Positions 1 through 64,000 of a stretch of 64,000 nucleotides of DNA are shown here, piece after piece. Both the position numbers and the translations under genes were made by a program. Source of the stretch: Salinibacterium sp. (lineage in GTDB: Bacteria; Actinomycetota; Actinomycetes; Actinomycetales; Microbacteriaceae); NCBI GenBank assembly GCA_019638845.1, contig JAHBSZ010000002.1:664884-728883 (forward strand), in the 5' to 3' direction. The notes under the pieces are model-generated. The model was not told the DNA's origin. It did no database searches and saw nothing but the letters and a program-made list of their open reading frames with translations. Within the stretch, counting starts at the first letter, position 1. The number at the start of each line of letters is the position of its first letter.

Positions 1-346
1 CGAGGGCGAATGCGGTCACCTTTCGATCACGCGAAGCTCGCGTGGCGGAGAGCTCGGATGCGGGCGACGCGAGACCCACGGTCACTGCACCGGGGCTGAG
101 TGCCTTGATCACCTCGACCGACAGTGGACGCACATGAGCGAGGAGCGCGACGCTGGCCAATCCAACCGACGGAACGACCTTGGCGCCTGCCGCCGCGAAG
201 GCGGAATCTGCAAAGCCTGCCGCCGTCCCGGCGTTCGACTGCACCTCGACCTCAAACCCGGAGGAGACGAACTGTTTCACCGTCTCGGGAGTAGCGGCCA
301 CTCGCCGCTCGCCGACAGCCGGCTCTCGCAACACTGCGATCTTCAT
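1..346 (-). CDS. pntA: NAD(P) transhydrogenase subunit alpha, N-terminal part (cut by window edge)
   Basis: Only the first 115 codons are inside the window; the rest lies beyond the left edge. The protein begins MKIAVLRE and continues GERRVAATPETV, the usual opening of the PntA / alanine dehydrogenase N-terminal domain. A later VRPLSVEVI...GAVTVG stretch fits the same fold. In this family the subunit binds NAD(H) and, with membrane partners PntAB/PntB, couples hydride transfer between NADH and NADP+ to proton movement. The ATG at 346 has a good AAGGAGGG ribosome site about 5 nt upstream. Alanine dehydrogenase shares this fold, but the GERRVAATPETV wording is more typical of PntA. Confidence 0.8.
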   Translation of the reverse strand, partial: MKIAVLREPAVGERRVAATPETVKQFVSSGFEVEVQSNAGTAAGFADSAFAAAGAKVVPSVGLASVALLAHVRPLSVEVIKALSPGAVTVGLASPASELSATRASRDRKVTAFAL

Positions 347-544
347 ATGCCCTCCTTGGCAATCCGGGAAAAACTACCACCCCACCGTGCCAGCACACAG
401 TCAAGTCGGCAGTGGACTGCGGTAAGTTTCTGCATTCTTTCGAGAATCACGGGACCTCGTCGAACTTGCGGATCATTGTCCTGGGGATCTCCACGCGGTT
501 CTCGCGAGCAGAGCGTGAGCCACGTGTCGAGGTTGTTGTGGAGT

Positions 545-1657
545 TCACTCCGCCGAGTGCGGATCCCAGATCGCCCAAAGTCGGTCGGAAATGCCATTCC
601 GGTTCGACAGGTGGCCGTTGCACATGACGGCAATAACGGTCTCGCGGTCTGCCGACACAGTGAACGCCGAAATGAATCCGCCCATTCGCCCCTTGTGGGC
701 GAGGTCGCCGTCCTCTTGGATGTTCATCCCTGCCGCGTACAGTTCGCCGTCGTCTTGAAGAACCGCCCCGCTGTCGAAGTCGTCCTGAATGATGTCACCA
801 GTGCGGTACTGGTCACCCCAGCGCACCAACTCGGACGGCGTCGTGATGATGCCGGTGTGACCGTACGACGTCCATCCCGCCTCCTGAAGACTGAGGTCGT
901 CGTCATACGACAGGGCGATGTCTGGGGCGTGCAAAGTGGGTGCAAGCACCATGTCGAGACCGAGCGGCGCGAAGATGCGCTCGGCGAGAAACTCCGGCAG
1001 CGGTAGGCCGCTCACTCGGCCGACCACCTCGGCCAACAGAACGTAGTTCGAGTTGGAGTAGTCAAAACCGGTGCCGGGAACGAGCGCCTGTTCGCGCCGG
1101 ATCGCATCCACAGTGACCTGTTGATCCGCCGGCTCAGTGAATCCGATACCGATGTCGTCGAGTTCCACCCAGTAGTCGGGGATGCGACTGGTGTGATGCA
1201 TGAGCTGGTCGAGAGTGACCTCGGCCCCCCACCACGGCAGGTCGTCGACGTAGTCGCTGATCGGATCGGAGAGTGAGATCAACCCATCGCGTTGAAGCAT
1301 CAGGATCGCGGTGGCGGTGAACTGTTTGGAGACCGAGGCGATGTCGAAACGGGTCTCGGTCGTGACGGGGATGCCTGCGGCGTGGTCGGCGAGCCCGGCG
1401 GCGGCGGCCCAGACCACGATGCCCACCTTGCCCACTGCGGCGGAGCATCCGGGCTGGGTACTGGGCACGAGGTCGGCGATCGCTTCGCCGCTGAGACGGG
1501 ACTGCTCGGCAAACATCCTGAGATTGGTCGGCCCACTCACCACGGCGCGCGTCGGCGCAGCCACCGCTTGTGGCGGAGCGGTCGCGCACCCGGCGAGCAG
1601 GGCACTCAGGGCGGCGCCCACGAGCAGACACTGGGTTATGCGCCGCGACGGTCTCAC
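545..1657 (-). CDS. serine hydrolase lipoprotein (beta-lactamase class C / PBP4* family)
   Basis: About 370 residues. A lipoprotein signal ends in LLAGC, giving a predicted lipidated Cys24 and anchoring outside the membrane. The catalytic motifs of the class C beta-lactamase / DD-peptidase superfamily are present: SVSK (Ser108, Lys111), YSN (Tyr200) and HKG (around 321). Such proteins act as DD-peptidases, esterases or beta-lactamase-like hydrolases; the substrate cannot be told from sequence. The GTG at 1657 was chosen because the signal peptide starts right after it and a TACCCT box lies 7 nt upstream, so translation is probably leaderless. The reading frame is open for 42 codons further upstream, but that part looks non-coding. 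Confidence 0.85.
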   Translation of the reverse strand: MRPSRRITQCLLVGAALSALLAGCATAPPQAVAAPTRAVVSGPTNLRMFAEQSRLSGEAIADLVPSTQPGCSAAVGKVGIVVWAAAAGLADHAAGIPVTTETRFDIASVSKQFTATAILMLQRDGLISLSDPISDYVDDLPWWGAEVTLDQLMHHTSRIPDYWVELDDIGIGFTEPADQQVTVDAIRREQALVPGTGFDYSNSNYVLLAEVVGRVSGLPLPEFLAERIFAPLGLDMVLAPTLHAPDIALSYDDDLSLQEAGWTSYGHTGIITTPSELVRWGDQYRTGDIIQDDFDSGAVLQDDGELYAAGMNIQEDGDLAHKGRMGGFISAFTVSADRETVIAVMCNGHLSNRNGISDRLWAIWDPHSAE

Positions 1658-1790
1658 GAGGCCAAGGGTAGCCGCCGGCCCATTGCGCCGTTGCCCGAAA
1701 GCTCTAGACCCCGCAGAGTGCACTGCCCCGGACTGCGCGGGTCGGGGCCCACAAGTGGCTCCTCGTCCTCCACGCGCTACCAAATGCGAA

Positions 1791-1818
1791 AGACCCCCGC
1801 GAATAGCCTGCGGGGGCC
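1791..1818 (-). terminator. hairpin terminator downstream of tRNA-Tyr
   Basis: A GC-rich stem (GCCCCCGC against GCGGGGGT) around a short loop, flanked by T/A-rich ends on both sides. It lies directly 3' of the tRNA-Tyr gene on the minus strand and could also stop transcription from the other side. Confidence 0.6.
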
Positions 1819-1830
1819 TTTCTCATTTCG

Positions 1831-1912
1831 TGGCAAGTGAGGGATTCGAACCCCCGAAGTTGAAAACGGCTGATTTACAGTCAGCTCCCTTTGGCCGCTT
1901 GGGTAACTTGCC
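1831..1912 (-). tRNA. tRNA-Tyr (GTA anticodon)
   Basis: The minus strand folds as a class II tRNA. The acceptor is GGCAAGT paired with ACTTGCC plus discriminator A, the anticodon stem-loop is GCTGA-CTGTAAA-TCAGC, there is a long variable arm, and the T arm contains GGTTCGAATCC. The GTA anticodon and long variable arm identify tRNA-Tyr. The 3' CCA is not encoded. A hairpin terminator follows. Confidence 0.95.
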
Positions 1913-2033
1913 AGGGCGCTTCCGATCACGTGTATTCACCTGATCGAACGCGCTGGACAAGAATACAAGGTTCGAGCCGCATTCGTGACCAGAGCCTGCG
2001 GATAGAGTTGTAATTTGGCCGAAGGAGGTTCGC

Positions 2034-3062
2034 ATGCCCGGCATCAACGAGGTCGCCCAACTTGCTGGAGTTTCGACAGCCACCGTGTCCCGCGCGCTCA
2101 GCGGAAACGGTCACGTCTCCGAAGCCACCCGCGAGCGGGTCCACGCGGCAGCCCTCGAGCTCGAATATGTCGTCTCGTCGTACGCCTCGAGTCTTGCCAC
2201 CGGCCGTACGAAAAACGTCGGCGTCGTCATCCCCTTCCTCAACCGTTGGTACTACGGCGCCGTTCTCGAGGGAGCCGAGAGTGCTCTGCTCGGCCACGGA
2301 TACGACCTCACGCTGTACAACCTCGGTGGCGGGGGTGACGAACGCCGCAGCGTGTTCGAGCACTTCCTGTTGCGCAAGCGGGTCGATGCCGTCATCGCCA
2401 TTGCGCTGGAGCTCACCGAGGCAGAGGTGGGTCGGCTCCACGACATGCGTAAGCCGATCGTCGGGGTCGGCGGCACCATCGACGGAGTCCGCACCCTCAG
2501 CATCGACGATCCGGCCGTTGCCCGCCTCGCGACCGAGCACTTGCTGTCGCTCGGCCACACTGTGATCGCGCACATCGGCGGCGACGCTGATTCGGAGATG
2601 GACTTTCACGTTCCCACCCGGCGTCGCTCGGGCTACGAGGCCGCACTCATCGATGCCGGAATCACGCCTGACCCCGAACTCTTTCATGCGGCGGATTTCA
2701 CGATCCAGGGTGGCTACGCCGCTGCGAAACAGCTGCTCGGCAACCCGCGGAAGCGTCCCACCGCGGTGTTCGCGGCATCCGACGAGATGGCCATCGGCAC
2801 GATCCTCGCCGCGCGCGATCTCGGTCTGCATGTGCCCGACGACGTGTCGGTGATCGGTGTCGACGATCACGAACTCTCTGACTTCTTTGGGCTCTCCACC
2901 ATCGCCCAGTTCCCCGCCCTTCAGGGGCGCATGGCGGTCGACCTCATCATGGATCAGCTCAACCCGGGCCACCGCGAGCAGACGTCGGCGAACACGCCGC
3001 TGCCGTTCGAGTTGATCGTGCGCGGCAGCACGTCCCGGCCCACTCGGTCTCAGCCCGCCTGA
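2034..3062 (+). CDS. LacI-family transcriptional regulator
   Basis: 342 residues. The N-terminal LacI helix-turn-helix reads INEVAQLAGVSTATVSRALSG (residues 4-24), followed by the hinge helix and a periplasmic-binding-protein-like effector domain (NVGVVIPFLNRWYYGAVLEGAE from about 63; FAASDEMAIGTILAARDLGL near 245). It should be a dimeric repressor controlled by a small ligand, often a sugar, but no sugar transport genes adjoin it, so the ligand is unknown. The ATG has a strong GAAGGAGG site. The 3' end overlaps the convergent lytic transglycosylase gene by 13 bp. Confidence 0.9.
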   Translation: MPGINEVAQLAGVSTATVSRALSGNGHVSEATRERVHAAALELEYVVSSYASSLATGRTKNVGVVIPFLNRWYYGAVLEGAESALLGHGYDLTLYNLGGGGDERRSVFEHFLLRKRVDAVIAIALELTEAEVGRLHDMRKPIVGVGGTIDGVRTLSIDDPAVARLATEHLLSLGHTVIAHIGGDADSEMDFHVPTRRRSGYEAALIDAGITPDPELFHAADFTIQGGYAAAKQLLGNPRKRPTAVFAASDEMAIGTILAARDLGLHVPDDVSVIGVDDHELSDFFGLSTIAQFPALQGRMAVDLIMDQLNPGHREQTSANTPLPFELIVRGSTSRPTRSQPA

Positions 3063-3742
3063 TCCACATACTGCTGTGCCGCGGTCGCGACTTTGCGGAG
3101 GTAGTCCACGCCCGAGTTGTACGCGGCAATGCCGCGGCGCCACCCGTCGTCGGTCGACATCCCGCCACTGGCCCGGCACATGTGGTTGGCTGCGGCGATC
3201 GCGGCATCCGCGATGTTCTGCGGATCGCCCACCCCGTCACCGTTGCCGTCTGAGGGCCAACTGGCCCACGTCTGCGGGATCAACTGCATCGGGCCGACCG
3301 CACGGTCGAAGTCTTTGATGCCGTCGACGAGACCGCCATCGCTGTCCGGAATGTGCTCGGTGTCACCGCCGTCGAGCACCGCGCCGAAGATCGGTGGCGA
3401 AACGGTGAAGTCAGCACCGATCGACGACCCGCCGAACGAACCGTGGTCGCTTTCCACAAGCGCGATCGCGGCGAGCGTGTTCCACCCAATTCCGCAGTCG
3501 GGATAGACCTCGGCAGCGCGAATCGCGGCCCCCGCATAGGCGAGAACGGCGAGCACCGGGATGCCCGTGGCCTCAGCCGTGCGCTGCGCCCAGTCGTGGT
3601 CGACCATGTCGGTATACCCGGGACCGGCGGGAGAGGCCGCGAGCGGCGGCGGACCAGCCTGCGTCGCGGCAGGCAGCGCGGGCGATGCTGCACACCCGGC
3701 GAGCACCAACACGATGGCACCGACGATCGGGAGGCGATTCAC
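3050..3742 (-). CDS. lytic transglycosylase-like lipoprotein
   Basis: About 230 residues. The signal peptide ends VLVLAGC (Cys17), indicating a lipoprotein. The mature part has the MltB/SLT-like lysozyme fold: [12 protein letters not shown] with candidate catalytic Glu97, [15 protein letters not shown], and GIAAYNSG near the C terminus. Enzymes of this kind cleave the MurNAc-GlcNAc bond of peptidoglycan; actinobacterial relatives take part in wall remodelling. The GTG at 3742 is preferred because it places the signal peptide correctly; upstream in-frame ATGs would run into the promoter of the divergent yajQ. Function is inferred from the fold motifs. Confidence 0.8.
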
Positions 3743-3785
3743 GAGACCATCCCACCACGCGCAACCTGCCAAGTACCATGAGCGC

Positions 3786-4274
3786 ATGGCAGATTCCACT
3801 TTCGACATCGTCAGCAAGGTCGACCACATGGAGGCGGAGAACGCCGTCAATCAAGCTCAGAAGGAGATTCTGACCCGGTACGACTTCAAGGGCGTCGGGG
3901 CATCCGTGGAATGGAGCGGCGAAAAGCTGCTGCTCAAGGCGAGCGCCGAAGAGCGAGTGAAGGCGGTGCTCGAGGTCGTCGAGGCCAAGTTCATCAAACG
4001 CGGCATCTCCCTTCGCAGCCTCGACGCGGGCGACCCGTACCCCAGCGGCAAGGAGTACCGCATCGAGATCAATCTGAAGAACGGCATCTCGTCCGAAGAC
4101 GCAAAGAAGGTCTCGAAGATCATCCGCGACGAGGGACCCAAGACTGTCAAGAGCCAGATCCAGGGCGACGAGCTGCGGGTCTCCTCCAAGAGCCGGGATG
4201 ACCTGCAGGCGACGATGGCCCTGCTCAAGGGCAAGGATCTCGACTTTGCTCTGCAGTTCGTGAACTTCCGGTAG
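3786..4274 (+). CDS. yajQ: YajQ-family nucleotide / cyclic-di-GMP binding protein
   Basis: 162 residues, the full length of the family, opening with [13 protein letters not shown] and keeping the tandem ferredoxin-like halves ([38 protein letters not shown]; ending ALQFVNFR). YajQ proteins bind nucleotides, and some members bind cyclic-di-GMP or RNA and act with transcription factors. Its role in actinobacteria is not settled. A TACCAT box 6 nt before the ATG suggests leaderless transcription. Confidence 0.92.
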
Positions 4275-4314
4275 TCCACCGGTCAAGCGGTGCACCGTCG
4301 ATAGACTGCGGATC

Positions 4315-5787
4315 ATGACGGCGACGACCGAAACCGGCTGGTTGAGCGTCGCCATCGCGATCTTCCTCTTCGCGCTCGATGCCACGATCCGAGTGCTCGC
4401 GATCATCTACGTGCCACGAAATCGACGTCCACAGACTGCCCTCGCTTGGTTGCTCGCGATCTTCTTCATTCCTTACCTCGGGGTGCTGCTCTTCCTGCTG
4501 GTCGGAAATGCTCGACTGCCCCGCAGGCGGCGGCGACGACAGAGCCAGATCGACGAGTACATCCGCGACACGACAGAGGGGATCGACCAGGTCGAACGCG
4601 ACCCCGAGTGGCCGTCCTGGCTCGATCCGGTGGTGGAACTGAATCGCAAGCTCGGCTCGATGCCGCTCGTGGGCGGCAACTCGGCCCATCTGTACTCCGA
4701 CAACCAACTGGCTCTCGACGCCATGACGCAGTCGATTCGCGAGGCCAAGCGCACTGTGCACGTCGAGTTCTACATCCTGCTGCTCGACGAGGTAACGGCT
4801 CCGTTCTTCGACGCGCTCGAGGATGCCCACCGGCGCGGGGTCGTCGTGCGAGTGTTGCTCGATCACCTCGGCAACTTCCAGTACCCCGGCTATCGACGCA
4901 CGAAGAAACGCCTCGACCGCATGGGAGTGCAATGGCACCTCATGCTGCCGTTCCAGCCGTTGCGCGGGAGCATCCGCCGCCCTGACCTCCGCAACCATCG
5001 CAAGCTTCTCGTGATCGACGGGACCATCGCCTATACGGGGTCACAAAACATCGTCGAAACCGGCTATCAGCGTCGAAAGAATCACAAACGCGGCCTGCAC
5101 TGGAAAGACTTCATGGCACGGTTCGAGGGCCCAGTCGTGGCCGGCATCGATGCCCTGTTCGTGACTGACTGGTTCTCGGAAACCGATGAGCTACTCGAAC
5201 GCGAGGCCGCCCCTGTCCGTGAGAATGGCGCCGGGATGCTCGACTGTCAGGTGGTACCTAGCGGGCCCGGGTTCGAGGGCGAGAACAACCTCAGGATGTT
5301 CAACTCGCTCGTGTACGCAGCACAGGAGAAGATCATCCTGGTCAGCCCGTATTTCGTTCCGGATGACTCGATGCTCTACGCCATCACGACGGCCGCGCAA
5401 AGCGGCATCCGTGTGGAACTCTTCGTGTCGGAGATCGGGGACCAGTTCTTCGTGTACCACGCCCAGCGCAGCTACTATGAGGCGCTACTCGAGGCGGGTG
5501 TAGTCATCTACCGCTACACGGCGCCGACAATCCTGCACGCCAAGCACATGACCATCGACGACGAACTCTCGGTAATTGGCTCAAGCAACATGGACATGCG
5601 CTCGTTCAGCCTCGACCACGAGGTGTCGGTGATGGTGCGCGGTGACTCGTTCCTGCAGTCATTGCGCGCGATCGAGGATTCCTACCGCGTCGACAGCCGC
5701 GAGCTCACGCTGGAGGAATGGAACAAACGCAGTTCGTGGTCGGCCACTCTCGACAACATTGCCCGTCTCACTGCGGCGGTGCAGTGA
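4315..5787 (+). CDS. cls: cardiolipin synthase (phospholipase D superfamily)
   Basis: 490 residues. Two N-terminal membrane helices form a PLDc_N region (about 8-65). Two PLD domains follow, with HKD motifs at about residue 228 (HRKLLVIDG, then YTGSQN) and residue 408 (HAKHMTIDD, then GSSNMDMRS). The enzyme is expected to join phosphatidyl groups into cardiolipin at the membrane. A TAGACT box sits 7 nt upstream of the ATG, so the message is probably leaderless. The 3' end overlaps the convergent TPR-protein gene by 20 bp. Confidence 0.92.
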   Translation: MTATTETGWLSVAIAIFLFALDATIRVLAIIYVPRNRRPQTALAWLLAIFFIPYLGVLLFLLVGNARLPRRRRRRQSQIDEYIRDTTEGIDQVERDPEWPSWLDPVVELNRKLGSMPLVGGNSAHLYSDNQLALDAMTQSIREAKRTVHVEFYILLLDEVTAPFFDALEDAHRRGVVVRVLLDHLGNFQYPGYRRTKKRLDRMGVQWHLMLPFQPLRGSIRRPDLRNHRKLLVIDGTIAYTGSQNIVETGYQRRKNHKRGLHWKDFMARFEGPVVAGIDALFVTDWFSETDELLEREAAPVRENGAGMLDCQVVPSGPGFEGENNLRMFNSLVYAAQEKIILVSPYFVPDDSMLYAITTAAQSGIRVELFVSEIGDQFFVYHAQRSYYEALLEAGVVIYRYTAPTILHAKHMTIDDELSVIGSSNMDMRSFSLDHEVSVMVRGDSFLQSLRAIEDSYRVDSRELTLEEWNKRSSWSATLDNIARLTAAVQ

Positions 5788-6397
5788 GCGCCTGACGCGC
5801 TTCGTCGATCGCTTCCTGCGCCCAGACCTTCTGCTGCGCGGTGCCGTGATCGCGGGCGTTGACTGCCGCGAGTTCGAACTCCGCGAGGGCCTCCGCAAAC
5901 AGGCCAGAGTCGAAAAGCCGCCAACCCCGGTTGTTGTGCAGCGCTATCCCCCAGCGCTGAGTGCGGGCATCCATGCTGCCCTCGATAACCCGGATGCCCC
6001 GCGCCATCCATTCGTCGGAGTGCTCCTCATCAGCGATCGCGAGCATGTGCAGCGCGTCCACCGTAAGGAAGTCGTCTGCCGCGAGCTGTGCGCAGCGGAG
6101 TGCTTCGGCGAACAGCGGAACAGCCTCGTCCGCTCGCCCCGCGGAGTTCAGCAATCGGCCTCGTTCCAACGCGACGCGGGTTGCCACGAGAGGGTCGGTC
6201 ACAACAATGCCGTCGAGGAGCGCGTGGGCCTCGCTCCCCCTGCCGTCGAGGCCGAGAGCGCGAGCCCGTTGGGTAGCGAGTTCGGCACCGGCCTTCGCCG
6301 ATGTCGCTGGCTCCCGCGCGAACCGCTCCGCCGACGCCGCGGGATCGCCGAAATCCCACAGGGCATCAATCCGCTCGGGGCTCAGTCGTTCCTGCAT
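5768..6397 (-). CDS. TPR-repeat cytoplasmic protein
   Basis: 209 residues with helical repeats resembling tetratricopeptides (for example ALLDGIVVTDPLVATRVALERG, GRADEAVPLFAEALRCAQ, WLFDSGLFAEALAEFELA). No signal peptide, membrane span or catalytic motif is visible. TPR proteins usually act as protein-protein adaptors; the partner is unknown. It stands alone, convergent with cls. Confidence 0.7.
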   Translation of the reverse strand: MQERLSPERIDALWDFGDPAASAERFAREPATSAKAGAELATQRARALGLDGRGSEAHALLDGIVVTDPLVATRVALERGRLLNSAGRADEAVPLFAEALRCAQLAADDFLTVDALHMLAIADEEHSDEWMARGIRVIEGSMDARTQRWGIALHNNRGWRLFDSGLFAEALAEFELAAVNARDHGTAQQKVWAQEAIDEARQALTAPPQ

Positions 6398-6575
6398 GGA
6401 GCGAGTGTAGAGGGCGGGAGGACGGGTCGCCTTGCATTCGACCCGCCCTCACCGGGGCGGAGGAGTCCGAACTCGACTCCGCGTATCGACGCAACCGCTA
6501 GGTCGGTGTGCGTTGAGTACACAATGCGCCCCGAGGCTGTGGCCCGGCACAGGACGGGCTGGGAAGTAGCTGGAG

Positions 6576-7916
6576 CTATTTCCGGTTGGAAATGGTGACC
6601 ATCTCGTCGCGGTCGACAACCTTCACACGAGTTCGACCCTCCGGCGCTCCCAGAGCTAGCTCGTGCTCGTCGAGGTTGTGCCAACCCGAGAGGTCGGTGA
6701 ACTCCAGTCCGCGGCTCGCGAGCAGGGCGACGATCGCCTCCTCCTCGGGATGCTCGGGGCTCCACCAGTTCGCTTGACCATTCAAGACGTGCTTGACCGT
6801 CTCCATGGCGTCGCTCTTCGTGTGCCCGATGAGCCCCACCGGGCCCCGCTTGATCCATCCGGTCGCGTAGACGCCGTGTACGGGCTCGTCGTTGTCGTCG
6901 AGCACCTGCCCCTCGCGGTTCGGGATGACCCCGCGCTTGTCGTCGAACGGGATTCCGTCGAGCGGGGATCCGAAATAGCCGACAGCACGGTACAGCGCCT
7001 GCGCCGGGATCTCGCGCATCTCGCCGGTGCCGCGCACGCCACCCTCGCCATCGGGCGCCGTGCGTTCGTAGCGGAACACCGAACCGTCGTACGAAACAGG
7101 GTTTGCGTAGAAGTGCAGATGAAGTCGCCGCGAGGCAGTGCCCACCTCGCGCGCGCGCCAAGTGCTCAGCACCCGATCGATAACCATGACTTGCTTGTTG
7201 GTCGCGATCGCGCTCTTGGACGCCTCGTCGTAGTCGAAGTCCTCGTCGTAGACGATCATGTCGACGTCGCGCAGCTCGCCCATCTCGCGCAGTTCGAGGG
7301 GGGAAAACTTGACCTGGGCCGGTCCTCGTCGCCCGAAGACGTGTACGTCAGTGACCGACGACGACGCAAGCCCGGAGTACACGTTGGCCGGAATCTCGGT
7401 CGGGAGCAGGTCCTCGGCATGTTTCGCGAGCATCCGCGCCACATCGAGGGCGACGTTTCCATTTCCGATGACCGCGACCGACTCGGCGTCGAGCGGCCAC
7501 TCGCGCGGAAAGTCGGGATGACCGTCGTACCAGCTGACAAAGTCGGCCGCGCCGTAGCTCGTGGGCAGGTCGATTCCGGGGATGGTGAGCGGGGCATCCC
7601 TGATCGCGCCAGTGGAGAAGATGACGGCGTTGTAGTGCTTCTTGAGGTCAGCGAGGGTGATGTCACGACCGAAATAGACATTGCCGAACAAGCGGATGTG
7701 GCCGGAATCGAGCACATCGCGCAGCGCCGTGATGATGCCCTTGATGCGGGGATGATCGGGAGCGACGCCGTAGCGGACCAGCCCGTAGGGGGCGGGAAGC
7801 TGTTCGAAGAGATCGATGGAGACATCGAAATGCTTTTCCGCTTTGAGCAGGATGTCGGCAGCATAGATACCAGCGGGGCCCGCACCGACGATGGCCAGGC
7901 GCAATTTCTCGGTCAC
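6576..7916 (-). CDS. fprA: ferredoxin/adrenodoxin-type NADP+ reductase
   Basis: 446 residues. An N-terminal FAD dinucleotide fold (LAIVGAGPAGIYAADILL, 6-23), the adrenodoxin-reductase signature PAPYGLVRYGVAPDHPRIK, an NADP-binding region (VAVIGNGNVALDVARML) and YATGWIKRGPVGLIGHTK near the C terminus all place it in the FprA / adrenodoxin reductase family. It moves electrons between NADPH and ferredoxin. The GTG start overlaps the TAG stop of the upstream prenyl synthase by one base (TAGTG), so the two are translationally coupled. The operon reads menG, prenyl synthase, fprA. Confidence 0.92.
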   Translation of the reverse strand: MTEKLRLAIVGAGPAGIYAADILLKAEKHFDVSIDLFEQLPAPYGLVRYGVAPDHPRIKGIITALRDVLDSGHIRLFGNVYFGRDITLADLKKHYNAVIFSTGAIRDAPLTIPGIDLPTSYGAADFVSWYDGHPDFPREWPLDAESVAVIGNGNVALDVARMLAKHAEDLLPTEIPANVYSGLASSSVTDVHVFGRRGPAQVKFSPLELREMGELRDVDMIVYDEDFDYDEASKSAIATNKQVMVIDRVLSTWRAREVGTASRRLHLHFYANPVSYDGSVFRYERTAPDGEGGVRGTGEMREIPAQALYRAVGYFGSPLDGIPFDDKRGVIPNREGQVLDDNDEPVHGVYATGWIKRGPVGLIGHTKSDAMETVKHVLNGQANWWSPEHPEEEAIVALLASRGLEFTDLSGWHNLDEHELALGAPEGRTRVKVVDRDEMVTISNRK

Positions 7917-8992
7917 TAGTTAGAACGCTCCACAATTGAGTCGGCGAAACGGGTGAGGGCCTTCTTGACGGGTCCGTCGGGCAGGGGCGCGAGGGCCTCG
8001 ACTGCTTCGCTCGACCAGCGGTGGGCCTCAGCGAGCGTGCGGGCCGTCACCGCGTGATCACGAAGCTCCGCGATCGCGGCGCTCAGATCTGCCTCGTCGG
8101 CCTCGCCGTAGAACGCCGTCGTCACGTCGCGCTCGATGCGGCGCAGCAGGTCATCGGCGTCGGAGTCTGTCTTGGCGAGCTCGCGCAGGTAGAGGAGGGG
8201 AAGCGTCGAGACTCCCGCGCGCAAGTCGGTGCCCGCGGTCTTGCCGGTGACCTCCGTCTTGTCGGAGAGGTCGATGATGTCGTCGACGAGTTGGAAGGCG
8301 ACACCGATCTTCTCGCCGAACGTCCGGACTGGAATGACGTAGTCCTCGGAGGCATTCGCGAAGATCACGCCAACCTCGGCAGCGGTGGCGATGAGCGAAC
8401 CGGTCTTGTCCGCGAGCACCTGAAGGTAGTGCGCCACCGGGTCTTCCCCGGCGCGCGGGCCGATGGTCTCGTGCAATTGGCCTAGGCACAGACGCTCGAA
8501 CGTGTTGGCCTGCAAACTTATGGCGCGCTCTCCCAGGCTCGCGACGAGCTTGCTGGCCCTGGCGAAGAGAAGGTCGCCCGTGAGAATGGCCACCGAGTTG
8601 CCCCATACCGACTGAGCACTGGGAACGCCGCGTCGCATCTGAGCTTCGTCCATGACGTCGTCGTGATACAGCGAGGCGAGGTGAGTGATCTCCACCGCTT
8701 GCGCGGCGGTGATGACCTGTGGGTTGTTGCCGTCCCCCAGTTGCGCTGCGAGCAGGGTGAGCACCGGGCGAACCCGCTTGCCACCAGCGTCGAGCAGGTA
8801 TCGGCTGGTGGCATCCGCGATCTCGTCGGCGTAGTGCATCTGGCTGAGCAGACCCGCCTCGACGGCCTCAAGGCCGTCTTCGATGGCTGTCGCGAATCGG
8901 CGCTCGTCACTCGAGGCGAACAGCTTCTCACCCAGTCCCAGTGACGAACTCAGGGTGTTGCTGCGACGGGCCAAGGGCACGGCGGGCTTCAT
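7916..8992 (-). CDS. long-chain polyprenyl diphosphate synthase (menaquinone side chain)
   Basis: 358 residues of the trans-isoprenyl synthase family. The first Asp-rich motif is DDVMD (111-115), the second DDIID (237-241), and the GKRVRP allyl-binding loop is at 71-76. It condenses isopentenyl diphosphate units into the C35-C45 tail used by MenA; chain length is not readable here. ATGA overlap with menG upstream and TAGTG overlap with fprA downstream show a coupled operon. Sitting directly after menG supports a menaquinone role. Confidence 0.9.
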   Translation of the reverse strand: MKPAVPLARRSNTLSSSLGLGEKLFASSDERRFATAIEDGLEAVEAGLLSQMHYADEIADATSRYLLDAGGKRVRPVLTLLAAQLGDGNNPQVITAAQAVEITHLASLYHDDVMDEAQMRRGVPSAQSVWGNSVAILTGDLLFARASKLVASLGERAISLQANTFERLCLGQLHETIGPRAGEDPVAHYLQVLADKTGSLIATAAEVGVIFANASEDYVIPVRTFGEKIGVAFQLVDDIIDLSDKTEVTGKTAGTDLRAGVSTLPLLYLRELAKTDSDADDLLRRIERDVTTAFYGEADEADLSAAIAELRDHAVTARTLAEAHRWSSEAVEALAPLPDGPVKKALTRFADSIVERSN

Positions 8993-9762
8993 GGGTCCTG
9001 CCGGATCGTGGTTATCGGCCGTGTTGCGTTTCCCTTTCGCTTCGCGACCGCGGCAAGAACTGTCGCGTCGACCGGCTTGTGGCCTCGGTGGAGGGCGACG
9101 ATGCCTCCGGTGAGGTTGCGATAGGCCACGCGGGTGAATCCGACGCCGCGGATCCAGTGACTCAGCTCACCTTGGTCTGGCCATTCGCGAATCGACTCGG
9201 CGAGATAGGTATATGCGGCGGGGTTGGAACTCGTGCGGTCGACGATGACCGGCATCACGTACTTGAGGTAGGCGTGGTAGCCGGCCCGATAGATCGCGAC
9301 GGGAGGCTTGGAAAACTCGCACACGACCGCACGACCACCCGGCTTGAGCACCCGAAACATCTCCGACAGCGCGACCTTGGGATGCGCAACATTCCGCAAG
9401 CCGAAACTGATGGAGACAGCGTCGAAGTGGTTATCGGGGAAGGGCAGCTTCTCGGCGTCCCCCTCGACGAACTCGATCTTCTTGTGCTTGCGACGACCCT
9501 CGGCAACCATTCCGGCCGAGAAGTCGAGCGCGATGACTTCGGCTCCCGAGCGGGCGAGGGCTGCCGAACTGGTGCCCGTGCCCGCGGCAACGTCGAGAAT
9601 GCGCTCGCCCGCCACTGGCGCCACCGCACGCACCATCGCAGCGCGCCACAGCACCGCATTTCCCGCAGACAGCACGTTGTTTGTGCGGTCGTAATGCTTT
9701 GCAACGTCGTCGAACATGCCGGCGACCTCACCCGGTTGCTTGTTCATATCCGCCTTGCTCAC
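8989..9762 (-). CDS. menG: demethylmenaquinone methyltransferase
   Basis: 257 residues, UbiE/MenG family. Class I SAM-binding motifs are clear: ILDVAAGTGTSS (motif I), VEGDAEKLPFPDNHFDAVSISFGLRN and MFRVLKPGGRAVVCEFSKP. It adds the ring methyl group to demethylmenaquinone, the last step of the pathway. The GTG start lies 6 nt after a TAGACT box (9769-9774), so it is probably leaderless. The stop overlaps the next gene as ATGA. It is divergent from menF. Confidence 0.93.
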   Translation of the reverse strand: MSKADMNKQPGEVAGMFDDVAKHYDRTNNVLSAGNAVLWRAAMVRAVAPVAGERILDVAAGTGTSSAALARSGAEVIALDFSAGMVAEGRRKHKKIEFVEGDAEKLPFPDNHFDAVSISFGLRNVAHPKVALSEMFRVLKPGGRAVVCEFSKPPVAIYRAGYHAYLKYVMPVIVDRTSSNPAAYTYLAESIREWPDQGELSHWIRGVGFTRVAYRNLTGGIVALHRGHKPVDATVLAAVAKRKGNATRPITTIRQDP

Positions 9763-9822
9763 AGGTCAAGTCTAGGGTTCTCATCCATAAGGAGGGTTCG
9801 GAGCCGACGGTAGGCTAGGAGG

Positions 9823-11040
9823 GTGTACGGCGCGGCAAGTTCCCTACCCGCGCTGAAGGTGAGCACGGAGGCCTCCACCGACCACGGATCGCTCGTCGAG
9901 CGGCTTGGGTCGCGGCATCCGTTGGCGTTCCTCCGCGACGGTGACGGCATCGTCGGTCTGGGCGAAACCCTTCGTCTCGAGTTCGCCGGCCCCACTCGCA
10001 TCACGGATGCAGCAACCATGTGGCGCGCACTCGTAGAACGGGCCACCGTTGTCGACGCCGTCGGGCTCCCGGGTACGGGGCTCGTTGCCTTCGGAAGCTT
10101 CGCCTTCGCGGATTCGTCGGCGGCCACGAGTGTGCTCATCGTTCCGTCGGTGATCCTCGGTCGCCGCGAAGGCGTCAGTTGGGTCACGCGGATCGGTGCC
10201 GCTCCGAGCGACGAACCGCAGGGCGATCCGTTCACCGCATCGTTCGGGGTGGGGGCGTTGTCCGCCGAGGGATACCAGGCAGCGGTCGAGGTTGCCGTAG
10301 GTCGAATCCGGTCAGGCGAACCCCGCAAAGTCGTGCTCGCGCGCGACATCGTGGCAAGCATCCCTGCCGATGCCGACCTCCGTCTGCCGTTCGGCACACT
10401 CGCAGCGGCCTACCCCGACACGTTCACGTTCGCGGTCGCCGGGCTCATGGGTTCGAGCCCGGAGACGCTCGTGCGTTGCAGCGCCGGCACAGTGAACGCC
10501 CGTGTGCTCGCGGGCAGCGCCGCCCGCGGTGCGGATGCGGAAAGCGACGCATCCGCCGCTGCAACGCTCACCGCCTCACTCAAAGACGTGGAGGAGCACG
10601 CGCTTGCTCTTCGAAGCGTGATCACAGCGCTTGAGCCGCTCAGTACCGCGCTGTCGAGCACCCCTCCCTTCCCGCTGAGACTCCCGAATCTCTGGCATCT
10701 CGCGAGCGATGTCTCGGGGTTCTTGACGCGCGGGTCAAGTGCTCTCGATCTGATCGCAGCGCTGCACCCGACGGCGGCGGTGGCGGGGACGCCGACCGAA
10801 CTCGCACTCGCGATCATTGCTGAACTCGAGCCTTTCGATCGTGGGCGGTACGCGGGTCCGGTCGGTTGGGTGGACGGCAACGGTGACGGGGAGTGGGCGG
10901 TGGCGCTGCGCTGCGCCCAGGTGGACGGCACACAGGTAACCGCCTATGCCGGTGCCGGGATTGTCGCGGGTTCAGACCCTGCACGGGAACTCGCGGAGAC
11001 CACACTCAAGCTGCGGCCGATCGTCGAGGCCTTCGGCTGA
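9823..11040 (+). CDS. menF: isochorismate synthase
   Basis: 405 residues, chorismate-utilizing enzyme family. Visible motifs are KVVLARDIV, SSPETLVR, LAGSAARG, LHPTAAVAGTP, GRYAGPVGW and ALRCAQV, with a short diverged N-terminal region typical of MenF/DhbC proteins. It converts chorismate to isochorismate, the entry step to menaquinone. Salicylate or enterobactin-type isochorismate synthases look alike, but the surrounding men genes settle the role. The GTG start has both a close AGGAGG and a TAGGCT box 6 nt upstream. Confidence 0.9.
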   Translation: MYGAASSLPALKVSTEASTDHGSLVERLGSRHPLAFLRDGDGIVGLGETLRLEFAGPTRITDAATMWRALVERATVVDAVGLPGTGLVAFGSFAFADSSAATSVLIVPSVILGRREGVSWVTRIGAAPSDEPQGDPFTASFGVGALSAEGYQAAVEVAVGRIRSGEPRKVVLARDIVASIPADADLRLPFGTLAAAYPDTFTFAVAGLMGSSPETLVRCSAGTVNARVLAGSAARGADAESDASAAATLTASLKDVEEHALALRSVITALEPLSTALSSTPPFPLRLPNLWHLASDVSGFLTRGSSALDLIAALHPTAAVAGTPTELALAIIAELEPFDRGRYAGPVGWVDGNGDGEWAVALRCAQVDGTQVTAYAGAGIVAGSDPARELAETTLKLRPIVEAFG

Positions 11041-11043
11041 CTC

Positions 11044-11865
11044 TCAGGTGGCGGCGAGCCGCTTCTTCTGCGCCGCGACGTCGTAGTCCACAGCCGGGTA
11101 CGCGGGGTCGAGACCACGCAGGGCATGCAATAGCAGCCCTTGCACCGCCCACCGGGCGTACCACTTGTGATTCCCCGGGACCACATACCACGGCGAATCC
11201 GGGGTCGACGTTCGCGTGAGCGCAATCTGGTATGCCTCCTGATACGCCGCCCAGTGCTGGCGTTCGTCGATATCCCCCGGGTTGAACTTCCAGTTCTTCT
11301 CCGGCTTCTCGAGCCGCGCCTGCAAGCGGGACTTCTGCTCGTCCGACGAGATGTGCAGCATCACCTTGATGATCGTCGTGCCTGTGGCGACGAGCTCTTT
11401 CTCGAAGTCGGCGATGATGCCGTAGCGCTCCTCGATCACCTCGGGTGTCGAGAACCCGCGAACGCGATGGATGAGCACGTCCTCATAATGCGAGCGGTCG
11501 AAGACCCCGATGATGCCGGGTTGCGGGAGTTCCTTGCGTACTCGCCACAGAAAATCGTGCGCTTTCTCCTCGTCCGTCGGCGCCTTGAACGCATGCAGGT
11601 GAATGCCTTGTGGATCGACTCCGCCCACGACGTGTCGGACGATCCCACCCTTGCCCGCCGTGTCCATGGCCTGCAACACCAGGAGCACACTGCGCTGACC
11701 ACCGAACTTGCTCTCGGCATACAGCTTCTCCTGGAGCGAGCCCAGCTCGTCGAAGTTCTTCGCGAGCTCGCTCTCGGCACGCTTGCGGTTGTCGACACCG
11801 GGTGTCGCTGACGGGTCGACCTTCGACAGCTCGAACGACGCGTCGACGGGAGTAAGTGCAGTCAT
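11044..11865 (-). CDS. ppk2: polyphosphate kinase 2 family protein
   Basis: 273 residues. The PPK2 Walker A (AMDTAGKGG, 66-74), Walker B region (GVFDRSHYEDVL) and lid-type RLEKPEKNWKFNPGDIDER stretch are present. These kinases use polyphosphate to phosphorylate nucleotides, or nucleotides to make polyphosphate; the direction depends on subgroup. It lies convergently after menF and upstream of nothing obviously related. ATG start with a TAGCGT box 6 nt upstream. Confidence 0.9.
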   Translation of the reverse strand: MTALTPVDASFELSKVDPSATPGVDNRKRAESELAKNFDELGSLQEKLYAESKFGGQRSVLLVLQAMDTAGKGGIVRHVVGGVDPQGIHLHAFKAPTDEEKAHDFLWRVRKELPQPGIIGVFDRSHYEDVLIHRVRGFSTPEVIEERYGIIADFEKELVATGTTIIKVMLHISSDEQKSRLQARLEKPEKNWKFNPGDIDERQHWAAYQEAYQIALTRTSTPDSPWYVVPGNHKWYARWAVQGLLLHALRGLDPAYPAVDYDVAAQKKRLAAT

Positions 11866-11874
11866 TCCACCACG

Positions 11875-13530
11875 CTAGCGATCGAGCGGCACTTCCACGA
11901 TTGTCGAACCCACGGATGCCGTAAGCGCCTGGTCGAGTTGGCCCCGAGTGTCGACGCGGATGTACGACCAGCCATAGGCCGCAGCGAGCTGCTCTACTGA
12001 CACCTCCTGTGCGGTCAGCATCACACGATCAAAGGTGTCACCCGCCGTTGCCGCGACTTCCAACCCGTCGAAAATCGTGCCGCCGTGATCATTGCCCACG
12101 ATGACCTGAATGCGTGGTCGGGCCTCCCCTGCGCCGAAGAGCAACGCACCCACGTCGTGCAGAAGGGCTAGGTCGCCGAGCAGCACGCGCGTGGTACCTG
12201 TGGAGTCGCCGGCCTGAGACGCAAGAGCGATTCCGATGGCCGTAGAGATGGTGCCATCGATTCCGGCGAGACCGCGGTTTGCGTGCACCCGGATCTTCTT
12301 CCCCGTGACGGTACGGTCAAGTTCGCGAATGAGCCGGGATGCCCCCAGCACGAGCCGATCATGCGGCCACGTCGCCCGCCACACCGCCTCAGCCAATGCC
12401 TTTCGAGTCACGGGAGCCCGAACAGCCGCCAGCTCTGCCTTCGCGTGCTCCCCCGCTGGGGCATCAGGATCGGGTGCGACGTCGTCGGACTGCAGCAGTG
12501 CGCGAGACGCGGCGACCCAGCGACCCGGCCACTCGCGCGGTCCCGGTTCACCGGTGACCACTACGTCGTCTACGAAAGTGACGACCCGGTGGCCAGGGTT
12601 GTAATCCTCGGCGGTGGCGCCGCGCACGACGATTGTCTCAACTCCGGCGCGCTGAATCAGCGCAGGAATCTCGCGACTCAGGGTCGGATGACCGAAGACG
12701 ATCACCCGCTCGACAGCACCGCCGAATTCGGGATCGTTCACCAGCTCGCGGTAGGCAACGACGAGTTGGGGGCCGAAGCGCGCGCCGCTCGCGACCTCCG
12801 CGATGAGCGGCACGCCGAGCTCGCGCGCGACCTCCTCGGCACGTTCGCCGGCTCCGGTGCCCGCCACGACGATGGTGTGCGGTGCCGCAGAAATCGTGAC
12901 ACCGCTAGGCCGCCCGAGCCCATCGAGGTCTTGGGGCTCCTCAGGCTCGATTCGCTCGACCGACTCGATCCGCGTGACCGCCGCAGAAAGGGGCTCTCGG
13001 AATGCAAGGTTCAGGTGCACCGGCCCGCCAGAGGTGCCGGCGAATGCATCTCGCGCGAGCTCGGCAGCGGACTCCCGCTCGCCGTCTTCCCCCGTGGGTG
13101 CGCCGACATCCCACGTGCGCTGCACGGCCACGCCGAAGATCCCGGGTTGTTCGGTCGTCTGGTTCGAGCCGATGCGGCGCAACTCGTCCGGTCGATCAGC
13201 GCTGAGCACGATGAGCGGAACGCGGGAATGGTAGGCCTCAAGCACTGCCGGATGAAGGTTGGCAACGGCGGTGCCCGAGGTGGTGATCAGCAGGACGGGC
13301 CGGTCGGTCTCGACGGCGAGGCCGAGCGCGAGGAATCCGGACACCCGTTCGTCGATGCGCACATGGAGCCTGAGCGATCCGAGACGCTCGAATTCGGCGG
13401 CAGCGAGGGCAAGTGCCTGCGAGCGTGATCCGGGGCTCAGTACCGCGTCGCGTACGCCAAGCCGAATGAACTCCTCCAACAGTGCCACCGAGAAGTCGGT
13501 GGCTGGAGAATCAGTCTTTGGTCGGGTCAT
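11875..13530 (-). CDS. menD: 2-succinyl-5-enolpyruvyl-6-hydroxy-3-cyclohexene-1-carboxylate synthase
   Basis: About 551 residues, ThDP-dependent enzyme. The N-terminal half has [35 protein letters not shown] and [16 protein letters not shown]. The C-terminal half has [20 protein letters not shown] and the ThDP/Mg region [12 protein letters not shown]...[11 protein letters not shown]. It joins isochorismate and 2-oxoglutarate. The ATG at 13530 matches the family N terminus. It overlaps the end of the upstream PLDc_N gene by 20 bp, so the two are probably co-translated. Confidence 0.93.
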
Positions 13531-13840
13531 CGTCGAGGTCGGCGAGCTCCTGCTCGAGACGCCGGATGCGCTCGTCTTGCTCTTCGTCCCGGCGGAGGTT
13601 GGCCAGGAAGGTCGGGTCGTCGTCGGGTGCAACGGCTCGGCGCACGCCCCCGCCGTCGAAACGCGCTTTTCCGAAGATGAACCACAGCAGCGCGCCGACT
13701 ATCGGAAGCACGATCACGAACGCCCAGGCAAGTTTTGGGAAGGCCCTTACTCGCGCACGGTTAGTGAGGGCGAGGTCCACGAACGCGAAGACGTAGAGCC
13801 CCACTACGACGAGGGGAACGATCACGAACAGGCGGGTCAT
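13511..13840 (-). CDS. small membrane protein with PLDc_N domain
   Basis: 109 residues. Two hydrophobic segments (about 4-24 and 38-58) with the PLDc_N pattern ([22 protein letters not shown]), then an acidic coiled C-terminal tail ([20 protein letters not shown]). There is no HKD motif, so it is not itself a phospholipase. Genes like this are commonly found next to menD in actinobacteria; function unknown. A TACAAT box lies 6 nt upstream of the ATG, and the gene probably drives menD. Confidence 0.8.
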
Positions 13841-13894
13841 GGCCTAATTGTAGGCACCCATCCTGCGCACAGCCCGCGTGCCTACACTGGACCC

Positions 13895-14128
13895 GTGAAA
13901 CCTTGGGTCACCTACAGCCTCGTGCGCATCGGAATCTTTGCCGCAGTATTCGCGATTCTCATGCTCGCGAATGTCACCTGGTGGCTCTCCGCTATCATCG
14001 CCGCCACCATCGGTCTGTGCGTCGGCTACATATTCTTCGGCAAGCTGCGCAATGCGGTCGCCCTCGATATCGTGCAACGTCGAGCCCGGCCCGCAGGCGA
14101 CGTCGATACTGCCGCCGAAGACGTCTAG
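13895..14128 (+). CDS. DUF4229 small membrane protein
   Basis: 77 residues. It begins MKPWVTYSLVRIGIFAAVFAILMLA and has a second helix WLSAIIAATIGLCVGYIFF, the DUF4229 pattern. The short basic/acidic tail is cytoplasmic by the positive-inside rule. Function unknown; in actinobacteria it is a regular neighbour of menA. The GTG at 13895 is chosen because a TACACT box is 6 nt upstream (13883-13888), giving a leaderless message. Confidence 0.8.
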   Translation: MKPWVTYSLVRIGIFAAVFAILMLANVTWWLSAIIAATIGLCVGYIFFGKLRNAVALDIVQRRARPAGDVDTAAEDV

Positions 14129-14141
14129 CTCGTCACGCCAC

Positions 14142-15146
14142 CTAGAACGCGATAGCCCAGCCGAGCCCGAGGCCGAAGAGAAGCGCCGTGAGCGTGGTGA
14201 GTCGGAGCGCGACAATGAGTTCACCGGGGGTCTTGGCGCTCAACACAATCCCGACGGCAGGAACTGCCGCGAGCAGTGCGAAGTACACCAGGTAGGCATT
14301 CTCGAAGAGAAGCGTGAAGAAGACGAGGATGCCGAAGGGTGCTAACAACAGCACCCCGTAAGCGATGCGCGACGGGAGGTCTCCGATGAGCACCGTGAGG
14401 GTGCGCTTGCCGGCGAGCTTGTCTTGTGCACGATCGCGGATGTTGTTCACGACGAGAACCGCGCAGGCGATGAGCCCGATCGCAACCCCCGCGAGCCACG
14501 ACTCGGTGGGGATGTCGCCCGAAAGCGCGAACGTCGTCCCAACCGTCGCGACAAGGCCGAAGAACAGAAAAACAAAGACTTCGCCGAGTCCGTAGTAACC
14601 GTACGGTTTCTTGCCCCCGGTGTAGAAGTAGGCCGCCGCGATGGCGACTGCCCCCACAGCGATGAGCCACCAATACTCGGTGCGGTACACGATGACGAGA
14701 CCGGCAACCGCGGCGAGCGCGAAGAATACGAACGCGACGATAAGCACTGTGCGCGGTCGAACTGCACCAGACGCGGTCAGGCGAGCGGGACCAACGCGGT
14801 GCTTGTCGGTTCCCCGCACTCCGTCGGAATAGTCGTTGGCAAAGTTCACGCCGACCTGCAGGAAAAGCGCAACGGCCAGGCACAGCAGGGCCCGCAGCCA
14901 GTGCCAGCCGATGTCTTCGGGCACGTGGGTGTGCAGGTACGCGACGCTCGTGCCGAGCGCGACAGGGGCAATGGCCAGCGGGAGGGTCTGCAGGCGGGCC
15001 GCGCCGATCCAACCCCCGAGCGTCGCTGTCGGTAGTGGGGCCGCGCCGGGCGGACGACCACCCGGCCTGCCGCTCTTCTTCGCCGGCGCTTTCTTGGGGG
15101 CCGGTACGGTTTTCGGGTCGATGCGCTGCTGCCTCGGAGTTGCCAC
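14142..15146 (-). CDS. menA: 1,4-dihydroxy-2-naphthoate polyprenyltransferase
   Basis: 334 residues, UbiA superfamily integral membrane protein. A basic N-terminal tail (about 1-40) is followed by about eight membrane helices. The first Asp-rich motif is FANDYSDGVRGTD; the second active-site loop contains VNNIRDRAQDKLAGKRTL. It attaches the polyprenyl tail to DHNA at the membrane. The GTG start is 6 nt downstream of TAGACT (15153-15158), so it is leaderless and has a promoter of its own. Confidence 0.93.
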   Translation of the reverse strand: MATPRQQRIDPKTVPAPKKAPAKKSGRPGGRPPGAAPLPTATLGGWIGAARLQTLPLAIAPVALGTSVAYLHTHVPEDIGWHWLRALLCLAVALFLQVGVNFANDYSDGVRGTDKHRVGPARLTASGAVRPRTVLIVAFVFFALAAVAGLVIVYRTEYWWLIAVGAVAIAAAYFYTGGKKPYGYYGLGEVFVFLFFGLVATVGTTFALSGDIPTESWLAGVAIGLIACAVLVVNNIRDRAQDKLAGKRTLTVLIGDLPSRIAYGVLLLAPFGILVFFTLLFENAYLVYFALLAAVPAVGIVLSAKTPGELIVALRLTTLTALLFGLGLGWAIAF

Positions 15147-15155
15147 GGCGAGAGT

Positions 15156-16253
15156 CTACTGGCGCACCATCGCGGCAATGCTGAGCCGGTCGGGTTTCCC
15201 CGAAGCCAGCATCGGGATGCTCGCCACGACGACAACCCGTGAGGGCACCGCCGCGCGGCCCACGACGGAGCTAACAGCCGCCCTGACGTCGTCGAGCCCC
15301 ACGGCCACCTCGGTCACGACGACGGGAGTCTCCCCCCATTCCGGATGAGACGTCGCGACCACCACGGCTCCGGAGAGTCCGGGCATCCCGCGCACCACGG
15401 CCTCAACCTCGGCGAGTGAGACCTTCACGCCGCCGGAGACGATCACGTCGTCAACACGGCCCGTGACCTTCAGGATTCCGTCGACGAGTTGGCCCGTGTC
15501 ATCCGTTCGGTACCACCGCTTGCCATCGTGCTCGACGAAAGCTTCCGCCGTCCGTTCGGGGTCATCGAGGTATCCGACCGCGAGCATGCTGCCCGCAAGC
15601 TCGACCCGGCCATCCACGAGCTGTGCTTCGCAGTTGCCGATGGGAACGCCATCCCAGACGCATCCCCCAGAGGTTTCGCTCGACCCGTAGGTGCGAGTGA
15701 TGGTGAGGCCGAGTTCGAGTGCCCGAGCGGCGAGGGCTACGGGCATGGCCTGCCCGCCGACGAGTATTCGGTCGAGGCGCAGGAGCGGGTCGAGCTCATC
15801 CAACTCGAGTAGCCGGGAGAGTTGTGCGGGAACGAGAGACGTGTAGCGCACGGGGTGACGACGCAACGATTCGATGAAACGGCTCGCGTCGAACCCGTGC
15901 TCGTCGACAATGGCGTCGGATTCACTCGCCATCGCACGGACGACGACGTTGATCCCCGCGATGTAGTGCAGGGGCAGTGCGAGGGCCCAATCCCCCGGTC
16001 CTCCGAGCGCAGATTCGGCAGCCGCAGCGCTCGACAGCAGCGCATCGGCACTCAAGGCCACCCGCTTCGGGTGGGAGGTCGAACCGCTGGTCTCGATGAC
16101 GACCGCCACCCGCTGTTCGACGGAATCAGGGAGGTTCGTGGGTGTTCCCTCGTACGGAAACACTGCGGGCCCGTCGCCGGTGAGCGCCGCTCGAAGTGCG
16201 TGCGTCACCGCAACCGGGTCGCGCGAGTCGACGACGCGCAGTTCCCGGCTCAT
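15156..16253 (-). CDS. menE: o-succinylbenzoate-CoA ligase
   Basis: 365 residues, a compact ANL-superfamily enzyme. The AMP-binding loop is ETSGSTSHPKRVALS; later motifs are YGSSETSGG, WYRTDDTGQLVDG and TGRVDDVIVSGGVKVSLAEVE, with the catalytic Lys in the SGKPDRLS region at the C terminus. It activates o-succinylbenzoate with ATP and CoA. The short length is typical of actinobacterial MenE. It lies between menB and menA on the same strand. Confidence 0.92.
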   Translation of the reverse strand: MSRELRVVDSRDPVAVTHALRAALTGDGPAVFPYEGTPTNLPDSVEQRVAVVIETSGSTSHPKRVALSADALLSSAAAAESALGGPGDWALALPLHYIAGINVVVRAMASESDAIVDEHGFDASRFIESLRRHPVRYTSLVPAQLSRLLELDELDPLLRLDRILVGGQAMPVALAARALELGLTITRTYGSSETSGGCVWDGVPIGNCEAQLVDGRVELAGSMLAVGYLDDPERTAEAFVEHDGKRWYRTDDTGQLVDGILKVTGRVDDVIVSGGVKVSLAEVEAVVRGMPGLSGAVVVATSHPEWGETPVVVTEVAVGLDDVRAAVSSVVGRAAVPSRVVVVASIPMLASGKPDRLSIAAMVRQ

Positions 16254-16276
16254 GGTCGCCGCATGGGGTGAGGCAC

Positions 16277-17170
16277 TTAGTACTGCCAGGGGTACGGTCC
16301 CCAGTCGGGAGCGCGTTTCTCGAGGAAGGCGTCGCGACCCTCGACCGCTTCATCGGTGCCGTACGCGAGCCGCGTCGCCTCGCCCGCGAAAACCTGCTGG
16401 CCGACCAACCCGTCGTCGACGGCATTGAACGCGAATTTGAGCATGCGAATCGCGGTGGGCGACTTTCCGAGGATCTCCTCGGCCCATTCATAAGCGACCT
16501 TCTCGAGGTCGGCATGGGGAACCGCGGCGTTGATCGCTCCCGTATCGAGAGCGCGTTGCGCGTCGTACTCTCGGGCGAGGAAGAACACCTCACGAGCGAA
16601 CTTCTGGCCGACCTGGCGCGCGAAGTAGGCGCTGCCGTAGCCAGCGTCGAAGGAGCCCACGTCGGCATCCGTCTGCTTGAACTTGCCGTGCTCGAGCGAG
16701 GCGATGGAGAGATCGCACACGACATGCAGCGAATGGCCGCCGCCTGCCGCCCAGCCGGGGATCACCGCAATGACCACCTTGGGCATAAAGCGAATGAGCC
16801 GCTGCACCTCGAGAATGTGCAGACGGCCGACCCCCGCGCTCGACGAGCGCTCGTCGTACTGGTACCCGTCTCGTCCGCGAATTCGCTGGTCACCGCCCGA
16901 GCAGAATGCCCAGCCGCCGTCCTTCTCGCTCGGGCCATTGCCCGTCAGCAGTACGACGCCGACCTTGGGGTTCTGGCGCGCGTGGTCGAGAGCGCGGTAC
17001 AGCTCATCAACGGTGTGCGGGCGGAACGCGTTGCGTACCTCTGGGCGGTCGAACGCGATTCGGGCGACCCGCCCCGACGTATCGAGGTGATAGGTGATAT
17101 CGGTTAGCCCAGTGAAACCCTCGACCTCACGCCAGAGATCCGCGTCGAACAGTTCCGAGACATGAGCCAT
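16277..17170 (-). CDS. menB: 1,4-dihydroxy-2-naphthoyl-CoA synthase
   Basis: 297 residues of the crotonase superfamily with MenB-specific wording: RPEVRNAFRPHTVDELYRALDHAR, AFCSGGDQRIRGRDGYQY, PKVVIAVIPGWAAGGGHSLHVVCDLSIAS and QTDADVGSFDAGYGSAYFARQVGQK. It closes the second ring of the naphthoquinone. A TAGGCT box is 6 nt upstream of the ATG (17177-17182), so the transcript is probably leaderless. Confidence 0.95.
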   Translation of the reverse strand: MAHVSELFDADLWREVEGFTGLTDITYHLDTSGRVARIAFDRPEVRNAFRPHTVDELYRALDHARQNPKVGVVLLTGNGPSEKDGGWAFCSGGDQRIRGRDGYQYDERSSSAGVGRLHILEVQRLIRFMPKVVIAVIPGWAAGGGHSLHVVCDLSIASLEHGKFKQTDADVGSFDAGYGSAYFARQVGQKFAREVFFLAREYDAQRALDTGAINAAVPHADLEKVAYEWAEEILGKSPTAIRMLKFAFNAVDDGLVGQQVFAGEATRLAYGTDEAVEGRDAFLEKRAPDWGPYPWQY

Positions 17171-17183
17171 ACCGCAAGCCTAG

Positions 17184-17621
17184 CTAGCCGGTCTGGAAGC
17201 CGGAGAGGAACCGCAGCACGACGAGCAGCAGGAACGGGTTAGCAAGCACGGCCACGCTCGCGGCGAGGATCGCCCACAGCCGACCTCTGCCCACAACCGC
17301 CGCGATGACACCCACCGTCACCGCGAGAACCGAGAGCCCGATAGCGACGTAGCCGAGCACTGTACCCGTCGGGTAGTCACCGGCGGTAGCGATCACAATC
17401 GCCGAAATGTGCACGCCAACCGTCGCGAGTGCGAGCAGCACGGAGGTGGTGAGCAGCGCCAGAGTGGGGCGTCTCGGTTCCGGCTCGTCCACGACGAGAT
17501 CGTCCGCGTCCTCGGGCGGCTCGGACTCGGGTTCAGGTTCGATTGGTGTGACGAAAATGGGTACCACTTTGAGTGGTACTCGTTCAACCTCACCCATCGT
17601 GGTGTCGTCGGGACTGGTCAC
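17184..17621 (-). CDS. membrane protein of unknown function in the men locus
   Basis: 145 residues. An acidic, proline-rich N-terminal tail (about 20-50, EPEPESEPPEDADD) is followed by three membrane helices (about 53-77, 84-112, 117-140). No family was recognised. It is 13 bp upstream of menB on the same strand and divergent from menC. Its GTG start has a TAGGGT box at 17628-17633, 6 nt upstream. Confidence 0.65.
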   Translation of the reverse strand: MTSPDDTTMGEVERVPLKVVPIFVTPIEPEPESEPPEDADDLVVDEPEPRRPTLALLTTSVLLALATVGVHISAIVIATAGDYPTGTVLGYVAIGLSVLAVTVGVIAAVVGRGRLWAILAASVAVLANPFLLLVVLRFLSGFQTG

Positions 17622-17649
17622 CGAATCACCCTAACGCCACACTGGTCAC

Positions 17650-18624
17650 ATGCTCCCTCCGCTCACGGACGTCCTCGGCTCGGCCCGTGTCGTGGCGCTC
17701 CCGCTCGTGTCACGGTTCCGTGGGGTGTACGTGCGTGAAGCGGTCCTGCTGAAGGGACCGTCGGGGTGGACCGAGTTCTCCCCGTTCGCCGAGTACGACG
17801 ACATCGAGGCAAGCGCTTGGCTCGCTGGGGCGATCGACTTCGGCTGGGGCATCCTGCCGCCGTTGTTGCGCAGCGAGGTTGCCGTCAACGCAACCTTGCC
17901 CGCGGTCGGGCCGTCGGACGTCGCGGACATCCTCGACAGGTTCCCTGGATGCCGCACCGTGAAGGTCAAGGTCGCCGACCCCGGCCACACCTTGGCCGAC
18001 GACGTGGCACGCGTCACCGCAGCGCGCGCGTACCTCGGAGCGTCGGGCCGCATCCGCGTCGACGCGAACGGCGCCTGGACACTCGACGAGGCGGAACGAG
18101 CAATTCACGCCCTCGCGCCATATGACCTCGAGTACGTGGAACAGCCCTGCGCGAGCGTCCACGAGCTCGCTGAGCTGCGTGAACGCGTTGCATACATGGG
18201 AATTCCGATCGCCGCCGACGAGAGCGTGCGCAAGGCGAGTGACCCGCTGGCTGTCGTCAGGGCCGGTGCCGCCGACCTCTTGGTGATCAAGGCACAACCG
18301 CTCGGCGGCATCACCGCAGCGCTCGCGATCGTTGCGGAAGCAGGCCTGCCGGTGGTGGTGTCAAGCGCTCTGGATACCTCCGTCGGAATCTCCATGGGGC
18401 TGCATCTCGCCGCGGCGATCGCAGAACTTGATTACGACTGCGGGCTGGCGACCGCGTCGCTGTTCGCTCACGACGTGACGACCGAGCCGCTCGTGCCGAT
18501 CGACGGGCGCCTTCCCGTTCGGCGGGTCACCCCAGACTCGAACTTGCTCGGCGAGCACGCGGCATCCCCCGAGCGCGCCGCGTGGTGGCTTGATCGCCTA
18601 GCCCGGTGCTATGAGCTCCTCTAA
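17650..18624 (+). CDS. menC: o-succinylbenzoate synthase
   Basis: 324 residues, enolase superfamily. Catalytic Lys pair region TVKVKVADPG, metal ligands in RVDANGAW, EYVEQPC and AADESVRKA, and the C-terminal Lys in VIKAQPLGGI. It dehydrates SHCHC to o-succinylbenzoate. The short family form matches actinobacterial MenC. The start is 6 nt after CACACT, a weaker -10. It is convergent with ccsB, only 7 bp apart. Confidence 0.92.
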   Translation: MLPPLTDVLGSARVVALPLVSRFRGVYVREAVLLKGPSGWTEFSPFAEYDDIEASAWLAGAIDFGWGILPPLLRSEVAVNATLPAVGPSDVADILDRFPGCRTVKVKVADPGHTLADDVARVTAARAYLGASGRIRVDANGAWTLDEAERAIHALAPYDLEYVEQPCASVHELAELRERVAYMGIPIAADESVRKASDPLAVVRAGAADLLVIKAQPLGGITAALAIVAEAGLPVVVSSALDTSVGISMGLHLAAAIAELDYDCGLATASLFAHDVTTEPLVPIDGRLPVRRVTPDSNLLGEHAASPERAAWWLDRLARCYELL

Positions 18625-18631
18625 GCCGGAC

Positions 18632-19579
18632 TTACAGTCCCGAGTACGCGTGTAGCCCCTTGAAGAAGAGATTCACGATCGTGAAGTTGAAGACCACCGC
18701 GCTGAAGCCAATAATCGCCAGCCACGCGGAGCGTGATCCGCGCCAGCCGCGCGTCGCGCGTGCGTGGATATAGCCGGCGAACAGGGTCCAGATGATGAAG
18801 GTCCAGACCTCCTTGGTGTCCCAACCCCAGTAGCGGCCCCACGCGCGCTCGGCCCACACCGCGCCAGCGATGAGGGTGAACGTCCACAGCACGAAACCCA
18901 CCACGAGCATGCGGTAGGCCATGTTCTCGAGCTTGTCTGCCCCGGGAAGCGTGTCGAGGAATCGCAGGCCAGCCGCCTTGCCTGCCGCACGGCGGGCCTG
19001 CAAGAGCTGAACTATCGAGAGCGCGGCGCCAAGCGCGAAGAAGCCGGTGCCGAGAGAGGCGACGAAGACATGGATGACGAGCCACGCCGACTGCAGTGCG
19101 GGCGGCAGCGGCACGACGTCCACGTAGAAGTTGACGGTCGCGACACCGAGGGCGATGAGCACGAACCCCGACACGAAAACGCCCAGGAAGCGCAGGTCCT
19201 GCCAGAACTGAACCGCGAGGAACACGCCAACGATGATCGCCGTCGCGGTCAGCGTGAACTCGAACATATTCGCCCACGGAACGCGCCCAGCAGCGACTCC
19301 GCGGAATACTGCTGCGCCGACATGGAGAACCCAGGCCATGATCGTCAGCGCCATCGCCGCGCGCAGGTAGCGGGGTGCGTTGGTCACGCCAGCTGGGGCA
19401 TCCACCTTCTCCAGCACGATCGTGGATCCGTCTGCGTGGGCCCTCTGCACGCCGACGGCAGCGACCGGAGCGGCGACCCTGCGCGACAGATCGAGCGCAA
19501 ACATGACGAACGCCAGCGCGTAGATCGCCATGGCGGAATATACGGCAATCGTCGAGTACGACACGAGCGTCTCAGTCAT
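18632..19579 (-). CDS. ccsB: cytochrome c biogenesis protein CcsB/CcsA (System II heme handling)
   Basis: 315 residues with about eight membrane helices. The tryptophan-rich WWD-type heme motif reads WGRYWGWDTKEVWTFIIW, and conserved histidines lie in HVGAAVFRG, VIHVFVAS and YIHARATRG. With ResB it carries heme across the membrane and ligates it to apocytochrome c. The start overlaps the resB stop as ATGA, so it is the last gene of the operon. Confidence 0.93.
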   Translation of the reverse strand: MTETLVSYSTIAVYSAMAIYALAFVMFALDLSRRVAAPVAAVGVQRAHADGSTIVLEKVDAPAGVTNAPRYLRAAMALTIMAWVLHVGAAVFRGVAAGRVPWANMFEFTLTATAIIVGVFLAVQFWQDLRFLGVFVSGFVLIALGVATVNFYVDVVPLPPALQSAWLVIHVFVASLGTGFFALGAALSIVQLLQARRAAGKAAGLRFLDTLPGADKLENMAYRMLVVGFVLWTFTLIAGAVWAERAWGRYWGWDTKEVWTFIIWTLFAGYIHARATRGWRGSRSAWLAIIGFSAVVFNFTIVNLFFKGLHAYSGL

Positions 19580-21216
19580 GGCTTCACCCTAATCCTGGTT
19601 GTCGAGGTCGCAGCCCCGAGTTGATCGATGTGACGGTCCGCAAGTTCGGCTACTGCCGCGTCCAGTCCGGGGTCATCGCCCCGGGCAAGGCCCGCGTATT
19701 CGAGCGTGAGCGTGCCGTTCTTACTTTCGACGACCTTCACCCACACCCGACGACGCGGGATGAACAGACTCGTGATGAGGCCGATGACGACCAGCACCGC
19801 AAACAGAAGCACCCAGGCTTGAGCTGGGTCGTGGTGAACGTCAAGGGAGACGAAGCGTGGGATCGCCGTGAGTTCGATCGTACCGAGCCCGTTGGGCAGA
19901 TCAGCGACATCACCCACGCCGAGGCGGATGGCGGGCGTCCCCGACTTTCCGCCCGCGATCTGCGTGAGGTTGTCGAGGGAGAGCGAGTAGGCATTGGTGC
20001 CGCGGCCGTTGTCGAGACCGAGGTCGCCCGTGTAGATGAAGAAGCTCGCCACCGGGTTGATGCTGTCGGGATAGCTCGACGTCAGGGTGCCATCGCTGAG
20101 CTCGACTGCGGTCGGGTAGAAGAACCCGATCATGCCGACCTGCTGGGCAAGGCCATCCGGAATCTTGATGATGCAGTTGCTGCGCAGGTTCGCGTCCTGC
20201 GGCAGGCAGGCTGTCGGCTGGGAGAACACGACGTTGCCCGCCATGTCTTTGACGGTGATGACCGGCGCGTACCCGTTGCCCAGGAGGTAGACCTCGGTGC
20301 CACCGATGTGCAGCGGCTCGTTGACCTTGATGGTGGCCTTCTGTGGTGTTGCGCCACGCAGGGTCGTCGACACGTTGGCGACGTAGTCGATGGGCTGGCC
20401 GAGGGCGCTCACGTTCTCGATCTCGTAGGTGGGGACGAACGAGTCCACGGCGATCGAGAAGGGCTCCAACGCGGCATCCGTGAAGAAACGGCCCGGGTTG
20501 AAGGAGTCGTAGCTCGCCAAAGTATTCGTCATCGCGTAGCCCTCGACGATCACGCGTTGGCCGGTATAGCCGAAACCACCACCGATACCCACGGCGGCGA
20601 GCACCCCGATAAGGGCGGTGTGGAATACGAGGTTGCCCGTCTCCCGGAGGTAGCCGCGCTCGGCCGACACCGAGTTGTCGTACACCTCTGTGCGGTAGCC
20701 AGACTTCCGGAGCAGTGCATTCGCCGCTGCGACAGCCTCAGCGGGGCCGCCTATCGCCGTCCGGGTCGTGAAGCCTTCCAACCTCGACAATCGCGCCGGC
20801 GTCTTCGGTGGTCGGGCGCGCAGGGCATCGAAGTGATACTTCGTGCGGGGGATCACACAACCGATGAGGGAGATGAACAACAGCAGGTAGATCGCCGAGA
20901 ACCACACGGAAGAGTAGGTGGTGAAGACCTGCAGCTGATCGAGAATGGGCGCGATGTCAGGGTTGTTCGCCTTGTACTGGATGACACCGTTCGGGTCGGA
21001 GCTCACCTGCGGTACGAGGGATCCGGGAATCGCCGCGATCGCCAACAGCAGCAGCAGGAACAACGCGGTTCGCATGCTCGTGAGCTGACGCCAGAAGAAC
21101 CTCAGGTAGCCGACGACACCCAAGCGGGGTTGCTGAATCGTCTCAGGCGAGTCGAAGTGACCCTGCGGTCTCGTGGAATCAGTGGGCGTGTCGTCAGAGA
21201 GCGGGGACGAAGCCAT
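19576..21216 (-). CDS. resB: cytochrome c biogenesis protein ResB
   Basis: About 546 residues. Three N-terminal membrane helices (near 47-67, 100-120 and 193-213) are followed by a large extracytoplasmic domain and one C-terminal helix (AWVLLFAVLVVIGLITSLFIPRR). ResB family motifs include LTSMRTALFLLLLLAIAAIPGS and RETGNLVFHTALI. It forms the heme-ligation complex with CcsB. The ATG at 21216 gives the usual N terminus and overlaps the end of ccdA by 23 bp. Confidence 0.93.
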   Translation of the reverse strand: MASSPLSDDTPTDSTRPQGHFDSPETIQQPRLGVVGYLRFFWRQLTSMRTALFLLLLLAIAAIPGSLVPQVSSDPNGVIQYKANNPDIAPILDQLQVFTTYSSVWFSAIYLLLFISLIGCVIPRTKYHFDALRARPPKTPARLSRLEGFTTRTAIGGPAEAVAAANALLRKSGYRTEVYDNSVSAERGYLRETGNLVFHTALIGVLAAVGIGGGFGYTGQRVIVEGYAMTNTLASYDSFNPGRFFTDAALEPFSIAVDSFVPTYEIENVSALGQPIDYVANVSTTLRGATPQKATIKVNEPLHIGGTEVYLLGNGYAPVITVKDMAGNVVFSQPTACLPQDANLRSNCIIKIPDGLAQQVGMIGFFYPTAVELSDGTLTSSYPDSINPVASFFIYTGDLGLDNGRGTNAYSLSLDNLTQIAGGKSGTPAIRLGVGDVADLPNGLGTIELTAIPRFVSLDVHHDPAQAWVLLFAVLVVIGLITSLFIPRRRVWVKVVESKNGTLTLEYAGLARGDDPGLDAAVAELADRHIDQLGAATSTTRIRVKP

Positions 21217-21928
21217 CCACCACCCCCAGGAAACTCGACATGATCGCGCCCCACAGTCCAGTGACCATGAGAACACCCATCACGATAAGCAAGGCGCCAC
21301 CCGCGATGTTGAAGGCACGAATGTGCTTCCGCACCCACGCTACCGAGTTGCCGACCCAGCCGAAACCAAGCGCAACAAGCAGGAATGGGATGCCCAGCCC
21401 CAGGCAATAGAACGCGCCGACAAGTGCGGCGCGACCGGGGTCGCCGCCGTAGCTTGCCAAGGCGATGACTGCGCCGACTGTCGGACCGATACAGGGCGTC
21501 CATCCGATCGCGAAGACCACGCCGAGCAGTGGTGCACCGGCGATTCCGGCTCGGGGCCGCCAACTCGGCTTGAGCTGGCGCTGGAAGAACGTGACCTGAC
21601 CAATGAAGACAAGGCCGAGCAGGATGATCACCACTCCGCCCACCCGCTGAAGGACATCCTCGTAGCGGAGGAAGAACAGGCCGACCGTGCTACTCAACAC
21701 GAAGATTCCGAGGAAGACGACGCTGAAGCCGAGGATGAACAGGCTGGCCCCCAACACCGTCCTCCCTCGACGCGCCTGCGAGGAATCGGTGACCCCCGTC
21801 ACGTACCCGAGATAGCCAGGGACGAGTGGCAGGACGCACGGCGAGAGGAAGGCCAGCAGGCCAGCGGCGAAAGCGATGGGCAGTGCGAGCGCGAGCGCCC
21901 CACCATCGACGATCTCGCCCGGATTCAC
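21194..21928 (-). CDS. ccdA: cytochrome c biogenesis thiol-disulfide transporter CcdA
   Basis: 244 residues with six membrane helices. The two redox cysteines lie in FLSPCVLPLVPGYLGY and GWTPCIGPTVGAV, the defining CcdA motifs. It passes reducing power from cytoplasmic thioredoxin to the extracytoplasmic ResA-like protein, keeping apocytochrome c cysteines reduced. The GTG start follows the resA stop directly (TAG then GTG). Confidence 0.95.
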   Translation of the reverse strand: MNPGEIVDGGALALALPIAFAAGLLAFLSPCVLPLVPGYLGYVTGVTDSSQARRGRTVLGASLFILGFSVVFLGIFVLSSTVGLFFLRYEDVLQRVGGVVIILLGLVFIGQVTFFQRQLKPSWRPRAGIAGAPLLGVVFAIGWTPCIGPTVGAVIALASYGGDPGRAALVGAFYCLGLGIPFLLVALGFGWVGNSVAWVRKHIRAFNIAGGALLIVMGVLMVTGLWGAIMSSFLGVVDGFVPAL

Positions 21929-22522
21929 CTAGTTGCCCTCGGCGAGCACGGTGTCGATCATGGAGGTGAGGATGCTCTTCTCCTGGATGAGCCCGCTGAT
22001 GCGCCCGGCGACCCGGCCCTCACGATCGATGATGAGCGTCGTGGGAACCGCGTTCGGTGCAACCGCGCCCTGCCCGGCGAAAGCAAGCTGCACCGAGTTG
22101 GTCTGCGCGTCGATGATCGACGGGTAGGCGATCTCGTACTTCTTCTCGAAGGTGATCGCGTTCTCGGCGGTGTCGGAGACGTTGACACCGAGGAATCCCA
22201 CGTCGGTGTATTCCTCGCTCACCGCTTTGAGGTCTGGTGCCTCGAGCCTGCATGGCGGGCATCCGGCGTACCAGAAGTTGATGACGTACACGGTGCCCGC
22301 GAAGTCGGCGGAAGAGACCGTGTCGCCCGCTTCGGTGGTGCCCGAGTACTCGATGGCCTCACCCCGATCGGCCGGGGGGATTTCGGTGTACGCGCCATCG
22401 CCCGAGACGTAGCCCTGACCGGAGCTTTCTGCATACTGCTGCGCGAGCGGATCATTCGAACATCCGGCGAGCGCGACGGTCACGAGGGCCGCAGCGGTGA
22501 CGGCGAGGAGACGACGGTTCAC
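21929..22522 (-). CDS. ResA/TlpA-like thioredoxin lipoprotein
   Basis: 197 residues. Lipoprotein signal with VTVALAGCS (lipidated Cys near 21), then a thioredoxin fold with the redox motif CPPC in INFWYAGCPPCRLEAPDL and the cis-Pro region NAVPTTLIID. It is expected to reduce apocytochrome c thiols outside the membrane using electrons from CcdA. The GTG at 22522 overlaps the upstream phosphatase stop as GTGA, which fixes this start. Confidence 0.92.
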   Translation of the reverse strand: MNRRLLAVTAAALVTVALAGCSNDPLAQQYAESSGQGYVSGDGAYTEIPPADRGEAIEYSGTTEAGDTVSSADFAGTVYVINFWYAGCPPCRLEAPDLKAVSEEYTDVGFLGVNVSDTAENAITFEKKYEIAYPSIIDAQTNSVQLAFAGQGAVAPNAVPTTLIIDREGRVAGRISGLIQEKSILTSMIDTVLAEGN

Positions 22523-23148
22523 ACTGCTCCCGAATCGATGGCTGACGCCAGTAATTCTTTCGCAGGTTCCTGATAGTCGACCTCGACGAACCGATCGCCG
22601 TCGCGGCGCAGTGTCGTGATGCTCGACAGCGTGCAGCGTCGCTGACTCGGGTTGTGCGGCAGCCGCAGGTCTTTGACCGAGCGTGCCACCATGACAATCG
22701 GCATCTGGTGGCTCACCATGATCACCTCGCCCCCGTCGGCCTTCTGCCACGCGTCTTCGATGGCGGCGAGCATCCGGGCTTCGACGCTCCGGTACGGCTC
22801 GCCCCAGCTCGGTCGCAAGGGGTTGCGCAGCTGCACCCACGCCCGGGGATGCCGGACTGCCCGACGCACCGAGGTGCCTTCGAACCAGTTGTGCGGCTCG
22901 ATGATGCGCTCTTCGGTCGCGATGGGCAACCCAAAGGCCTCCGCCCACGGCGCCGCGGACTCCTGCGCGCGCTGCAGCGGGCTGGCGTAGAGGGCGGTCA
23001 CCGGATGCCCGACCAGGCTCTGCGCAGCGGCCGCGGCCATGGCGTGCCCGAGCTCGCTCAGGTGGTATCCGGGAATACGTCCATAGAGCACGCCTTCGGG
23101 ATTGTGGACCTCACCGTGGCGGACGAGGCGGATCAGGTCTGCTGGCAC
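22519..23148 (-). CDS. histidine phosphatase family protein (phosphoglycerate mutase-like)
   Basis: 209 residues. The LVRHGEVHNPEG motif carries the catalytic RHG; the second histidine is in VIMVSHQMPIVM. It is first in the cytochrome c maturation operon; the same gene precedes the thioredoxin/ccdA/resB/ccsA genes in mycobacteria (Rv0525 region), so the linkage is old, though the substrate is unknown. The GTG start has a TAGAAT box 6 nt upstream (23155-23160), indicating a leaderless operon. Confidence 0.9.
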   Translation of the reverse strand: MPADLIRLVRHGEVHNPEGVLYGRIPGYHLSELGHAMAAAAAQSLVGHPVTALYASPLQRAQESAAPWAEAFGLPIATEERIIEPHNWFEGTSVRRAVRHPRAWVQLRNPLRPSWGEPYRSVEARMLAAIEDAWQKADGGEVIMVSHQMPIVMVARSVKDLRLPHNPSQRRCTLSSITTLRRDGDRFVEVDYQEPAKELLASAIDSGAV

Positions 23149-23222
23149 CCGGTTATTCTACGTCGCGTAGATGAAGGCTCCGTCGGCCAGAGGGTTCGAG
23201 AGCGGGAGACTAAACTCTGGGG

Positions 23223-24551
23223 GTGACTGAACGCACCCTGATCAAGAACCTTGCCGCTGCTACTGACGGGCCGGTGTCCGTCTCCGGCTGGGTGGATACC
23301 GTGCGCGACCAGAAGAAGGTTCAATTCGTCGTGCTGCGTGACGAGTCCGGTGCGGTGCAACTCGTCAACCCGCGTCTCTCGGGCGACGACGGCGTGACGA
23401 TCCCGGACAAACTCAGCGACACGATCTCCGGGCTCGCTCAGGGCACGTTTCTCACCGCAACAGGCGAACTCAAGCACGATGAGCGAGTCAAGCTCGGTGG
23501 GGTCGAGGTGAAGCTGACGGCAATCGGCATCGCGGGAGCCGCGAACCCCGAGACCCCCATCGCCGACGACTCCGGTGTGGACAAGCGCATGGACTGGCGC
23601 TTCCTCGACCTGCGCCAGCCGAAGAACAACCTCATCTTCCGAATTCAGACGACCCTCGAGCACGCCTGGCGCACCTATTGGGTCGAAAACGACTTCATCG
23701 AATTGCACACCCCCAAGCTCATGGCGAGCGCGAGCGAGTCGAAAGCCGAGCTCTTCGAGGTCGATTACTTCGAGGGCAAGGCGTACCTTTCGCAGAGCCC
23801 GCAGTTCTTCAAGCAGATGGCTCAGCCCGCCGGCTTCGGCAAGATCTTCGAGATCGGCCCGGCATTCCGTGCCGATCCGAGCTTCACAAGCCGACACGCC
23901 ACCGAGTTCACGAGCGTCGACAGTGAGATCAGCTGGATCGACTCCCACGAGGACGTCATGAAGCTCCACGAGGACCTCCTCGTCGCTGGCTTCCAGGCGG
24001 TCAAAGACAAGCACGGCGCAGAGATCGAAGCCATGTTCGGCGTCGAGGTCACGGTTCCGAGCGCGCCGTTCCCGCGCATCCCCCTCGCCGAAGCGAAGCG
24101 CATCGTCGCCGAGCGCGGTTACGAGGTTCCCCGTCACGACGACGACATGGATCCCGAGGGTGAGCGCCAGATCTCGGCTTACGTCAAAGAGACGTTCGGA
24201 CACGAGTTCGTCTTCCTCACTGACTACGCGTCGAGCATCCGGCCGTTTTATCACATGCGCCACGAGGATGACCCGTCGCTCACCAAGAGCTACGACCTCA
24301 TCTTCAACGGCGTCGAGATCTCCACCGGCGCCCAGCGCGAGCACCGCGTCGAGCTGCTCGTGGCTCAGGCGAAAGACAAAGGTCTCGATCCCGAAGAACT
24401 CGACTTCTACCTTGACTTCTTCCGGTTCGGAGTGCCTCCGCACGGCGGTTTCGGCATGGGACTGAGCCGCGTGCTCATGCTCATGCTGCACCTCACGAAC
24501 ATCCGAGAGTCGACCTACCTCTTCCGCGGACCGACGCGCCTGCTTCCGTAA
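23223..24551 (+). CDS. aspS: archaeal/eukaryotic-type aspartyl-tRNA synthetase
   Basis: 442 residues, class IIb synthetase. An N-terminal OB-fold anticodon-binding domain (SVSGWVDTVRDQKKVQFVVLRD, about 19-110) is followed by a catalytic core with motif 2 FEIGPAFRADPS and motif 3 GGFGMGLSRVLM. The bacterial GAD insertion is absent and the length is far below the roughly 590 residues of bacterial AspRS, so this is the archaeal form. Such enzymes may be discriminating or non-discriminating. The GTG lies 6 nt after TAAACT (23211-23216). Confidence 0.93.
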   Translation: MTERTLIKNLAAATDGPVSVSGWVDTVRDQKKVQFVVLRDESGAVQLVNPRLSGDDGVTIPDKLSDTISGLAQGTFLTATGELKHDERVKLGGVEVKLTAIGIAGAANPETPIADDSGVDKRMDWRFLDLRQPKNNLIFRIQTTLEHAWRTYWVENDFIELHTPKLMASASESKAELFEVDYFEGKAYLSQSPQFFKQMAQPAGFGKIFEIGPAFRADPSFTSRHATEFTSVDSEISWIDSHEDVMKLHEDLLVAGFQAVKDKHGAEIEAMFGVEVTVPSAPFPRIPLAEAKRIVAERGYEVPRHDDDMDPEGERQISAYVKETFGHEFVFLTDYASSIRPFYHMRHEDDPSLTKSYDLIFNGVEISTGAQREHRVELLVAQAKDKGLDPEELDFYLDFFRFGVPPHGGFGMGLSRVLMLMLHLTNIRESTYLFRGPTRLLP

Positions 24552-24619
24552 TTCTTCGGGCGGTACCATAGGCCATCGCTACTCGGCGAAAACTATCCAC
24601 AGAGGAAGTTGGCACGACT

Positions 24620-24799
24620 ATGGCTGGCAAATTCGTGATCACGAAGGACAAGAAGGGCGAGTTCCGTTTCGCCCTCAAGGCGGGCAACGGCGAGATCATC
24701 GCGATCTCGGAGGGCTATGCCGCGAAGGCAAGTGCGCTCAACGGCATCGAGTCCGTGCGTAAGAATGCCGCCGACGCGGTAGTCGTCGACGAGTCCTAG
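24620..24799 (+). CDS. DUF1508 (YegP-like) small protein
   Basis: 59 residues, one DUF1508 unit: FVITKDKKGEFRFALKAGNGEIIAISEGY followed by ALNGIESVRKNA. YegP proteins are small soluble proteins of unknown role made of one or two such units. It follows aspS by 68 bp. AGAGGAAG about 12 nt upstream of the ATG may serve as a ribosome site. Confidence 0.85.
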   Translation: MAGKFVITKDKKGEFRFALKAGNGEIIAISEGYAAKASALNGIESVRKNAADAVVVDES

Positions 24800-24845
24800 A
24801 ACGAACCCTTAGCGCTCGTTTACCTTCATGGGGCAGGATGACCCC

Positions 24846-25151
24846 ATGTCCAAGAAAATCGACGCTGCGCTCAAGGATCTCAAAAAAGCACTCACCAAGC
24901 ACGCCGAGGCGGTTGGCGGCAGTGCGGTATCCCTCAAGAAGGCCCAACGGGCCGGCGCGAAGGTTGCAGCTGCCGCCACCGCCTACGCGGAAGCAGTCCA
25001 TGCGAAGAGCGGGATGGGAAACCCGTTCGACGACATGGTCCAACCCGGGCTCGACGGCGGCACGCTCGCCTCACTCGCCGCGGAACGAGATGCGATCAAG
25101 CAGCACCTCACCGGGCCCATCCCGATTCAGGAGAAGGCGGCGGTCGGCTAG
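24846..25151 (+). CDS. small helical protein of unknown function
   Basis: 101 residues, Lys/Ala-rich and predicted helical in the first 65 (KKIDAALKDLKKALTKHAEAV; KKAQRAGAKVAAAATAYAEAV), with a more ordered end (NPFDDMVQPGLDGGTLASLAAERDAI). No family was recognised. Either ATG (24828 or 24846) is possible; the second gives the more natural MSKK start. It overlaps the convergent glutaredoxin gene by 4 bp. Confidence 0.6.
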   Translation: MSKKIDAALKDLKKALTKHAEAVGGSAVSLKKAQRAGAKVAAAATAYAEAVHAKSGMGNPFDDMVQPGLDGGTLASLAAERDAIKQHLTGPIPIQEKAAVG

Positions 25152-25417
25152 ACCGTTGCCGCGAGAATCGCGGTTTTCAACCGCTCGGCGTCAAGTCGCC
25201 AGATCGCGTGCACGCGCCCGTCGATCATGAGCACCGGAATTTCATCCCAGAACCGTGCGTTGAGTTCGGGGTCGTCATGGATCGACAATTCGTCAAGTGA
25301 GATGGATGCCGCATCCCCCAGCTCGGCGACCACCGAAGCGATCACCGCGCGGGCATCGTCGCACAGGTGGCATTCCGGCTTGCCGATCAGGGTCAGTCTC
25401 GTCGGAACCACGACCAT
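25148..25417 (-). CDS. glutaredoxin-like DUF836 protein
   Basis: 89 residues with a thioredoxin fold: RLTLIGKPECHLCDDARAV carries CHLC, and EIPVLMIDG contains the cis-Pro loop. The family is thought to act in thiol-disulfide exchange. A homologue sits near the SerB-like HAD gene in mycobacteria too (Rv0508/Rv0505c), so the neighbourhood is conserved. Confidence 0.85.
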   Translation of the reverse strand: MVVVPTRLTLIGKPECHLCDDARAVIASVVAELGDAASISLDELSIHDDPELNARFWDEIPVLMIDGRVHAIWRLDAERLKTAILAATV

Positions 25418-25429
25418 AGACTAATCGCG

Positions 25430-26191
25430 ATGCCCGAAGTAGTGCCGCCTCCGCCCAGCGATCGTCCGATCATCGCCTTCTTCGACGTCGATAACACTCT
25501 CATGCGGGGTGCGAGCGTCTATTACGTCGGTCGCGAAGCTTTCCGGCGGGGTCTCATTTCCTGGCGCGATATCGCTCTTTTCGGCTGGCACCAGTTCCGC
25601 TTTCTCGCAGTCGGAGAGAACCGTGATCACCTCTCGACCGCGAAGGAACGCGCCCTCGGACTCGTCAGCGGACACACGGAGACCGCTCTCATCGACATGG
25701 CCAATGAGATGTACGAACGCGATTTTGCTCCTAAGCTCTGGCCCGAAACTGTAGCGCTGACCCAAGCTCACCTCGAGAAGGGGCACGAGGTCTGGCTCAT
25801 CACGGCCACGCCCCAATTGGTCGCCCAGGTCATCGCCGACCGACTCGGGCTCACGGGCGCCATCGGTACGCGAGTAGAGGCGTTGGACGGCGTGTTCACG
25901 GGCACGCTCGACGGTCACGTGATTCACGGAGACGAGAAAGCCGCAGTAGCGCTGAAGTTCGCCCAAGAGCGCCAGGCCGACCTTGCGGAATGCTGGGCCT
26001 ATTCAGACTCGAGCAACGACATTCCGCTCTTGAGCTTGACGGGCAACCGCGTGGTCGTCAACGCCGACGCGAAGCTGCTCGCACACGCATTGACCCACGG
26101 GTGGGAGGTGCTGCCCTTGAAGCGGGCGAGCATCCGTGAAGCCCAGCGACGCGTCAAGCGCGAAGCGCGGGCCGTTCGTAGAAAAAAATAG
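25430..26191 (+). CDS. HAD-IB family hydrolase (SerB-like)
   Basis: 253 residues. HAD motif I FFDVDNTLMRG with the catalytic Asp pair, motif II VWLITATP, and motifs III/IV HGDEKAAVALKFA...AYSDSSNDIPLL. Subfamily IB includes phosphoserine phosphatase and phospholipid-directed phosphatases; the substrate is not set by sequence. The C-terminal tail is basic (RVKREARAVRRKK). A TAGACT box is 7 nt before the ATG, so it is probably leaderless. Confidence 0.88.
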   Translation: MPEVVPPPPSDRPIIAFFDVDNTLMRGASVYYVGREAFRRGLISWRDIALFGWHQFRFLAVGENRDHLSTAKERALGLVSGHTETALIDMANEMYERDFAPKLWPETVALTQAHLEKGHEVWLITATPQLVAQVIADRLGLTGAIGTRVEALDGVFTGTLDGHVIHGDEKAAVALKFAQERQADLAECWAYSDSSNDIPLLSLTGNRVVVNADAKLLAHALTHGWEVLPLKRASIREAQRRVKREARAVRRKK

Positions 26192-26207
26192 GCTTTAGGT
26201 GAAGCCT
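26182..26207 (-). terminator. intrinsic terminator after bS22/BldC-like genes
   Basis: On the minus strand the hairpin AGGCTT-CACCTA-AAGCCT is followed directly by a run of seven Ts. It ends the transcript of the bS22 gene and lies over the last codons of the convergent HAD gene. Confidence 0.7.
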
Positions 26208-26217
26208 CAGTCGCAGG

Positions 26218-26316
26218 CTACTTCTTGTTGCGACGCTGGTGACGCGTCTTGCGCAGCAACTTGCGGTGCTTCTTCTTTGCCATCCGTTTGCGGCGCTTCT
26301 TGATGACTGAACCCAT
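26218..26316 (-). CDS. 30S ribosomal protein bS22 (AURKAIP1/COX24-type)
   Basis: 32 residues, almost all basic: MGSVIKKRRKRMAKKKHRK, then LLRKTRHQRRNKK. This tiny, strongly conserved actinobacterial protein is the bS22 subunit seen in mycobacterial ribosome structures. It is only 94 bp from the BldC-like gene on the same strand, the standard actinobacterial arrangement. Confidence 0.93.
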   Translation of the reverse strand: MGSVIKKRRKRMAKKKHRKLLRKTRHQRRNKK

Positions 26317-26410
26317 GTGGGACCTCGCTGGTTGAGAACGAACCGATCGGCTCGAAATCAGAACCGCGGAAAAATGTACTTGGTGAGTCTACCGCAACGC
26401 GATAGGGACG

Positions 26411-26605
26411 TCAGCCGACCTCGGAAATCGGAGTATCAATCGCGGCGACGACGGCCGACTCGGGGATGCGGAACGACCGGCCGAATCGAACTGCGGGAAG
26501 GTCACCCGAGTGTACGAGTCGGTACACGGTCATGTTCGAGACGCGCATCATCTCGGCCACTTCAGCGACCGTAAGAAAGCGAACGTCGGACAGATCACGC
26601 GACAT
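26411..26605 (-). CDS. BldC-like MerR-type helix-turn-helix protein
   Basis: 64 residues, a single winged-helix domain: FLTVAEVAEMMRVSNMTVYRLVHSGDLPAVRFGRSFRIPESAV. BldC in Streptomyces binds DNA head-to-tail and delays development; orthologues in non-sporulating actinobacteria probably regulate other genes. It is followed by bS22. Confidence 0.9.
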   Translation of the reverse strand: MSRDLSDVRFLTVAEVAEMMRVSNMTVYRLVHSGDLPAVRFGRSFRIPESAVVAAIDTPISEVG

Positions 26606-26710
26606 GTCGGGTAGTACTCCTCGCAGCTGGACAGCATTCCCCTGTTACTGGAGTGCTAAACGGCAACAATAGGGGCTAGTGAGAGTCGGTGTCCACCCCC
26701 GTAGTGGGGC

Positions 26711-27163
26711 TTAACGCTTACGGAAGAGCCGCTTTCGAACAATGACCGGCAGCCGATCTGCGACCTTGCCCGATGCGCCCTGAATCGCAGACCGTGCTTG
26801 GTGGGTGCTTTCGGCGACTCGGCGTCCGATGGTCTCACCCACATCCGCACCCGACCAGGCTGCAAACACCGCTGAACCGCCATCATCGATGACCGGCTCG
26901 TCCTCCTCGACAACGAAGGGGATGAGCCAGCTTTCCAATTCCTCAAGCGGCGCCGTATCGAGGCGGTAGTACCGGTGCTGCCCCACCTCACGCACGTGGA
27001 CCAGTTCGTGATCGCGCAGTACTTTCAGGTGTTTCGAGACCGTCGGCTGGCTCAGCCCCAGCCGCTCTACCAACTCCCCGACACTGGTCTCGCTGCGCTC
27101 CCGCAGCGCCAGCATGAGCTCACGCCTCGTGGGATCGGACACGACGTCGAAGATGTCAGCCAT
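26711..27163 (-). CDS. ArsR-family winged-helix regulator
   Basis: 150 residues. ArsR-type HTH: DPTRRELMLALRERSETSVGELVERLGLSQPTVSKHLKVLRDHELVHVREVGQHRYYRLD (about 8-72). There are no Cys residues, so metal sensing of the usual kind is unlikely. The C-terminal half (about 75-150) is an extension without recognisable motifs. The ATG at 27163 was chosen to match the family start. It is divergent from the RCK-domain gene. Confidence 0.85.
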   Translation of the reverse strand: MADIFDVVSDPTRRELMLALRERSETSVGELVERLGLSQPTVSKHLKVLRDHELVHVREVGQHRYYRLDTAPLEELESWLIPFVVEEDEPVIDDGGSAVFAAWSGADVGETIGRRVAESTHQARSAIQGASGKVADRLPVIVRKRLFRKR

Positions 27164-27224
27164 GCCCCTCAGGCTAGCGGCGAGTGCCGGGGAGTACCAT
27201 GCAAGCTGAAGAGAGGCCGAAAGC

Positions 27225-27896
27225 TTGGTTGAGAAAATTGCCCACGACGCGCCGGTCCTCGTGATCGGACTGGGCCGCTTCGGGGCTGCGACCGCCGGCC
27301 AGCTCCAGCGGTTGGACCGTGAGGTTCTTGCGATCGACGAGGACAACAGCCTCGTTCAGAAGTGGTCGGAACGCGTGACGCACGCCGTTCAGGCGGACGC
27401 CCGATCCATCGACGCACTACGGCAGATCGGCGCTCAAGACTTCTCGATCGCCGTCGTTGCCGTTGGCTCGTCGATCGAGGCATCCGTACTCATCACTGCG
27501 AACCTCGTCGACCTCAAGATCCCGCAGATCTGGGCGAAGGCGATAAGCCAGTCGCACGGCAAGATCCTCGCCCGCATTGGGGCCAACCACGTGATCTACC
27601 CCGAAGCCGAGGCTGGCGAGCGCGTCGCACATCTGGTGTCGGGCCGGATGCTCGACTTCATCGAGTTTGACGACGACTTCGCCATCGTGAAGATGTACCC
27701 GCCGAAGCCCATCCGCGGGATCCCGCTCTCCGAGTCGCAAGTACGCAAGAAGTACGGGATCACCGTGGTGGGCGTGAAGTCGCCGGGCAAGCCCTTCACC
27801 TACGCCACCCCAGAGACCGTGGTGTCGAATCACGACCTCATCATCGTGAGTGGCAATTCTGGCGATATCGAACGGTTCGCGACGCTCAGCTCTTAG
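27225..27896 (+). CDS. TrkA/KtrA-type potassium channel regulatory subunit (RCK domain)
   Basis: 223 residues. RCK_N Rossmann fold: PVLVIGLGRFGAATAGQLQRLDREVLAIDED (10-40), then an RCK_C domain (MYPPKPIRGIPLSESQVRKKYGITVVGVK). It binds nucleotide and gates a KtrB/TrkH membrane pore. The start is TTG with GAGAGG upstream. No pore subunit gene is beside it; the divergent neighbour is an ArsR-type regulator. Confidence 0.9.
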   Translation: MVEKIAHDAPVLVIGLGRFGAATAGQLQRLDREVLAIDEDNSLVQKWSERVTHAVQADARSIDALRQIGAQDFSIAVVAVGSSIEASVLITANLVDLKIPQIWAKAISQSHGKILARIGANHVIYPEAEAGERVAHLVSGRMLDFIEFDDDFAIVKMYPPKPIRGIPLSESQVRKKYGITVVGVKSPGKPFTYATPETVVSNHDLIIVSGNSGDIERFATLSS

Positions 27897-28210
27897 TTGT
27901 CGCTTCCTTGACCGGGCGCGGCCGGCGCTGGTCTGGTGTCACCGTTCTGTCCGCCGCGGAATCCGCCGTCGGGTCGACCTTGAAAGCCGCCCTGTCCCGG
28001 TCCAAACTGCGCCTGCGCTTGCGATCGGCCGTCGGGGATGTGCGTTCCTACGAACACTCCACCGCCGAAGAGCACTCCAGCCACGATCACCGCGCCGACG
28101 GCGATACCGGCAATCGCGAGGCCGTTTCGACGGGGGGTTTCAGCGACCGCCACGGGAGCAGTCGCAGCGACCGGGGCCGCCTCGATTTCGGGGTCTAACT
28201 TCTTTGCCAT
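27893..28210 (-). CDS. single-span membrane protein with Gly/Gln-rich tail
   Basis: 105 residues. The cytoplasmic N terminus (MAKKLDPEIEAAPVAATAP) is followed by one membrane helix (about 30-52, GLAIAGIAVGAVIVAGVLFGG) and an extracytoplasmic tail rich in Gly, Gln, Phe and Pro (FGPGQGGFQGRPDGGFRGGQ). The tail is low-complexity and probably disordered. Function unknown. It overlaps the RCK gene by 4 bp convergently. Confidence 0.65.
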   Translation of the reverse strand: MAKKLDPEIEAAPVAATAPVAVAETPRRNGLAIAGIAVGAVIVAGVLFGGGVFVGTHIPDGRSQAQAQFGPGQGGFQGRPDGGFRGGQNGDTRPAPAAPGQGSDN

Positions 28211-28321
28211 CTGATAACTCCTGAATGGTCAGGCGCGCATCTGCGCGCGCAATCTCAGGATTGTCGTGCTGCCTATGGATTGCCCAAGGCTCAGCAGTGA
28301 GGGTGCCTAAGGTTGCGCAGT

Positions 28322-29152
28322 TCACGCCCCAGCAGACAGCTCTCGAGCGCGCGCCATCGCCGCGGCCGCCGCGCGATCGAACAGAGAACTGAGATCGGCT
28401 CCCTGCAGAACATCGATCGCGCGTTCGGTGGTGCCTTTCGGGCTCGTAACCTGGGCGCGGAGCGCTTCCGGCTCCCGGCCCGAGGCGAGAAGAAGATCGA
28501 CGGAGCCCGCGAATGTTCCCTGCACCAGGGTCTTCGCCTGCTCTGGCGTGAACCCGAGCCGTACCGCCGTCTTCGTGAACTCCTCGATGAGGTAAAACAC
28601 GTAAGCCGGGCCTGAGCCCGAAATCGTACTGAGCGCATCGATCTGAGCCTCGGGAACCTCGAGGACGGTACCGACCGTTCCGAAAAGTGCGACTCCTTGC
28701 GCAACCTGTTCGGGCGTTGCGCGGGAGCCCGCAGCGATTCCCGTCACGGCCTTGCCCACTATCGCTGGTGTGTTCGGCATCGCCCGCAGCACGGGGTTCG
28801 CGACGACTGCCTCCATCGCCGCGGTGGTGATTCCCGCGGCAACGCTGATGACGACTGCATCTGGCTCAAGCGCGGGCGCGAGCTCCCGCAAGGTGTCGAT
28901 GATCATCGCGGGCTTGACGCCCAGGAGAACGATCCCGGCGTTGCGCACGGCTCGCTGATTTCCGTCCGGCTCGGACTCGAGCGCAAGTGACTCGACACCA
29001 TCGGCGGCCACCAAGGCGGCCTTCGCCGCGGTGCGGTTGGTTACCCGGATGCCCCCGCTCACCCGCACGGAAGGGTCGAGTAGTCCGGTCAGAATGGCGC
29101 CGCCCATGGCGCCCGCGCCGATGATGGCAATGGATGGGAGAGAGGTGGTCAC
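28322..29152 (-). CDS. proC: pyrroline-5-carboxylate reductase
   Basis: 276 residues. N-terminal NADP fold IAIIGAGAMGGAILTGLL; the P5CR signature is in the C-terminal half (STISGSGPAYVFYLIEEFTKTAVRLGFTPEQAKTLVQGTF). It performs the last step of proline synthesis. The GTG start is 6 nt from a TAGGAT box that overlaps the -10 box of the divergent cation efflux gene. It sits a few genes from bldC/bS22, as in mycobacteria. Confidence 0.95.
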   Translation of the reverse strand: MTTSLPSIAIIGAGAMGGAILTGLLDPSVRVSGGIRVTNRTAAKAALVAADGVESLALESEPDGNQRAVRNAGIVLLGVKPAMIIDTLRELAPALEPDAVVISVAAGITTAAMEAVVANPVLRAMPNTPAIVGKAVTGIAAGSRATPEQVAQGVALFGTVGTVLEVPEAQIDALSTISGSGPAYVFYLIEEFTKTAVRLGFTPEQAKTLVQGTFAGSVDLLLASGREPEALRAQVTSPKGTTERAIDVLQGADLSSLFDRAAAAAMARARELSAGA

Positions 29153-29158
29153 GCCCTC

Positions 29159-29168
29159 ATCCTAGGAT
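29159..29168. promoter_or_regulatory. palindromic back-to-back -10 boxes shared by proC and the cation efflux gene
   Basis: The 10-bp palindrome ATCCTAGGAT contains a TAGGAT hexamer on each strand, overlapping by two bases. The minus-strand copy is 6 nt from the proC GTG (29152) and the plus-strand copy 7 nt from the efflux ATG (29176), the leaderless spacing seen elsewhere in the window. The two promoters should exclude each other. Confidence 0.6.
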
Positions 29169-29175
29169 TGAGCGC

Positions 29176-30138
29176 ATGAGCGCATCTGGTGGCGGCAAAG
29201 CAATCATCGCAGCCCTTCTCGCGAACCTCGGCATCGCCATCGCGAAGTTCATCGGGTTCCTGGTCTCCGGCTCGAGCTCGATGCTCGCCGAAAGTGTCCA
29301 CTCCCTCGCCGACACGGGCAATCAGGGCTTGCTGCTGCTGGGCGGGCGGAAGTCCCGAAAGCTCGCCGACGCGGAGCACCCCTTTGGCTATGGACGCGAA
29401 CGTTACGTTTACGCGTTCGTGGTGTCGATCATCCTGTTCTCGATCGGTGGCGTGTTCTCCATCTATGAGGGCATCGACAAGATCGTCGAGCCGCACAAGC
29501 TCGACAATGCGATTGTCCCGCTCGTCATCCTGCTCGTAGCGATCGGGCTCGAATCGTTCTCGCTTCGCACTGCAGTTCGTGAGTCGAACCACGTCCGCGG
29601 CAAGCAGAGCTGGGTCGCGTTCATCCGTCATGCGAAGGCGCCGGAGCTTCCTGTCGTGCTCCTCGAAGATGTCGCCGCGCTCATCGGCCTTGTGTTCGCG
29701 TTCGCGGGAGTCGGACTCACCGTGCTCACGGACAATCCGCTCTTCGACGCGATCGGAACCCTCGCCATCGGCGTGCTTCTCGTGGGCGTGGCGGTCATTC
29801 TCGGCATCGAGACGAAGAGCCTGCTCGTGGGCGAAGGCGCAAACCCGCGCGACGCCGAGAAGATTCGCGACGTCATCAACGCCCACCCAGACGTTGATGC
29901 GCTCATCCACATCAAGACCCTCTACCTCGGCCCCGACGAGTTGCTCGTCGCCGCGAAGCTTGCGTTCGGCCGGAGCAAGCGACTGTCGGATGTCGCAACC
30001 TCGATCGATGCCGTCGAGGCCGCCATCCGCGCCGCCGTCCCGATTGCGCGAACCATCTACCTTGAGCCTGACGTGTACCGGTCCCCGAACTCCGCCCATC
30101 CGTCAACCGACGCCATCGTGATCAGGGCCGCTGACTAG
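29176..30138 (+). CDS. cation diffusion facilitator (CDF) efflux protein
   Basis: 320 residues. It opens AIIAALLANLGIAIAKFIGFLVSGSSSMLAESVHSLADTGNQ, with the metal-site residues of helix II in the ESVHSLADTGNQ stretch, and has about five to six membrane helices and a cytoplasmic ferredoxin-like end. CDF proteins export Zn, Fe, Mn or similar ions against protons; specificity cannot be assigned. An inserted loop (about 135-155, RESNHVRGKQSWVAFIRHAK) is typical of one actinobacterial CDF subgroup. Leaderless start. Confidence 0.88.
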   Translation: MSASGGGKAIIAALLANLGIAIAKFIGFLVSGSSSMLAESVHSLADTGNQGLLLLGGRKSRKLADAEHPFGYGRERYVYAFVVSIILFSIGGVFSIYEGIDKIVEPHKLDNAIVPLVILLVAIGLESFSLRTAVRESNHVRGKQSWVAFIRHAKAPELPVVLLEDVAALIGLVFAFAGVGLTVLTDNPLFDAIGTLAIGVLLVGVAVILGIETKSLLVGEGANPRDAEKIRDVINAHPDVDALIHIKTLYLGPDELLVAAKLAFGRSKRLSDVATSIDAVEAAIRAAVPIARTIYLEPDVYRSPNSAHPSTDAIVIRAAD

Positions 30139-30587
30139 CGTCTGGCCTCGAAGAACTCTCGAAGCAAGGCAGCCGACTCGTCGGCCGCGACACCCGCAAT
30201 CACCTCGACGCGATGCGGTAACCGCCGGTCACGCAACAGATCGTGCACGCTGCCCGCCGCACCGGCCTTCTCGTCCCACGCCCCGAACACCACACGCGGG
30301 ATGCGGGCCTGCAAGATCGCGCCCGCGCACATGGTGCACGGCTCGAGGGTGACTACGAGCGTGGTGTTCTCGAGGTGCCACGTCCCGAGCGCCGCGGCGG
30401 CCGCTCGGATTGCGAGCACTTCAGCGTGAGCAGTCGGGTCGTGGCTGAGCTCGCGCTCGTTGCGGCCGACGCCCAGACGGTTGCCCGCGGCATCCATGAC
30501 CAATGCCGCAACAGGAACATCGCCAGTCGCACGAGCACGACGTGCCTCAGCTAGGGCCTCGGACATCCACGCCTCGTAGTTGGTCAC
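30135..30587 (-). CDS. tadA: tRNA-specific adenosine deaminase
   Basis: 150 residues. The zinc deaminase motifs HAEVLAI (His plus catalytic Glu) and LEPCTMCAGAIL (two Zn cysteines) are intact, and the length matches TadA. It converts A34 to inosine in tRNA-Arg(ACG). It is divergent from upp and overlaps the CDF gene by 4 bp at its end. Confidence 0.93.
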   Translation of the reverse strand: MTNYEAWMSEALAEARRARATGDVPVAALVMDAAGNRLGVGRNERELSHDPTAHAEVLAIRAAAAALGTWHLENTTLVVTLEPCTMCAGAILQARIPRVVFGAWDEKAGAAGSVHDLLRDRRLPHRVEVIAGVAADESAALLREFFEARR

Positions 30588-30601
30588 AGTAGATTGAGCC
30601 T

Positions 30602-31234
30602 ATGCGAGTACACGTTGCCGACCACCCGCTCATCACCCACAAACTGACCGTGCTGCGCGACAAGAACACCCCGTCGCCCACGTTCCGCGCGCTCGCCGAA
30701 GAGCTCATGACCCTCCTCGCCTATGAGGCGACCCGCAACGTCCGCACGGAAGTCGTCGAGATCGAGACCCCGGTCACGACGACGACAGGCCTCGCGATCA
30801 GCATGCCGCGCCCCCTCGTCGTCCCCATTCTTCGCGCGGGCCTCGGGATGCTCGAGGGAATGGTCAAGCTGATCCCGACCGCCGAAGTCGGCTTCCTCGG
30901 GATGATGCGCGACGAGGTCACCCTCCAGCCCACCACCTACGCACAGCGCCTGCCCGATGACCTGTCTGACCGCCAGTGCTTCATTCTCGACCCCATGCTC
31001 GCCACGGGCGGTTCACTGATCGGCGCGATCGATTTCCTCTTCGAGCGGGGTGCCAAGGATGTCACGGCGGTCTGCCTGATCGGAGCACCCGAGGGTCTCG
31101 CCGCCGTCGAGAAGGCGACTGAGGGCCGCGAGGTGACCGTGGTGTTGGGTGCACTCGACGAGCGGCTCAACGAGGTCGGCTATATCGTCCCCGGACTGGG
31201 CGACGCGGGCGACCGGCTCTACGGCACGGTGTAG
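30602..31234 (+). CDS. upp: uracil phosphoribosyltransferase
   Basis: 210 residues. Full-length UPRT with the PRPP motif [20 protein letters not shown], the uracil site near [23 protein letters not shown] and the opening [19 protein letters not shown]. It salvages uracil to UMP. TAGATT lies 6 nt upstream of the ATG (30590-30595), so it is leaderless. Confidence 0.96.
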
Positions 31235-31250
31235 CCGCAGCGGATCGAAC

Positions 31251-31279
31251 TTGTCGAGATCTCACCGACGTGTCATCAT
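31251..31279 (+). promoter_or_regulatory. promoter of the Cys-rich leader peptide
   Basis: A -35 like TTGTCG (31251-31256), a 17-bp spacer, and a -10 like CATCAT (31274-31279), 7 nt before the ATG at 31287. The geometry predicts that the leader ORF starts at the 5' end of the transcript. Confidence 0.5.
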
Positions 31280-31286
31280 TGCAGGC

Positions 31287-31364
31287 ATGACTGTTCGTGC
31301 CTTCGCCATTGCCTCCCTTGAGGTGCGCGAAAGCATGGTCATATGTTGTCGAATGTGTGCCTAA
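31287..31364 (+). CDS. leaderless Cys-rich leader peptide (candidate attenuator uORF)
   Basis: A 25-codon ORF starting at ATG 31287 and ending in the sequence MVICCRMCA just before TAA, so three of the last six residues are Cys (TGT codons). It lies 177 bp upstream of the winged-helix regulator gene. Two hairpins follow the stop: GCGTC/GACGC at 31374-31389 and GAGTTC/GAACTC enclosing CGCC/GGCG at 31398-31426. Actinobacterial sulfur genes often carry Cys-rich uORFs that sense Cys-tRNA supply through ribosome stalling; this one has the same look, but the downstream gene is a regulator. Function is inferred. Confidence 0.55.
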   Translation: MTVRAFAIASLEVRESMVICCRMCA

Positions 31365-31397
31365 TCGGCCACAGCGTCTGACACGACGCGCTTCGTC

Positions 31398-31426
31398 GAG
31401 TTCCGTTCGCCTTAGGGCGTGAACTC
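31398..31426 (+). promoter_or_regulatory. leader hairpin downstream of the Cys-rich uORF
   Basis: Six-bp outer arms GAGTTC/GAACTC and an inner CGCC/GGCG pair make a stable stem between the leader peptide and the winged-helix gene. No T-run follows, so it is more likely to act on translation or Rho entry than as an intrinsic terminator. Confidence 0.4.
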
Positions 31427-31541
31427 CCGGGTCCAGTCCTCATAACGGCTGGTTCTCCGCTTCGCATGACCGCAGTATCCGAAGGATCACAACCTCATCA
31501 TCAGAGGCCCTTCACCCCACAACCTAAGGAATCTCAGGACC

Positions 31542-32240
31542 ATGTCCATCGTTGCTCTCGACCGCGTTTCACCCTCCACCGTCACTGCGGCATCCAACAC
31601 CGCCCCTGCCACCCCGGCCCGACGCCTGCAGGCAGTCCCCGCGGGCACCGAAGCTCGCGGCTTCGCGCTCTACGTCGGCCTCGACGAGTTCAAGGCGCTC
31701 GACGCCGGTACTGACCTCAGCCACGTCGTGGAGCAGCTCAAGGGGCTTCTCGCGCAACTCGTACCCGCAGCCGAGACCTACGCCTCGGTTGCACTCGCAC
31801 CCATCGGTTCGGGCGGGCGTGACGTCGATGTTGTGCGGCTCGCGCTCCAGGACCCTGCTGCGCTCGCGAAGCATCGCCAGGTCGATGAGCCCACGTCGAA
31901 GGTACGCACGGGAGTCGTCGTCGATATCTCCCGCAAGCGCGTCACGTTGGATGGCGAGACGGCAGCTCTGACCTACAAGGAGTTCGAACTCCTTCAGTAC
32001 TTGGTGCTGCGCGAAGGCCGCACCATCGACCGCCACGAGATCATTTCGGCCCTCTGGTCCGCCGCCGACGACGAAGTCCCCAACGAGCGCACCATCGACG
32101 TCCACGTGCGTCGTCTCCGCTCCAAGTTGGGCGACTACGAAGACATCGTGCGTACAGTCCGGGGCGTCGGCTACCGCTTCGACCGCCACGCGGATGTCGC
32201 GATCCGCCAGGCCACCACGCCCAGCCCCGACTTCTTCTAG
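31542..32240 (+). CDS. receiver-less OmpR-type winged-helix regulator
   Basis: 232 residues. The C-terminal OmpR/PhoB DNA-binding domain (about 125-220) is clear: ALTYKEFELLQYLVLREGRTIDRHEIISALWS and ERTIDVHVRRLRSKLGDYEDIVRTVRGVGYRF. The N-terminal half (about 40-120) is not a CheY receiver, since no phospho-acceptor Asp pattern is present, and its fold was not recognised. It therefore probably responds to something other than a histidine kinase. The long 5' leader with a Cys-rich uORF suggests control by Cys or general translation state. Confidence 0.8.
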   Translation: MSIVALDRVSPSTVTAASNTAPATPARRLQAVPAGTEARGFALYVGLDEFKALDAGTDLSHVVEQLKGLLAQLVPAAETYASVALAPIGSGGRDVDVVRLALQDPAALAKHRQVDEPTSKVRTGVVVDISRKRVTLDGETAALTYKEFELLQYLVLREGRTIDRHEIISALWSAADDEVPNERTIDVHVRRLRSKLGDYEDIVRTVRGVGYRFDRHADVAIRQATTPSPDFF

Positions 32241-32244
32241 GAAC

Positions 32245-32607
32245 GTGACGATCTACCACCTGGCCCGCGCCGAGGACTGGGCGGCTGCGGCCGAGTCCGG
32301 TGAGTACCGAGTCTCGACAATCGGCCGGACCTTATCGGAGGTTGGGTTCATTCACACCTCGCGGGTGGACCAGCTCACCGGGGTGGCGGAACGGTTCTAC
32401 CGAAACGAGCCGGGCGACCTGGTCGTACTTGAGATCGACGAGGGCGGCCTCGACGTTCGGAGTGAAGACGACGGACTGGGCGAGTCGTTTCCCCACGTGT
32501 ACGGGGTCATCCCCGTGGCATCTGTCGTCAGAGTTCTTTCGGCATGGTTCGACGATGACGGCCGTTTTCGACGTGAGCACGATACATTTTCAGACGGGCA
32601 AAACTGA
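32245..32607 (+). CDS. DUF952 domain protein
   Basis: 120 residues: IYHLARAEDWAAAAESGEYRVSTIGRTLSEVGFIHTSRVDQLTGVAERFY and FPHVYGVIPVASVVRV are the DUF952 hallmarks. Function is unknown; the fold is related to ADP-ribosyl-type enzymes in some descriptions. GTG start 4 bp after the winged-helix stop, so the two are probably co-transcribed. Confidence 0.85.
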   Translation: MTIYHLARAEDWAAAAESGEYRVSTIGRTLSEVGFIHTSRVDQLTGVAERFYRNEPGDLVVLEIDEGGLDVRSEDDGLGESFPHVYGVIPVASVVRVLSAWFDDDGRFRREHDTFSDGQN

Positions 32608-32630
32608 CCTCTCGACAAACTCGCAGAAAA

Positions 32631-32670
32631 ATAACGGTTCGGTAACTAGACACTGTTACCGTTCCGTTAT
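32631..32670. repeat. 40-bp near-palindrome, candidate operator
   Basis: Arms of 16 bp (32631-32646 and 32655-32670) match at 14 positions and enclose TAGACACT. The inner halves read CGGTAAC and GTTACCG. The dyad overlaps -35-like TAGACA (32647) and -10-like TATACA (32668), so it could be a repressor site over a promoter. Confidence 0.45.
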
Positions 32671-32677
32671 ACATTCA

Positions 32678-32785
32678 TAGAGCAGAAGTTGTTTGCTGTG
32701 GCAGCTGAAGCGGAATGTGATTGCAGGACACTCTTGGTGCAAGGGAGAGGGTCGGTTCCTAGCCTCTGGAACCGACCCTCAATCC
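32678..32785 (+). ncRNA. candidate small RNA between DUF952 and marR genes
   Basis: The gap between the two genes holds a possible promoter (TAGACA, 15 bp, TATACA), about 70 nt without a good ORF, and a very strong hairpin at 32747-32780. No known RNA family was recognised. It could instead be just the 3' end of the DUF952 transcript. Confidence 0.35.
32747..32780 (+). terminator. perfect 13-bp hairpin terminator
   Basis: GAGGGTCGGTTCC, an 8-nt loop, then GGAACCGACCCTC, followed by AATCCTGTTT. It closes either the DUF952 transcript or the candidate small RNA and isolates marR. Confidence 0.65.
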
Positions 32786-32854
32786 TGTTTAAGGCGGGAT
32801 TTGTCTCACGTTGAGTCTGACACTCAGGTCGGTGCAGATGCATAGAGTTGTGCT

Positions 32855-33301
32855 GTGAGCGACAAGTCGGCATCCGTCACGGCATGGGAAGCGCTCTTCC
32901 GCGCTCAGGTCTCCGTGCTGCGGCAACTCAATACCGAGTTTCCTGCCGGCGAGCTCTCGTTCAACGAATACGACGTGTTGTTCAACCTCTCTCGGCAATC
33001 CGACCGAGCCCTGCGCATCCGCGACCTCAACCGCCACCTGCTTCTCACACAGCCCAGCGTGAGTCGACTTGTTGACCGTCTGGTGGGCCGCTCGCTCGTA
33101 CGCAAAGAGCCCGACCCTGGCGACGGACGCGGCACGGTTGTGCGTCTCACGGATGCTGGTTACGACCTATTCCGCCGCGTAGCGGTAACCCACGCCGAGT
33201 CCATCCACCGACGCGTCGGCGGCGCACTTACCAATGCCGAACTGCACGAGCTTGCCCGACTTAGCGACAAGCTGCGGCTCAACGCTCCCGCTGAGGACTG
33301 A
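32855..33301 (+). CDS. MarR-family transcriptional regulator
   Basis: 148 residues with the MarR winged helix: LSFNEYDVLFNLSRQSDRALRIRDLNRHLLLTQPSVSRLVDRLVGRSLVRKEPDPGDGRGTVVRLTDAG. A TAGAGT box 6 nt before the GTG suggests a leaderless message, and the short dyad TGAGT-ctgac-ACTCA (32812-32826) lies just upstream. The stop codon is immediately followed by the photolyase GTG, so it probably controls light/DNA-repair or oxidative genes; the ligand is unknown. Confidence 0.88.
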   Translation: MSDKSASVTAWEALFRAQVSVLRQLNTEFPAGELSFNEYDVLFNLSRQSDRALRIRDLNRHLLLTQPSVSRLVDRLVGRSLVRKEPDPGDGRGTVVRLTDAGYDLFRRVAVTHAESIHRRVGGALTNAELHELARLSDKLRLNAPAED

Positions 33302-34648
33302 GTGCACTCCCCCAGCATCGTGTGGCTGCGGGACGACCTCCGCCTCGCCGATAATCCGGCTCTCACCGCGGCCGCCGAGCGTGGTGAGCCCGTCATCCTC
33401 GTGTATGTGCTCGACGAGGAGAGCAGTGAAGTCCGCCCACTCGGGGCAGCGAGCAAGTGGTGGCTGCATCACTCCTTGGCGGCGATCGGACCCCAACTCG
33501 TTCTGCGCCGCGGGCGTGCCGAGGATGTGCTCTCCGCCCTCGTCGCCGAAGTTGGTGGCGGTGCCGTGTTCTGGAATCGACGCTACGGGGCAGCGCGCGA
33601 GATCGACGCCCGGCTCAAGCGTCACCTGCGTGATGCCGGCGTCGACGTCCGAAGCTTTCAGGCCAACCTGCTCATCGAACCGTGGACTCTCACTAGCGGA
33701 AGTGGAGGCCCTTACCGGGTGTTCACACCATTCTGGAAGGCCGCCCGCGAGCTGCGGTTTCGGGATCCACTGCCCGCGCCATCGGAAATCGAATGGGACG
33801 CGACAGGCTCGAACCGCGAGGATCTCGACGACTGGGGGCTGCTGCCGACACAGCCGGACTGGGCCAGTGGATTGCGAGAGGCGTGGCATCCGGGCGAGGC
33901 GGGCGCCCACGACCAGCTCGAGCAGTTTGTCGACGAACGCCTCGCGGACTACCACCGGCGAGACGAGCCGGCGATCGACAGCACCAGTCGACTGAGCCCG
34001 CACCTCCGGTTCGGCGAGATCAGCCCGTTCCAGATCTGGGAACGTCTACATGGTGCGATGTCACCTGAGGCCCGGGCGAACGTCCCCAAGTTCCTGAGCG
34101 AAGTCGGTTGGCGTGAGTTCAACTGGAGCATCCTGTTCCACTCGACCGAGCTCGCGGAACGCAACTACCGCCCCGCCTACGACGCGTTCCCTTGGTCGCT
34201 GCCGGACCCCAAAGAACTGGCAGCCTGGCACCAGGGGCGAACGGGCATCCCTCTCGTCGATGCGGGCATGCGCGAACTGTGGACGACCGGCACGATGCAC
34301 AATCGGGTACGCATGGTGGTTGCGAGTTTTCTGGTGAAGAACCTGCTGATCGACTGGCGCGTAGGCGAGAAGTGGTTCTGGGACACACTCGTGGACGCCG
34401 ACGAGGCGAGCAACCCTGCAAACTGGCAGTGGGTAGCGGGCTCCGGCGCCGACGCGGCGCCCTACTTCCGGGTCTTCAACCCCGAGCTGCAGCGCGCGAA
34501 GTTTGACAGGGACGGCCGGTACGTCAGCCGCTGGGTACCCGAGGTCGGAACGCCGCTCTATCCGCGGCCGATCGTCGACCTCGCAGAGACCCGCAAGCAA
34601 GCGCTCGAAGCCTACGCGTTCGTCAAGGCTGCAACCGACCGCCAATGA
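33302..34648 (+). CDS. phr: deoxyribodipyrimidine photolyase
   Basis: 448 residues. N-terminal alpha/beta antenna domain (IVWLRDDLRLADNPAL) and C-terminal FAD domain (TSRLSPHLRFGEISPFQIWERL; WREFNWSILF; GIPLVDAGMRELWTTGTMHNRVRMVVASFLVKNLLIDWR; DADEASNPANWQWVAGSGADAAPYFRVFNP). The class I CPD photolyase pattern is complete. It repairs UV dimers with blue light. Translation starts at the GTG directly after the marR stop, so the pair is coupled. Confidence 0.95.
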   Translation: MHSPSIVWLRDDLRLADNPALTAAAERGEPVILVYVLDEESSEVRPLGAASKWWLHHSLAAIGPQLVLRRGRAEDVLSALVAEVGGGAVFWNRRYGAAREIDARLKRHLRDAGVDVRSFQANLLIEPWTLTSGSGGPYRVFTPFWKAARELRFRDPLPAPSEIEWDATGSNREDLDDWGLLPTQPDWASGLREAWHPGEAGAHDQLEQFVDERLADYHRRDEPAIDSTSRLSPHLRFGEISPFQIWERLHGAMSPEARANVPKFLSEVGWREFNWSILFHSTELAERNYRPAYDAFPWSLPDPKELAAWHQGRTGIPLVDAGMRELWTTGTMHNRVRMVVASFLVKNLLIDWRVGEKWFWDTLVDADEASNPANWQWVAGSGADAAPYFRVFNPELQRAKFDRDGRYVSRWVPEVGTPLYPRPIVDLAETRKQALEAYAFVKAATDRQ

Positions 34649-34720
34649 CGTGAACGGCGCCGAGGGTGTGGCGCCCGGTCAAGCCGCCCCCTTCAGACGC
34701 TCACCGTATTCAGGACAGTC

Positions 34721-35092
34721 GGGGAGGGGGAAAGGGAAAGGGAAAGGGAAAGGGAAAGGGAAAGAGGACGGGAAGAGGACGGAAAGAGGACGGAAACGGA
34801 AACGGAAACGGAAATCGGAACCGAGACCGGGACGGCGACCGGAACCGAGACCGGGACGGCGACCGGAACCGAGACGGAAACCGGAGACGGAAACCGGACT
34901 GGGACCGGGACGGCGACCGGAACCGAGACGGAAACCGGAGACGGAAACCGGACTGGGACCGGGACGGCGACCGGAACCGAGACGGAAACCGGAGACGGAA
35001 ACCGGACGAGGACCGGGACGGCGACCGGAACCGAGACGGAGACCGGAGACCGGAGACCGACGGCGACCGGAGACCGGAAACAGAGGGAACGC
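34721..35092. repeat. nearly T-free low-complexity repeat tract with 54-bp tandem units
   Basis: About 370 bp whose plus strand has only three T residues (34815, 34900, 34954). It starts with six GGGAAA units (34728-34763), continues with CGGAAA/GACGGA variants, then has three 54-bp units (starting 34852, 34906, 34960) and partial flanking units, all built from ACCGGA/GACGG hexamers. The stretch 34649-35203 holds no convincing gene. Open frames across it on both strands are artefacts of repeat composition, although one plus-strand frame would encode an Arg/Asp/Gly/Asn repeat of 18 residues. Confidence 0.85.
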
Positions 35093-35203
35093 CTGGCTGA
35101 GGGCCGACGAGGGCGGAAGGGAGGGGTTTGAAACGTCCTGAGTTCGGTGAACGCCCATGGCATCGCCGGGCTCAGCCGGACAATTCGAGGATGCTCCCGG
35201 CCG

Positions 35204-36085
35204 TTACGGCTGCGGTCGTCCGCCGATCACGCCGACCGCGCGGGATGCCACCCGTGCGCCGGCCCTGGCCGCCGAGATCGGGTCACCCGTGTGCACGAGC
35301 TCGTCGAGGAAGCCCGCACAGAACGCGTCACCGGCGCCCGTCGGGTCGACGACCGGCACTGACACTGCATCGACGTGGGTCACGACGCCGCCGTGGAACA
35401 CCGTCAGCCCCGCCGCACCCTGGGTGAGCACGACGGTCTCGAACGCGAGCGCGCGGCCGATCTCGTCAGGCGCGTCGAGGCCGGTCAGTAGTCGACCCTC
35501 GTCGAGGCTGGGGAACAGGATGTCCGCCCCTGCCATCGCGCAGAGGAAGCGCTCGGGTCCATAGTCGGCGATGAATCCCGCCGAGCCTGGCGCAACGGAG
35601 ACCCTCACGCCTGCGGCCCGGGCGCGCGCGATGAGCGAGGCGATGCCGTCCGCCCCCGCATCGTTGAGGAGAGTGTGGCCGGTGATGTGCAAAACCCGTG
35701 ACTCGGCGAGCAGCTCATCGGACACGTGGGCGGGGTCGAGGAGCGTGTTGGCGCCGCGCTCGGTGAGCATCGCGCGGCGCTCGCCCTCGACAATCACCAC
35801 GATCGTGCCGGTGGGAAGCTCGGCCGACCCCGAAAGCCGCGCCTCGGCACCCACCGACGCGAGCGACTGAGTGTGGCGATCGACATCGGCGAGAGCGACG
35901 CTGCCGACGAAGACGGCGTCCGCGCCGAGCGACCCGAGCCACGCAGCGGTGTTCGCGGCGGACCCTCCGGTCCGGGAGTGGATTGACGATGGAGTGTCGG
36001 TATCGTTGCGGATCGGGCCATCCGGAATTGCGACGACATCGTCGATGACGTCCCCGTAGGTGATGATCCGCGAGCGATTAGCCAC
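35204..36085 (-). CDS. PfkB-family kinase, probable pseudouridine kinase
   Basis: 293 residues. Ribokinase-type motifs: HSRTGGSAANTAAWLGSLGADAVFVGSV near the N terminus and the anion-hole/catalytic DPTGAGDAFCAGFLDEL near residue 250. Fold alone does not fix the substrate, but overlapping by 8 bp with psuG argues for pseudouridine. It would phosphorylate pseudouridine, whose C-glycosidic bond PsuG then cleaves. Confidence 0.82.
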   Translation of the reverse strand: MANRSRIITYGDVIDDVVAIPDGPIRNDTDTPSSIHSRTGGSAANTAAWLGSLGADAVFVGSVALADVDRHTQSLASVGAEARLSGSAELPTGTIVVIVEGERRAMLTERGANTLLDPAHVSDELLAESRVLHITGHTLLNDAGADGIASLIARARAAGVRVSVAPGSAGFIADYGPERFLCAMAGADILFPSLDEGRLLTGLDAPDEIGRALAFETVVLTQGAAGLTVFHGGVVTHVDAVSVPVVDPTGAGDAFCAGFLDELVHTGDPISAARAGARVASRAVGVIGGRPQP

Positions 36086-36995
36086 GCTTGAGAGCCGACC
36101 ATGCCGTCGCGACCTGAGCTGCCACCCGCACGTTGTTGCGCGCGAGGTCGAGGTTCACTTCGAGGCTGCGGCCGCCCGAGAGCTCCACGATCTTGAGCAG
36201 CAGGAACGGCGTCACCGCCTTGCCCGTCACGCCAGCTTTCTCCGCCTCCGCCAACGCAAGGGCGAGTACCCGGTCGTGCTCGGCCGGGTCCCACTGCTGC
36301 GCGAGCGGGATGGGGTTCGCGAGCACAATGCCCTGCCCGTGGCCCAGGTCATCCTGCGACCGCATTATCGCGGCGACCTGCTCCGCATTCTCCACGGACC
36401 AGTCGAGAGTGAACTGCGACTCGCGAAGCCAGAAACTGGGGAAGATCGTCGTGCCGAAGCCGACCACCGGAACGCTGAGCGTCTCGAGACGCTCGAGGGT
36501 CGCCGCGATGTCGAGCACGGACTTCACTCCGGCCGAGACCACAGTGACAGGGGTGACGGCCAACGTTGAGAGGTCTGCGGACTCATCGAAACTGTCGCTC
36601 GCACCGCGGTGCACCCCGCCGAGGCCCCCGGTAGCGAACACACGAATACCGGCCAAGGCGGCGAGATGGGAGGTCGCGGCGACGGTCGTGGCCGCGCTCG
36701 ATCCGGCAGCGGCGATGATCGGGAGGTCGCGAACACTCGCCTTGGCAAGATCCTCTTCCGAGATGCGGCGCACGCCCTCGGCGGTCAGGCCGATCTGCGG
36801 CACCCCGTCAAGCACGGCGATCGTGGCCGGCGTGACGCCAGCATCCCTCAGGATATTTTCGAACTCCACTGCCGCCTCGTGGTTGCGCGGGCGCGGCAAC
36901 CCGTGCGAAATAATCGTGGATTCGAGGGCGACAACCGGGTCGCCCGCGGCGAGCGCGGCGGCAACCTCATCAGATAGCTGGAATGGCGTGGGCAC
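36078..36995 (-). CDS. psuG: pseudouridine-5'-phosphate glycosidase
   Basis: 305 residues, full family length. Motifs PVVALESTIISHGLPRPRNHEAA, PATIAVLDGVPQIGL, RDLPIIAAAGSSAATTVAAT, VFATGGLGGVHRGA and NPIPLAQQWD are those of PsuG. It breaks pseudouridine 5'-phosphate to uracil and ribose 5-phosphate, so with the kinase it recycles RNA turnover products; upp in this window could take the uracil. The GTG has a TAAGTT box 6 nt upstream (37002-37007). Confidence 0.93.
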   Translation of the reverse strand: MPTPFQLSDEVAAALAAGDPVVALESTIISHGLPRPRNHEAAVEFENILRDAGVTPATIAVLDGVPQIGLTAEGVRRISEEDLAKASVRDLPIIAAAGSSAATTVAATSHLAALAGIRVFATGGLGGVHRGASDSFDESADLSTLAVTPVTVVSAGVKSVLDIAATLERLETLSVPVVGFGTTIFPSFWLRESQFTLDWSVENAEQVAAIMRSQDDLGHGQGIVLANPIPLAQQWDPAEHDRVLALALAEAEKAGVTGKAVTPFLLLKIVELSGGRSLEVNLDLARNNVRVAAQVATAWSALKRG

Positions 36996-37026
36996 CGACC
37001 CAACTTACCTTCGATAGTCTCAGCGC

Positions 37027-38082
37027 ATGGCCCCACCGACTCAGCTTCATGATCCCAATCGCCGCGGGTTTGGGTCAGATAATCAGTCGGGCGTGCACGC
37101 GGAGATTCTCGAAGCCATCATCTCCGCCAACGGCGGCCATGTTGGCGCCTACGGTGAGGATCCCTATACGGAACGGCTTCAGGAGGTCATCGCCGACAGG
37201 TTCGGAGTTGGCGCCGAAGCGTTCCCGGTTCTCACCGGCACCGGCGGCAATGTCATCGCGCTGCAATCGATGATTCCGCGGTGGGGATCAGTGCTCTGCT
37301 CGGCGTCCGCACACGTCAATACCGATGAGAACGGGGCCGCCGAGAGCGTCGCCGGCATCAAGCTGATGCCGATCGCTTCGGACGACGGCAAACTCAGCCC
37401 CGAGCTGATCCACGACCAGTCGTGGCGTTGGGGCTCGGTGCATCGTGGCGAACCCCTCGCGATCACGATCACCCAATCCACTGAACTTGGCACCGCCTAT
37501 ACAGCGGATGAGATTGCTGCCATTGCCGACTACGCCCACAGCCACGACATGGGACTGCACATCGACGGTGCGCGGCTGTCGAACGCGGCGGCCCACCTCG
37601 GCCTCTCCCTCAAGGAGTTGACCATGGATGTCGGCGCCGACACGGTCTCGTTCGGTGGTACCAAGAACGGCCTGCTGTTCGGTGAGGCGATAGTTTCGCT
37701 CACACCGGGGTCACTGCACGGGTTCTCCCACTTGCGCAAAGCCGACATGCAGCTCGCCAGCAAGATGCGTTTCATTTCCGCCCAACTCATCGCACTGCTC
37801 GAAACCGACCTGTGGCTTACCTCCGCGAGCCACGCGAACGCCATGGCAAGTCGGCTTGCTGAAGGCGTGCGGGGGATGCCCGGTGTCGAGATCACCCAGA
37901 AGGTGCAGAGCAACGCGGTGTTCGCGATCCTGCCGCCCGGCATCTTCCCTCAGCTCAGCGCGATCGCCTACTTCGACGAGTGGAACCCGTTCACGCGCGA
38001 GGTGCGCTGGGTGTGTTCGTTCGACACGACCGAGGCCGACGTGGATCGTTTCGTAGCCGGGCTCGCGGCGCTTCTGGCCTAG
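37027..38082 (+). CDS. ltaE: low-specificity L-threonine aldolase family protein
   Basis: 351 residues, fold-type I PLP enzyme of the beta-eliminating lyase group. LTGTGGNVIALQSMIPRWGSVLCSASAHVNTDE (cofactor and ring-stacking region), HIDGARLSNAAAHLG (Asp for PLP N1) and SFGGTKNGLLFGEA with the Schiff-base Lys. It would split threonine or allo-threonine to glycine and acetaldehyde. TAGTCT is 6 nt upstream of the ATG. Confidence 0.88.
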   Translation: MAPPTQLHDPNRRGFGSDNQSGVHAEILEAIISANGGHVGAYGEDPYTERLQEVIADRFGVGAEAFPVLTGTGGNVIALQSMIPRWGSVLCSASAHVNTDENGAAESVAGIKLMPIASDDGKLSPELIHDQSWRWGSVHRGEPLAITITQSTELGTAYTADEIAAIADYAHSHDMGLHIDGARLSNAAAHLGLSLKELTMDVGADTVSFGGTKNGLLFGEAIVSLTPGSLHGFSHLRKADMQLASKMRFISAQLIALLETDLWLTSASHANAMASRLAEGVRGMPGVEITQKVQSNAVFAILPPGIFPQLSAIAYFDEWNPFTREVRWVCSFDTTEADVDRFVAGLAALLA

Positions 38083-38879
38083 GAAAGCCGCTCGGTCAGG
38101 AAAGCCACGACGCGCTCACGCGCGTGGAGCGCCGGATGACCCGGGACGTCGCGCACTTCTGACGTGAGCACCGAGTGCGCGGTCTGACGGAACCCTGCAG
38201 CGTTGCCCTTCGAGGAATCGAGCTCGATAACCTCGAACGCATCTCCGAGACGATCGGCGATTGTCGCGAATCGCTCGCGCGGAGCGGTGGCATCCTCACT
38301 GAACCGCAGCCCGAGCGCACACACCTCCCCCGCGGAAGCGCGCTGCACTATCCGGTCGAATTCCTCGGGCGACACCGTGGCGTCGAGCTTTCGCGCCCGG
38401 CTGGTCGGGAATGGCATCGCCGGCTGGCTGAGCACGGATGCCCGAACCGAGTCATCCACGGCGAGCGCGAGGGCGAACCCGCCAGTGAAGCACATGCCGA
38501 TCACGCCGACTCCCCTCCCCGGTGTTCGTTCGGCGAGGTCAGATGCAACCGCGCGGAAGAAATCGGTGATGGGCCGGTGGACCCCCACTGCGAACGCACG
38601 GAACTCCGACGACACGCACAGCCGTGTCACCTGGCGAATCAGGTAGCCCGTAGTCATCGGGCGGCCCGGCTCACCAAACGGCGATGGCACGACGACAGTG
38701 AACCCGCGCTCGACGAGGTGTTCGGCAAGCCCGAGCACTTCGGGTGTGATCCCCGGAATCTCTGGAATGAGCACGACGCCGGGGCCGCTGCCCTTCTCGA
38801 AACAGTCGTACGTCATGCCTGCGCCGGTGAAGGGAGCGCGGGCCCAGCCTTCAAGGGTCGCAGTGGGTGCTGAGGTCAC
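38079..38879 (-). CDS. dienelactone hydrolase family protein
   Basis: 266 residues, alpha/beta hydrolase. The nucleophile elbow is GVIGMCFTGGFALAL with Cys as nucleophile, as in dienelactone hydrolases; PGVVLIPEIPGITPEVLGLAEHLVERGFTVVVPSPFGEPG is the family N-terminal motif and the likely histidine lies in GHPALH near the end. The physiological substrate is unknown; no aromatic catabolism genes adjoin. It overlaps ltaE by 4 bp convergently. Confidence 0.87.
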   Translation of the reverse strand: MTSAPTATLEGWARAPFTGAGMTYDCFEKGSGPGVVLIPEIPGITPEVLGLAEHLVERGFTVVVPSPFGEPGRPMTTGYLIRQVTRLCVSSEFRAFAVGVHRPITDFFRAVASDLAERTPGRGVGVIGMCFTGGFALALAVDDSVRASVLSQPAMPFPTSRARKLDATVSPEEFDRIVQRASAGEVCALGLRFSEDATAPRERFATIADRLGDAFEVIELDSSKGNAAGFRQTAHSVLTSEVRDVPGHPALHARERVVAFLTERLS

Positions 38880-38992
38880 GCCGCCAATCTAACTCCCTTT
38901 GAGCGCCGGCCACAGGTCGGGACTTTGGGCCTTAGTGGGCCGGTAGCTGCGTGGGTACCGTCAGGTGATTGCACTAACTGGAAGGCATACTC

Positions 38993-41506
38993 ATGAAATT
39001 GGTCGTCGTCGGAGGCGTTGCAGCCGGAGCTTCGGTTGCAGCTAGGGCACGTCGGCTTGACGAGGCGGCGGAGATCGTCGTCCTCGAGCGAGGGCATCAC
39101 GTGTCGTTCGCGAACTGTGGACTTCCCTACTACGTGGGAGAGGTCATTGCCGACCGCAGTCGTTTGCTCCTGCAGACCCCGGAGAGCCTCCGGGAATCGC
39201 TCAACATCGACGTGCGGGTAGGCAACGAGGTACTCGCTATCGACCGGAAGAAGAAGACGATCACGGTGCGTGACCTGTCGACCGGCCGTGATTACACCGA
39301 GAGCTACGATGCCCTCGCGCTCTGCACAGGGGCTGAGCCGATCCGACCGCCCCTTCCGGGAGTCGACCTGCCGGGCATCCACGTGCTCCGGCGAATCGGA
39401 GACGTCGACACGATCAAAGCCGAGTTGGATGCCGCACTCGAGGCCTCCGCCACAAGCGGGCGCGCACCGCACTGCGTGATCATCGGAGCTGGCTACATCG
39501 GGCTCGAGATGGCCGAGAACCTCGCTCGTCGCGGGGCGACAGTGGATGTCGTGGAGATGGCCGACCAGATTCTGCCGCCACTGGATCACGAGATCTCCGT
39601 GCCGGTGGAGCGTCACCTTCGCAGCCGAGGTATCAACCTGCACCTCTCCACTGCCGCCGTTGCATTCACGCAACGCGCCGATGGCGGTATGGTCGCCGAG
39701 CTCGCGAACTCGACATTCCTCGATGCGGACCTGATCATCCTCTCCGCTGGCGTACGGCCGTCGGCCGAGTTGGCTCGGGAAGCCGGCCTCGACTTGGGCC
39801 CGCACGGGGGTGTCGCGGTCGATACCCACATGCGTACCTCCGACCCGCACATCTGGGCCGCGGGCGATTCGGTGGAAACCCCGAACACCGTGCTGCCCGG
39901 CACCTGGGTCGCCCCGCTCGCGGGACCCGCAAACCGGGAGGGCCGCGTTGCCGCCGAGAACATCTGCGGGCGCACCACCGAATACACCTCGACTCAGGGC
40001 ACCTCCGTCGTGAGGGTTTTCGACATGGTCGCTGGCGGCACTGGTGCCACGGAGCGCCAACTGATCGCCGCCGGCATCGACTACCGGGCCGTGCACGTGC
40101 ACCCTTCGGGCCACGCCGGCTACTACCCGGGCACCGCGATGATGAACATGAAGCTCATCTTCGCGCCCGATACCGGTCGCATCCTCGGTGCACAGGTGGC
40201 GGGCTTCGACGGGGTCGACAAGCGCCTTGATGTCTTTGCAACGGCACTTCGCGCGGGGCTGACCGTCCATCACCTCGAGGAGCTGGAGTTGGCCTACGCT
40301 CCGCCGTTCGGGTCCGCAAAGGATCCCGTGAACATGGCGGGGTTCGTGGCCAACAATGTCCTGCTGGGCGACCTCGTGCTGTGGTACGCCCAGGACTACC
40401 CGCACGCCACAGACGGAGCCCGCATCATCGACGTGCGCACCGCCGAAGAATTCTCGGTCTGGCACATTCCGGGCGCCGAGAATGTACCACTGGCGACAAT
40501 CCGCGAGGTGAGCACGACGTGGGACACCGCGGCACCGCTGCGTCTCTATTGCTCGGTCGGATTCCGCAGCTACCTCGCCTACCGTTCGCTCGTGCAGCGC
40601 GGATTCAGCGACTTGGCCACCCTCTCGGGCGGTTCCGAGACCTACCGTGCGTGGCACGAACTCGCACCCGACACCGCCGACCCGACCCCAGCGGTCACCT
40701 CCTACGCCGAGGCCGCCGAGCTCGTCACCGCGACGACCGTGCGCGACACCGTTGCCCACGGCAGCGGGGTCTCGGTCGATCTCGACTGTTCGGGTCTGGC
40801 CTGTCCCGGACCGATCATGAAGCTCGCCGACACGATGAAAACCCTGGCGCCCGGCGACGACATCGTTGTGCACGTCTCCGACCCGGGATTTGCGATGGAT
40901 GCCCCAGCCTGGGTCAAGCGCAACGGACACCAGCTTCTCGACATGACTCCGGAGGGGCCCGGCTACGTGGCCACCATGCGCAAGGGCGGACCGGCGGCCA
41001 CGGCATCCGGAACCGCCGTCGGAGTGGTCGCGGTCAAGCCCAAGGTCTCATTCGTGATCTTTGACGGCGATCTCGACAAGCTCATCGCCGCATTCATCAT
41101 CGCCAACGGTGCGCTCGCCATGGGCGAGGAGGTGTCGATGTTCTTCACCTTCTGGGGACTCAATGCCCTTCGTCGCACTCATCCTCCGAAGCGGAAGCGA
41201 AGCGCCCTCGACGCCATGTTTGGGGCGATGATGCCTCAGGGCGCCGACAAGCTCTCACTCTCGCGGATGAGCATGATGGGTGCGGGAACCGCCATGATCA
41301 AGGGCGTCATGAAGAAGAATGGGGTGCATTCGCTTCCCGAGCTCATCGCCTCAGCGCAAGCCGGCGGAGCGCGGATCATCGGATGCACGATGACCATGGA
41401 CCTCTTGGGAATCGCCGCGTCCGACCTCATTGACAATGTCGAACTCGGGGGTGTCGCAACCTTCCTCGGTGAGGCCGCCGAATCGACGACCACGCTGTTC
41501 ATCTAA
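38993..41506 (+). CDS. four-module CoA-disulfide reductase-like / rhodanese / TusA / DsrE protein
   Basis: 837 residues. Residues 1-440: FAD/NAD pyridine nucleotide-disulfide reductase of the CoADR/NADH oxidase type, with GGVAAGASVAARARR and the single redox Cys42 in SFANCGLPYY. Residues about 460-555: rhodanese with Cys520 in YCSVGFRS. Residues about 595-665: TusA sulfur carrier with Cys604 in LDCSGLACPGPIMKL. Residues about 685-837: DsrE-like domain (FVIFDGDLDKLIAAFIIANGALAMGEEVSMFF; GARIIGCTMTMDLLGI). All Cys sites are intact. The protein should move sulfane sulfur between modules with flavin-driven reduction. No other sulfur genes adjoin. Confidence 0.9.
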   Translation: MKLVVVGGVAAGASVAARARRLDEAAEIVVLERGHHVSFANCGLPYYVGEVIADRSRLLLQTPESLRESLNIDVRVGNEVLAIDRKKKTITVRDLSTGRDYTESYDALALCTGAEPIRPPLPGVDLPGIHVLRRIGDVDTIKAELDAALEASATSGRAPHCVIIGAGYIGLEMAENLARRGATVDVVEMADQILPPLDHEISVPVERHLRSRGINLHLSTAAVAFTQRADGGMVAELANSTFLDADLIILSAGVRPSAELAREAGLDLGPHGGVAVDTHMRTSDPHIWAAGDSVETPNTVLPGTWVAPLAGPANREGRVAAENICGRTTEYTSTQGTSVVRVFDMVAGGTGATERQLIAAGIDYRAVHVHPSGHAGYYPGTAMMNMKLIFAPDTGRILGAQVAGFDGVDKRLDVFATALRAGLTVHHLEELELAYAPPFGSAKDPVNMAGFVANNVLLGDLVLWYAQDYPHATDGARIIDVRTAEEFSVWHIPGAENVPLATIREVSTTWDTAAPLRLYCSVGFRSYLAYRSLVQRGFSDLATLSGGSETYRAWHELAPDTADPTPAVTSYAEAAELVTATTVRDTVAHGSGVSVDLDCSGLACPGPIMKLADTMKTLAPGDDIVVHVSDPGFAMDAPAWVKRNGHQLLDMTPEGPGYVATMRKGGPAATASGTAVGVVAVKPKVSFVIFDGDLDKLIAAFIIANGALAMGEEVSMFFTFWGLNALRRTHPPKRKRSALDAMFGAMMPQGADKLSLSRMSMMGAGTAMIKGVMKKNGVHSLPELIASAQAGGARIIGCTMTMDLLGIAASDLIDNVELGGVATFLGEAAESTTTLFI

Positions 41507-41507
41507 C

Positions 41508-41539
41508 GCCCACACGGTGACGCCGCTGACGGCGTGGGC
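41508..41539 (+). terminator. weak hairpin after the sulfur-carrier oxidoreductase
   Basis: GCCCAC (41508-41513) pairs with GTGGGC (41534-41539), with an inner GCCG/CGGC pair. It follows the stop by a few bases and precedes the tetR promoter. The T-run is poor. Confidence 0.35.
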
Positions 41540-41567
41540 TTGACGGAAGGCTATACAGCCGTATAGT
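41540..41567 (+). promoter_or_regulatory. promoter and TetR operator of the exporter operon
   Basis: A -35 TTGACG (41540-41545), a 16-bp spacer and a -10 TATAGT (41562-41567). The palindrome CTATAC-AGCC-GTATAG (41551-41566) covers spacer and -10 and is the likely binding site of the TetR protein encoded next. Confidence 0.7.
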
Positions 41568-41576
41568 TTCTTGCTC

Positions 41577-42266
41577 ATGCAATCAGCAGCGTCGCCGCAG
41601 TGGGTTCGTTCCCCCGACGACTTGACGGCTCGGGCCCGCCTGCGTGATGCCGCGATCGACTGCTTCGCGCAACGAGGGTTTGCGGCATCCGTGCGGGAGA
41701 TCGCGCAGCGAGCCGGGGTGAGCCAGGGCCTCATCCGGCACCACTTCGGCGGCAAGGACAACCTGCGTGCGGAGTGCGACGAGGAGGTATTCCGGCGCTT
41801 CCGGGAGATCAAGGGCGAAGGCCTTGCCATGTCTCCCGGCCAGGCAATCGGGATGCTGTCCCAGCTCGAGGAGTTCGGGCCGACCTTCGTGTACATCCTT
41901 CGCAGCGTCCTCGACGGCGGCGTTGTCGGACGAGCTTTCGTCGAGCACCTGATCGTCGACACCGAACTCTTCATGGAGCAGGCTGTGCGGGCAGGCACCG
42001 TTCGGGAGAGCCGCGATCCCAGCGGCCGCGCTCGGTACCTCGTGACGAGCGCCCTCGGGTCCATGCTCGTGCAGCTCACGCTATCGCCGGAGATCGATCT
42101 CTCCGACGTCGGTAATGCCATTCAACGGCTGACCGGCGCCTTTGCGCTCCCGAGTCTTGAGCTGTTCACGGAGGGGCTCTTTGTCGACCGGTCGATGCTC
42201 GACCAGTACCTGATGCAGATACCCGACCCTCCAGCCGCAGGGCGCGACATCCATCCCCCTGCGTGA
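41577..42266 (+). CDS. TetR-family regulator of the ABC exporter
   Basis: 229 residues. HTH: RLRDAAIDCFAQRGFAASVREIAQRAGVSQGLIRHHFGGKDNLRAECD (about 19-66); the C-terminal half has the ligand-binding helical bundle. It is the first gene of an operon with an ATPase and permease, and a palindrome overlaps its promoter, so autorepression relieved by an exported compound is likely. ATG 41577 or the TTG 6 bp earlier could be the start. Confidence 0.88.
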   Translation: MQSAASPQWVRSPDDLTARARLRDAAIDCFAQRGFAASVREIAQRAGVSQGLIRHHFGGKDNLRAECDEEVFRRFREIKGEGLAMSPGQAIGMLSQLEEFGPTFVYILRSVLDGGVVGRAFVEHLIVDTELFMEQAVRAGTVRESRDPSGRARYLVTSALGSMLVQLTLSPEIDLSDVGNAIQRLTGAFALPSLELFTEGLFVDRSMLDQYLMQIPDPPAAGRDIHPPA

Positions 42267-42291
42267 GAACCCCACTGACTGGAGATCAGAC

Positions 42292-43209
42292 ATGACTGAA
42301 ACACTCGCCGTCGAAGTGAACGGCCTGAAGAAGAGCTTCGGCACACTGCATGCCCTCGACGGGCTCGACCTGCGCGTTGCGACCGGAAGCGTCGCGGGCT
42401 TTCTCGGCCCTAACGGCTCGGGCAAATCGACAACCATCCGTGTACTCCTCGGCCTCCTGCGTTCCGACGGTGGCACCGCGCGCCTCCTCGGCGGCGACCC
42501 GTGGCGAGATGCCGTTGAGTTGCACCGCCGGGTGGCCTACGTCGCCGGTGATGTGACCCTCTGGCCGAACCTCACAGGTGGCCAGGCGATCGACATCCTC
42601 GGCGCCCTTCGCGGCGATCTCGATGCGAAACGTGTCGACCGATTCCTGCAGTTGTTCGATCTCGACCCGACCAAGAAGGCCCGAAGCTACTCGAAAGGCA
42701 ACCGTCAGAAGGTCGGGCTCGTGGCGGCGTTCGCCAGTCGGGCCGAACTCCTGATCCTGGACGAGCCGACGAACGGGCTCGACCCGCTCATGGAGGGCAT
42801 CTTCACCGACTGCGTCTCCGAAGCACAGGCGGCGGGTCGTTCGGTGCTGCTCTCGAGTCACATCTTCGCGGAGGTGGAGAAGCTCTGTGACACGGTCACG
42901 ATCATCCGCGACGGCCGTACCGTGGAGTCGGGCACTCTGGGCGAACTGCGCCATCTTCAACGATCCACCATCACCGTCACGATCGACGGCGACCCGACCG
43001 CACTCGGCAAGGTGCCCGGTCTGCACAACCTCACCGCCGACAACGGCAGGGTGTCGTTCTCGGTCGACGAGGATGCCCTGCCCGCAGTGATGACAGCACT
43101 CGCGCCCCTGGGACCGCGCGGACTGATTTCGACCCCGCCCTCGCTCGAAGAGCTTTTCCTTCGGCACTACGGCGTACACCCCAGCGACACCGAAGTTGCC
43201 GCGCGATGA
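42292..43209 (+). CDS. ABC exporter ATP-binding protein
   Basis: 305 residues. Walker A GPNGSGKSTTIRVLL, signature YSKGNRQKVGLVAAF, Walker B LLILDEPTNGLDPL and switch His in LSSHIFAEVEKLCD. The C-terminal extension (about 225-300) resembles DrrA-type drug exporters. It pairs with the permease, whose start overlaps its end by 4 bp. Confidence 0.92.
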   Translation: MTETLAVEVNGLKKSFGTLHALDGLDLRVATGSVAGFLGPNGSGKSTTIRVLLGLLRSDGGTARLLGGDPWRDAVELHRRVAYVAGDVTLWPNLTGGQAIDILGALRGDLDAKRVDRFLQLFDLDPTKKARSYSKGNRQKVGLVAAFASRAELLILDEPTNGLDPLMEGIFTDCVSEAQAAGRSVLLSSHIFAEVEKLCDTVTIIRDGRTVESGTLGELRHLQRSTITVTIDGDPTALGKVPGLHNLTADNGRVSFSVDEDALPAVMTALAPLGPRGLISTPPSLEELFLRHYGVHPSDTEVAAR

Positions 43210-44864
43210 CGACCGCTCAAGCGCAGCGCTCGAGCACGTCGCAGCAGCTCGGCAGGAGCCGCTCGGCCCACGGCTTCGAAGGATTCGGGCTGATGATCCG
43301 GTTCATCCTCCGGCGCAATTGGGTGCGGATGCTCGTCTGGACAGTCGTGCTCGCTGGCATGGTCGCACTCGTCGTGCAGACGCAGAGGGTTGCCTTCCCG
43401 ACCCAAGAAGACCGGGATGCCTATGCCACGATCGCGAACACACCGGCGGTCGCAGCCCTCACCGGGATCCCTTACGCCGCAAGCACGCTCGGGGGCATCC
43501 TCAACATCAAGCTGTGGATGACCGTGGTGATCGCCCTCTCGCTCGCCGTCATCTTCTTGGTCACCCGGAATGGACGAGCCGAGGAAGAGGCAGGGCGCAC
43601 CGAGCTCTTGCGCGGAGGCGTCCTTGGACAGCACGCGTACTCCCTTGCCAACTGGGTGGTCGCAGGCGCCTTCGCATTCGTCGTTGGCGCCGCCACCACT
43701 GCCGCGGCGATCGGCCAGGGGCTACCCGCACTCGGAGCAGCAGTGATGGGCGCATCCTTCGTTGGCGTCGCCGTCGTCTTCATCGGCGTCGCCGCGGTGA
43801 CCGGCCAACTTTCCCAGACCAGCCGCGGGGCCAACGCCCTCGCGGCGATTGTGCTCGCTATCGCATACGGGCTTCGGGCCACCGCCGACCTTCAGGCCGA
43901 GGGCGATGTTCCCAGCGCGGTGAGTTGGGCCTCGCCGATCGGCTGGGGGCAGCAGATGCGCTCCTACGGCGAGAACCTGTGGTGGCCATTCGCGCTCAGC
44001 GTGGCGGTGGCAGTGCTCCTGTGCGCTATCGCGCTGCTGGTGGAACGGTGGCGCGACGTCGGCGAAGGCATCCTTCCTGACCGGCGTGGCCCCCAGCACG
44101 CGAGCGCTCTGCTGCGCACTCAGGCCGGGCTCACCCTGCGCCTGCAACGGAGCACGATCATCGGCTGGGCGGTCGGCGTGCTCGCGGCATCCGTGTTCTT
44201 CGGAACCGTCGCGACCGCCATGGCGGGGCTGCTCGCTGGCGACAGCCCAATCACACAGATCTTCCTCGGCGGCGCCAAGGATGTGCTCGATTCCCTCGTC
44301 GGGTTCTTCGCGATGGCAAACGTGCTTCTGATTGCAGCATTCGCGATCCAGAGCGCTGACACAATCCGGAGCGAAGAGGCCAACGGTCGAGCCGAACTCC
44401 AGTGGTCGCACGCCATCTCCCGAGCGCAATGGGCACTCACCCGGATGCTCGTGCCTGCGGTTATCTCGCTCGTACTCCTCGCCACCGGCGGCTACCTCCT
44501 CGGTGCCAGTTTCGGGGCATCCGTCAACGATCCCGGCCAAGGCCCGAGGTTCGCCGCCGCATCACTCGCCTACTGGCCGTCGGTGCTGCTGATGATCGGC
44601 TTCGTGATGTTCTGCGCGGCCTGGCTGCCACGGTTCGCGACCGCCGTGTCATGGGGTGTCTACGGGTTCCTTGTTGTGCTCTCGATGTTTGGTGATCTCT
44701 TCGGGCTCCCCGATTGGGTGATCCAGAACACGCCATTCACCGCGGTCCCGCGCGTCGGGGAGGACTTCTCGGCGCTGCCCCTCATCGTGATCGGTGTAGT
44801 AGCGATCGCGTTGTCAGTGCTCGGGCTGCGGCGGTTGCGTGCGCGGGATCTGGCCGCGGAGTGA
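43206..44864 (+). CDS. ABC exporter permease (polyketide/antibiotic exporter type)
   Basis: 552 residues, about twelve membrane helices in two halves, with the second half starting near residue 320 (RLQRSTIIGWAVGVLAASVFFGTVATAMAG). The RAEEEAGRTELLRGGVLG and SEEANGRAELQWSHAISR repeats between helices are characteristic of the TnrB3/Sav-type exporters linked to polyketide resistance. The substrate is unknown. Its stop overlaps the start of the alpha-galactosidase pseudogene (GTGA). Confidence 0.88.
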   Translation: MTTAQAQRSSTSQQLGRSRSAHGFEGFGLMIRFILRRNWVRMLVWTVVLAGMVALVVQTQRVAFPTQEDRDAYATIANTPAVAALTGIPYAASTLGGILNIKLWMTVVIALSLAVIFLVTRNGRAEEEAGRTELLRGGVLGQHAYSLANWVVAGAFAFVVGAATTAAAIGQGLPALGAAVMGASFVGVAVVFIGVAAVTGQLSQTSRGANALAAIVLAIAYGLRATADLQAEGDVPSAVSWASPIGWGQQMRSYGENLWWPFALSVAVAVLLCAIALLVERWRDVGEGILPDRRGPQHASALLRTQAGLTLRLQRSTIIGWAVGVLAASVFFGTVATAMAGLLAGDSPITQIFLGGAKDVLDSLVGFFAMANVLLIAAFAIQSADTIRSEEANGRAELQWSHAISRAQWALTRMLVPAVISLVLLATGGYLLGASFGASVNDPGQGPRFAAASLAYWPSVLLMIGFVMFCAAWLPRFATAVSWGVYGFLVVLSMFGDLFGLPDWVIQNTPFTAVPRVGEDFSALPLIVIGVVAIALSVLGLRRLRARDLAAE

Positions 44865-46833
44865 CGCGCTCTGTACGTCAGCTCGAACTCTCCGATGGCG
44901 ACATCGCACTCCAGCTCACCATCGATAGCGAGGGCAGAGTGCGCGTCGACGGGCTCACCGCGGGGCCAGACCGGTGGGCGGGCTCCGAGCAGTCGATAGT
45001 CGAGATCGTCACTCCCGGCACCGGTACCGGATCCGCCGGTCGCTACGACCGGAGCCTCCTTGGGGCACGCCTGCGTTATCGCGCGCACGCCATCGACGCT
45101 ACCGATCTAGGCCCGCGTCTCGTGCTCGAGCTCGTGGACCCGGTGAGCGGAATCGCGGCACACGTCACGTTCGAGATCGTGGCACGCACTTCGACGCTAC
45201 GTAGTTCGGTGACCGTGACCAACGAATCCTCCGATTCGAGGGAACTTCTGTACGTTTCGGCCCTCGCCATCGGTTCCACGGACTGGACGCCCGACGGCAC
45301 AATCGTGCATCTGGCGGACTCGGACTGGTTGAGCGAGTACCGCTGGCGCCACGGCACGCTCTACGGGTTGGGCGAGCCGGGCATCCGCGCAGAAGTCCAC
45401 AGCGCGCATGTGCCGCGAGGGCGACTCGGGGTCAGCGGACGAGGAACCTGGTCGACAGGAGAGCAACTCCCAATGGGAGCTCTCGAGTGCGAAGACGGCA
45501 GAACCGTGCTGTGGCAGATCGAGCAGAACAGCCCGTGGCATTGGCAACTGCTCGAAACTCTGCAGGGCATGTCACTGCTCGCTAGCGGCGCTACAGGACG
45601 CGACCACGGGTGGTCCAACACGCTCGCCGCTGGCGCCACACTGACGACCCCGACAACTGCCATCACGGCGACCGGCGGCGGCATCGACCGCGCGTTCGCA
45701 CGGCTCACCGACTACCGGCGCGCGACCCGGATGCACGGACCCAATGGCACGAATCTCCCCGTGATCTACAACGACTACATGAACACCCTGATGGCCGATC
45801 CGACCACCGAAAAACTCTTGCCGTTGATCGAGGCGGTTGGACGAACCGGAGTTGATATCTATTGTGTCGACGCCGGCTGGTATGCGGACGAGCCCCGCTG
45901 GTGGGAGTCGGTGGGAGCGTGGGAACCGTCAACATCGCGCTTCCCCGGCGGCATCGGCGAGATCTTCGATGCCATCCGAAACCACGGGATGCGCCCAGGG
46001 CTCTGGATGGAGCCGGAGGTCGTTGGCATCAAAAGTCCCATCGCGGCCGAGCTTCCGGATGAGGCCTACTTGACCCGGGGCGGGGAACGGGTAGTCATGG
46101 ACGGCCGCTTCCACCTCGACTTCCGTCATCCCGCCGTGACCGAACGCCTCGACAGAATTGTCGACGGACTCATCGCTATCTGCACTGGGCGGATGCCCTC
46201 CAGCAGAGGCATCCGGGCCTTATCGTGGAGAACTGCGCATCCGGCGGAATGAGGGCCGATTGGGCGACCATGTCGAGGTTCCCGCTCCTCTCCACAAGCG
46301 ACCAGCAGGACGCCATCGCCTACGCCCCCATCGCCGCATCGGCGGCGACTGTCGTACCTCCCGAGCAGGCAGGCGTGTGGTGTTATCCGCAACCCGGAAT
46401 CTCGCGGGATGACTGGACGATGGCAATGGCCGGTGGGATGCTCACGCGTCCTTACCTCTCCGGTCACTACAACGTGATGTCTGCTGAGGAAATCGAAACC
46501 GTTGCGCGCTTCATCACGGTACATCGGGAAATTCAGGAACAGATCGTCACCGGCTCGCCGTTCTGGCCGATCGGTCTGCCCGCTTGGGAGGACGAATGGA
46601 TCGCGTTTGGCCTGCACTGTGCCGACGGTGGCTCACTCCTCACTGTGTGGCGCCGAAGCGGCACCATGGAGACCTGCAACCTTCCGATTGCCCGGTTGGC
46701 GAATGACACCGTGGTCACGGCACTCTCTCCGCTTCTCCCCACCCATGCTGCATGGCGAAGCAGACTCGGCTATCTCGCCGTCGAGCTCACGTCGAACAGC
46801 GCAGTCACCCTACGTATCGAGGCGGCGGGATAG
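44861..46833 (+). pseudogene. GH36 alpha-galactosidase gene broken by an internal deletion
   Basis: The first part (44861-46252, 463 codons) has the GH36 N-terminal sandwich and barrel start: NDYMNTLMADPTTEKLLPLIEAV, YCVDAGWYADEPRWW, GMRPGLWMEPEVVG and HLDFRHPAVTERLDRIVDGLI. After about 46170 the family sequence continues in another frame: RYLHWADALQQRHPGLIVENC, then ASGGMRADWATMSR and LSTSDQQDA, ending at 46833. Between the two, about 35-40 residues expected in family members are missing, including the KxDxN-type motif with the catalytic nucleophile. The general acid motif survives in the second part. A frameshifting deletion fits; one missing base would not. The GTG start overlaps the exporter permease stop. 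Confidence 0.85.
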
Positions 46834-46836
46834 GCG

Positions 46837-47772
46837 CTACCGGGCACCCCTCGCCGCGGCCACCGACTCGGCAATCGCCTGCGGGAGCGGCGTCGCCGAC
46901 CACCCGAAACGGGCCTCGAACTTCGAGGAGCTCACAATCCACGGTTTGTCGAACTCGTACATCATCTCGAGCGACTCCTTCAACATCGGCATCACGAGCG
47001 AAAGGGCCTTCAGGCCGATGCCGGTGATGGCCTGTACCTTGGCCCGCCCGGACTGACCGGCCGCCTCCCAGATCGCCTGCGAGAAATCCGCCACGGTGAT
47101 GGGTTCGCCAACCGGTGGGATCCACACCTGCCCCCAAGCATCTTCGCTCGTGCCCAGGTCGGCCATCGCCCGCGCGACGTCGGGAACGTAGCTGTAGGTG
47201 TGCGGCTGGTCCTTGGGCCCCAGCCACTGCATCGGCGCGCCCGCTATGGCTCTGGCGAACACCATGTTCTGTGTCAGGTCGTAACCGGGGCCGAAGTAGT
47301 TCGACGGGCGACTGACGGCGACTTCGAGGCGGCCTTCGGCGTGTGCGGCGAGGGCCGCATCAGCCATGGCCTTGCGAACTTTGCCCTTCTTCGTATGCGG
47401 ATTCTGAGGAGAGTCTTCGGTGATGACGTTGCCGTCAGGGTCGCCGTATGCGTAGAGATTGTCGGCGAGGACAAGACGGGACCCATTGGCCGCGCACGCG
47501 TCGATCACCGCCGTCTGCAGGTCAGGAAATTCCTGTGCCCATCGCGTGTATGCAGGTTGAGTGACTTGATAGGCGACCGCGGCACCTCGGGTCGCCTCGG
47601 CGACGAAGCCGGGGTCACCGACGTCACCCACCAACAGTTCGACAGCGTCGGGAAGCGAACCACGTAGGCCCGATCGGTTGATCGAACGCACGTCTTTGCC
47701 CGCGGCGACCAGAGCGGCGGCGAGGGCGGCGCCGACGCTTCCGGTCCCCAAGACGACATGGGTTTCGGTCAT
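46837..47772 (-). CDS. NAD(P)-dependent epimerase/dehydratase family protein
   Basis: 311 residues, extended short-chain dehydrogenase type. The N-terminal VLGTGSVGAALAAALVAAGKDVRSINRSG gives the NAD(P)-binding Gly motif; DNLYAYGDPDGNVITEDSPQNP and RPSNYFGPGYD carry the substrate-side motifs. The usual YxxxK catalytic pair is not evident, so it may be an atypical (regulatory or ring-reducing) member. ATG 47772 has AAGGAAATGGAG upstream. It is controlled by the downstream-encoded TetR protein: matching operators lie before both genes. Confidence 0.82.
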   Translation of the reverse strand: MTETHVVLGTGSVGAALAAALVAAGKDVRSINRSGLRGSLPDAVELLVGDVGDPGFVAEATRGAAVAYQVTQPAYTRWAQEFPDLQTAVIDACAANGSRLVLADNLYAYGDPDGNVITEDSPQNPHTKKGKVRKAMADAALAAHAEGRLEVAVSRPSNYFGPGYDLTQNMVFARAIAGAPMQWLGPKDQPHTYSYVPDVARAMADLGTSEDAWGQVWIPPVGEPITVADFSQAIWEAAGQSGRAKVQAITGIGLKALSLVMPMLKESLEMMYEFDKPWIVSSSKFEARFGWSATPLPQAIAESVAAARGAR

Positions 47773-47802
47773 AATCTTCTCCATTTCCTTCTGAAACCTT
47801 TG

Positions 47803-47819
47803 AGTTAACGGTGTTAAGT
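47803..47819. promoter_or_regulatory. TetR operator upstream of the epimerase gene
   Basis: AGTTAACGGTGTTAAGT matches the perfect palindrome upstream of the tetR gene at 15 of 17 positions. It is 31 bp before the epimerase start. Confidence 0.65.
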
Positions 47820-47845
47820 TGTTGGCAAAAAAAGAGAGGCCTAGC

Positions 47846-48466
47846 TCAGCGGAGTGCGGTCAGGATCGACTCCGTGATCGTCATGGCCCGGCGACGCACA
47901 TCATCCGGCTCAAAAGCGTCGATCTGGTCACCCAGGCTGATGGCAAGCGACACCACGCCGTGCACAGCGGACCAGATGAGCGCCGCGGCCTCCCGCGGGT
48001 CCCCCGCGCGAAGCGCACCCGAGTCCATCGCCGCACTCACCAGCGACACCAAGGCCACGAACGATTCGGGCTCAGGGCGTTCGGCTCCAGCAATCTCGTT
48101 GGCGAGCCGGCCGATGGCCCAAGCCTGAGGACGAATGAACATGACGTCATAGTGCAGTGGATGGCTCAGACCGAACTCGACGTAGGCGCGGCCGACGGCG
48201 CGCAGTTGCTCCATTGGGTCGGTTTCGGCGGATGCAGCGGCGGCAAGTGACGACCCGAAGTCAGCGAAGCCCGCCTCGCAGACCGCATACATGAGGTGGT
48301 TTTTGTCTGTGAAGTACAGGTAGATGGTCGTCGCGGAGTATCCGATTGCGTCGGCAATCTGACGCATGGAGAACCCATCGGCACCGTTCTCCTCAAACAG
48401 GCGCGTCGCTTCGGTAAGGATCGCGCTGCGCACGTCCTTGGTTCCGAGGGTTCCCGTCTTCACCAC
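47846..48466 (-). CDS. TetR-family regulator
   Basis: 206 residues. HTH region RSAILTEATRLFEENGADGFSMRQIADAIGYSATTIYLYFTDKNHLMYAVCE (13-64) with a TetR_C-type bundle behind. The 17-bp dyad ACTTAACAGTGTTAAGT lies 12 bp before its GTG, and a close copy precedes the epimerase gene, so it probably represses both itself and the epimerase. Confidence 0.88.
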   Translation of the reverse strand: MVKTGTLGTKDVRSAILTEATRLFEENGADGFSMRQIADAIGYSATTIYLYFTDKNHLMYAVCEAGFADFGSSLAAAASAETDPMEQLRAVGRAYVEFGLSHPLHYDVMFIRPQAWAIGRLANEIAGAERPEPESFVALVSLVSAAMDSGALRAGDPREAAALIWSAVHGVVSLAISLGDQIDAFEPDDVRRRAMTITESILTALR

Positions 48467-48477
48467 AAAGTCACTCT

Positions 48478-48494
48478 ACTTAACAGTGTTAAGT
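48478..48494. promoter_or_regulatory. perfect 17-bp TetR operator upstream of its own gene
   Basis: ACTTAACA-G-TGTTAAGT, a perfect palindrome with 8-bp arms, 12 bp upstream of the TetR start codon. It recurs with two changes at 47803-47819. Confidence 0.7.
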
Positions 48495-48497
48495 CCG

Positions 48498-49127
48498 TCA
48501 AACGCGGGCTCGATAGACGCGTGTGATCGTGAACGAAATGGGAAGCGCCGCCGCCCACGTGATCTCGGCCGCGGTGGCCCCGGCGAGCGCCGCGATCGGA
48601 ATCGACAGGAGGAAGATGCCGGGGATCGGGAACGATTGCACGAGCACGTATCGAAAGACATCAACCGGTACGTCGGGGTCGATGAGGTGTGAGTGCCAGG
48701 CGTAGATCCACATCGCACTCAGAAGGAATCCGATGAGGCAGATCGAAGCCGCATAGATATACACACTGAGTTGCACGTCTCCGTAGCGGCCCAGCACAGC
48801 GGTTGAGAAGGGAACTGATGCCACAGCGAGCAACATAAACAGATTGAGTCGAAGCAGCGCCTGCGAGTATCTGACGATGACGCGGAACTTTCTGTGGTGT
48901 GACATCCACACCGCGCCGATCACCGCAAAGCTCAGGACGAACGAGAGATATTCCGGGCCGAGTTCCGCGAGTGCCGACGCTAGATCCTCGGCTGCAACGG
49001 TGGGTACGTGCAGCTCAACTACGAGCAGGGTCATCGCGATCGCGAACACTGCGTCACTGAAGAAGACAAGGCGTTCGATAGCTGAGCCCTCGGCGATTGT
49101 CCTGACGTAGCGCTGATAGGTGGTCAT
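48498..49127 (-). CDS. TMEM175-family (DUF1211) potassium channel protein
   Basis: About 209 residues with six membrane helices. The first helix has the family signature IERLVFFSDAVFAIAMTLLVVEL, matching RxxxFSD. Bacterial TMEM175 proteins form tetrameric, weakly selective K+ channels. Two ATGs are possible (49163 and 49127); the second matches homologues better. Neither has a clear ribosome site. Confidence 0.87.
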   Translation of the reverse strand: MTTYQRYVRTIAEGSAIERLVFFSDAVFAIAMTLLVVELHVPTVAAEDLASALAELGPEYLSFVLSFAVIGAVWMSHHRKFRVIVRYSQALLRLNLFMLLAVASVPFSTAVLGRYGDVQLSVYIYAASICLIGFLLSAMWIYAWHSHLIDPDVPVDVFRYVLVQSFPIPGIFLLSIPIAALAGATAAEITWAAALPISFTITRVYRARV

Positions 49128-49204
49128 GCACACGATGCTGCCAAACGCGCTCGCGATGGTCATCGGCGCGCAGGTGGATCAGATCAGTCCACCCGCGGGT
49201 GGAG

Positions 49205-49861
49205 TCAGGGCGTCGCGAGCCCGTGGCGAAATGCGTAGGCGACCAACTGGGCACGATCGCGCGCAGCCGTCTTAGCCAAGACGTGATTGACATGGGTCTT
49301 CACCGTGGCGTCCGAAACGTAGAGTTCGTCGGCGATCTCGGAGTTGGACCGACCGGCGGCGATCAACCGAAGCACCGCCACTTCGCGCGGGGTGAGGTTG
49401 TCGGGGATAGACACAGGCAGCTCAGGAGAAGCTCCGCTGCGGCTGAGAGCCTCAAGCAGTCGCCGTTGCACCGTGGGGTCAAGTTGAGCATCGCCGCGAG
49501 AGACCGTGATGAGAGCGGTGCGAATCTCTTCGGCGCTGGAGTCCTTCGTCAGGAAGCCACGAGCCCCCGCTCTGAGCGCGGCAAATACCCAGTCATCATC
49601 CGAATACGTGGTGAGCACGACAACCCGACATCGCGCGCCTGCGGCGGCAAGTTGCTCGGTGGCTTCGACGCCCGAGCAGTTGGGCATGTGCAGATCCATC
49701 AGCACGATATCCGGATCGAGCGTGAGCGCTTGCCGAACAGCATCGTCGCCATCGTGGGCCGTTCCCACAACGGTGATGCCATCCAGAAGGTCTAAGAGCG
49801 TCGCCAACCCGTCACGCACCACCTTCTGATCGTCGGCGATCAGCACTCGCACCTCGGACAC
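49205..49861 (-). CDS. NarL-family response regulator
   Basis: 218 residues. Receiver domain with phospho-acceptor Asp56 (DPDIVLMDLHMP) and a LuxR-type HTH (LTPREVAVLRLIAAGRSNSEIADELYVSDATVKTHVNHVLAKTAARDRAQ, about 153-205). It is divergent from a histidine kinase gene of the matching class (147 bp apart), making a two-component pair. Target genes are unknown. Confidence 0.92.
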   Translation of the reverse strand: MSEVRVLIADDQKVVRDGLATLLDLLDGITVVGTAHDGDDAVRQALTLDPDIVLMDLHMPNCSGVEATEQLAAAGARCRVVVLTTYSDDDWVFAALRAGARGFLTKDSSAEEIRTALITVSRGDAQLDPTVQRRLLEALSRSGASPELPVSIPDNLTPREVAVLRLIAAGRSNSEIADELYVSDATVKTHVNHVLAKTAARDRAQLVAYAFRHGLATP

Positions 49862-50008
49862 AGCCCACCTACCTCCCTTTGCGATTCAAGGGTGCCACGC
49901 CCTTTCGCCACAATCGTCATCCCCGGCGGGGATTGTCTGCGGCCGCGCTCTCCACCTCAGGGTTGACTTTGATTGAACCGGCTTAGGGCCGCGTGGCACA
50001 GTGTTCGA

Positions 50009-51133
50009 ATGGAGCACGTTCACAGGGTCTTCGTGTGGCTAGGGCTCGGGATGATCGCCCTCGTCGTCATCGCGACCCTGATCGGTTCGGGACCGATTGC
50101 CACCCCCGTACTTGCCGTGTTTGCTGCGGCCGGTGCGGCGCTACTTCTCTGGGAGCGGATGCCCAGATCACTCGTCATTCTTGGCTTCGCGGTCATGGCA
50201 GCTTCGGTCGTGCTGCTCTACTGGCTCGTGTCGGCGACCCCACTGGCCTTGTTCCTCTTGGCCGCCTTCGCGACCCTACGCGAGCCGAGGCGGTGGTTGG
50301 CCGTGGTGCTTGCCGCGTCGACAGTGGCCCATCTTGCGGTACAGCTCGCACTCGGACAGGACACAATTCTGACCGGGATGGCAACTCTCGCTGGTGTCGC
50401 ATTCTTGTTCGCGATCAGTCGACTGCTCGTCTCTGAGCGCGATCAGCGCGAACGGGTCGCGCAACTACTCGGGGAAGCGGAGGAGAGCCGGCACCGGGAA
50501 CGGGAGTCGTATCTCATTGCCGAGCGCGGTCGTGTGGCTCGAGAACTTCATGACGTTTTGGCCCACACCCTTTCCGGCCTAGCTATTCAGTTGGAAGGAG
50601 CCAGGATCCTCGCCTCGCAGCCGGACGTTCCGGAAGCACTTCGCGACTCGGTCGAGCGCGCGCACCTGCTGTCACGGGCAGGGCTTCTTGAGGCCAAACG
50701 CGCCGTTACAGCACTGCGAAACGACCAACTGCCCGGGCCAGAACTGCTCCAAGCACTCGTCGACGAGCATCGGCTGTCTGCGGGGAGTCCCACCCGGTTG
50801 GTCGTCACCGGGACACCGGTGACCCTCGCTTCCGACGCAAGTCTGGCCCTATATCGAACCGCGCAAGAAGCGCTCTCGAACGTGCGCAAGCATGCACCGC
50901 GGGCGAGTGTCGATCTCACGCTTGCGTGGTCACCGTCGCGGGTCACTCTTGACGTTGTCGACCGTGGCGGCCATGCGGAAGCGACTTCGGTCGCGCCACC
51001 TGGCTATGGACTTACCGGCATGGCGGAACGCGCTGAATTGCTCGGGGCCACCCTCATCACGGGTCCATACGCAGATGGGTTTCGGGTGCAGCTCAGCATT
51101 CCCCTTGATTCAGTCGCTCCGACGACTGACTAG
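50009..51133 (+). CDS. HisKA_3-type sensor histidine kinase
   Basis: About 374 residues. Four to five membrane helices in the first 150 residues without a large external loop, a coiled linker, the DHp phospho-acceptor in RGRVARELHDVLAHTLSGLAIQLE, and an ATPase region with ALYRTAQEALSNVRKHA and GYGLTGMAERAELLGA. It senses at or within the membrane and feeds the divergent NarL-type regulator. ATG 50009 lies 6 nt after CACAGT, a possible leaderless start; a TTG at 49973 is also in frame. Confidence 0.9.
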   Translation: MEHVHRVFVWLGLGMIALVVIATLIGSGPIATPVLAVFAAAGAALLLWERMPRSLVILGFAVMAASVVLLYWLVSATPLALFLLAAFATLREPRRWLAVVLAASTVAHLAVQLALGQDTILTGMATLAGVAFLFAISRLLVSERDQRERVAQLLGEAEESRHRERESYLIAERGRVARELHDVLAHTLSGLAIQLEGARILASQPDVPEALRDSVERAHLLSRAGLLEAKRAVTALRNDQLPGPELLQALVDEHRLSAGSPTRLVVTGTPVTLASDASLALYRTAQEALSNVRKHAPRASVDLTLAWSPSRVTLDVVDRGGHAEATSVAPPGYGLTGMAERAELLGATLITGPYADGFRVQLSIPLDSVAPTTD

Positions 51134-51254
51134 GGAGTCTCCATCCTGGGGTGGACTTGGGGATTCCATCCGTACGTTGACGCCCCATGCGAGATCGCCC
51201 GGGATCATCGTTGTGCGCGGACCGCTCGGGCCGCCAGCCGGATTGGAGCCCTCA

Positions 51255-51971
51255 GTGGAAAATACAAACCTCGCCCCGCGTCTCTCCCCCGTGTGGCATG
51301 CGATTCTTTTAGCCGCAGCGACCACCATCGCTACGGTAGGGCTCGCTGCGTTGCTCAGCGCAGTGGCTCCCCAACTCGACTCGCTCACGGCGCGGTTGAT
51401 CACTGTCGTTGTACTTGCTCTTGCCGTCGTCGTGATCGTGGCGACCTCGAAGAACCGCGACCTGCTCTGGAGCGGCTCCGTGTCGGTCCCGCTACTCATC
51501 GTGCCCACCGTCATCGTTCTCGCCCCGTTCGCGGGGGGCCTCAAAGATCTTGGTGCGCAGATGACAGTGCTGCTCGTCGTCGGATACTGCGCGACCGGTG
51601 TTTTCGAAGAGTTCTGGTTCCGCGGCGTGACTCTTCGGAGCCTTCGCACATGGACGCCGTTGCGCGCCGCACTGTTTTCTTCCGCACTCTTTGGGCTAGC
51701 GCACCTGTCGAATGTGGTGTTCGGAGCGAACCTCTGGGTGACCGTCGCCCAGGTCGTCGGTGCAGCGTGCTACGGGGTGGGATTTGCGGCGCTACGACTT
51801 CGGGGCACTCCGATTTGGGTGCTCATCGTCCTCCACGCGATCACCGACATTGCACTTCAACTCGGCGACGTCTCGAGTGCCTGGCGTTGGGGAATCATGA
51901 TCGGAGGAGACACCGCACTCTTGATCTTCGGACTCGTCCTTCTCCGGCGCCTAGACCGGAAAGCTGACTGA
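51255..51971 (+). CDS. CPBP-family intramembrane protease
   Basis: 238 residues with about seven membrane helices. CPBP (Abi) motifs: TGVFEEFWFRGVTLRSL (EExxxR), FGLAHLSNVVFG and LIVLHAITDIALQ. The family includes Rce1-type prenyl proteases and bacteriocin-immunity proteins. The GTG at 51255 has GGAG about 8 nt upstream. It follows the histidine kinase on the same strand and is convergent with the heliorhodopsin gene. Confidence 0.85.
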   Translation: MENTNLAPRLSPVWHAILLAAATTIATVGLAALLSAVAPQLDSLTARLITVVVLALAVVVIVATSKNRDLLWSGSVSVPLLIVPTVIVLAPFAGGLKDLGAQMTVLLVVGYCATGVFEEFWFRGVTLRSLRTWTPLRAALFSSALFGLAHLSNVVFGANLWVTVAQVVGAACYGVGFAALRLRGTPIWVLIVLHAITDIALQLGDVSSAWRWGIMIGGDTALLIFGLVLLRRLDRKAD

Positions 51972-51979
51972 CGTCTCGA

Positions 51980-52783
51980 TCATCCGGTAATCGCAGGGAT
52001 TATCGCGCCCGAGAACACCTGCCACGCGAGCGCTGTCTTCGCGATCAAACTCAGGGTGATGTAGGTGCGCTCCCCCTGCAGATAGCTCTTCCACTTTCCG
52101 ACTTGCTTGTACTGCAACCACTGGTTGATGGCGAAGGTGTTGAAGAACACGAAGAGGGAAATGACGATCCCCACGACGAAGGCGGGCGCTGCGACGTCGC
52201 TCGCGCTCCCGGGGCGGAGGAAATAGATGAGGATGAGAATCCACGGAACGATACCCACCATCGAGCCGAAGATGAACGGCAACAGCTTGCCGGTTCCCGG
52301 CTGCTCGTACTTCTCCTGCAATGCGCCAAAGAGAATCATTGCGGCGTTGACGGCGAACACCGCGAAGAGCGCACCGATGTCGGTTACCCCGTTGATCGCC
52401 AAGATCAGCCAGATCATGATCGACGAGCTGAGTGAGTACTCAACCCAGCGGAAGTAGTTGTGGTTGTGCTGGAGTCCGTTCTTGTATCGTCCGAAGAACC
52501 AGGGGCTCGAGATGAGGAAATGGAAGAGAGCGCTCAGCGCGAGGAAGGCGACCACACCCACGCCGATATTCACTTCGAACAGGGTTACCCGCTCCGGCGG
52601 TACGGGAACTCCGGGAGGACCGGCCAGATAGTCGGCGGTAACCGCAAACAGCACCTGCGTGCTCAGCATCGTGAGAACGACTGCGAATCCGATGGCCTGC
52701 AACAGATGCAAACTGCCGGCAACGACGTTGTAGATTCGCAAGCGATCAATCTGCTGGTCGTTTGTGTAGCCGTTCTTGACCAT
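51980..52783 (-). CDS. heliorhodopsin
   Basis: 267 residues, seven membrane helices. Clear heliorhodopsin features: HLLQ with His26, SALFHFL with His88, counterion Glu115 in FRWVEYSLSSSIMIWLI, NAAMILFGALQEKYEQP, FFNTFAINQWLQYKQVGKW, and Schiff-base Lys249 in SLIAKTALAWQVFSGA. Heliorhodopsins bind retinal, have their N terminus inside, and show no clear pumping; their physiological role is debated. The ATG has AAGGAG upstream. No retinal or carotenoid synthesis genes, nor another rhodopsin, are in the window. Confidence 0.97.
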   Translation of the reverse strand: MVKNGYTNDQQIDRLRIYNVVAGSLHLLQAIGFAVVLTMLSTQVLFAVTADYLAGPPGVPVPPERVTLFEVNIGVGVVAFLALSALFHFLISSPWFFGRYKNGLQHNHNYFRWVEYSLSSSIMIWLILAINGVTDIGALFAVFAVNAAMILFGALQEKYEQPGTGKLLPFIFGSMVGIVPWILILIYFLRPGSASDVAAPAFVVGIVISLFVFFNTFAINQWLQYKQVGKWKSYLQGERTYITLSLIAKTALAWQVFSGAIIPAITG

Positions 52784-52837
52784 GGCGAACTCCTTTGTTC
52801 AGCGGTTTTTCGACGCTACCACCGCTGCCCAGACGAC

Positions 52838-52869
52838 GAGCCCCCGGCCCGAAGCCGGGCCGAGGGCTC
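52838..52869 (-). terminator. strong hairpin between the metallothionein-like gene and heliorhodopsin
   Basis: Arms of 13 bp (52838-52850 and 52857-52869) pair with one wobble position around a GAAGCC loop. It should separate the cmtR/peptide transcript from the heliorhodopsin gene. No T-run follows. Confidence 0.55.
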
Positions 52870-52879
52870 TAGAAGGCCG

Positions 52880-52945
52880 TTAGCAGCAGACGCACCCTTC
52901 GGCGCAGTCCGTCGTGCAACAGCTAGTGTCACAACACTCTGTCAT
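52880..52945 (-). CDS. 21-residue, eight-cysteine metallothionein-like peptide
   Basis: A 22-codon ORF (ATG at 52945, TAA at 52880) with Cys at residues 4, 5, 9, 10, 14, 18, 20 and 21: two CC pairs, a C-x3-C, and a terminal CxCC. It starts MTECCDTSCC and ends GCVCC. The ribosome site GGAGAGGAGG, about 5 nt upstream, is the best in the window. It lies 36 bp after the CmtR-type metal sensor on the same strand and a hairpin follows, so it is very likely translated and metal-controlled. It probably binds Cd, Pb, Zn or Cu by thiolates. No known family was recognised; it is shorter than described bacterial metallothioneins. Confidence 0.75.
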   Translation of the reverse strand: MTECCDTSCCTTDCAEGCVCC

Positions 52946-52981
52946 GTTCGCCTCCTCTCCGTCCCGTTGTTGGCGGGCGGT

Positions 52982-53332
52982 CTACGCGGGATCACAGCAT
53001 CCCGACACCTCACACGAGGCATCCCCACAGGGCAACCCCTCGTCGACGGCAAGCACAATGTTGACCAGCCCGCCCAGCGCCTGCGCGAGATGCGGGTCGG
53101 CGATCTCATACCGGGTGCGTCGACCCTCGGGCTCCGCGATGATCAGTCCGCAGCCGCGCAGGCACGCGAGATGGTTGGACACGTTGGTACGCGTGAGGCC
53201 TAGATCCTGAGCGAGTTGCGCGGGGTAGCCGGGATGGTCGAGGAGGCTGAGCAAGATTCGGGAGCGCGTGGCATCCGCCATAGCGCGACCCAGCCTGTTC
53301 ATGACTTCGAGCCGGGTTGCAATGGTCAGCAT
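52982..53332 (-). CDS. cmtR: CmtR-type metal-sensing ArsR/SmtB repressor
   Basis: 116 residues. The HTH reads RLGRAMADATRSRILLSLLDHPGYPAQLAQDLGLTRTNVSNHLACLRGCGLIIAEPEGRRTRYEIAD, close to mycobacterial CmtR. Its metal ligands map onto the Cys pair in ACLRGC and onto the Cys-rich tail, here PCGDASCEVSGCCDP, which has more cysteines than the mycobacterial protein. CmtR releases DNA on Cd(II) or Pb(II). A TATAGT box 6 nt from the ATG gives a leaderless transcript that continues into the Cys-rich peptide. Confidence 0.9.
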   Translation of the reverse strand: MLTIATRLEVMNRLGRAMADATRSRILLSLLDHPGYPAQLAQDLGLTRTNVSNHLACLRGCGLIIAEPEGRRTRYEIADPHLAQALGGLVNIVLAVDEGLPCGDASCEVSGCCDPA

Positions 53333-53338
53333 GCAATG

Positions 53339-53344
53339 ACTATA
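53339..53344 (-). promoter_or_regulatory. -10 box of the cmtR/peptide unit
   Basis: TATAGT on the minus strand, 6 nt before the cmtR ATG; the message is probably leaderless. Flanking AATCG and ATTGC halves form a loose dyad that may be the CmtR site. Confidence 0.5.
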
Positions 53345-53377
53345 CAGCGATTACTGACCCATGATCGGATTCGGCAG

Positions 53378-53890
53378 TCAACTCCCCTGTTCGTCTCGTT
53401 GGCGTGCATCCCATCGCTCGAAGACCGCAGCGATCTCTTCCTCCATGAACGCGTAGAGCGCGGACAGCCGAATGAGTCGCGCACGCGCATCGCTGGACTC
53501 CGGCAGGAGCTCCGCCCCGCGCGCCGCGAGTCCGCCGAAAACAGTGAGCTCGGCAAGCTTGCTGCGAAACGACGCCTCGAACATGTTGTCAACCAGTCGA
53601 TAGCTATCTCGGCTTGCCTTGGGCCTTCGGGAGCGAGTCAATAGCCCGTACTGCTCGAGCTGGCGCAGGGCGACGCTGAGGCTGCTCTTCGCGACGCCAA
53701 GTCTGGTCTTGAGCTCCTCGGCGTCCGCCGGCTCGTCGGAAACAAGGAGCACCCCAATGATGCGCGCGGCGGTGCGGTTGAGCCCTAGGCGCTCGTAGTG
53801 GAAATGTCTACTCCGCTTGCTATTGCGATCACCGGAGCGAATTCCGGCATCGGTCTTCGCGCGACGACGCGCCTTGCGGCGGCCGGTCAC
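53378..53890 (-). CDS. MarR/GbsR-like winged-helix regulator with unclear start
   Basis: The recognisable part (from HFHYERLGLNRTAARIIGVLLVSDEPADAEELKTRLGVAKSSLSVALRQLEQYGLL, beginning near 53800) is a GbsR-like winged helix, followed by about 75 helical residues. No usual start codon is found close upstream; the only in-frame one is GTG 53890, which would make the gene overlap the divergent dehydrogenase by about 87 bp. Either the start is unusual or the 5' end has been rearranged. Confidence 0.65.
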   Translation of the reverse strand: MTGRRKARRRAKTDAGIRSGDRNSKRSRHFHYERLGLNRTAARIIGVLLVSDEPADAEELKTRLGVAKSSLSVALRQLEQYGLLTRSRRPKASRDSYRLVDNMFEASFRSKLAELTVFGGLAARGAELLPESSDARARLIRLSALYAFMEEEIAAVFERWDARQRDEQGS

Positions 53891-54667
53891 ACCGTGTTTG
53901 CCCTGTGCCGCGACGTCGAACGCTCGCGAGAGACAATCTCAGCGGCGACCGCCGGAGCACCGAACGTCGAGATCATCCACGCGGACCTCTCCGACCCCGA
54001 GTCGATTTTGCGAGCATCCGCAGACCTTGTCGCCCGCGGCCCGCTCGACTCTCTGATCAACAACGCTGCAGTGTTTGACCTGAACCAGAAGACCGCAGCC
54101 TTCACGCCCGGTGGCCACGAAGTATTCTGGGCGACTAATCACCTGGGCCCATTCGAGCTCACCGCTCGGCTCAGTCCGGCGCTTGCCCAGTCGAGTCGAC
54201 CACGTGTGGTGTTTGTGGCGAGTAAAGGACTCGTCGTCATGCCCCGACTCACGATCCGGTTCGACGATCTCGACTCACCCACCTGGTACAGCCCGACGAA
54301 GGCCTACTACCACGCGAAACTCGCCCAAGTCATGACGGCCGTGAGTCTCGCCGAAAAGGTCCCGAACACTGTCAGAGTCACTTGCATTCGAGTGCCAGCG
54401 GTTCGATTGGATGCCGCGCGCATCGCCACTCAGCCGCGGCTGATGCGCGCGCTCTACGCGCCCAAGAACGCGACGTCGACAGATCCCGACCTTCTGGGCG
54501 CGACCTACGAGCGTGCCGCGACTAGGGACGCGGCATCGAGCGAGCTCTACCTCAACGAGGACGACAAGCCCGTGGCACTGCCCGCCGCTGCACGCGACGT
54601 CTCCCAGCGGGAACGCCTCTGGACGATCACGCAGGAGGTGGTCGGTTCGCCTACGTGGGCTTGGTGA
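53804..54667 (+). CDS. short-chain dehydrogenase/reductase
   Basis: 287 residues, classical SDR of the retinol dehydrogenase-like/WWOX-type. Cofactor motif TGANSGIGL near the N terminus, INNAA (NNAG equivalent), and the catalytic YHAKLAQ with YxxxK. The Ser of the triad is expected in FVASKG. Substrate unknown. ATG 53804 or the GTG at 53798 can start the protein. It is divergent from the GbsR-like regulator, which may control it. Confidence 0.85.
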   Translation: MSTPLAIAITGANSGIGLRATTRLAAAGHTVFALCRDVERSRETISAATAGAPNVEIIHADLSDPESILRASADLVARGPLDSLINNAAVFDLNQKTAAFTPGGHEVFWATNHLGPFELTARLSPALAQSSRPRVVFVASKGLVVMPRLTIRFDDLDSPTWYSPTKAYYHAKLAQVMTAVSLAEKVPNTVRVTCIRVPAVRLDAARIATQPRLMRALYAPKNATSTDPDLLGATYERAATRDAASSELYLNEDDKPVALPAAARDVSQRERLWTITQEVVGSPTWAW

Positions 54668-54688
54668 GCGTCGCCTTAGATTGGTTGC

Positions 54689-55675
54689 ATGTCAACCGTC
54701 CTGTCGACTCGCGCCCTAGCTCTTCCGATGCTCGTGGTCTCTGCGATGCTCACTGCCGGATGCACGGCTGCCGCGGCCCCGGATGCCACACCCACCTCAG
54801 ACCCAACGCCTGCTGCCGTCGCGGCTTCCCCTGCGCCCGCCGACATCCCCACTCACTGGTCGGCGGTTGTTGATCTAGCCGCAATTCCCCTCGGTGACGA
54901 CGCCGTGTCATCTGCGCCGGCGACCGACTTCATCTTCTCGTGCAAGACGAACTTCAGCGGCCGAGGACCGGTTCACACCGGGCCTTGGATTGACTACGAG
55001 AACGACACGTGGAACTCGACCACGAAGGTTGTCGTCACGGGAAACATCACCTGGCCCACCGCGACGTATGTGGAATCCGTTGAGGGGGAGCAACGAGTGC
55101 TCACCTCACAGGACGTGCCCGTTGATGACCCGACCGGTACATTTCCGATTGCCGCGGATGACCCCGCTTTTGCGTTCGACAGAAATCCCAACTCGATTGG
55201 TGACCATGCTGTAGAACTCCGAATGCCGCTCAATCCCACCACGGCAGCGGTACCAAGCTGTGTGGCGATGGGCGCGATCGGAATGATCACAAACGGCGTC
55301 TTCATCTACAACGCATTGGATGGCTCGGGCGGCGATGCCGCGGCACACGAGGCCCAAGACCTGTGCAACGGGCATCCCGATGGGGCTGACGACTACCACT
55401 ACCACGACATCCCCTCGTGCATCCTCGACGTGCTCGCACCAACCGGGTCAACCCTCGTGGGGTACGCCCTCGACGGCTACGGCATCTACGTCGAGCGCGA
55501 CTCTCTCGGCAACCTGCCCACAAACGCCGACCTCGACGAGTGTCACGGACGCACAAGCACGGTGCTCTTCAATGGAATCGAGCAAGAGATGTACCACTAC
55601 AGTGCGACGCTCGAGTTTCCCTTCACCGTGGGGTGCTACCGAGGAACGCCTGGTCCAGTCCCCTCGCACGGTTGA
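54689..55675 (+). CDS. YHYH-domain lipoprotein
   Basis: 328 residues. Lipoprotein signal with MLTAGCTA, a Pro/Thr/Ala linker, then the YHYH domain: DDYHYHDIPSC, GYALDGYGIYVERD, DECHGRTS and MYHYSATLEFPFTVGCYRG. The histidine-rich motif suggests metal binding outside the membrane, but the role is not established. TAGATT is 6 nt upstream of the ATG, so it is leaderless. It begins a possible metal-handling cluster. Confidence 0.87.
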   Translation: MSTVLSTRALALPMLVVSAMLTAGCTAAAAPDATPTSDPTPAAVAASPAPADIPTHWSAVVDLAAIPLGDDAVSSAPATDFIFSCKTNFSGRGPVHTGPWIDYENDTWNSTTKVVVTGNITWPTATYVESVEGEQRVLTSQDVPVDDPTGTFPIAADDPAFAFDRNPNSIGDHAVELRMPLNPTTAAVPSCVAMGAIGMITNGVFIYNALDGSGGDAAAHEAQDLCNGHPDGADDYHYHDIPSCILDVLAPTGSTLVGYALDGYGIYVERDSLGNLPTNADLDECHGRTSTVLFNGIEQEMYHYSATLEFPFTVGCYRGTPGPVPSHG

Positions 55676-55798
55676 TGGCGCGGCAACTCACGCATCTCCA
55701 CACCGTCTCCACACGGTCTCCCCGTAGGTAACACCGCGGCTATTCACACTGATGGCTGGCTGGGAGCACCAGCCACACGACAGACAACGGAGAACGTG

Positions 55799-56458
55799 AT
55801 GCCCAAGCAACGAAACATCGTCATCGCCGCAGTAGTGGGCGCCCTACTCGCTGGAGCTGGGATCGGGGCGACCGCCGCAACCATTGGTCGCCAATCAGAC
55901 AGCGCGGTTGATATGCCTCAGTTCGATGAGATGCCCGCGGGCATGACGTCCGGAAGCGCGATGAGCGGGATGATGGGAATGTCAGATATGGCTGTGGCGG
56001 ACGAGTTCAGCTTCCTCGCCATGATGATCCCGCATCACGAGGAAGCGATCACGGCAGCCGAGGTCTTGAAAGCCGGTACCGATCGCCCAGAAATGCGCGA
56101 GTTCGCCCAGTCGATCATCGACACTCAGACGCGCGAGGTCGTGCAGATGCGCACCTGGTTGGCCGCTTGGTACCCGGGCCGCGACACCTCTGTCGACTAC
56201 ACGCCGATGATGCGCGACCTTACCGGACTACAGGGCGACGCCCTCGACCGCGCATTCCTCGACGACATGATCCCGCACCACATGGCCGCGGTCATGATGT
56301 CGCAGCAACTTCTGAGTTCGGGGCTTGCCGACCACACTGAGGTGGAGCCGTTCGCGCAAACTATCCGCGACGCTCAGCGCGCCGAGATCATGACAATGCA
56401 CGGCTGGCTGGCCGACTGGTTCGGAGTCTCCGGGATGAGCTCGGGCATGAGTCACTGA
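55799..56458 (+). CDS. DUF305 extracytoplasmic Met/His-rich protein
   Basis: 219 residues. N-terminal signal/anchor helix (IVIAAVVGALLAGAGIGATAATI), a Met-rich segment (MPAGMTSGSAMSGMMGMSDM) and two DUF305 half-repeats with FLAMMIPHHEEAITAAEV and FLDDMIPHHMAAVMMSQQ. DUF305 proteins are regular members of copper-response operons; the paired IPHH motifs and methionines could bind Cu(I). It lies 17 bp upstream of an OmpR-type regulator gene. Confidence 0.88.
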   Translation: MPKQRNIVIAAVVGALLAGAGIGATAATIGRQSDSAVDMPQFDEMPAGMTSGSAMSGMMGMSDMAVADEFSFLAMMIPHHEEAITAAEVLKAGTDRPEMREFAQSIIDTQTREVVQMRTWLAAWYPGRDTSVDYTPMMRDLTGLQGDALDRAFLDDMIPHHMAAVMMSQQLLSSGLADHTEVEPFAQTIRDAQRAEIMTMHGWLADWFGVSGMSSGMSH

Positions 56459-56475
56459 GCGGCTTAGGCTGGAGC

Positions 56476-57165
56476 ATGCCTACGGTGCTGATCGTCGAAG
56501 ATGAGCGCGATATTCGTGAGGTACTCCGCCGCTATCTCGAGCGGTCCGGGCTCTCCGTGCTGACCACGGCGTCGGGGGCCGAGGCGTTACGACTTCTTGC
56601 CTCGGCCGATCTTGTGCTCCTCGATCTCGGGCTACCCGATATCGACGGGACCGAGCTTCTTCGAGAAATCCACCTGCGTGAAAAACTTCCCGTGATTGTG
56701 TTGACTGCCCGCAGCACTACCGAGGATCGCATTCGGGGACTCGAACTTGGCGCAGATGACTATGTGACGAAGCCGTTTAGCCCGCACGAAGTTGTGCTTC
56801 GCGTGCAGGCCGTACTGAACCGTCTGGGCGAAAAGCCCGCCGATGGTGGTGTGGTCACCTATGGACAGGACCGTTTGCGGATTGACGAGACCGCCCACCG
56901 GGTCTGGCTGGACGATAGGCCTCTCGATCTGACGCCGACTGAGTGGGGCTTATTGTCAGCAATAGCGGCCGCTCCCGGACGTGTCTATTCGCGCTACGAG
57001 CTGGTGAATCGAGTGCGCGGATACGAGTATGAAGGCTACGAGCGCACGATTGACTCTCACATCAAGAACCTCCGACGAAAACTCGGGCCAACGGGTGCGG
57101 ATGTCGTCGAGACCGTCCTCGGCGTCGGGTATCGTTTGGGACTTCGCCGGGATGAATCATCGTGA
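56476..57165 (+). CDS. OmpR-family response regulator (copper-type candidate)
   Basis: 229 residues. Receiver with phospho-acceptor Asp50 (ADLVLLDLGLPDIDG) and Lys in YVTKPFSPHEVV; winged helix LDLTPTEWGLLSAIAAAPGRVYSRYELVNRV...TIDSHIKNLRRKLGPTGADVVETVLGVGYRLG. It overlaps its kinase gene by 4 bp. The neighbours and the kinase's Met-rich sensor loop point to copper or silver sensing. Confidence 0.92.
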   Translation: MPTVLIVEDERDIREVLRRYLERSGLSVLTTASGAEALRLLASADLVLLDLGLPDIDGTELLREIHLREKLPVIVLTARSTTEDRIRGLELGADDYVTKPFSPHEVVLRVQAVLNRLGEKPADGGVVTYGQDRLRIDETAHRVWLDDRPLDLTPTEWGLLSAIAAAPGRVYSRYELVNRVRGYEYEGYERTIDSHIKNLRRKLGPTGADVVETVLGVGYRLGLRRDESS

Positions 57166-58532
57166 GCACCACCCGACCCCGTAGCAACGCTCCCGGATTG
57201 GGGTCGCTTGGGACGCGACTGCTCCTCGCGTTCGCTTTAGTCGCTGTCTCTTCTGTACTCGTACTGACCGGTGCCGCGCTCATAGGAGTCGATCGGGGGG
57301 TGCAAGCGGGGCAACAAGCCGATCACCAACAGGTCGCGGATGCCACGGCTGCCGCGGCGGCCGCGGCTTACGAATCCGCGGGCGGGTGGGCGGGCGCCGA
57401 CCTCACTCGAGCAATGGGCGCCGGCGATGCCGCTTCGGCACGCGTCGTCATTCTCGACGCCACAGGCGCGACCGTCGCATCCACGGGCCCCGGCATGGGG
57501 TCGGGTGGAATGGGAATGGGGATGAATTCCGAGGCCGTCGTGGTGCCCGTCGTGGTCAACGACACTCAGGTCGGTTCGGTCAGAGTTGCGTTCCCGACGA
57601 TGACGACATCTCGGGTGCTTGATGTTGCTTGGTCGTGGATTATCATCGCCGCGATCGTTGCGCTGGTTGTCGCATTCGCGGTCAGTTGGTTCGTCACCCG
57701 GCTACTCGTTGGCCCCATGCGAACGATGACCGAGGCAGCGCGTTTGTTCACCGCAGGCGACCGCCAATCGCGAGCAACGGTGCGAGCTCCAGGGGAGCTT
57801 TGGGACTTGGCTGTTGCCTTCAACGGGATGGCAGATGAGGTCGTTCGGTCGGACCAGAACCGACGGAACCTGACCGCTGATGTGGCCCACGAACTGCGCA
57901 CCCCCCTCGCTGCGCTTCAAGCGGGTCTGGAAGAACTGCGGGACGGGCTGGCGGAACCGACGACGGAAAGCCTCGCCGGTCTGCATGACCAATCCTTGAG
58001 ACTCGGTCGAGTCGTAGCCGACCTCGCGGAACTCTCGGCGGTAGAAACGGCTGGCCCCGCCCTGCACGTCGCGCTGGTCGACCTCGCACACGTTGCCGTC
58101 GGCGAGTTGTCGCTGCACGAGCCGCACCTGCGCGCCGCCGGGTTGAAAACTGTCGTGAACATTGCCGGTCCGATAATTGTGCGCGCCGACTCCGACCGCC
58201 TCCACCAGGCAATCGGCAACCTCATCGCAAATGCCATCCGGTACTGCCGCTCAGGCGATACCGTGACCGTCACGCTGACCGCGGAAGTCGACCGAGCAGT
58301 GCTGAGGATTGCAGACAATGGACCGGGTATTCCCCCGGACGAACTGCCCCACATCTTTGAACGGCTGTGGCGGGGACGAGCCGCCCAACGCATCCCCGGA
58401 TCCGGCATTGGTCTAGCTCTCGTACGCGAAATCATCACCAAGCACGGGGGCACCGTCGAAGCCGTGTCGACGCAGGGGGAGGGTACGACATTGACTGTTC
58501 GCCTGCCCATCGCCGGGGTCGACACGGAATAG
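57162..58532 (+). CDS. sensor histidine kinase with Met-rich external loop
   Basis: 456 residues. Membrane helices at about 19-43 and 157-178 enclose an external domain whose segment 112-121 (MGSGGMGMGM) is rich in Met, fitting Cu(I)/Ag(I) sensing. HAMP follows at 179-230, then His243 in DVAHELRTPL, N-box NLIANAIRY near 353, and G1/G2 boxes DNGPGI and GSGIGLAL. It pairs with the preceding OmpR-type regulator. Confidence 0.92.
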   Translation: MSTTRPRSNAPGLGSLGTRLLLAFALVAVSSVLVLTGAALIGVDRGVQAGQQADHQQVADATAAAAAAAYESAGGWAGADLTRAMGAGDAASARVVILDATGATVASTGPGMGSGGMGMGMNSEAVVVPVVVNDTQVGSVRVAFPTMTTSRVLDVAWSWIIIAAIVALVVAFAVSWFVTRLLVGPMRTMTEAARLFTAGDRQSRATVRAPGELWDLAVAFNGMADEVVRSDQNRRNLTADVAHELRTPLAALQAGLEELRDGLAEPTTESLAGLHDQSLRLGRVVADLAELSAVETAGPALHVALVDLAHVAVGELSLHEPHLRAAGLKTVVNIAGPIIVRADSDRLHQAIGNLIANAIRYCRSGDTVTVTLTAEVDRAVLRIADNGPGIPPDELPHIFERLWRGRAAQRIPGSGIGLALVREIITKHGGTVEAVSTQGEGTTLTVRLPIAGVDTE

Positions 58533-58538
58533 GTCAAC

Positions 58539-58712
58539 TCAGTCGATATCCCGCTCCAAGACGGAAACTATCGAACTGCTGCCCGTGAGCCAGAAGCAGT
58601 TCACAACCCGCCACCCTTCAGCCGCGTGCTCGTTCAGCGTTGCTTCCAACTTCTCGGATGCCGTCTCCTTGAATACACCACCACGTTCGGTGAGAACTTT
58701 GTAGTTTTTCAT
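58539..58712 (-). CDS. DUF4177-like small protein
   Basis: 57 residues starting MKNYKVLTERGGVFKE, with LEATLNEHAAEGWRVVNCFW, the DUF4177 pattern (a short beta hairpin, helix and the EGW motif). Function unknown. It is convergent with the sensor kinase gene by 7 bp and its start is 2 bp upstream of the membrane-protein stop at 58714, so the two genes overlap or abut. Confidence 0.75.
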   Translation of the reverse strand: MKNYKVLTERGGVFKETASEKLEATLNEHAAEGWRVVNCFWLTGSSSIVSVLERDID

Positions 58713-58713
58713 G

Positions 58714-59718
58714 TCATGCCTCCCTGTTTGTTTCGGTCTTGATGAGTGTCATGATCGCCACTGCGGCAACCACGACAGTCGCCGTGAGAGCTATTCCTCC
58801 GGCGAGGATGACCCCTGCTGGGGCCACGATCGATTGGCCCATGAGCGCCTGGGCGGTGAGGAGCGCGACCGCTGCGGCGTAGGTACCAGCCGCGAGCAGA
58901 ACCAGCCATAGGCGCCTGCGGGCACTTCGCAACGCGGGCACCTTGACCGCGAGCACCTCGAGGGAGAGGACGAACAGCGGTAGAACCTGGAGCGCGTGCA
59001 TCCCGATGAAGTGTGGGATGCGCAAGTCGCCTGCGACAGTGCTCCACCCGAGGAGCGGAAGCCCCGGTCCGCCGTCTGGCAGCCCGACGGTATGGGCTCC
59101 GACGACATCCTGATAGTCACCGAGCTGATCGGGCTGATGACCCGTCATCAGCATGGCTAGGGCCATCCCGGCCAGGGCGAGGATCGCCCCCGCCCGGATC
59201 GCAACGCCACGCGCCCGGTCCCCAAGAGGAGCGAAGAACAGTAGCGCGGCCACGACGAGGGTCATGACCCACACCACCATGATGGAGCCGGCCATCGTGT
59301 GCCACAGTGCCTCATGCAATGGGGTGGTCAGGTTGAAGTGGCTGCTCTCGCCAACCAAGGCGAATCCGTTGATGATGACCAGTTCGATTACGAGCCCCAC
59401 CGCGGCGATTGTGCCGGCGACGCTGGCAATGCGCGCGATGAGGGAACCCGTCGGGAGCCGCCCGATGAGCCAGGCGAGCGTGAGCGAGTAGAGGCCGATA
59501 GAGAGCGCGAACTTGAGCGGTTTCATCCACACTGCGGCGTTGGTGACTTCCCGCGGGTCAAAGAACACACCTGCCGTGTTCAGGAGGGCGAGCCCGACCA
59601 TCGCGGCGGCGAGGATCAGCAGGGGACGGTGCCAGTGGGTTGGTCGACGCTCGGATAATGACGGCCCGACCTCCACCGACCTGTTTTCGAGGGGCGGTGC
59701 GTCGGTTGAGACCTTCAT
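58714..59718 (-). CDS. multi-span membrane protein of unknown function
   Basis: 334 residues with about nine membrane helices. Conserved-looking His and Trp residues cluster in VWMKPLKFALSIGLYSLTLAWLIGRLP, HEALWHTMAGSIMVVW, MLMTGHQPDQLGD and IPHFIGMHALQVLPLF, which could bind heme or a metal, but no family was recognised. The ATG at 59718 overlaps the DUF4386 stop as ATGA, so it is the second gene of that TetR-controlled operon. Confidence 0.75.
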   Translation of the reverse strand: MKVSTDAPPLENRSVEVGPSLSERRPTHWHRPLLILAAAMVGLALLNTAGVFFDPREVTNAAVWMKPLKFALSIGLYSLTLAWLIGRLPTGSLIARIASVAGTIAAVGLVIELVIINGFALVGESSHFNLTTPLHEALWHTMAGSIMVVWVMTLVVAALLFFAPLGDRARGVAIRAGAILALAGMALAMLMTGHQPDQLGDYQDVVGAHTVGLPDGGPGLPLLGWSTVAGDLRIPHFIGMHALQVLPLFVLSLEVLAVKVPALRSARRRLWLVLLAAGTYAAAVALLTAQALMGQSIVAPAGVILAGGIALTATVVVAAVAIMTLIKTETNREA

Positions 59719-60299
59719 GCGTTGACGGCAACCGGTGCGGATGAACGCGAGGCGAAGCCGCGGACGAGCAGCCAGCCGGCGAACGCGAGTTCGAACAGGC
59801 CGCCCGGAATAGTGGCGGGAATGCCCGCTCCGGCAACCCCGACGATCTCGAGCACGCAGCCGCTGGCAAATGCCGCGTATCCGATGAATCCCCATGCCGC
59901 CAGGAAGCGCGGAACGAGTCGTGCGCGGTAGAGGACGACGCAGAAGAACAGACTTCCGATTCCCAGCCCCGCCATCGCGATGTTGTAGGCGAGGGTGTTG
60001 ATCGCGGCCGCACCCGTGAGGAGTGCAGTCGCGCCGATGGCGAGGAGTGTGCCCTCGAAGAGGCGGGTCGTCAGATATCCGCCTGCGACGATTGCGGAGT
60101 GCGGACGCACGATCGGGTACATCAAGATGCCGATCGCGATGACTGCGAGGGTGTTGAGCAGCATCATCCCGACCCCGATAACCAACGGGGCACTCCCCGC
60201 CGTCGCGGTGATGGCCACAGAGGTGCCGATGCCGTAGAGAAAGAAGGCGGCGAGCATCAGTATTCCGATAGATCGTGCAGCGGTGCGGTGGGCTTTCAT
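59715..60299 (-). CDS. DUF4386 membrane protein (module 1)
   Basis: 194 residues with six membrane helices: TAARSIGILMLAAFFLYGIGTSVA at the start, then YLTTRLFEGTLLAIGATALL and LVPRFLAAWGFIGYAAFASGCVLEIVG, the DUF4386 arrangement. Function of the family is unknown. The ATG at 60299 has ATGGAGATCACC upstream. Together with the divergent TetR gene and the operator pair between them it forms a unit repeated at 61.0-62.5 kb. Confidence 0.82.
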   Translation of the reverse strand: MKAHRTAARSIGILMLAAFFLYGIGTSVAITATAGSAPLVIGVGMMLLNTLAVIAIGILMYPIVRPHSAIVAGGYLTTRLFEGTLLAIGATALLTGAAAINTLAYNIAMAGLGIGSLFFCVVLYRARLVPRFLAAWGFIGYAAFASGCVLEIVGVAGAGIPATIPGGLFELAFAGWLLVRGFASRSSAPVAVNA

Positions 60300-60326
60300 G
60301 GTGATCTCCATTTCAGATTGGTGTGA

Positions 60327-60376
60327 ACCATACGGTGTAAGGTTGACGAAGAGGACCGTACCATACGATGTAAGGT
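60327..60376. promoter_or_regulatory. paired TetR operators and divergent promoter, module 1
   Basis: ACCATACGGTGTAAGGT (60327-60343) and ACCATACGATGTAAGGT (60360-60376) are near-identical imperfect dyads whose centres are 33 bp apart. A rightward promoter, TTGACG (60343-60348) and TACGAT (60364-60369), lies inside, so TetR binding would block it. Confidence 0.7.
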
Positions 60377-60383
60377 GGTGTCT

Positions 60384-61055
60384 ATGGCGAACGGACGTAG
60401 CAGAGAACCAGTGACTCGAGAGCGGGCGATCCGGGTCGCGATCTCGCTTGCTGATGCCGGCGGAATCGAGTCGCTCAGCATGCGCAAACTTGCCGTCGAA
60501 CTCGGCATAGAAGCCATGTCGCTCTACTACCACGTGAAGAGCAAAGACGACATCCTCGACGGAATGCTCGATATCGTGCACTCCGAGTTCGTGACACCTC
60601 AGGCCGGCGATGAGTGGCGCTCGGCGATGCGGGCGAGAGCGGAGTCGACCCGGAGCGTGCTCGCACAACACCCTTGGGCCATCAGCATCAAGGCCCGGAC
60701 CTCGCCCGGCCCCGCCACTCTTGGCCACTTGGATTCGGTCATCGGCTGCTTCACCACCGCCGGATTCTCGATGCCTTTGACCGGGCACGCGATTTCGATC
60801 CTCGACAGTTATGTGCTCGGATTCGCGCAGCAAGAGGCCAGCTTGCCTCTCGACCCCTCGGGCGACATCGGTCCCGCAGCGGAGGAGATCATCGCCCAAC
60901 AGGAGGCAATGGCCGACGCGTACCCCAACCTTGCGACCATGGCGGTCAGCCTGGTGCTGCAGCCGGGATACGCGTACGGCAACGAATTCGAGTTCGGCCT
61001 CGAACTCATTCTCGATGGGATCGCCGCGGCTCGATCAGCTCAGGCTTCCACTTAG
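60384..61055 (+). CDS. TetR-family regulator with TetR_C tetracycline-type C domain (module 1)
   Basis: 223 residues. HTH: TRERAIRVAISLADAGGIESLSMRKLAVELGIEAMSLYYHVKSKDDILDGMLD (14-66), with the YHVKSK wording of TetR-class repressors, and a C-terminal ligand domain (HPWAISIKARTSPGPATLGHLDSVIG; VLGFAQQEASLP). It is a close paralogue of the regulator at 61869. Two operators precede it. ATG 60384 is chosen over an upstream GTG pair. Confidence 0.88.
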   Translation: MANGRSREPVTRERAIRVAISLADAGGIESLSMRKLAVELGIEAMSLYYHVKSKDDILDGMLDIVHSEFVTPQAGDEWRSAMRARAESTRSVLAQHPWAISIKARTSPGPATLGHLDSVIGCFTTAGFSMPLTGHAISILDSYVLGFAQQEASLPLDPSGDIGPAAEEIIAQQEAMADAYPNLATMAVSLVLQPGYAYGNEFEFGLELILDGIAAARSAQAST

Positions 61056-61763
61056 CGCCGAGGTGTCCTCGCGGGTCACAGCGCTCGACCGACGGCCAGC
61101 GAGCAGCAACCACACCGTGAATGTCAGCTCCGCAACGATTGACGGGATTGCGACGACGGCGAGCATGACGTCCCCAATCGCGGCATAGTCGACGGCAAGG
61201 ATGTGGGCGAGGGTGTCCACCGCGTACGCCGATCCCGCAACGGCCAGAATGATGCCGATGAAACGCGGGGCAATGTGCGATCGGACGATGAGGATACCGA
61301 GCAGCACGAGGTGAGCCCCGAAGGCGAAGAGTCCGACGAACCACGCGAAGTCGAACGCCGCGAACATGAGCAAGGCGACGTCAGGGGCGAGGTCGGTGGC
61401 GCCGGTCGCGATCTGAAGTCCAAGGAACATGAACACTACAGCTACGCCGAGAAAGACCGCGTAGACGGTTCGGAACCAGGCAACGAGAAGCGAACGTGCG
61501 CGGCCCGCGGGGGCAAACAGTACGTAGAGTGCCCAAGCCACAGCAACGTCAATGAGAAAGACGACGACGAAAGCGGCAAGGCCGACCCGGAACAGGGCCT
61601 CCTGCTCGCGCACGGCGGCAACAGTCGCTTCGGCGTCAGTGGGATCGATCATCCCTTGTTTGACGACGAAGTTGGCGAAGATCGCGAGCACGAAGAGCGC
61701 GAGATAGCCGACTGCTGCAACGCGGGACGCGGTTCGGCGGGTCGTGTCGGTGAGTGTGGACAT
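61035..61763 (-). CDS. DUF4386 membrane protein (module 2)
   Basis: 242 residues with six membrane helices: ASRVAAVGYLALFVLAIFANFVV, VGLAAFVVVFLIDVAVAWALYVLF, AAFDFAWFVGLFAFGAHLVLLGILIVRS and IAPRFIGIILAVAGSAYAVDTL mark DUF4386. It is longer than the module 1 protein. TAAGGAGAACACC lies before the ATG. Its 3' end overlaps the module 1 TetR gene by 21 bp convergently. Confidence 0.85.
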   Translation of the reverse strand: MSTLTDTTRRTASRVAAVGYLALFVLAIFANFVVKQGMIDPTDAEATVAAVREQEALFRVGLAAFVVVFLIDVAVAWALYVLFAPAGRARSLLVAWFRTVYAVFLGVAVVFMFLGLQIATGATDLAPDVALLMFAAFDFAWFVGLFAFGAHLVLLGILIVRSHIAPRFIGIILAVAGSAYAVDTLAHILAVDYAAIGDVMLAVVAIPSIVAELTFTVWLLLAGRRSSAVTREDTSALSGSLS

Positions 61764-61790
61764 GGTGTTCTCCTTAGGGTTGGGATGGTT

Positions 61791-61837
61791 TCGTACTAAG
61801 TACGACGACTCGCGAAAACCTATCCGTACTTAGTACG
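61791..61837. promoter_or_regulatory. paired TetR operators, module 2
   Basis: TCGTACTAAGTACGA (61791-61805) is a perfect 15-bp palindrome and CGTACTTAGTACG (61825-61837) a perfect 13-bp one. Their centres are 33 bp apart, the same as in module 1, although the half-site sequence differs. Confidence 0.75.
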
Positions 61838-61868
61838 ATGTGTCAAGACCAACCACGGGGAGAATCAG

Positions 61869-62543
61869 ATGGCAGACAGTGGCGGCGGCTCGCGTCGAGG
61901 GCTCGATCGCGATCGGATCGTCTCGAACGCGGTCGAACTCGCCGATGAGATCGGGCTCGAAACCCTGACCATCCGGCGCCTCGCCGACCATCTCGGAGTT
62001 CGTCCGATGAGCCTGTATCACTACGTCCACAGCAAGGAAGACATCGTCGACGCCATGGTGGGCAGAGTGTTTAACGAGGTTGAGCGACCTGATCCCTCGG
62101 AGCCCTGGAAGGAGGCAATCCGAGGGCGGGCTCGCTCGCTGCGAGCCGCCCTGCGCCGCCACCCGTGGGCGATTCCGATCATGGAGTCACGCCGGACCCC
62201 CAGCGCGGACATCCTCGACCATCACGAGGCGCTGTTGACGACCTGGCTCGGATCGGGCCTACCGCTGCCTCTGGTCGCGCACGGGGTCGCCGTCGTCGAC
62301 GCCTTCGTCTTCGGCTTTGCGCTCCAAGAGACGGCGCTGCCCTTTGGGGACCGTGACGGCGACCTCAGTGAAGTGAGCGAGCAGATGATCGTGCCGCTCT
62401 CCCCGGAGCGATACCCCTCGCTCGTGCGGTTCACCGCGGAGCATGTCATGCAGCCCGGATACGACTTTGGGGACTCCTTTGAGGCCGGCCTAGGCTACGT
62501 GCTCGATGGTGTGGAGCGCGCGGGGGTGGAGTCGGGATCTTAG
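61869..62543 (+). CDS. TetR-family regulator with TetR_C-type domain (module 2)
   Basis: 224 residues. HTH: DRDRIVSNAVELADEIGLETLTIRRLADHLGVRPMSLYHYVHSKEDIVDAMVG. The C domain (RRHPWAIPIMESRRTPSADILDHHEALLTTWL; FVFGFALQETALPFG; HVMQPGYDFGDSFEAGLGYVLDGV) is clearly related to the module 1 protein. GGGGAGAATCAG precedes the ATG. It presumably binds the two dyads upstream and controls the divergent DUF4386 gene. Confidence 0.9.
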   Translation: MADSGGGSRRGLDRDRIVSNAVELADEIGLETLTIRRLADHLGVRPMSLYHYVHSKEDIVDAMVGRVFNEVERPDPSEPWKEAIRGRARSLRAALRRHPWAIPIMESRRTPSADILDHHEALLTTWLGSGLPLPLVAHGVAVVDAFVFGFALQETALPFGDRDGDLSEVSEQMIVPLSPERYPSLVRFTAEHVMQPGYDFGDSFEAGLGYVLDGVERAGVESGS

Positions 62544-62576
62544 CCCGAAATAGTTCGCGACACCGTCCACCGATCT

Positions 62577-63446
62577 TCAACCGTTACTGCGCCCCCTGAC
62601 CTTCAGCACGGCCTCCAAAATTACCTTCTTTACCAAGAACCAGACCACTCCGAAGAGAACCACGTAGAGAATCACTGCCATCAAGATGCGTGTGTCTCTG
62701 AAAACAGTCGACATGACGCCAAGTTGGGCAAGCATGAGCATGATGCCTCCGGCGGCGAGCACGAGTTGCGGCGAGACGAGGCATCCCACGATCACAAGTA
62801 GTACCCCCGCGAAGGGTACCCACCACCACGGCCCGTCTATGAAGCTCCCCGGTGCCAGGTGGAACGGCTGCATGAAGAACTCAATGAGAGAGATCGCCGA
62901 AAATAGAGCGAGAAGGATGCCGACCTGTGGCACTCCCCGCAATGCCAGTGCTCCCAGAAAGGTGCGCAGGAGTGACATAGCGACGACGAGCACCAAGAGG
63001 ACGAAGATGACGACCGAGAGCCAGAACGGCCAGATCGTAGAGTTGTCCCGCGCCACCGCGAAGTACAAGATCGTCGCCGGAATGGCGGCAAGGATTCCGA
63101 TGAAGCCCTCGATCGCCTCTCGAATGGTCGATACGATCACCCCTCCTCCTGGAGACGCCCAGTGGGCGATCACGAGCGCAGCGAAAGCAATCCCGACAAT
63201 TGTCCCGATCGACTGTGCTCCCGCAAAATTCTCATCTGCCGCTACCGATACCTCAAGCACGGCGACCGCCGCAGTGATGCCCCCAAAGAACGTCGTGACG
63301 CCGAACGCGCTTCGAGTGTTCTGGCGTGTTGGGCCGAATGCTCGGGCAAGGCCGCGACCCGTTCCGTGACGGACGCCGAAGATGATCGTGCCGAAGATAA
63401 GCAGCAGAGTGACCAGTACGATCCCCAGCCCGGCGATGTCGGTCAT
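62577..63446 (-). CDS. multi-span membrane protein of unknown function
   Basis: 289 residues with about eight membrane helices (first IAGLGIVLVTLLLIFGTIIFGVRHG, last ILMAVILYVVLFGVVWFLVKKVILEAVL) and a Trp-rich loop (FIDGPWWWVPFAG). There is no recognised motif. It stands alone between the TetR module and the tRNA-remnant region. The GC content looks slightly lower than in the core genes, by eye only. Confidence 0.65.
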   Translation of the reverse strand: MTDIAGLGIVLVTLLLIFGTIIFGVRHGTGRGLARAFGPTRQNTRSAFGVTTFFGGITAAVAVLEVSVAADENFAGAQSIGTIVGIAFAALVIAHWASPGGGVIVSTIREAIEGFIGILAAIPATILYFAVARDNSTIWPFWLSVVIFVLLVLVVAMSLLRTFLGALALRGVPQVGILLALFSAISLIEFFMQPFHLAPGSFIDGPWWWVPFAGVLLVIVGCLVSPQLVLAAGGIMLMLAQLGVMSTVFRDTRILMAVILYVVLFGVVWFLVKKVILEAVLKVRGRSNG

Positions 63447-63720
63447 GCCGAGCCAAAGCCCACGTGGGTGACCAGCACCATCGCGCTCGCAAATCGCGCG
63501 TTCGCGCCAGCGTGGACAGCGTGGGAGATCACGATTTGGTTTGGATCAGAGTCATCGATCCGGTTCCCCTCGTACGTAAGGCCTGTTCAGCCCCGAGCTT
63601 CGTCGGGGCCTTGATGCGCCAACCCGGCTTCAACTGAATGGGGGTTCAAGGGAATGGTATGCGTTGTCCTTCTCGGAAGGGGGACCATATGGACAAAGCC
63701 TAAGAACCACCAATTACTTA

Positions 63721-63748
63721 ATACGCCCGGAGGGATTTGACTCCCCTA
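63721..63748 (-). repeat. degenerate tRNA 3'-end copy (outer)
   Basis: The minus strand reads TCAAATCCCTCCGGGCG plus a degenerate tail, matching the T arm and acceptor end of the copy at 63802-63830. It lacks the rest of a tRNA and the CCA. It may be an old attachment-site remnant. Apart from these copies, 63447-63720 shows nothing recognisable. Confidence 0.6.
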
Positions 63749-63751
63749 AAC

Positions 63752-63801
63752 GTCGGGTTAAACGAATCGAGACGCCACGCTGAAGTGACGTCTCGATTGA
63801 T
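63752..63801 (-). repeat. inverted repeat between the two tRNA 3'-end copies
   Basis: AATCGAGACG and CGTCTCGATT form a 10-bp stem (63765-63774 with 63790-63799), extended by CAC/GTG inside. It could end a transcript from the tRNA-like sequence, or be a recombination-related palindrome. Confidence 0.45.
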
Positions 63802-63886
63802 TGGTGCGCCCGGAGGGATTTGAACCCCCTACTGAGCCGCCGAAATATCGCGCAGTTGACCGTTGGTGCAACATCCCCAAGGCGCG
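63802..63886 (-). pseudogene. tRNA-like remnant with intact T arm, acceptor 3' strand and CCA
   Basis: The minus strand ends with GGGGGTTCAAATCCC then TCCGGGCGCACCA, a normal tRNA T arm and 3' acceptor with encoded CCA. A possible D arm (GTTG...CAAC) and partial 5' acceptor (GCGCCTT) are present, but spacing between acceptor and D arm is 6 nt instead of 2 and no 5-bp anticodon stem forms. It is most likely a recombination product or decayed tRNA. Confidence 0.55.
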
Positions 63887-63954
63887 ACATTTCGGTCTGC
63901 TCAGCGGGGGCCCACGAGAGGCTTCGCGTCCTCCCGCACCCAGAGACAAGAAAA

Positions 63955-63979
63955 GACCCCATCAAAAAGCGATGGGGTC
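63955..63979 (-). terminator. terminator of the edge tRNA gene
   Basis: On the minus strand GACCCCATC, a GCTTTTT loop and GATGGGGTC are followed by TTTTC. The stem is perfect, 9 bp, directly downstream of the tRNA 3' end at the window edge. Confidence 0.8.
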
Positions 63980-63990
63980 TTTCTCGTCTG

Positions 63991-64000
63991 TGCGCCCGGA
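63991..64000 (-). tRNA. tRNA 3' end at window edge, probably tRNA-Arg
   Basis: Only the discriminator A and the acceptor strand CGGGCGC are inside the window; the gene continues past the right edge. The acceptor matches actinobacterial tRNA-Arg (GCGCCCG...CGGGCGC), and a terminator follows on its 3' side. The amino acid cannot be proven from ten bases. Confidence 0.55.

Follow-up and report, generated by a model that had tools for sequence, protein, structure and literature searches.

Can a peptide of 21 residues, eight of them cysteine, serve as a metallothionein under the control of the sensor gene that precedes it? The question is raised by a locus in a 64-kb stretch of a 2.96-Mb Salinibacterium sp. 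genome (hereafter the window, to which all coordinates refer; Table 1). A preliminary description of this DNA had claimed a minimal, regulated metallothionein operon, and its central observation, an ORF with eight Cys in 21 residues that starts 36 nt behind a cmtR-like gene, is borne out in the sequence. Our preferred reading, with a probability of roughly 0.77, is a two-gene, self-regulated metal-detoxification unit in which the peptide acts as a metal-induced micro-metallothionein. The unit of sensor and peptide is compact enough to be tested whole in one experiment.

Table 1. Features of the cmtR-peptide unit, by position in the window
Feature	Position	Strand	Basis
Candidate CmtR operator/promoter, GGTCAG...CTGTATAGTCA	53337..53359	-	motif comparison
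-10-like TATAGT ahead of cmtR	53344-53339	-	sequence reading
cmtR, ArsR/SmtB-family Cd(II)/Pb(II) sensor, 116 aa	52982..53332	-	NCBIfam and solved-structure match
RNA hairpin CCGCCCG-(loop ending ACAA)-CGGGaCGG, directly 5' of the ribosome site	52959..52980	-	15/21 loci
Shine-Dalgarno sequence AGAGGAGG, 5 nt upstream of the peptide ATG	52951..52958	-	sequence reading
Micro-metallothionein-like peptide gene MTECCDTSCCTTDCAEGCVCC, 21 aa, 8 Cys	52880..52945	-	conserved family
14-bp stem with UUCG loop, 3' of the peptide gene	52838..52869	-	folding

The upstream gene encodes a CmtR-type sensor

The assignment of a cmtR-like gene holds: the 116-aa product scores 164.9 bits against NCBIfam model NF047906 (cut-off 150), its closest solved structure is that of M. 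tuberculosis Rv1994c (2jsc, E 2e-36), and residues C57, C61 and C102, which we take to be the metal site of CmtR, align with those of the M. tuberculosis protein. Furthermore, C57 and C61 are invariant in a nine-row CmtR alignment. Judged by its sequence, the product is a CmtR. The accessible part of PMC10961391 describes CmtR as a sensor of Cd and Pb, and we infer a repression at this locus that would respond to the same two metals. Besides the three site residues, the tail of the protein carries further cysteines, as had been claimed; the tail is not peculiar to this locus, however, since most of 48 CmtR loci have a similar one.

CmtR loci usually include a P-type ATPase or CDF neighbour, as judged by reading the 48 loci, among which L080 and L092 repeat earlier loci and L081 is the same locus as L041. 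A Pfam test was applied at L031, the second cmtR locus of the present genome, where a P-type ATPase gene lies behind cmtR; this ATPase also has a His/Asp-rich stretch. The present unit shares its sensor and its promoter motif with the transporter-containing units, and differs from them in that the peptide gene replaces the usual transporter gene. The peptide is present in one of the 48 loci, namely L081, and Cys-bearing frames in L066, L073 and L075 were dismissed as Arg-rich frames with GTG or TTG starts inside transporter genes. CmtR-like genes were also seen on 118 plasmid records and are common on actinobacterial plasmids.

A promoter motif is shared by the two cmtR genes

The proposal that cmtR is leaderless fits the sequence, in that TATAGT ends 6 nt upstream of the ATG, so that transcription would start at or beside the A of the start codon. 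This motif is widespread among CmtR loci. The longer element GGTCAG...CTGTATAGTCA, or a near form of it, precedes most CmtR genes, one loose form of it covering 43 of the 62 distinct upstream regions. In the 2.96-Mb genome, CTGTATAGTCA is present at exactly two sites, one upstream of each cmtR, and the reversed control at none. Support for the word "regulated", as a prediction, comes from the two-gene layout and from this promoter motif, which the genome has ahead of its two cmtR genes only. A simple sigma-70 scan found no promoter at cmtR.

Chauhan et al. are said to have described, in 2009, autorepression by CmtR in M. tuberculosis, and by analogy CmtR may bind at 53337-53359 in the window. 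A perfect or near-perfect dyad, TACAGC-n-GCTGTA, lies over the -10 region upstream of cmtR in a few diverged loci (L041, L019, L078 and L032), and is a cleaner candidate for a CmtR operator than GGTCAG...CTGTATAGTCA.

The peptide ORF is a conserved gene

In the window, eight starts follow one of four strong Shine-Dalgarno strings at a distance of 3-10 nt, and the peptide start is the sole one with an 8-base match, AGAGGAGG, in agreement with the claim that it has the best ribosome site of the window. The peptide is likewise the only ORF in the window of 15-50 aa with six or more Cys and a Cys content of 25% or higher; no such ORF arose in 64-kb sequences simulated 30 times with a first-order Markov model. 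A chance ORF is ruled out by simulation and conservation together, and the peptide represents a real gene family.

Members of the peptide family were counted at 21 loci, spread over 19 genomes that all belong to the Microbacteriaceae. A same-genus search with CmtR (27 genomes, own included) found four others with the peptide straight behind cmtR. A profile of five peptides matched 16 of the 398 family genomes searched (E of 0.1 or lower), and 14 of these remained after the loci were read: the match in G105 is a chance frame, and that in G058 (L048) is a different Cys peptide, moved to the second type described below. Within two genera the peptide is found in 5 of 13 and 3 of 9 genomes, the first of these genera adding a new genome (L094). 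Such a sparse distribution (14 of 398 family genomes, and one of the 48 CmtR loci) counts against the reading as a metallothionein unit. Nine loci are identical to named sequences, eight of them from Microbacteriaceae or Rhodoglobus, Leifsonia and Naasia and one from Actinomycetota, with lineages checked for two of the nine. No convincing relative outside the family came from sampling 396 genomes at order level and 296 at class level, some of them family members; the samples returned the own match together with seven weak matches that lacked the motif on reading.

Several other candidates were rejected. L046, L061, L062, L063 and L095-L098 are partial, lack the full set of CC pairs or lie inside other frames; in particular, L062 covers 20 of the 21 positions, has no CC pair and lies within a 453-residue frame. 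L051 was dropped on a partial match and a long frame. A cassette carried by plasmids was sought by tblastn with both peptide types in 72,556 plasmid records and gave no match, which is weak evidence because the BLAST low-complexity filter was on. For a phage cassette, viral contigs supplied 45 candidate stretches, and not one was confirmed as the peptide.

The members follow the pattern M-x-x-C-C-[DEN]-x-[SD]-C-C-x3-C-x3-C-x-C-C. Exceptions are C4S in L004, a 20-residue form in L049, a trailing residue in L042 and L043, and one additional residue between C10 and C14 in L019; the first two indicate that not every thiol is needed. The Cys spacing is conserved in alignment A3, whose L042 row is off by one codon with the Cys columns unaffected, and across 19 loci 150 of 152 cells in the Cys columns are kept. 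The Cys codons alternate between TGC and TGT at five of the eight positions. The pN/pS ratio is 0.277 over 171 pairs (19 of 21 loci; L019 and L094 left out), indicating purifying selection on the peptide gene. The composition is that of a metallothionein, with Cys at 8 of 21 positions, CC and CxC motifs, and no Phe, Tyr, Trp or His in 20 rows. None of 20 members matches any Pfam or NCBIfam model at E up to 10, a search in which HMMER filters may miss so short a protein. The sole solved-structure match, 8j3q (E 1.7), was set aside as chance.

The purifying selection bears on whether the ORF could be a remnant in decay, functionless and derived from the N-terminal end of a P-type ATPase under CmtR control. 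At the second cmtR, the ATPase that follows (L031:1851-3341, plus strand) begins MSKECCGPDE, and several genus relatives begin M/V-S-E-ECCG at the same place. However, the likeness spans about six residues, so that the ATPase N-terminus is at most an origin, and the selection, the peptide's own ribosome site and its hairpins argue against decay; we consider a remnant highly improbable.

Residues other than cysteine are conserved too, specifically Asp6, Ser8, Ala15, Asp/Glu16 and Gly17. This conservation speaks against a cysteine-responsive attenuator, in which translating the Cys-codon ORF would matter and its peptide would not, an explanation that deserves serious weight because such ORFs are known in mycobacteria. 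As far as the accessible text of PMC9031893 and PMC9094748 goes, which relays Canestrari et al. 2020, leaderless polycysteine short ORFs of mycobacteria regulate downstream genes in this manner, and they share with the present case a short Cys-rich ORF in an actinobacterial operon. The three CC pairs of the peptide and the hairpin behind its gene would also suit an attenuator. In contrast to the mycobacterial ORFs, which are leaderless and lie ahead of the genes that they regulate, the present ORF is Shine-Dalgarno-led, lies behind cmtR and is conserved as protein; a same-strand downstream gene does exist (heliorhodopsin), but the following gene is not conserved between loci. An attenuator is therefore very unlikely, and the metallothionein reading is retained below.

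The peptide gene also occurs away from cmtR

Conservation beside cmtR was tested in related genomes, and the proposal withstood the test: CmtR lies directly upstream in 17 of the 21 peptide loci. The distance from its last matched residue to the peptide is 19-50 nt in 14 of these and 91-177 nt in three; in L036 the CmtR match spans two frames. At L037, L038, L047 and L094 the peptide has no adjacent CmtR, and the label "minimal operon" is thus too narrow. L037, the second copy of Naasia lichenicola, lies directly behind a CDF efflux gene, which is itself preceded by a diverged CmtR-like gene that scores below the cut-off. At L038 the gene ahead of the peptide is arsenate-reductase-like (below cut-offs) and an ArsR gene lies divergently, while at L094 it follows a PAP2 gene, with a CDF-like frame about 1 kb upstream (by reading). 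The 1.5-kb flanks of L047 contain no recognised metal gene.

The 3' neighbours of the unit vary. On the same strand lie heliorhodopsin here and an amine-oxidase-like gene in L052, and on the other strand a sigma factor gene in L053 and a TetR gene in L055; at the remaining named loci the 3' genes were guessed by codon-position G+C, and three of seven such frames scanned belong to a Pfam family. The heliorhodopsin gene of the window (51980-52783, minus strand; NF038020, 343 bits) has AAAGGAG before its ATG and lies directly 3' of the unit.

On a tree of 61 CmtR proteins, 17 rows were labelled, namely 16 whose gene is immediately followed by the peptide gene and L037, with L036 omitted. The peptide-linked rows cluster on this tree, with 6 changes compared with a shuffled mean of 15.1 and none of 500 shuffles as low, on a tree that is poorly resolved, gives L037 a very long branch and contains near-copies that favour clustering. 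The rows do not form one clade. Clustering without a single clade is in line with inheritance as a unit and some transfer.

The same contexts are relevant to two further readings, both compatible with the metallothionein unit. The peptide might be a carrier or signalling peptide that, instead of storing metal, delivers it either to an efflux pump or to CmtR, in which case it would reset the sensor; its gene adjoins the sensor gene, the Naasia lichenicola copy adjoins the CDF gene, and the CmtR tail is itself Cys-rich. However, a folded docking domain is improbable in 21 residues and the peptide is found at four loci that lack an adjacent CmtR, and we regard a carrier role as unlikely. Alternatively, the peptide might trap As/Sb(III) instead of Cd/Pb, with CmtR as a borrowed regulator. 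In favour of this, besides L038, genes upstream of the cmtR of L060 resemble arsenate reductase and, weakly, ArsO, and L045 is followed by a flavoprotein with weak likeness to ArsO (all below cut-offs); a flavoprotein further upstream at L054 resembles that of L060 by reading.

Distinct Cys peptides of 24-27 residues also lie beside arsR-type genes in L048 and L129. In L048 (1465-1548, minus strand), MHDCCDPVACPADCAEHRTGCCVTACC is encoded with an arsenate-reductase-like gene on one side and, on the other, a divergent gene of the ArsR family (NF033788, 96.2 bits, cut-off 55). Its one clear relative, from a search of 259 family genomes in which nine matched rows besides L048 were read, is MHECCDPVDCPPDCGTHRPDGPCC in L129 (G044), which starts at minus-strand base 1501 beside arsR-like and aquaporin-like frames (by reading). 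Both contain M-H-[DE]-CCDPV, and they begin M-x-[DE]-C-C-D as the CmtR-linked type does, a likeness of a few letters only; this second type may be an arsenic-linked counterpart of the CmtR-linked peptide. Against an As/Sb trap at the present locus, most peptide loci lie behind CmtR, and the window, as far as it was read and in part scanned, shows no recognisable ars gene beside the unit. We judge such a trap to be quite unlikely here, and Cd and Pb remain the metals of the preferred reading.

Hairpins flank the peptide gene

A hairpin precedes the ribosome site in 15 of the 21 loci and is missing at six. Its loop measures 7-8 nt and ends in ACAA in 14 loci (not L005); its 5' arm reads CCnCCCG (TCnCCCG in two), and the pairing 3' arm begins CGG or TGG. 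One stem pair varies (A-U, G-C or U-A) and the remaining pairs are nearly invariant; with a small covariation term overall, structural support is modest. In 396 family genomes, covariance model R1 had 11 strong matches (E < 1e-12), each directly before the peptide; since all 11 belong to the training set of the model, they show only that no others equally strong were found in these genomes. The sole independent strong match is L094, which lies outside the training set and scores 57.7 bits. At L037 and L094 the hairpin is present without an adjacent cmtR, indicating that it travels with the peptide gene. Possible roles are mRNA stability, an open ribosome site or regulation.

Twelve weaker family-wide R1 matches, none with the ACAACGG loop end, are likely chance; among them, L114 and L117 have a G+C-rich stem ahead of a gene. 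The hairpin as a general regulator was rejected, further matches in the own genome being weak, and Rfam gave a sub-threshold match only at the hairpins. In hairpin folding, L007 and L036 came out weak owing to a misplaced cut, and L036 keeps a weak stem.

The closing hairpin is as strong as had been claimed, at -38.8 kcal/mol over a 63-nt stretch (z -3.8), but it has no T run and a simple terminator scan of 52700-53500 was empty. Folding covered 8 of the 21 loci, and all seven relatives folded have a stem of different sequence at the same place (z -2.0 to -6.1). The hairpin is the likely end of the transcript.

A broader reading, which we offer tentatively and consider doubtful, is that the 20-27-residue micro-metallothioneins of Microbacteriaceae constitute a mobile cassette (5' hairpin, ribosome site, thiol peptide, 3' hairpin) under CmtR, CDF or ArsR control, with the ACAA hairpin as a peptide-specific post-transcriptional element, possibly responsive to metal or thiol. 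Were it true, the peptide would be the first member of a class of micro-metallothioneins that ribosomes make.

Proposed mechanism and relation to known metallothioneins

On the basis of its composition, its metal-gene context and published Cys-peptide chemistry, the peptide is very likely a micro-metallothionein, its metal binding and expression being predicted from sequence. In the part of PMC8028610 available, two-Cys peptides of CC and CXnC type bind metals in the order Ni<Zn<Pb<Cd, with stability added by Asp or His, a preference that fits the metals sensed by CmtR. A 21-residue peptide may be prone to rapid degradation in the cytosol, which counts against the metallothionein reading, as do the four loci without an adjacent CmtR, the members with a lost Cys or a shorter chain, the lack of a T run in the 3' hairpin and the failure of the peptide-linked CmtR rows to form one clade.

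The course of events that we infer takes in CmtR binding and induction, a single transcript, translation level, stoichiometry and metal choice. Metal-free CmtR would sit on its own promoter, overlapping the -10 box, and would be released when Cd(II) or Pb(II) occupies its cysteines. A single transcript would carry cmtR and the peptide gene and end at the 3' hairpin, and the peptide's own hairpin and strong ribosome site would yield more peptide than sensor. The eight thiolates, flanked by Asp/Glu, could wrap two or three soft metal ions, so that the peptide would buffer cytosolic metal while the P-type ATPase encoded behind the second cmtR exports it. Metal binding by the peptide, if it occurs, would bring the smallest size of genetically encoded metallothioneins down to about 20 residues, near the enzyme-made phytochelatins, and the peptide, as a metal trap, would be among the smallest gene-encoded proteins of that kind; if the reading is true, family libraries overlook a working part of metal resistance.

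The pairing of an ArsR/SmtB sensor with a metallothionein is already known, and the portion seen of PMC8790569 describes repressors of this type that govern bacterial metallothioneins in the SmtB-SmtA divergon and the BxmR-BmtA operon. Like these cyanobacterial systems, the present unit has an ArsR/SmtB-family sensor beside a metallothionein(-like) gene. Unlike them, it has CmtR as sensor, with a Cys57/61/102 site, and a peptide of 21 residues without His or aromatics and without a Pfam or NCBIfam match. Bacterial metallothioneins with a GATA-type zinc-finger fold have about 50 residues or more, and MymT of M. tuberculosis has 53. The fold is that given in the available text of PMC10612145 for the bacterial metallothioneins studied there, and copper detoxification is the function given for MymT in that of PMC7387436. 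MymT is an actinobacterial metallothionein, like the present candidate, and by description is set apart from it by its much greater length and its copper function.

The fungal copper metallothioneins of Neurospora and Agaricus, with 26 residues and 7 Cys, were once called the shortest, according to the excerpts seen of PMC4755600; the present peptide is shorter. Both are extremely short and Cys-rich, with a single cluster expected, whereas the fungal pattern is CXC-based and copper-type and the present peptide has CC pairs and CxCC, contains Asp/Glu, is bacterial and lies behind a Cd/Pb sensor. Among the matches listed in the open-licence literature on metallothioneins or small ORFs, as far as their accessible text goes, no such peptide appears, although it may be in print elsewhere.

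Other genes near the unit

On the plus strand, 1.4 kb from cmtR, 54689-58529 encodes a YHYH-domain protein, a DUF305/CopM-type protein (91.1, cut-off 90) and a response-regulator-like/histidine kinase pair, and is a possible copper-response cluster. On the minus strand, 48501-49163 is a gene for a TMEM175-type potassium channel (Pfam E 5e-27), a family best known from animal lysosomes.
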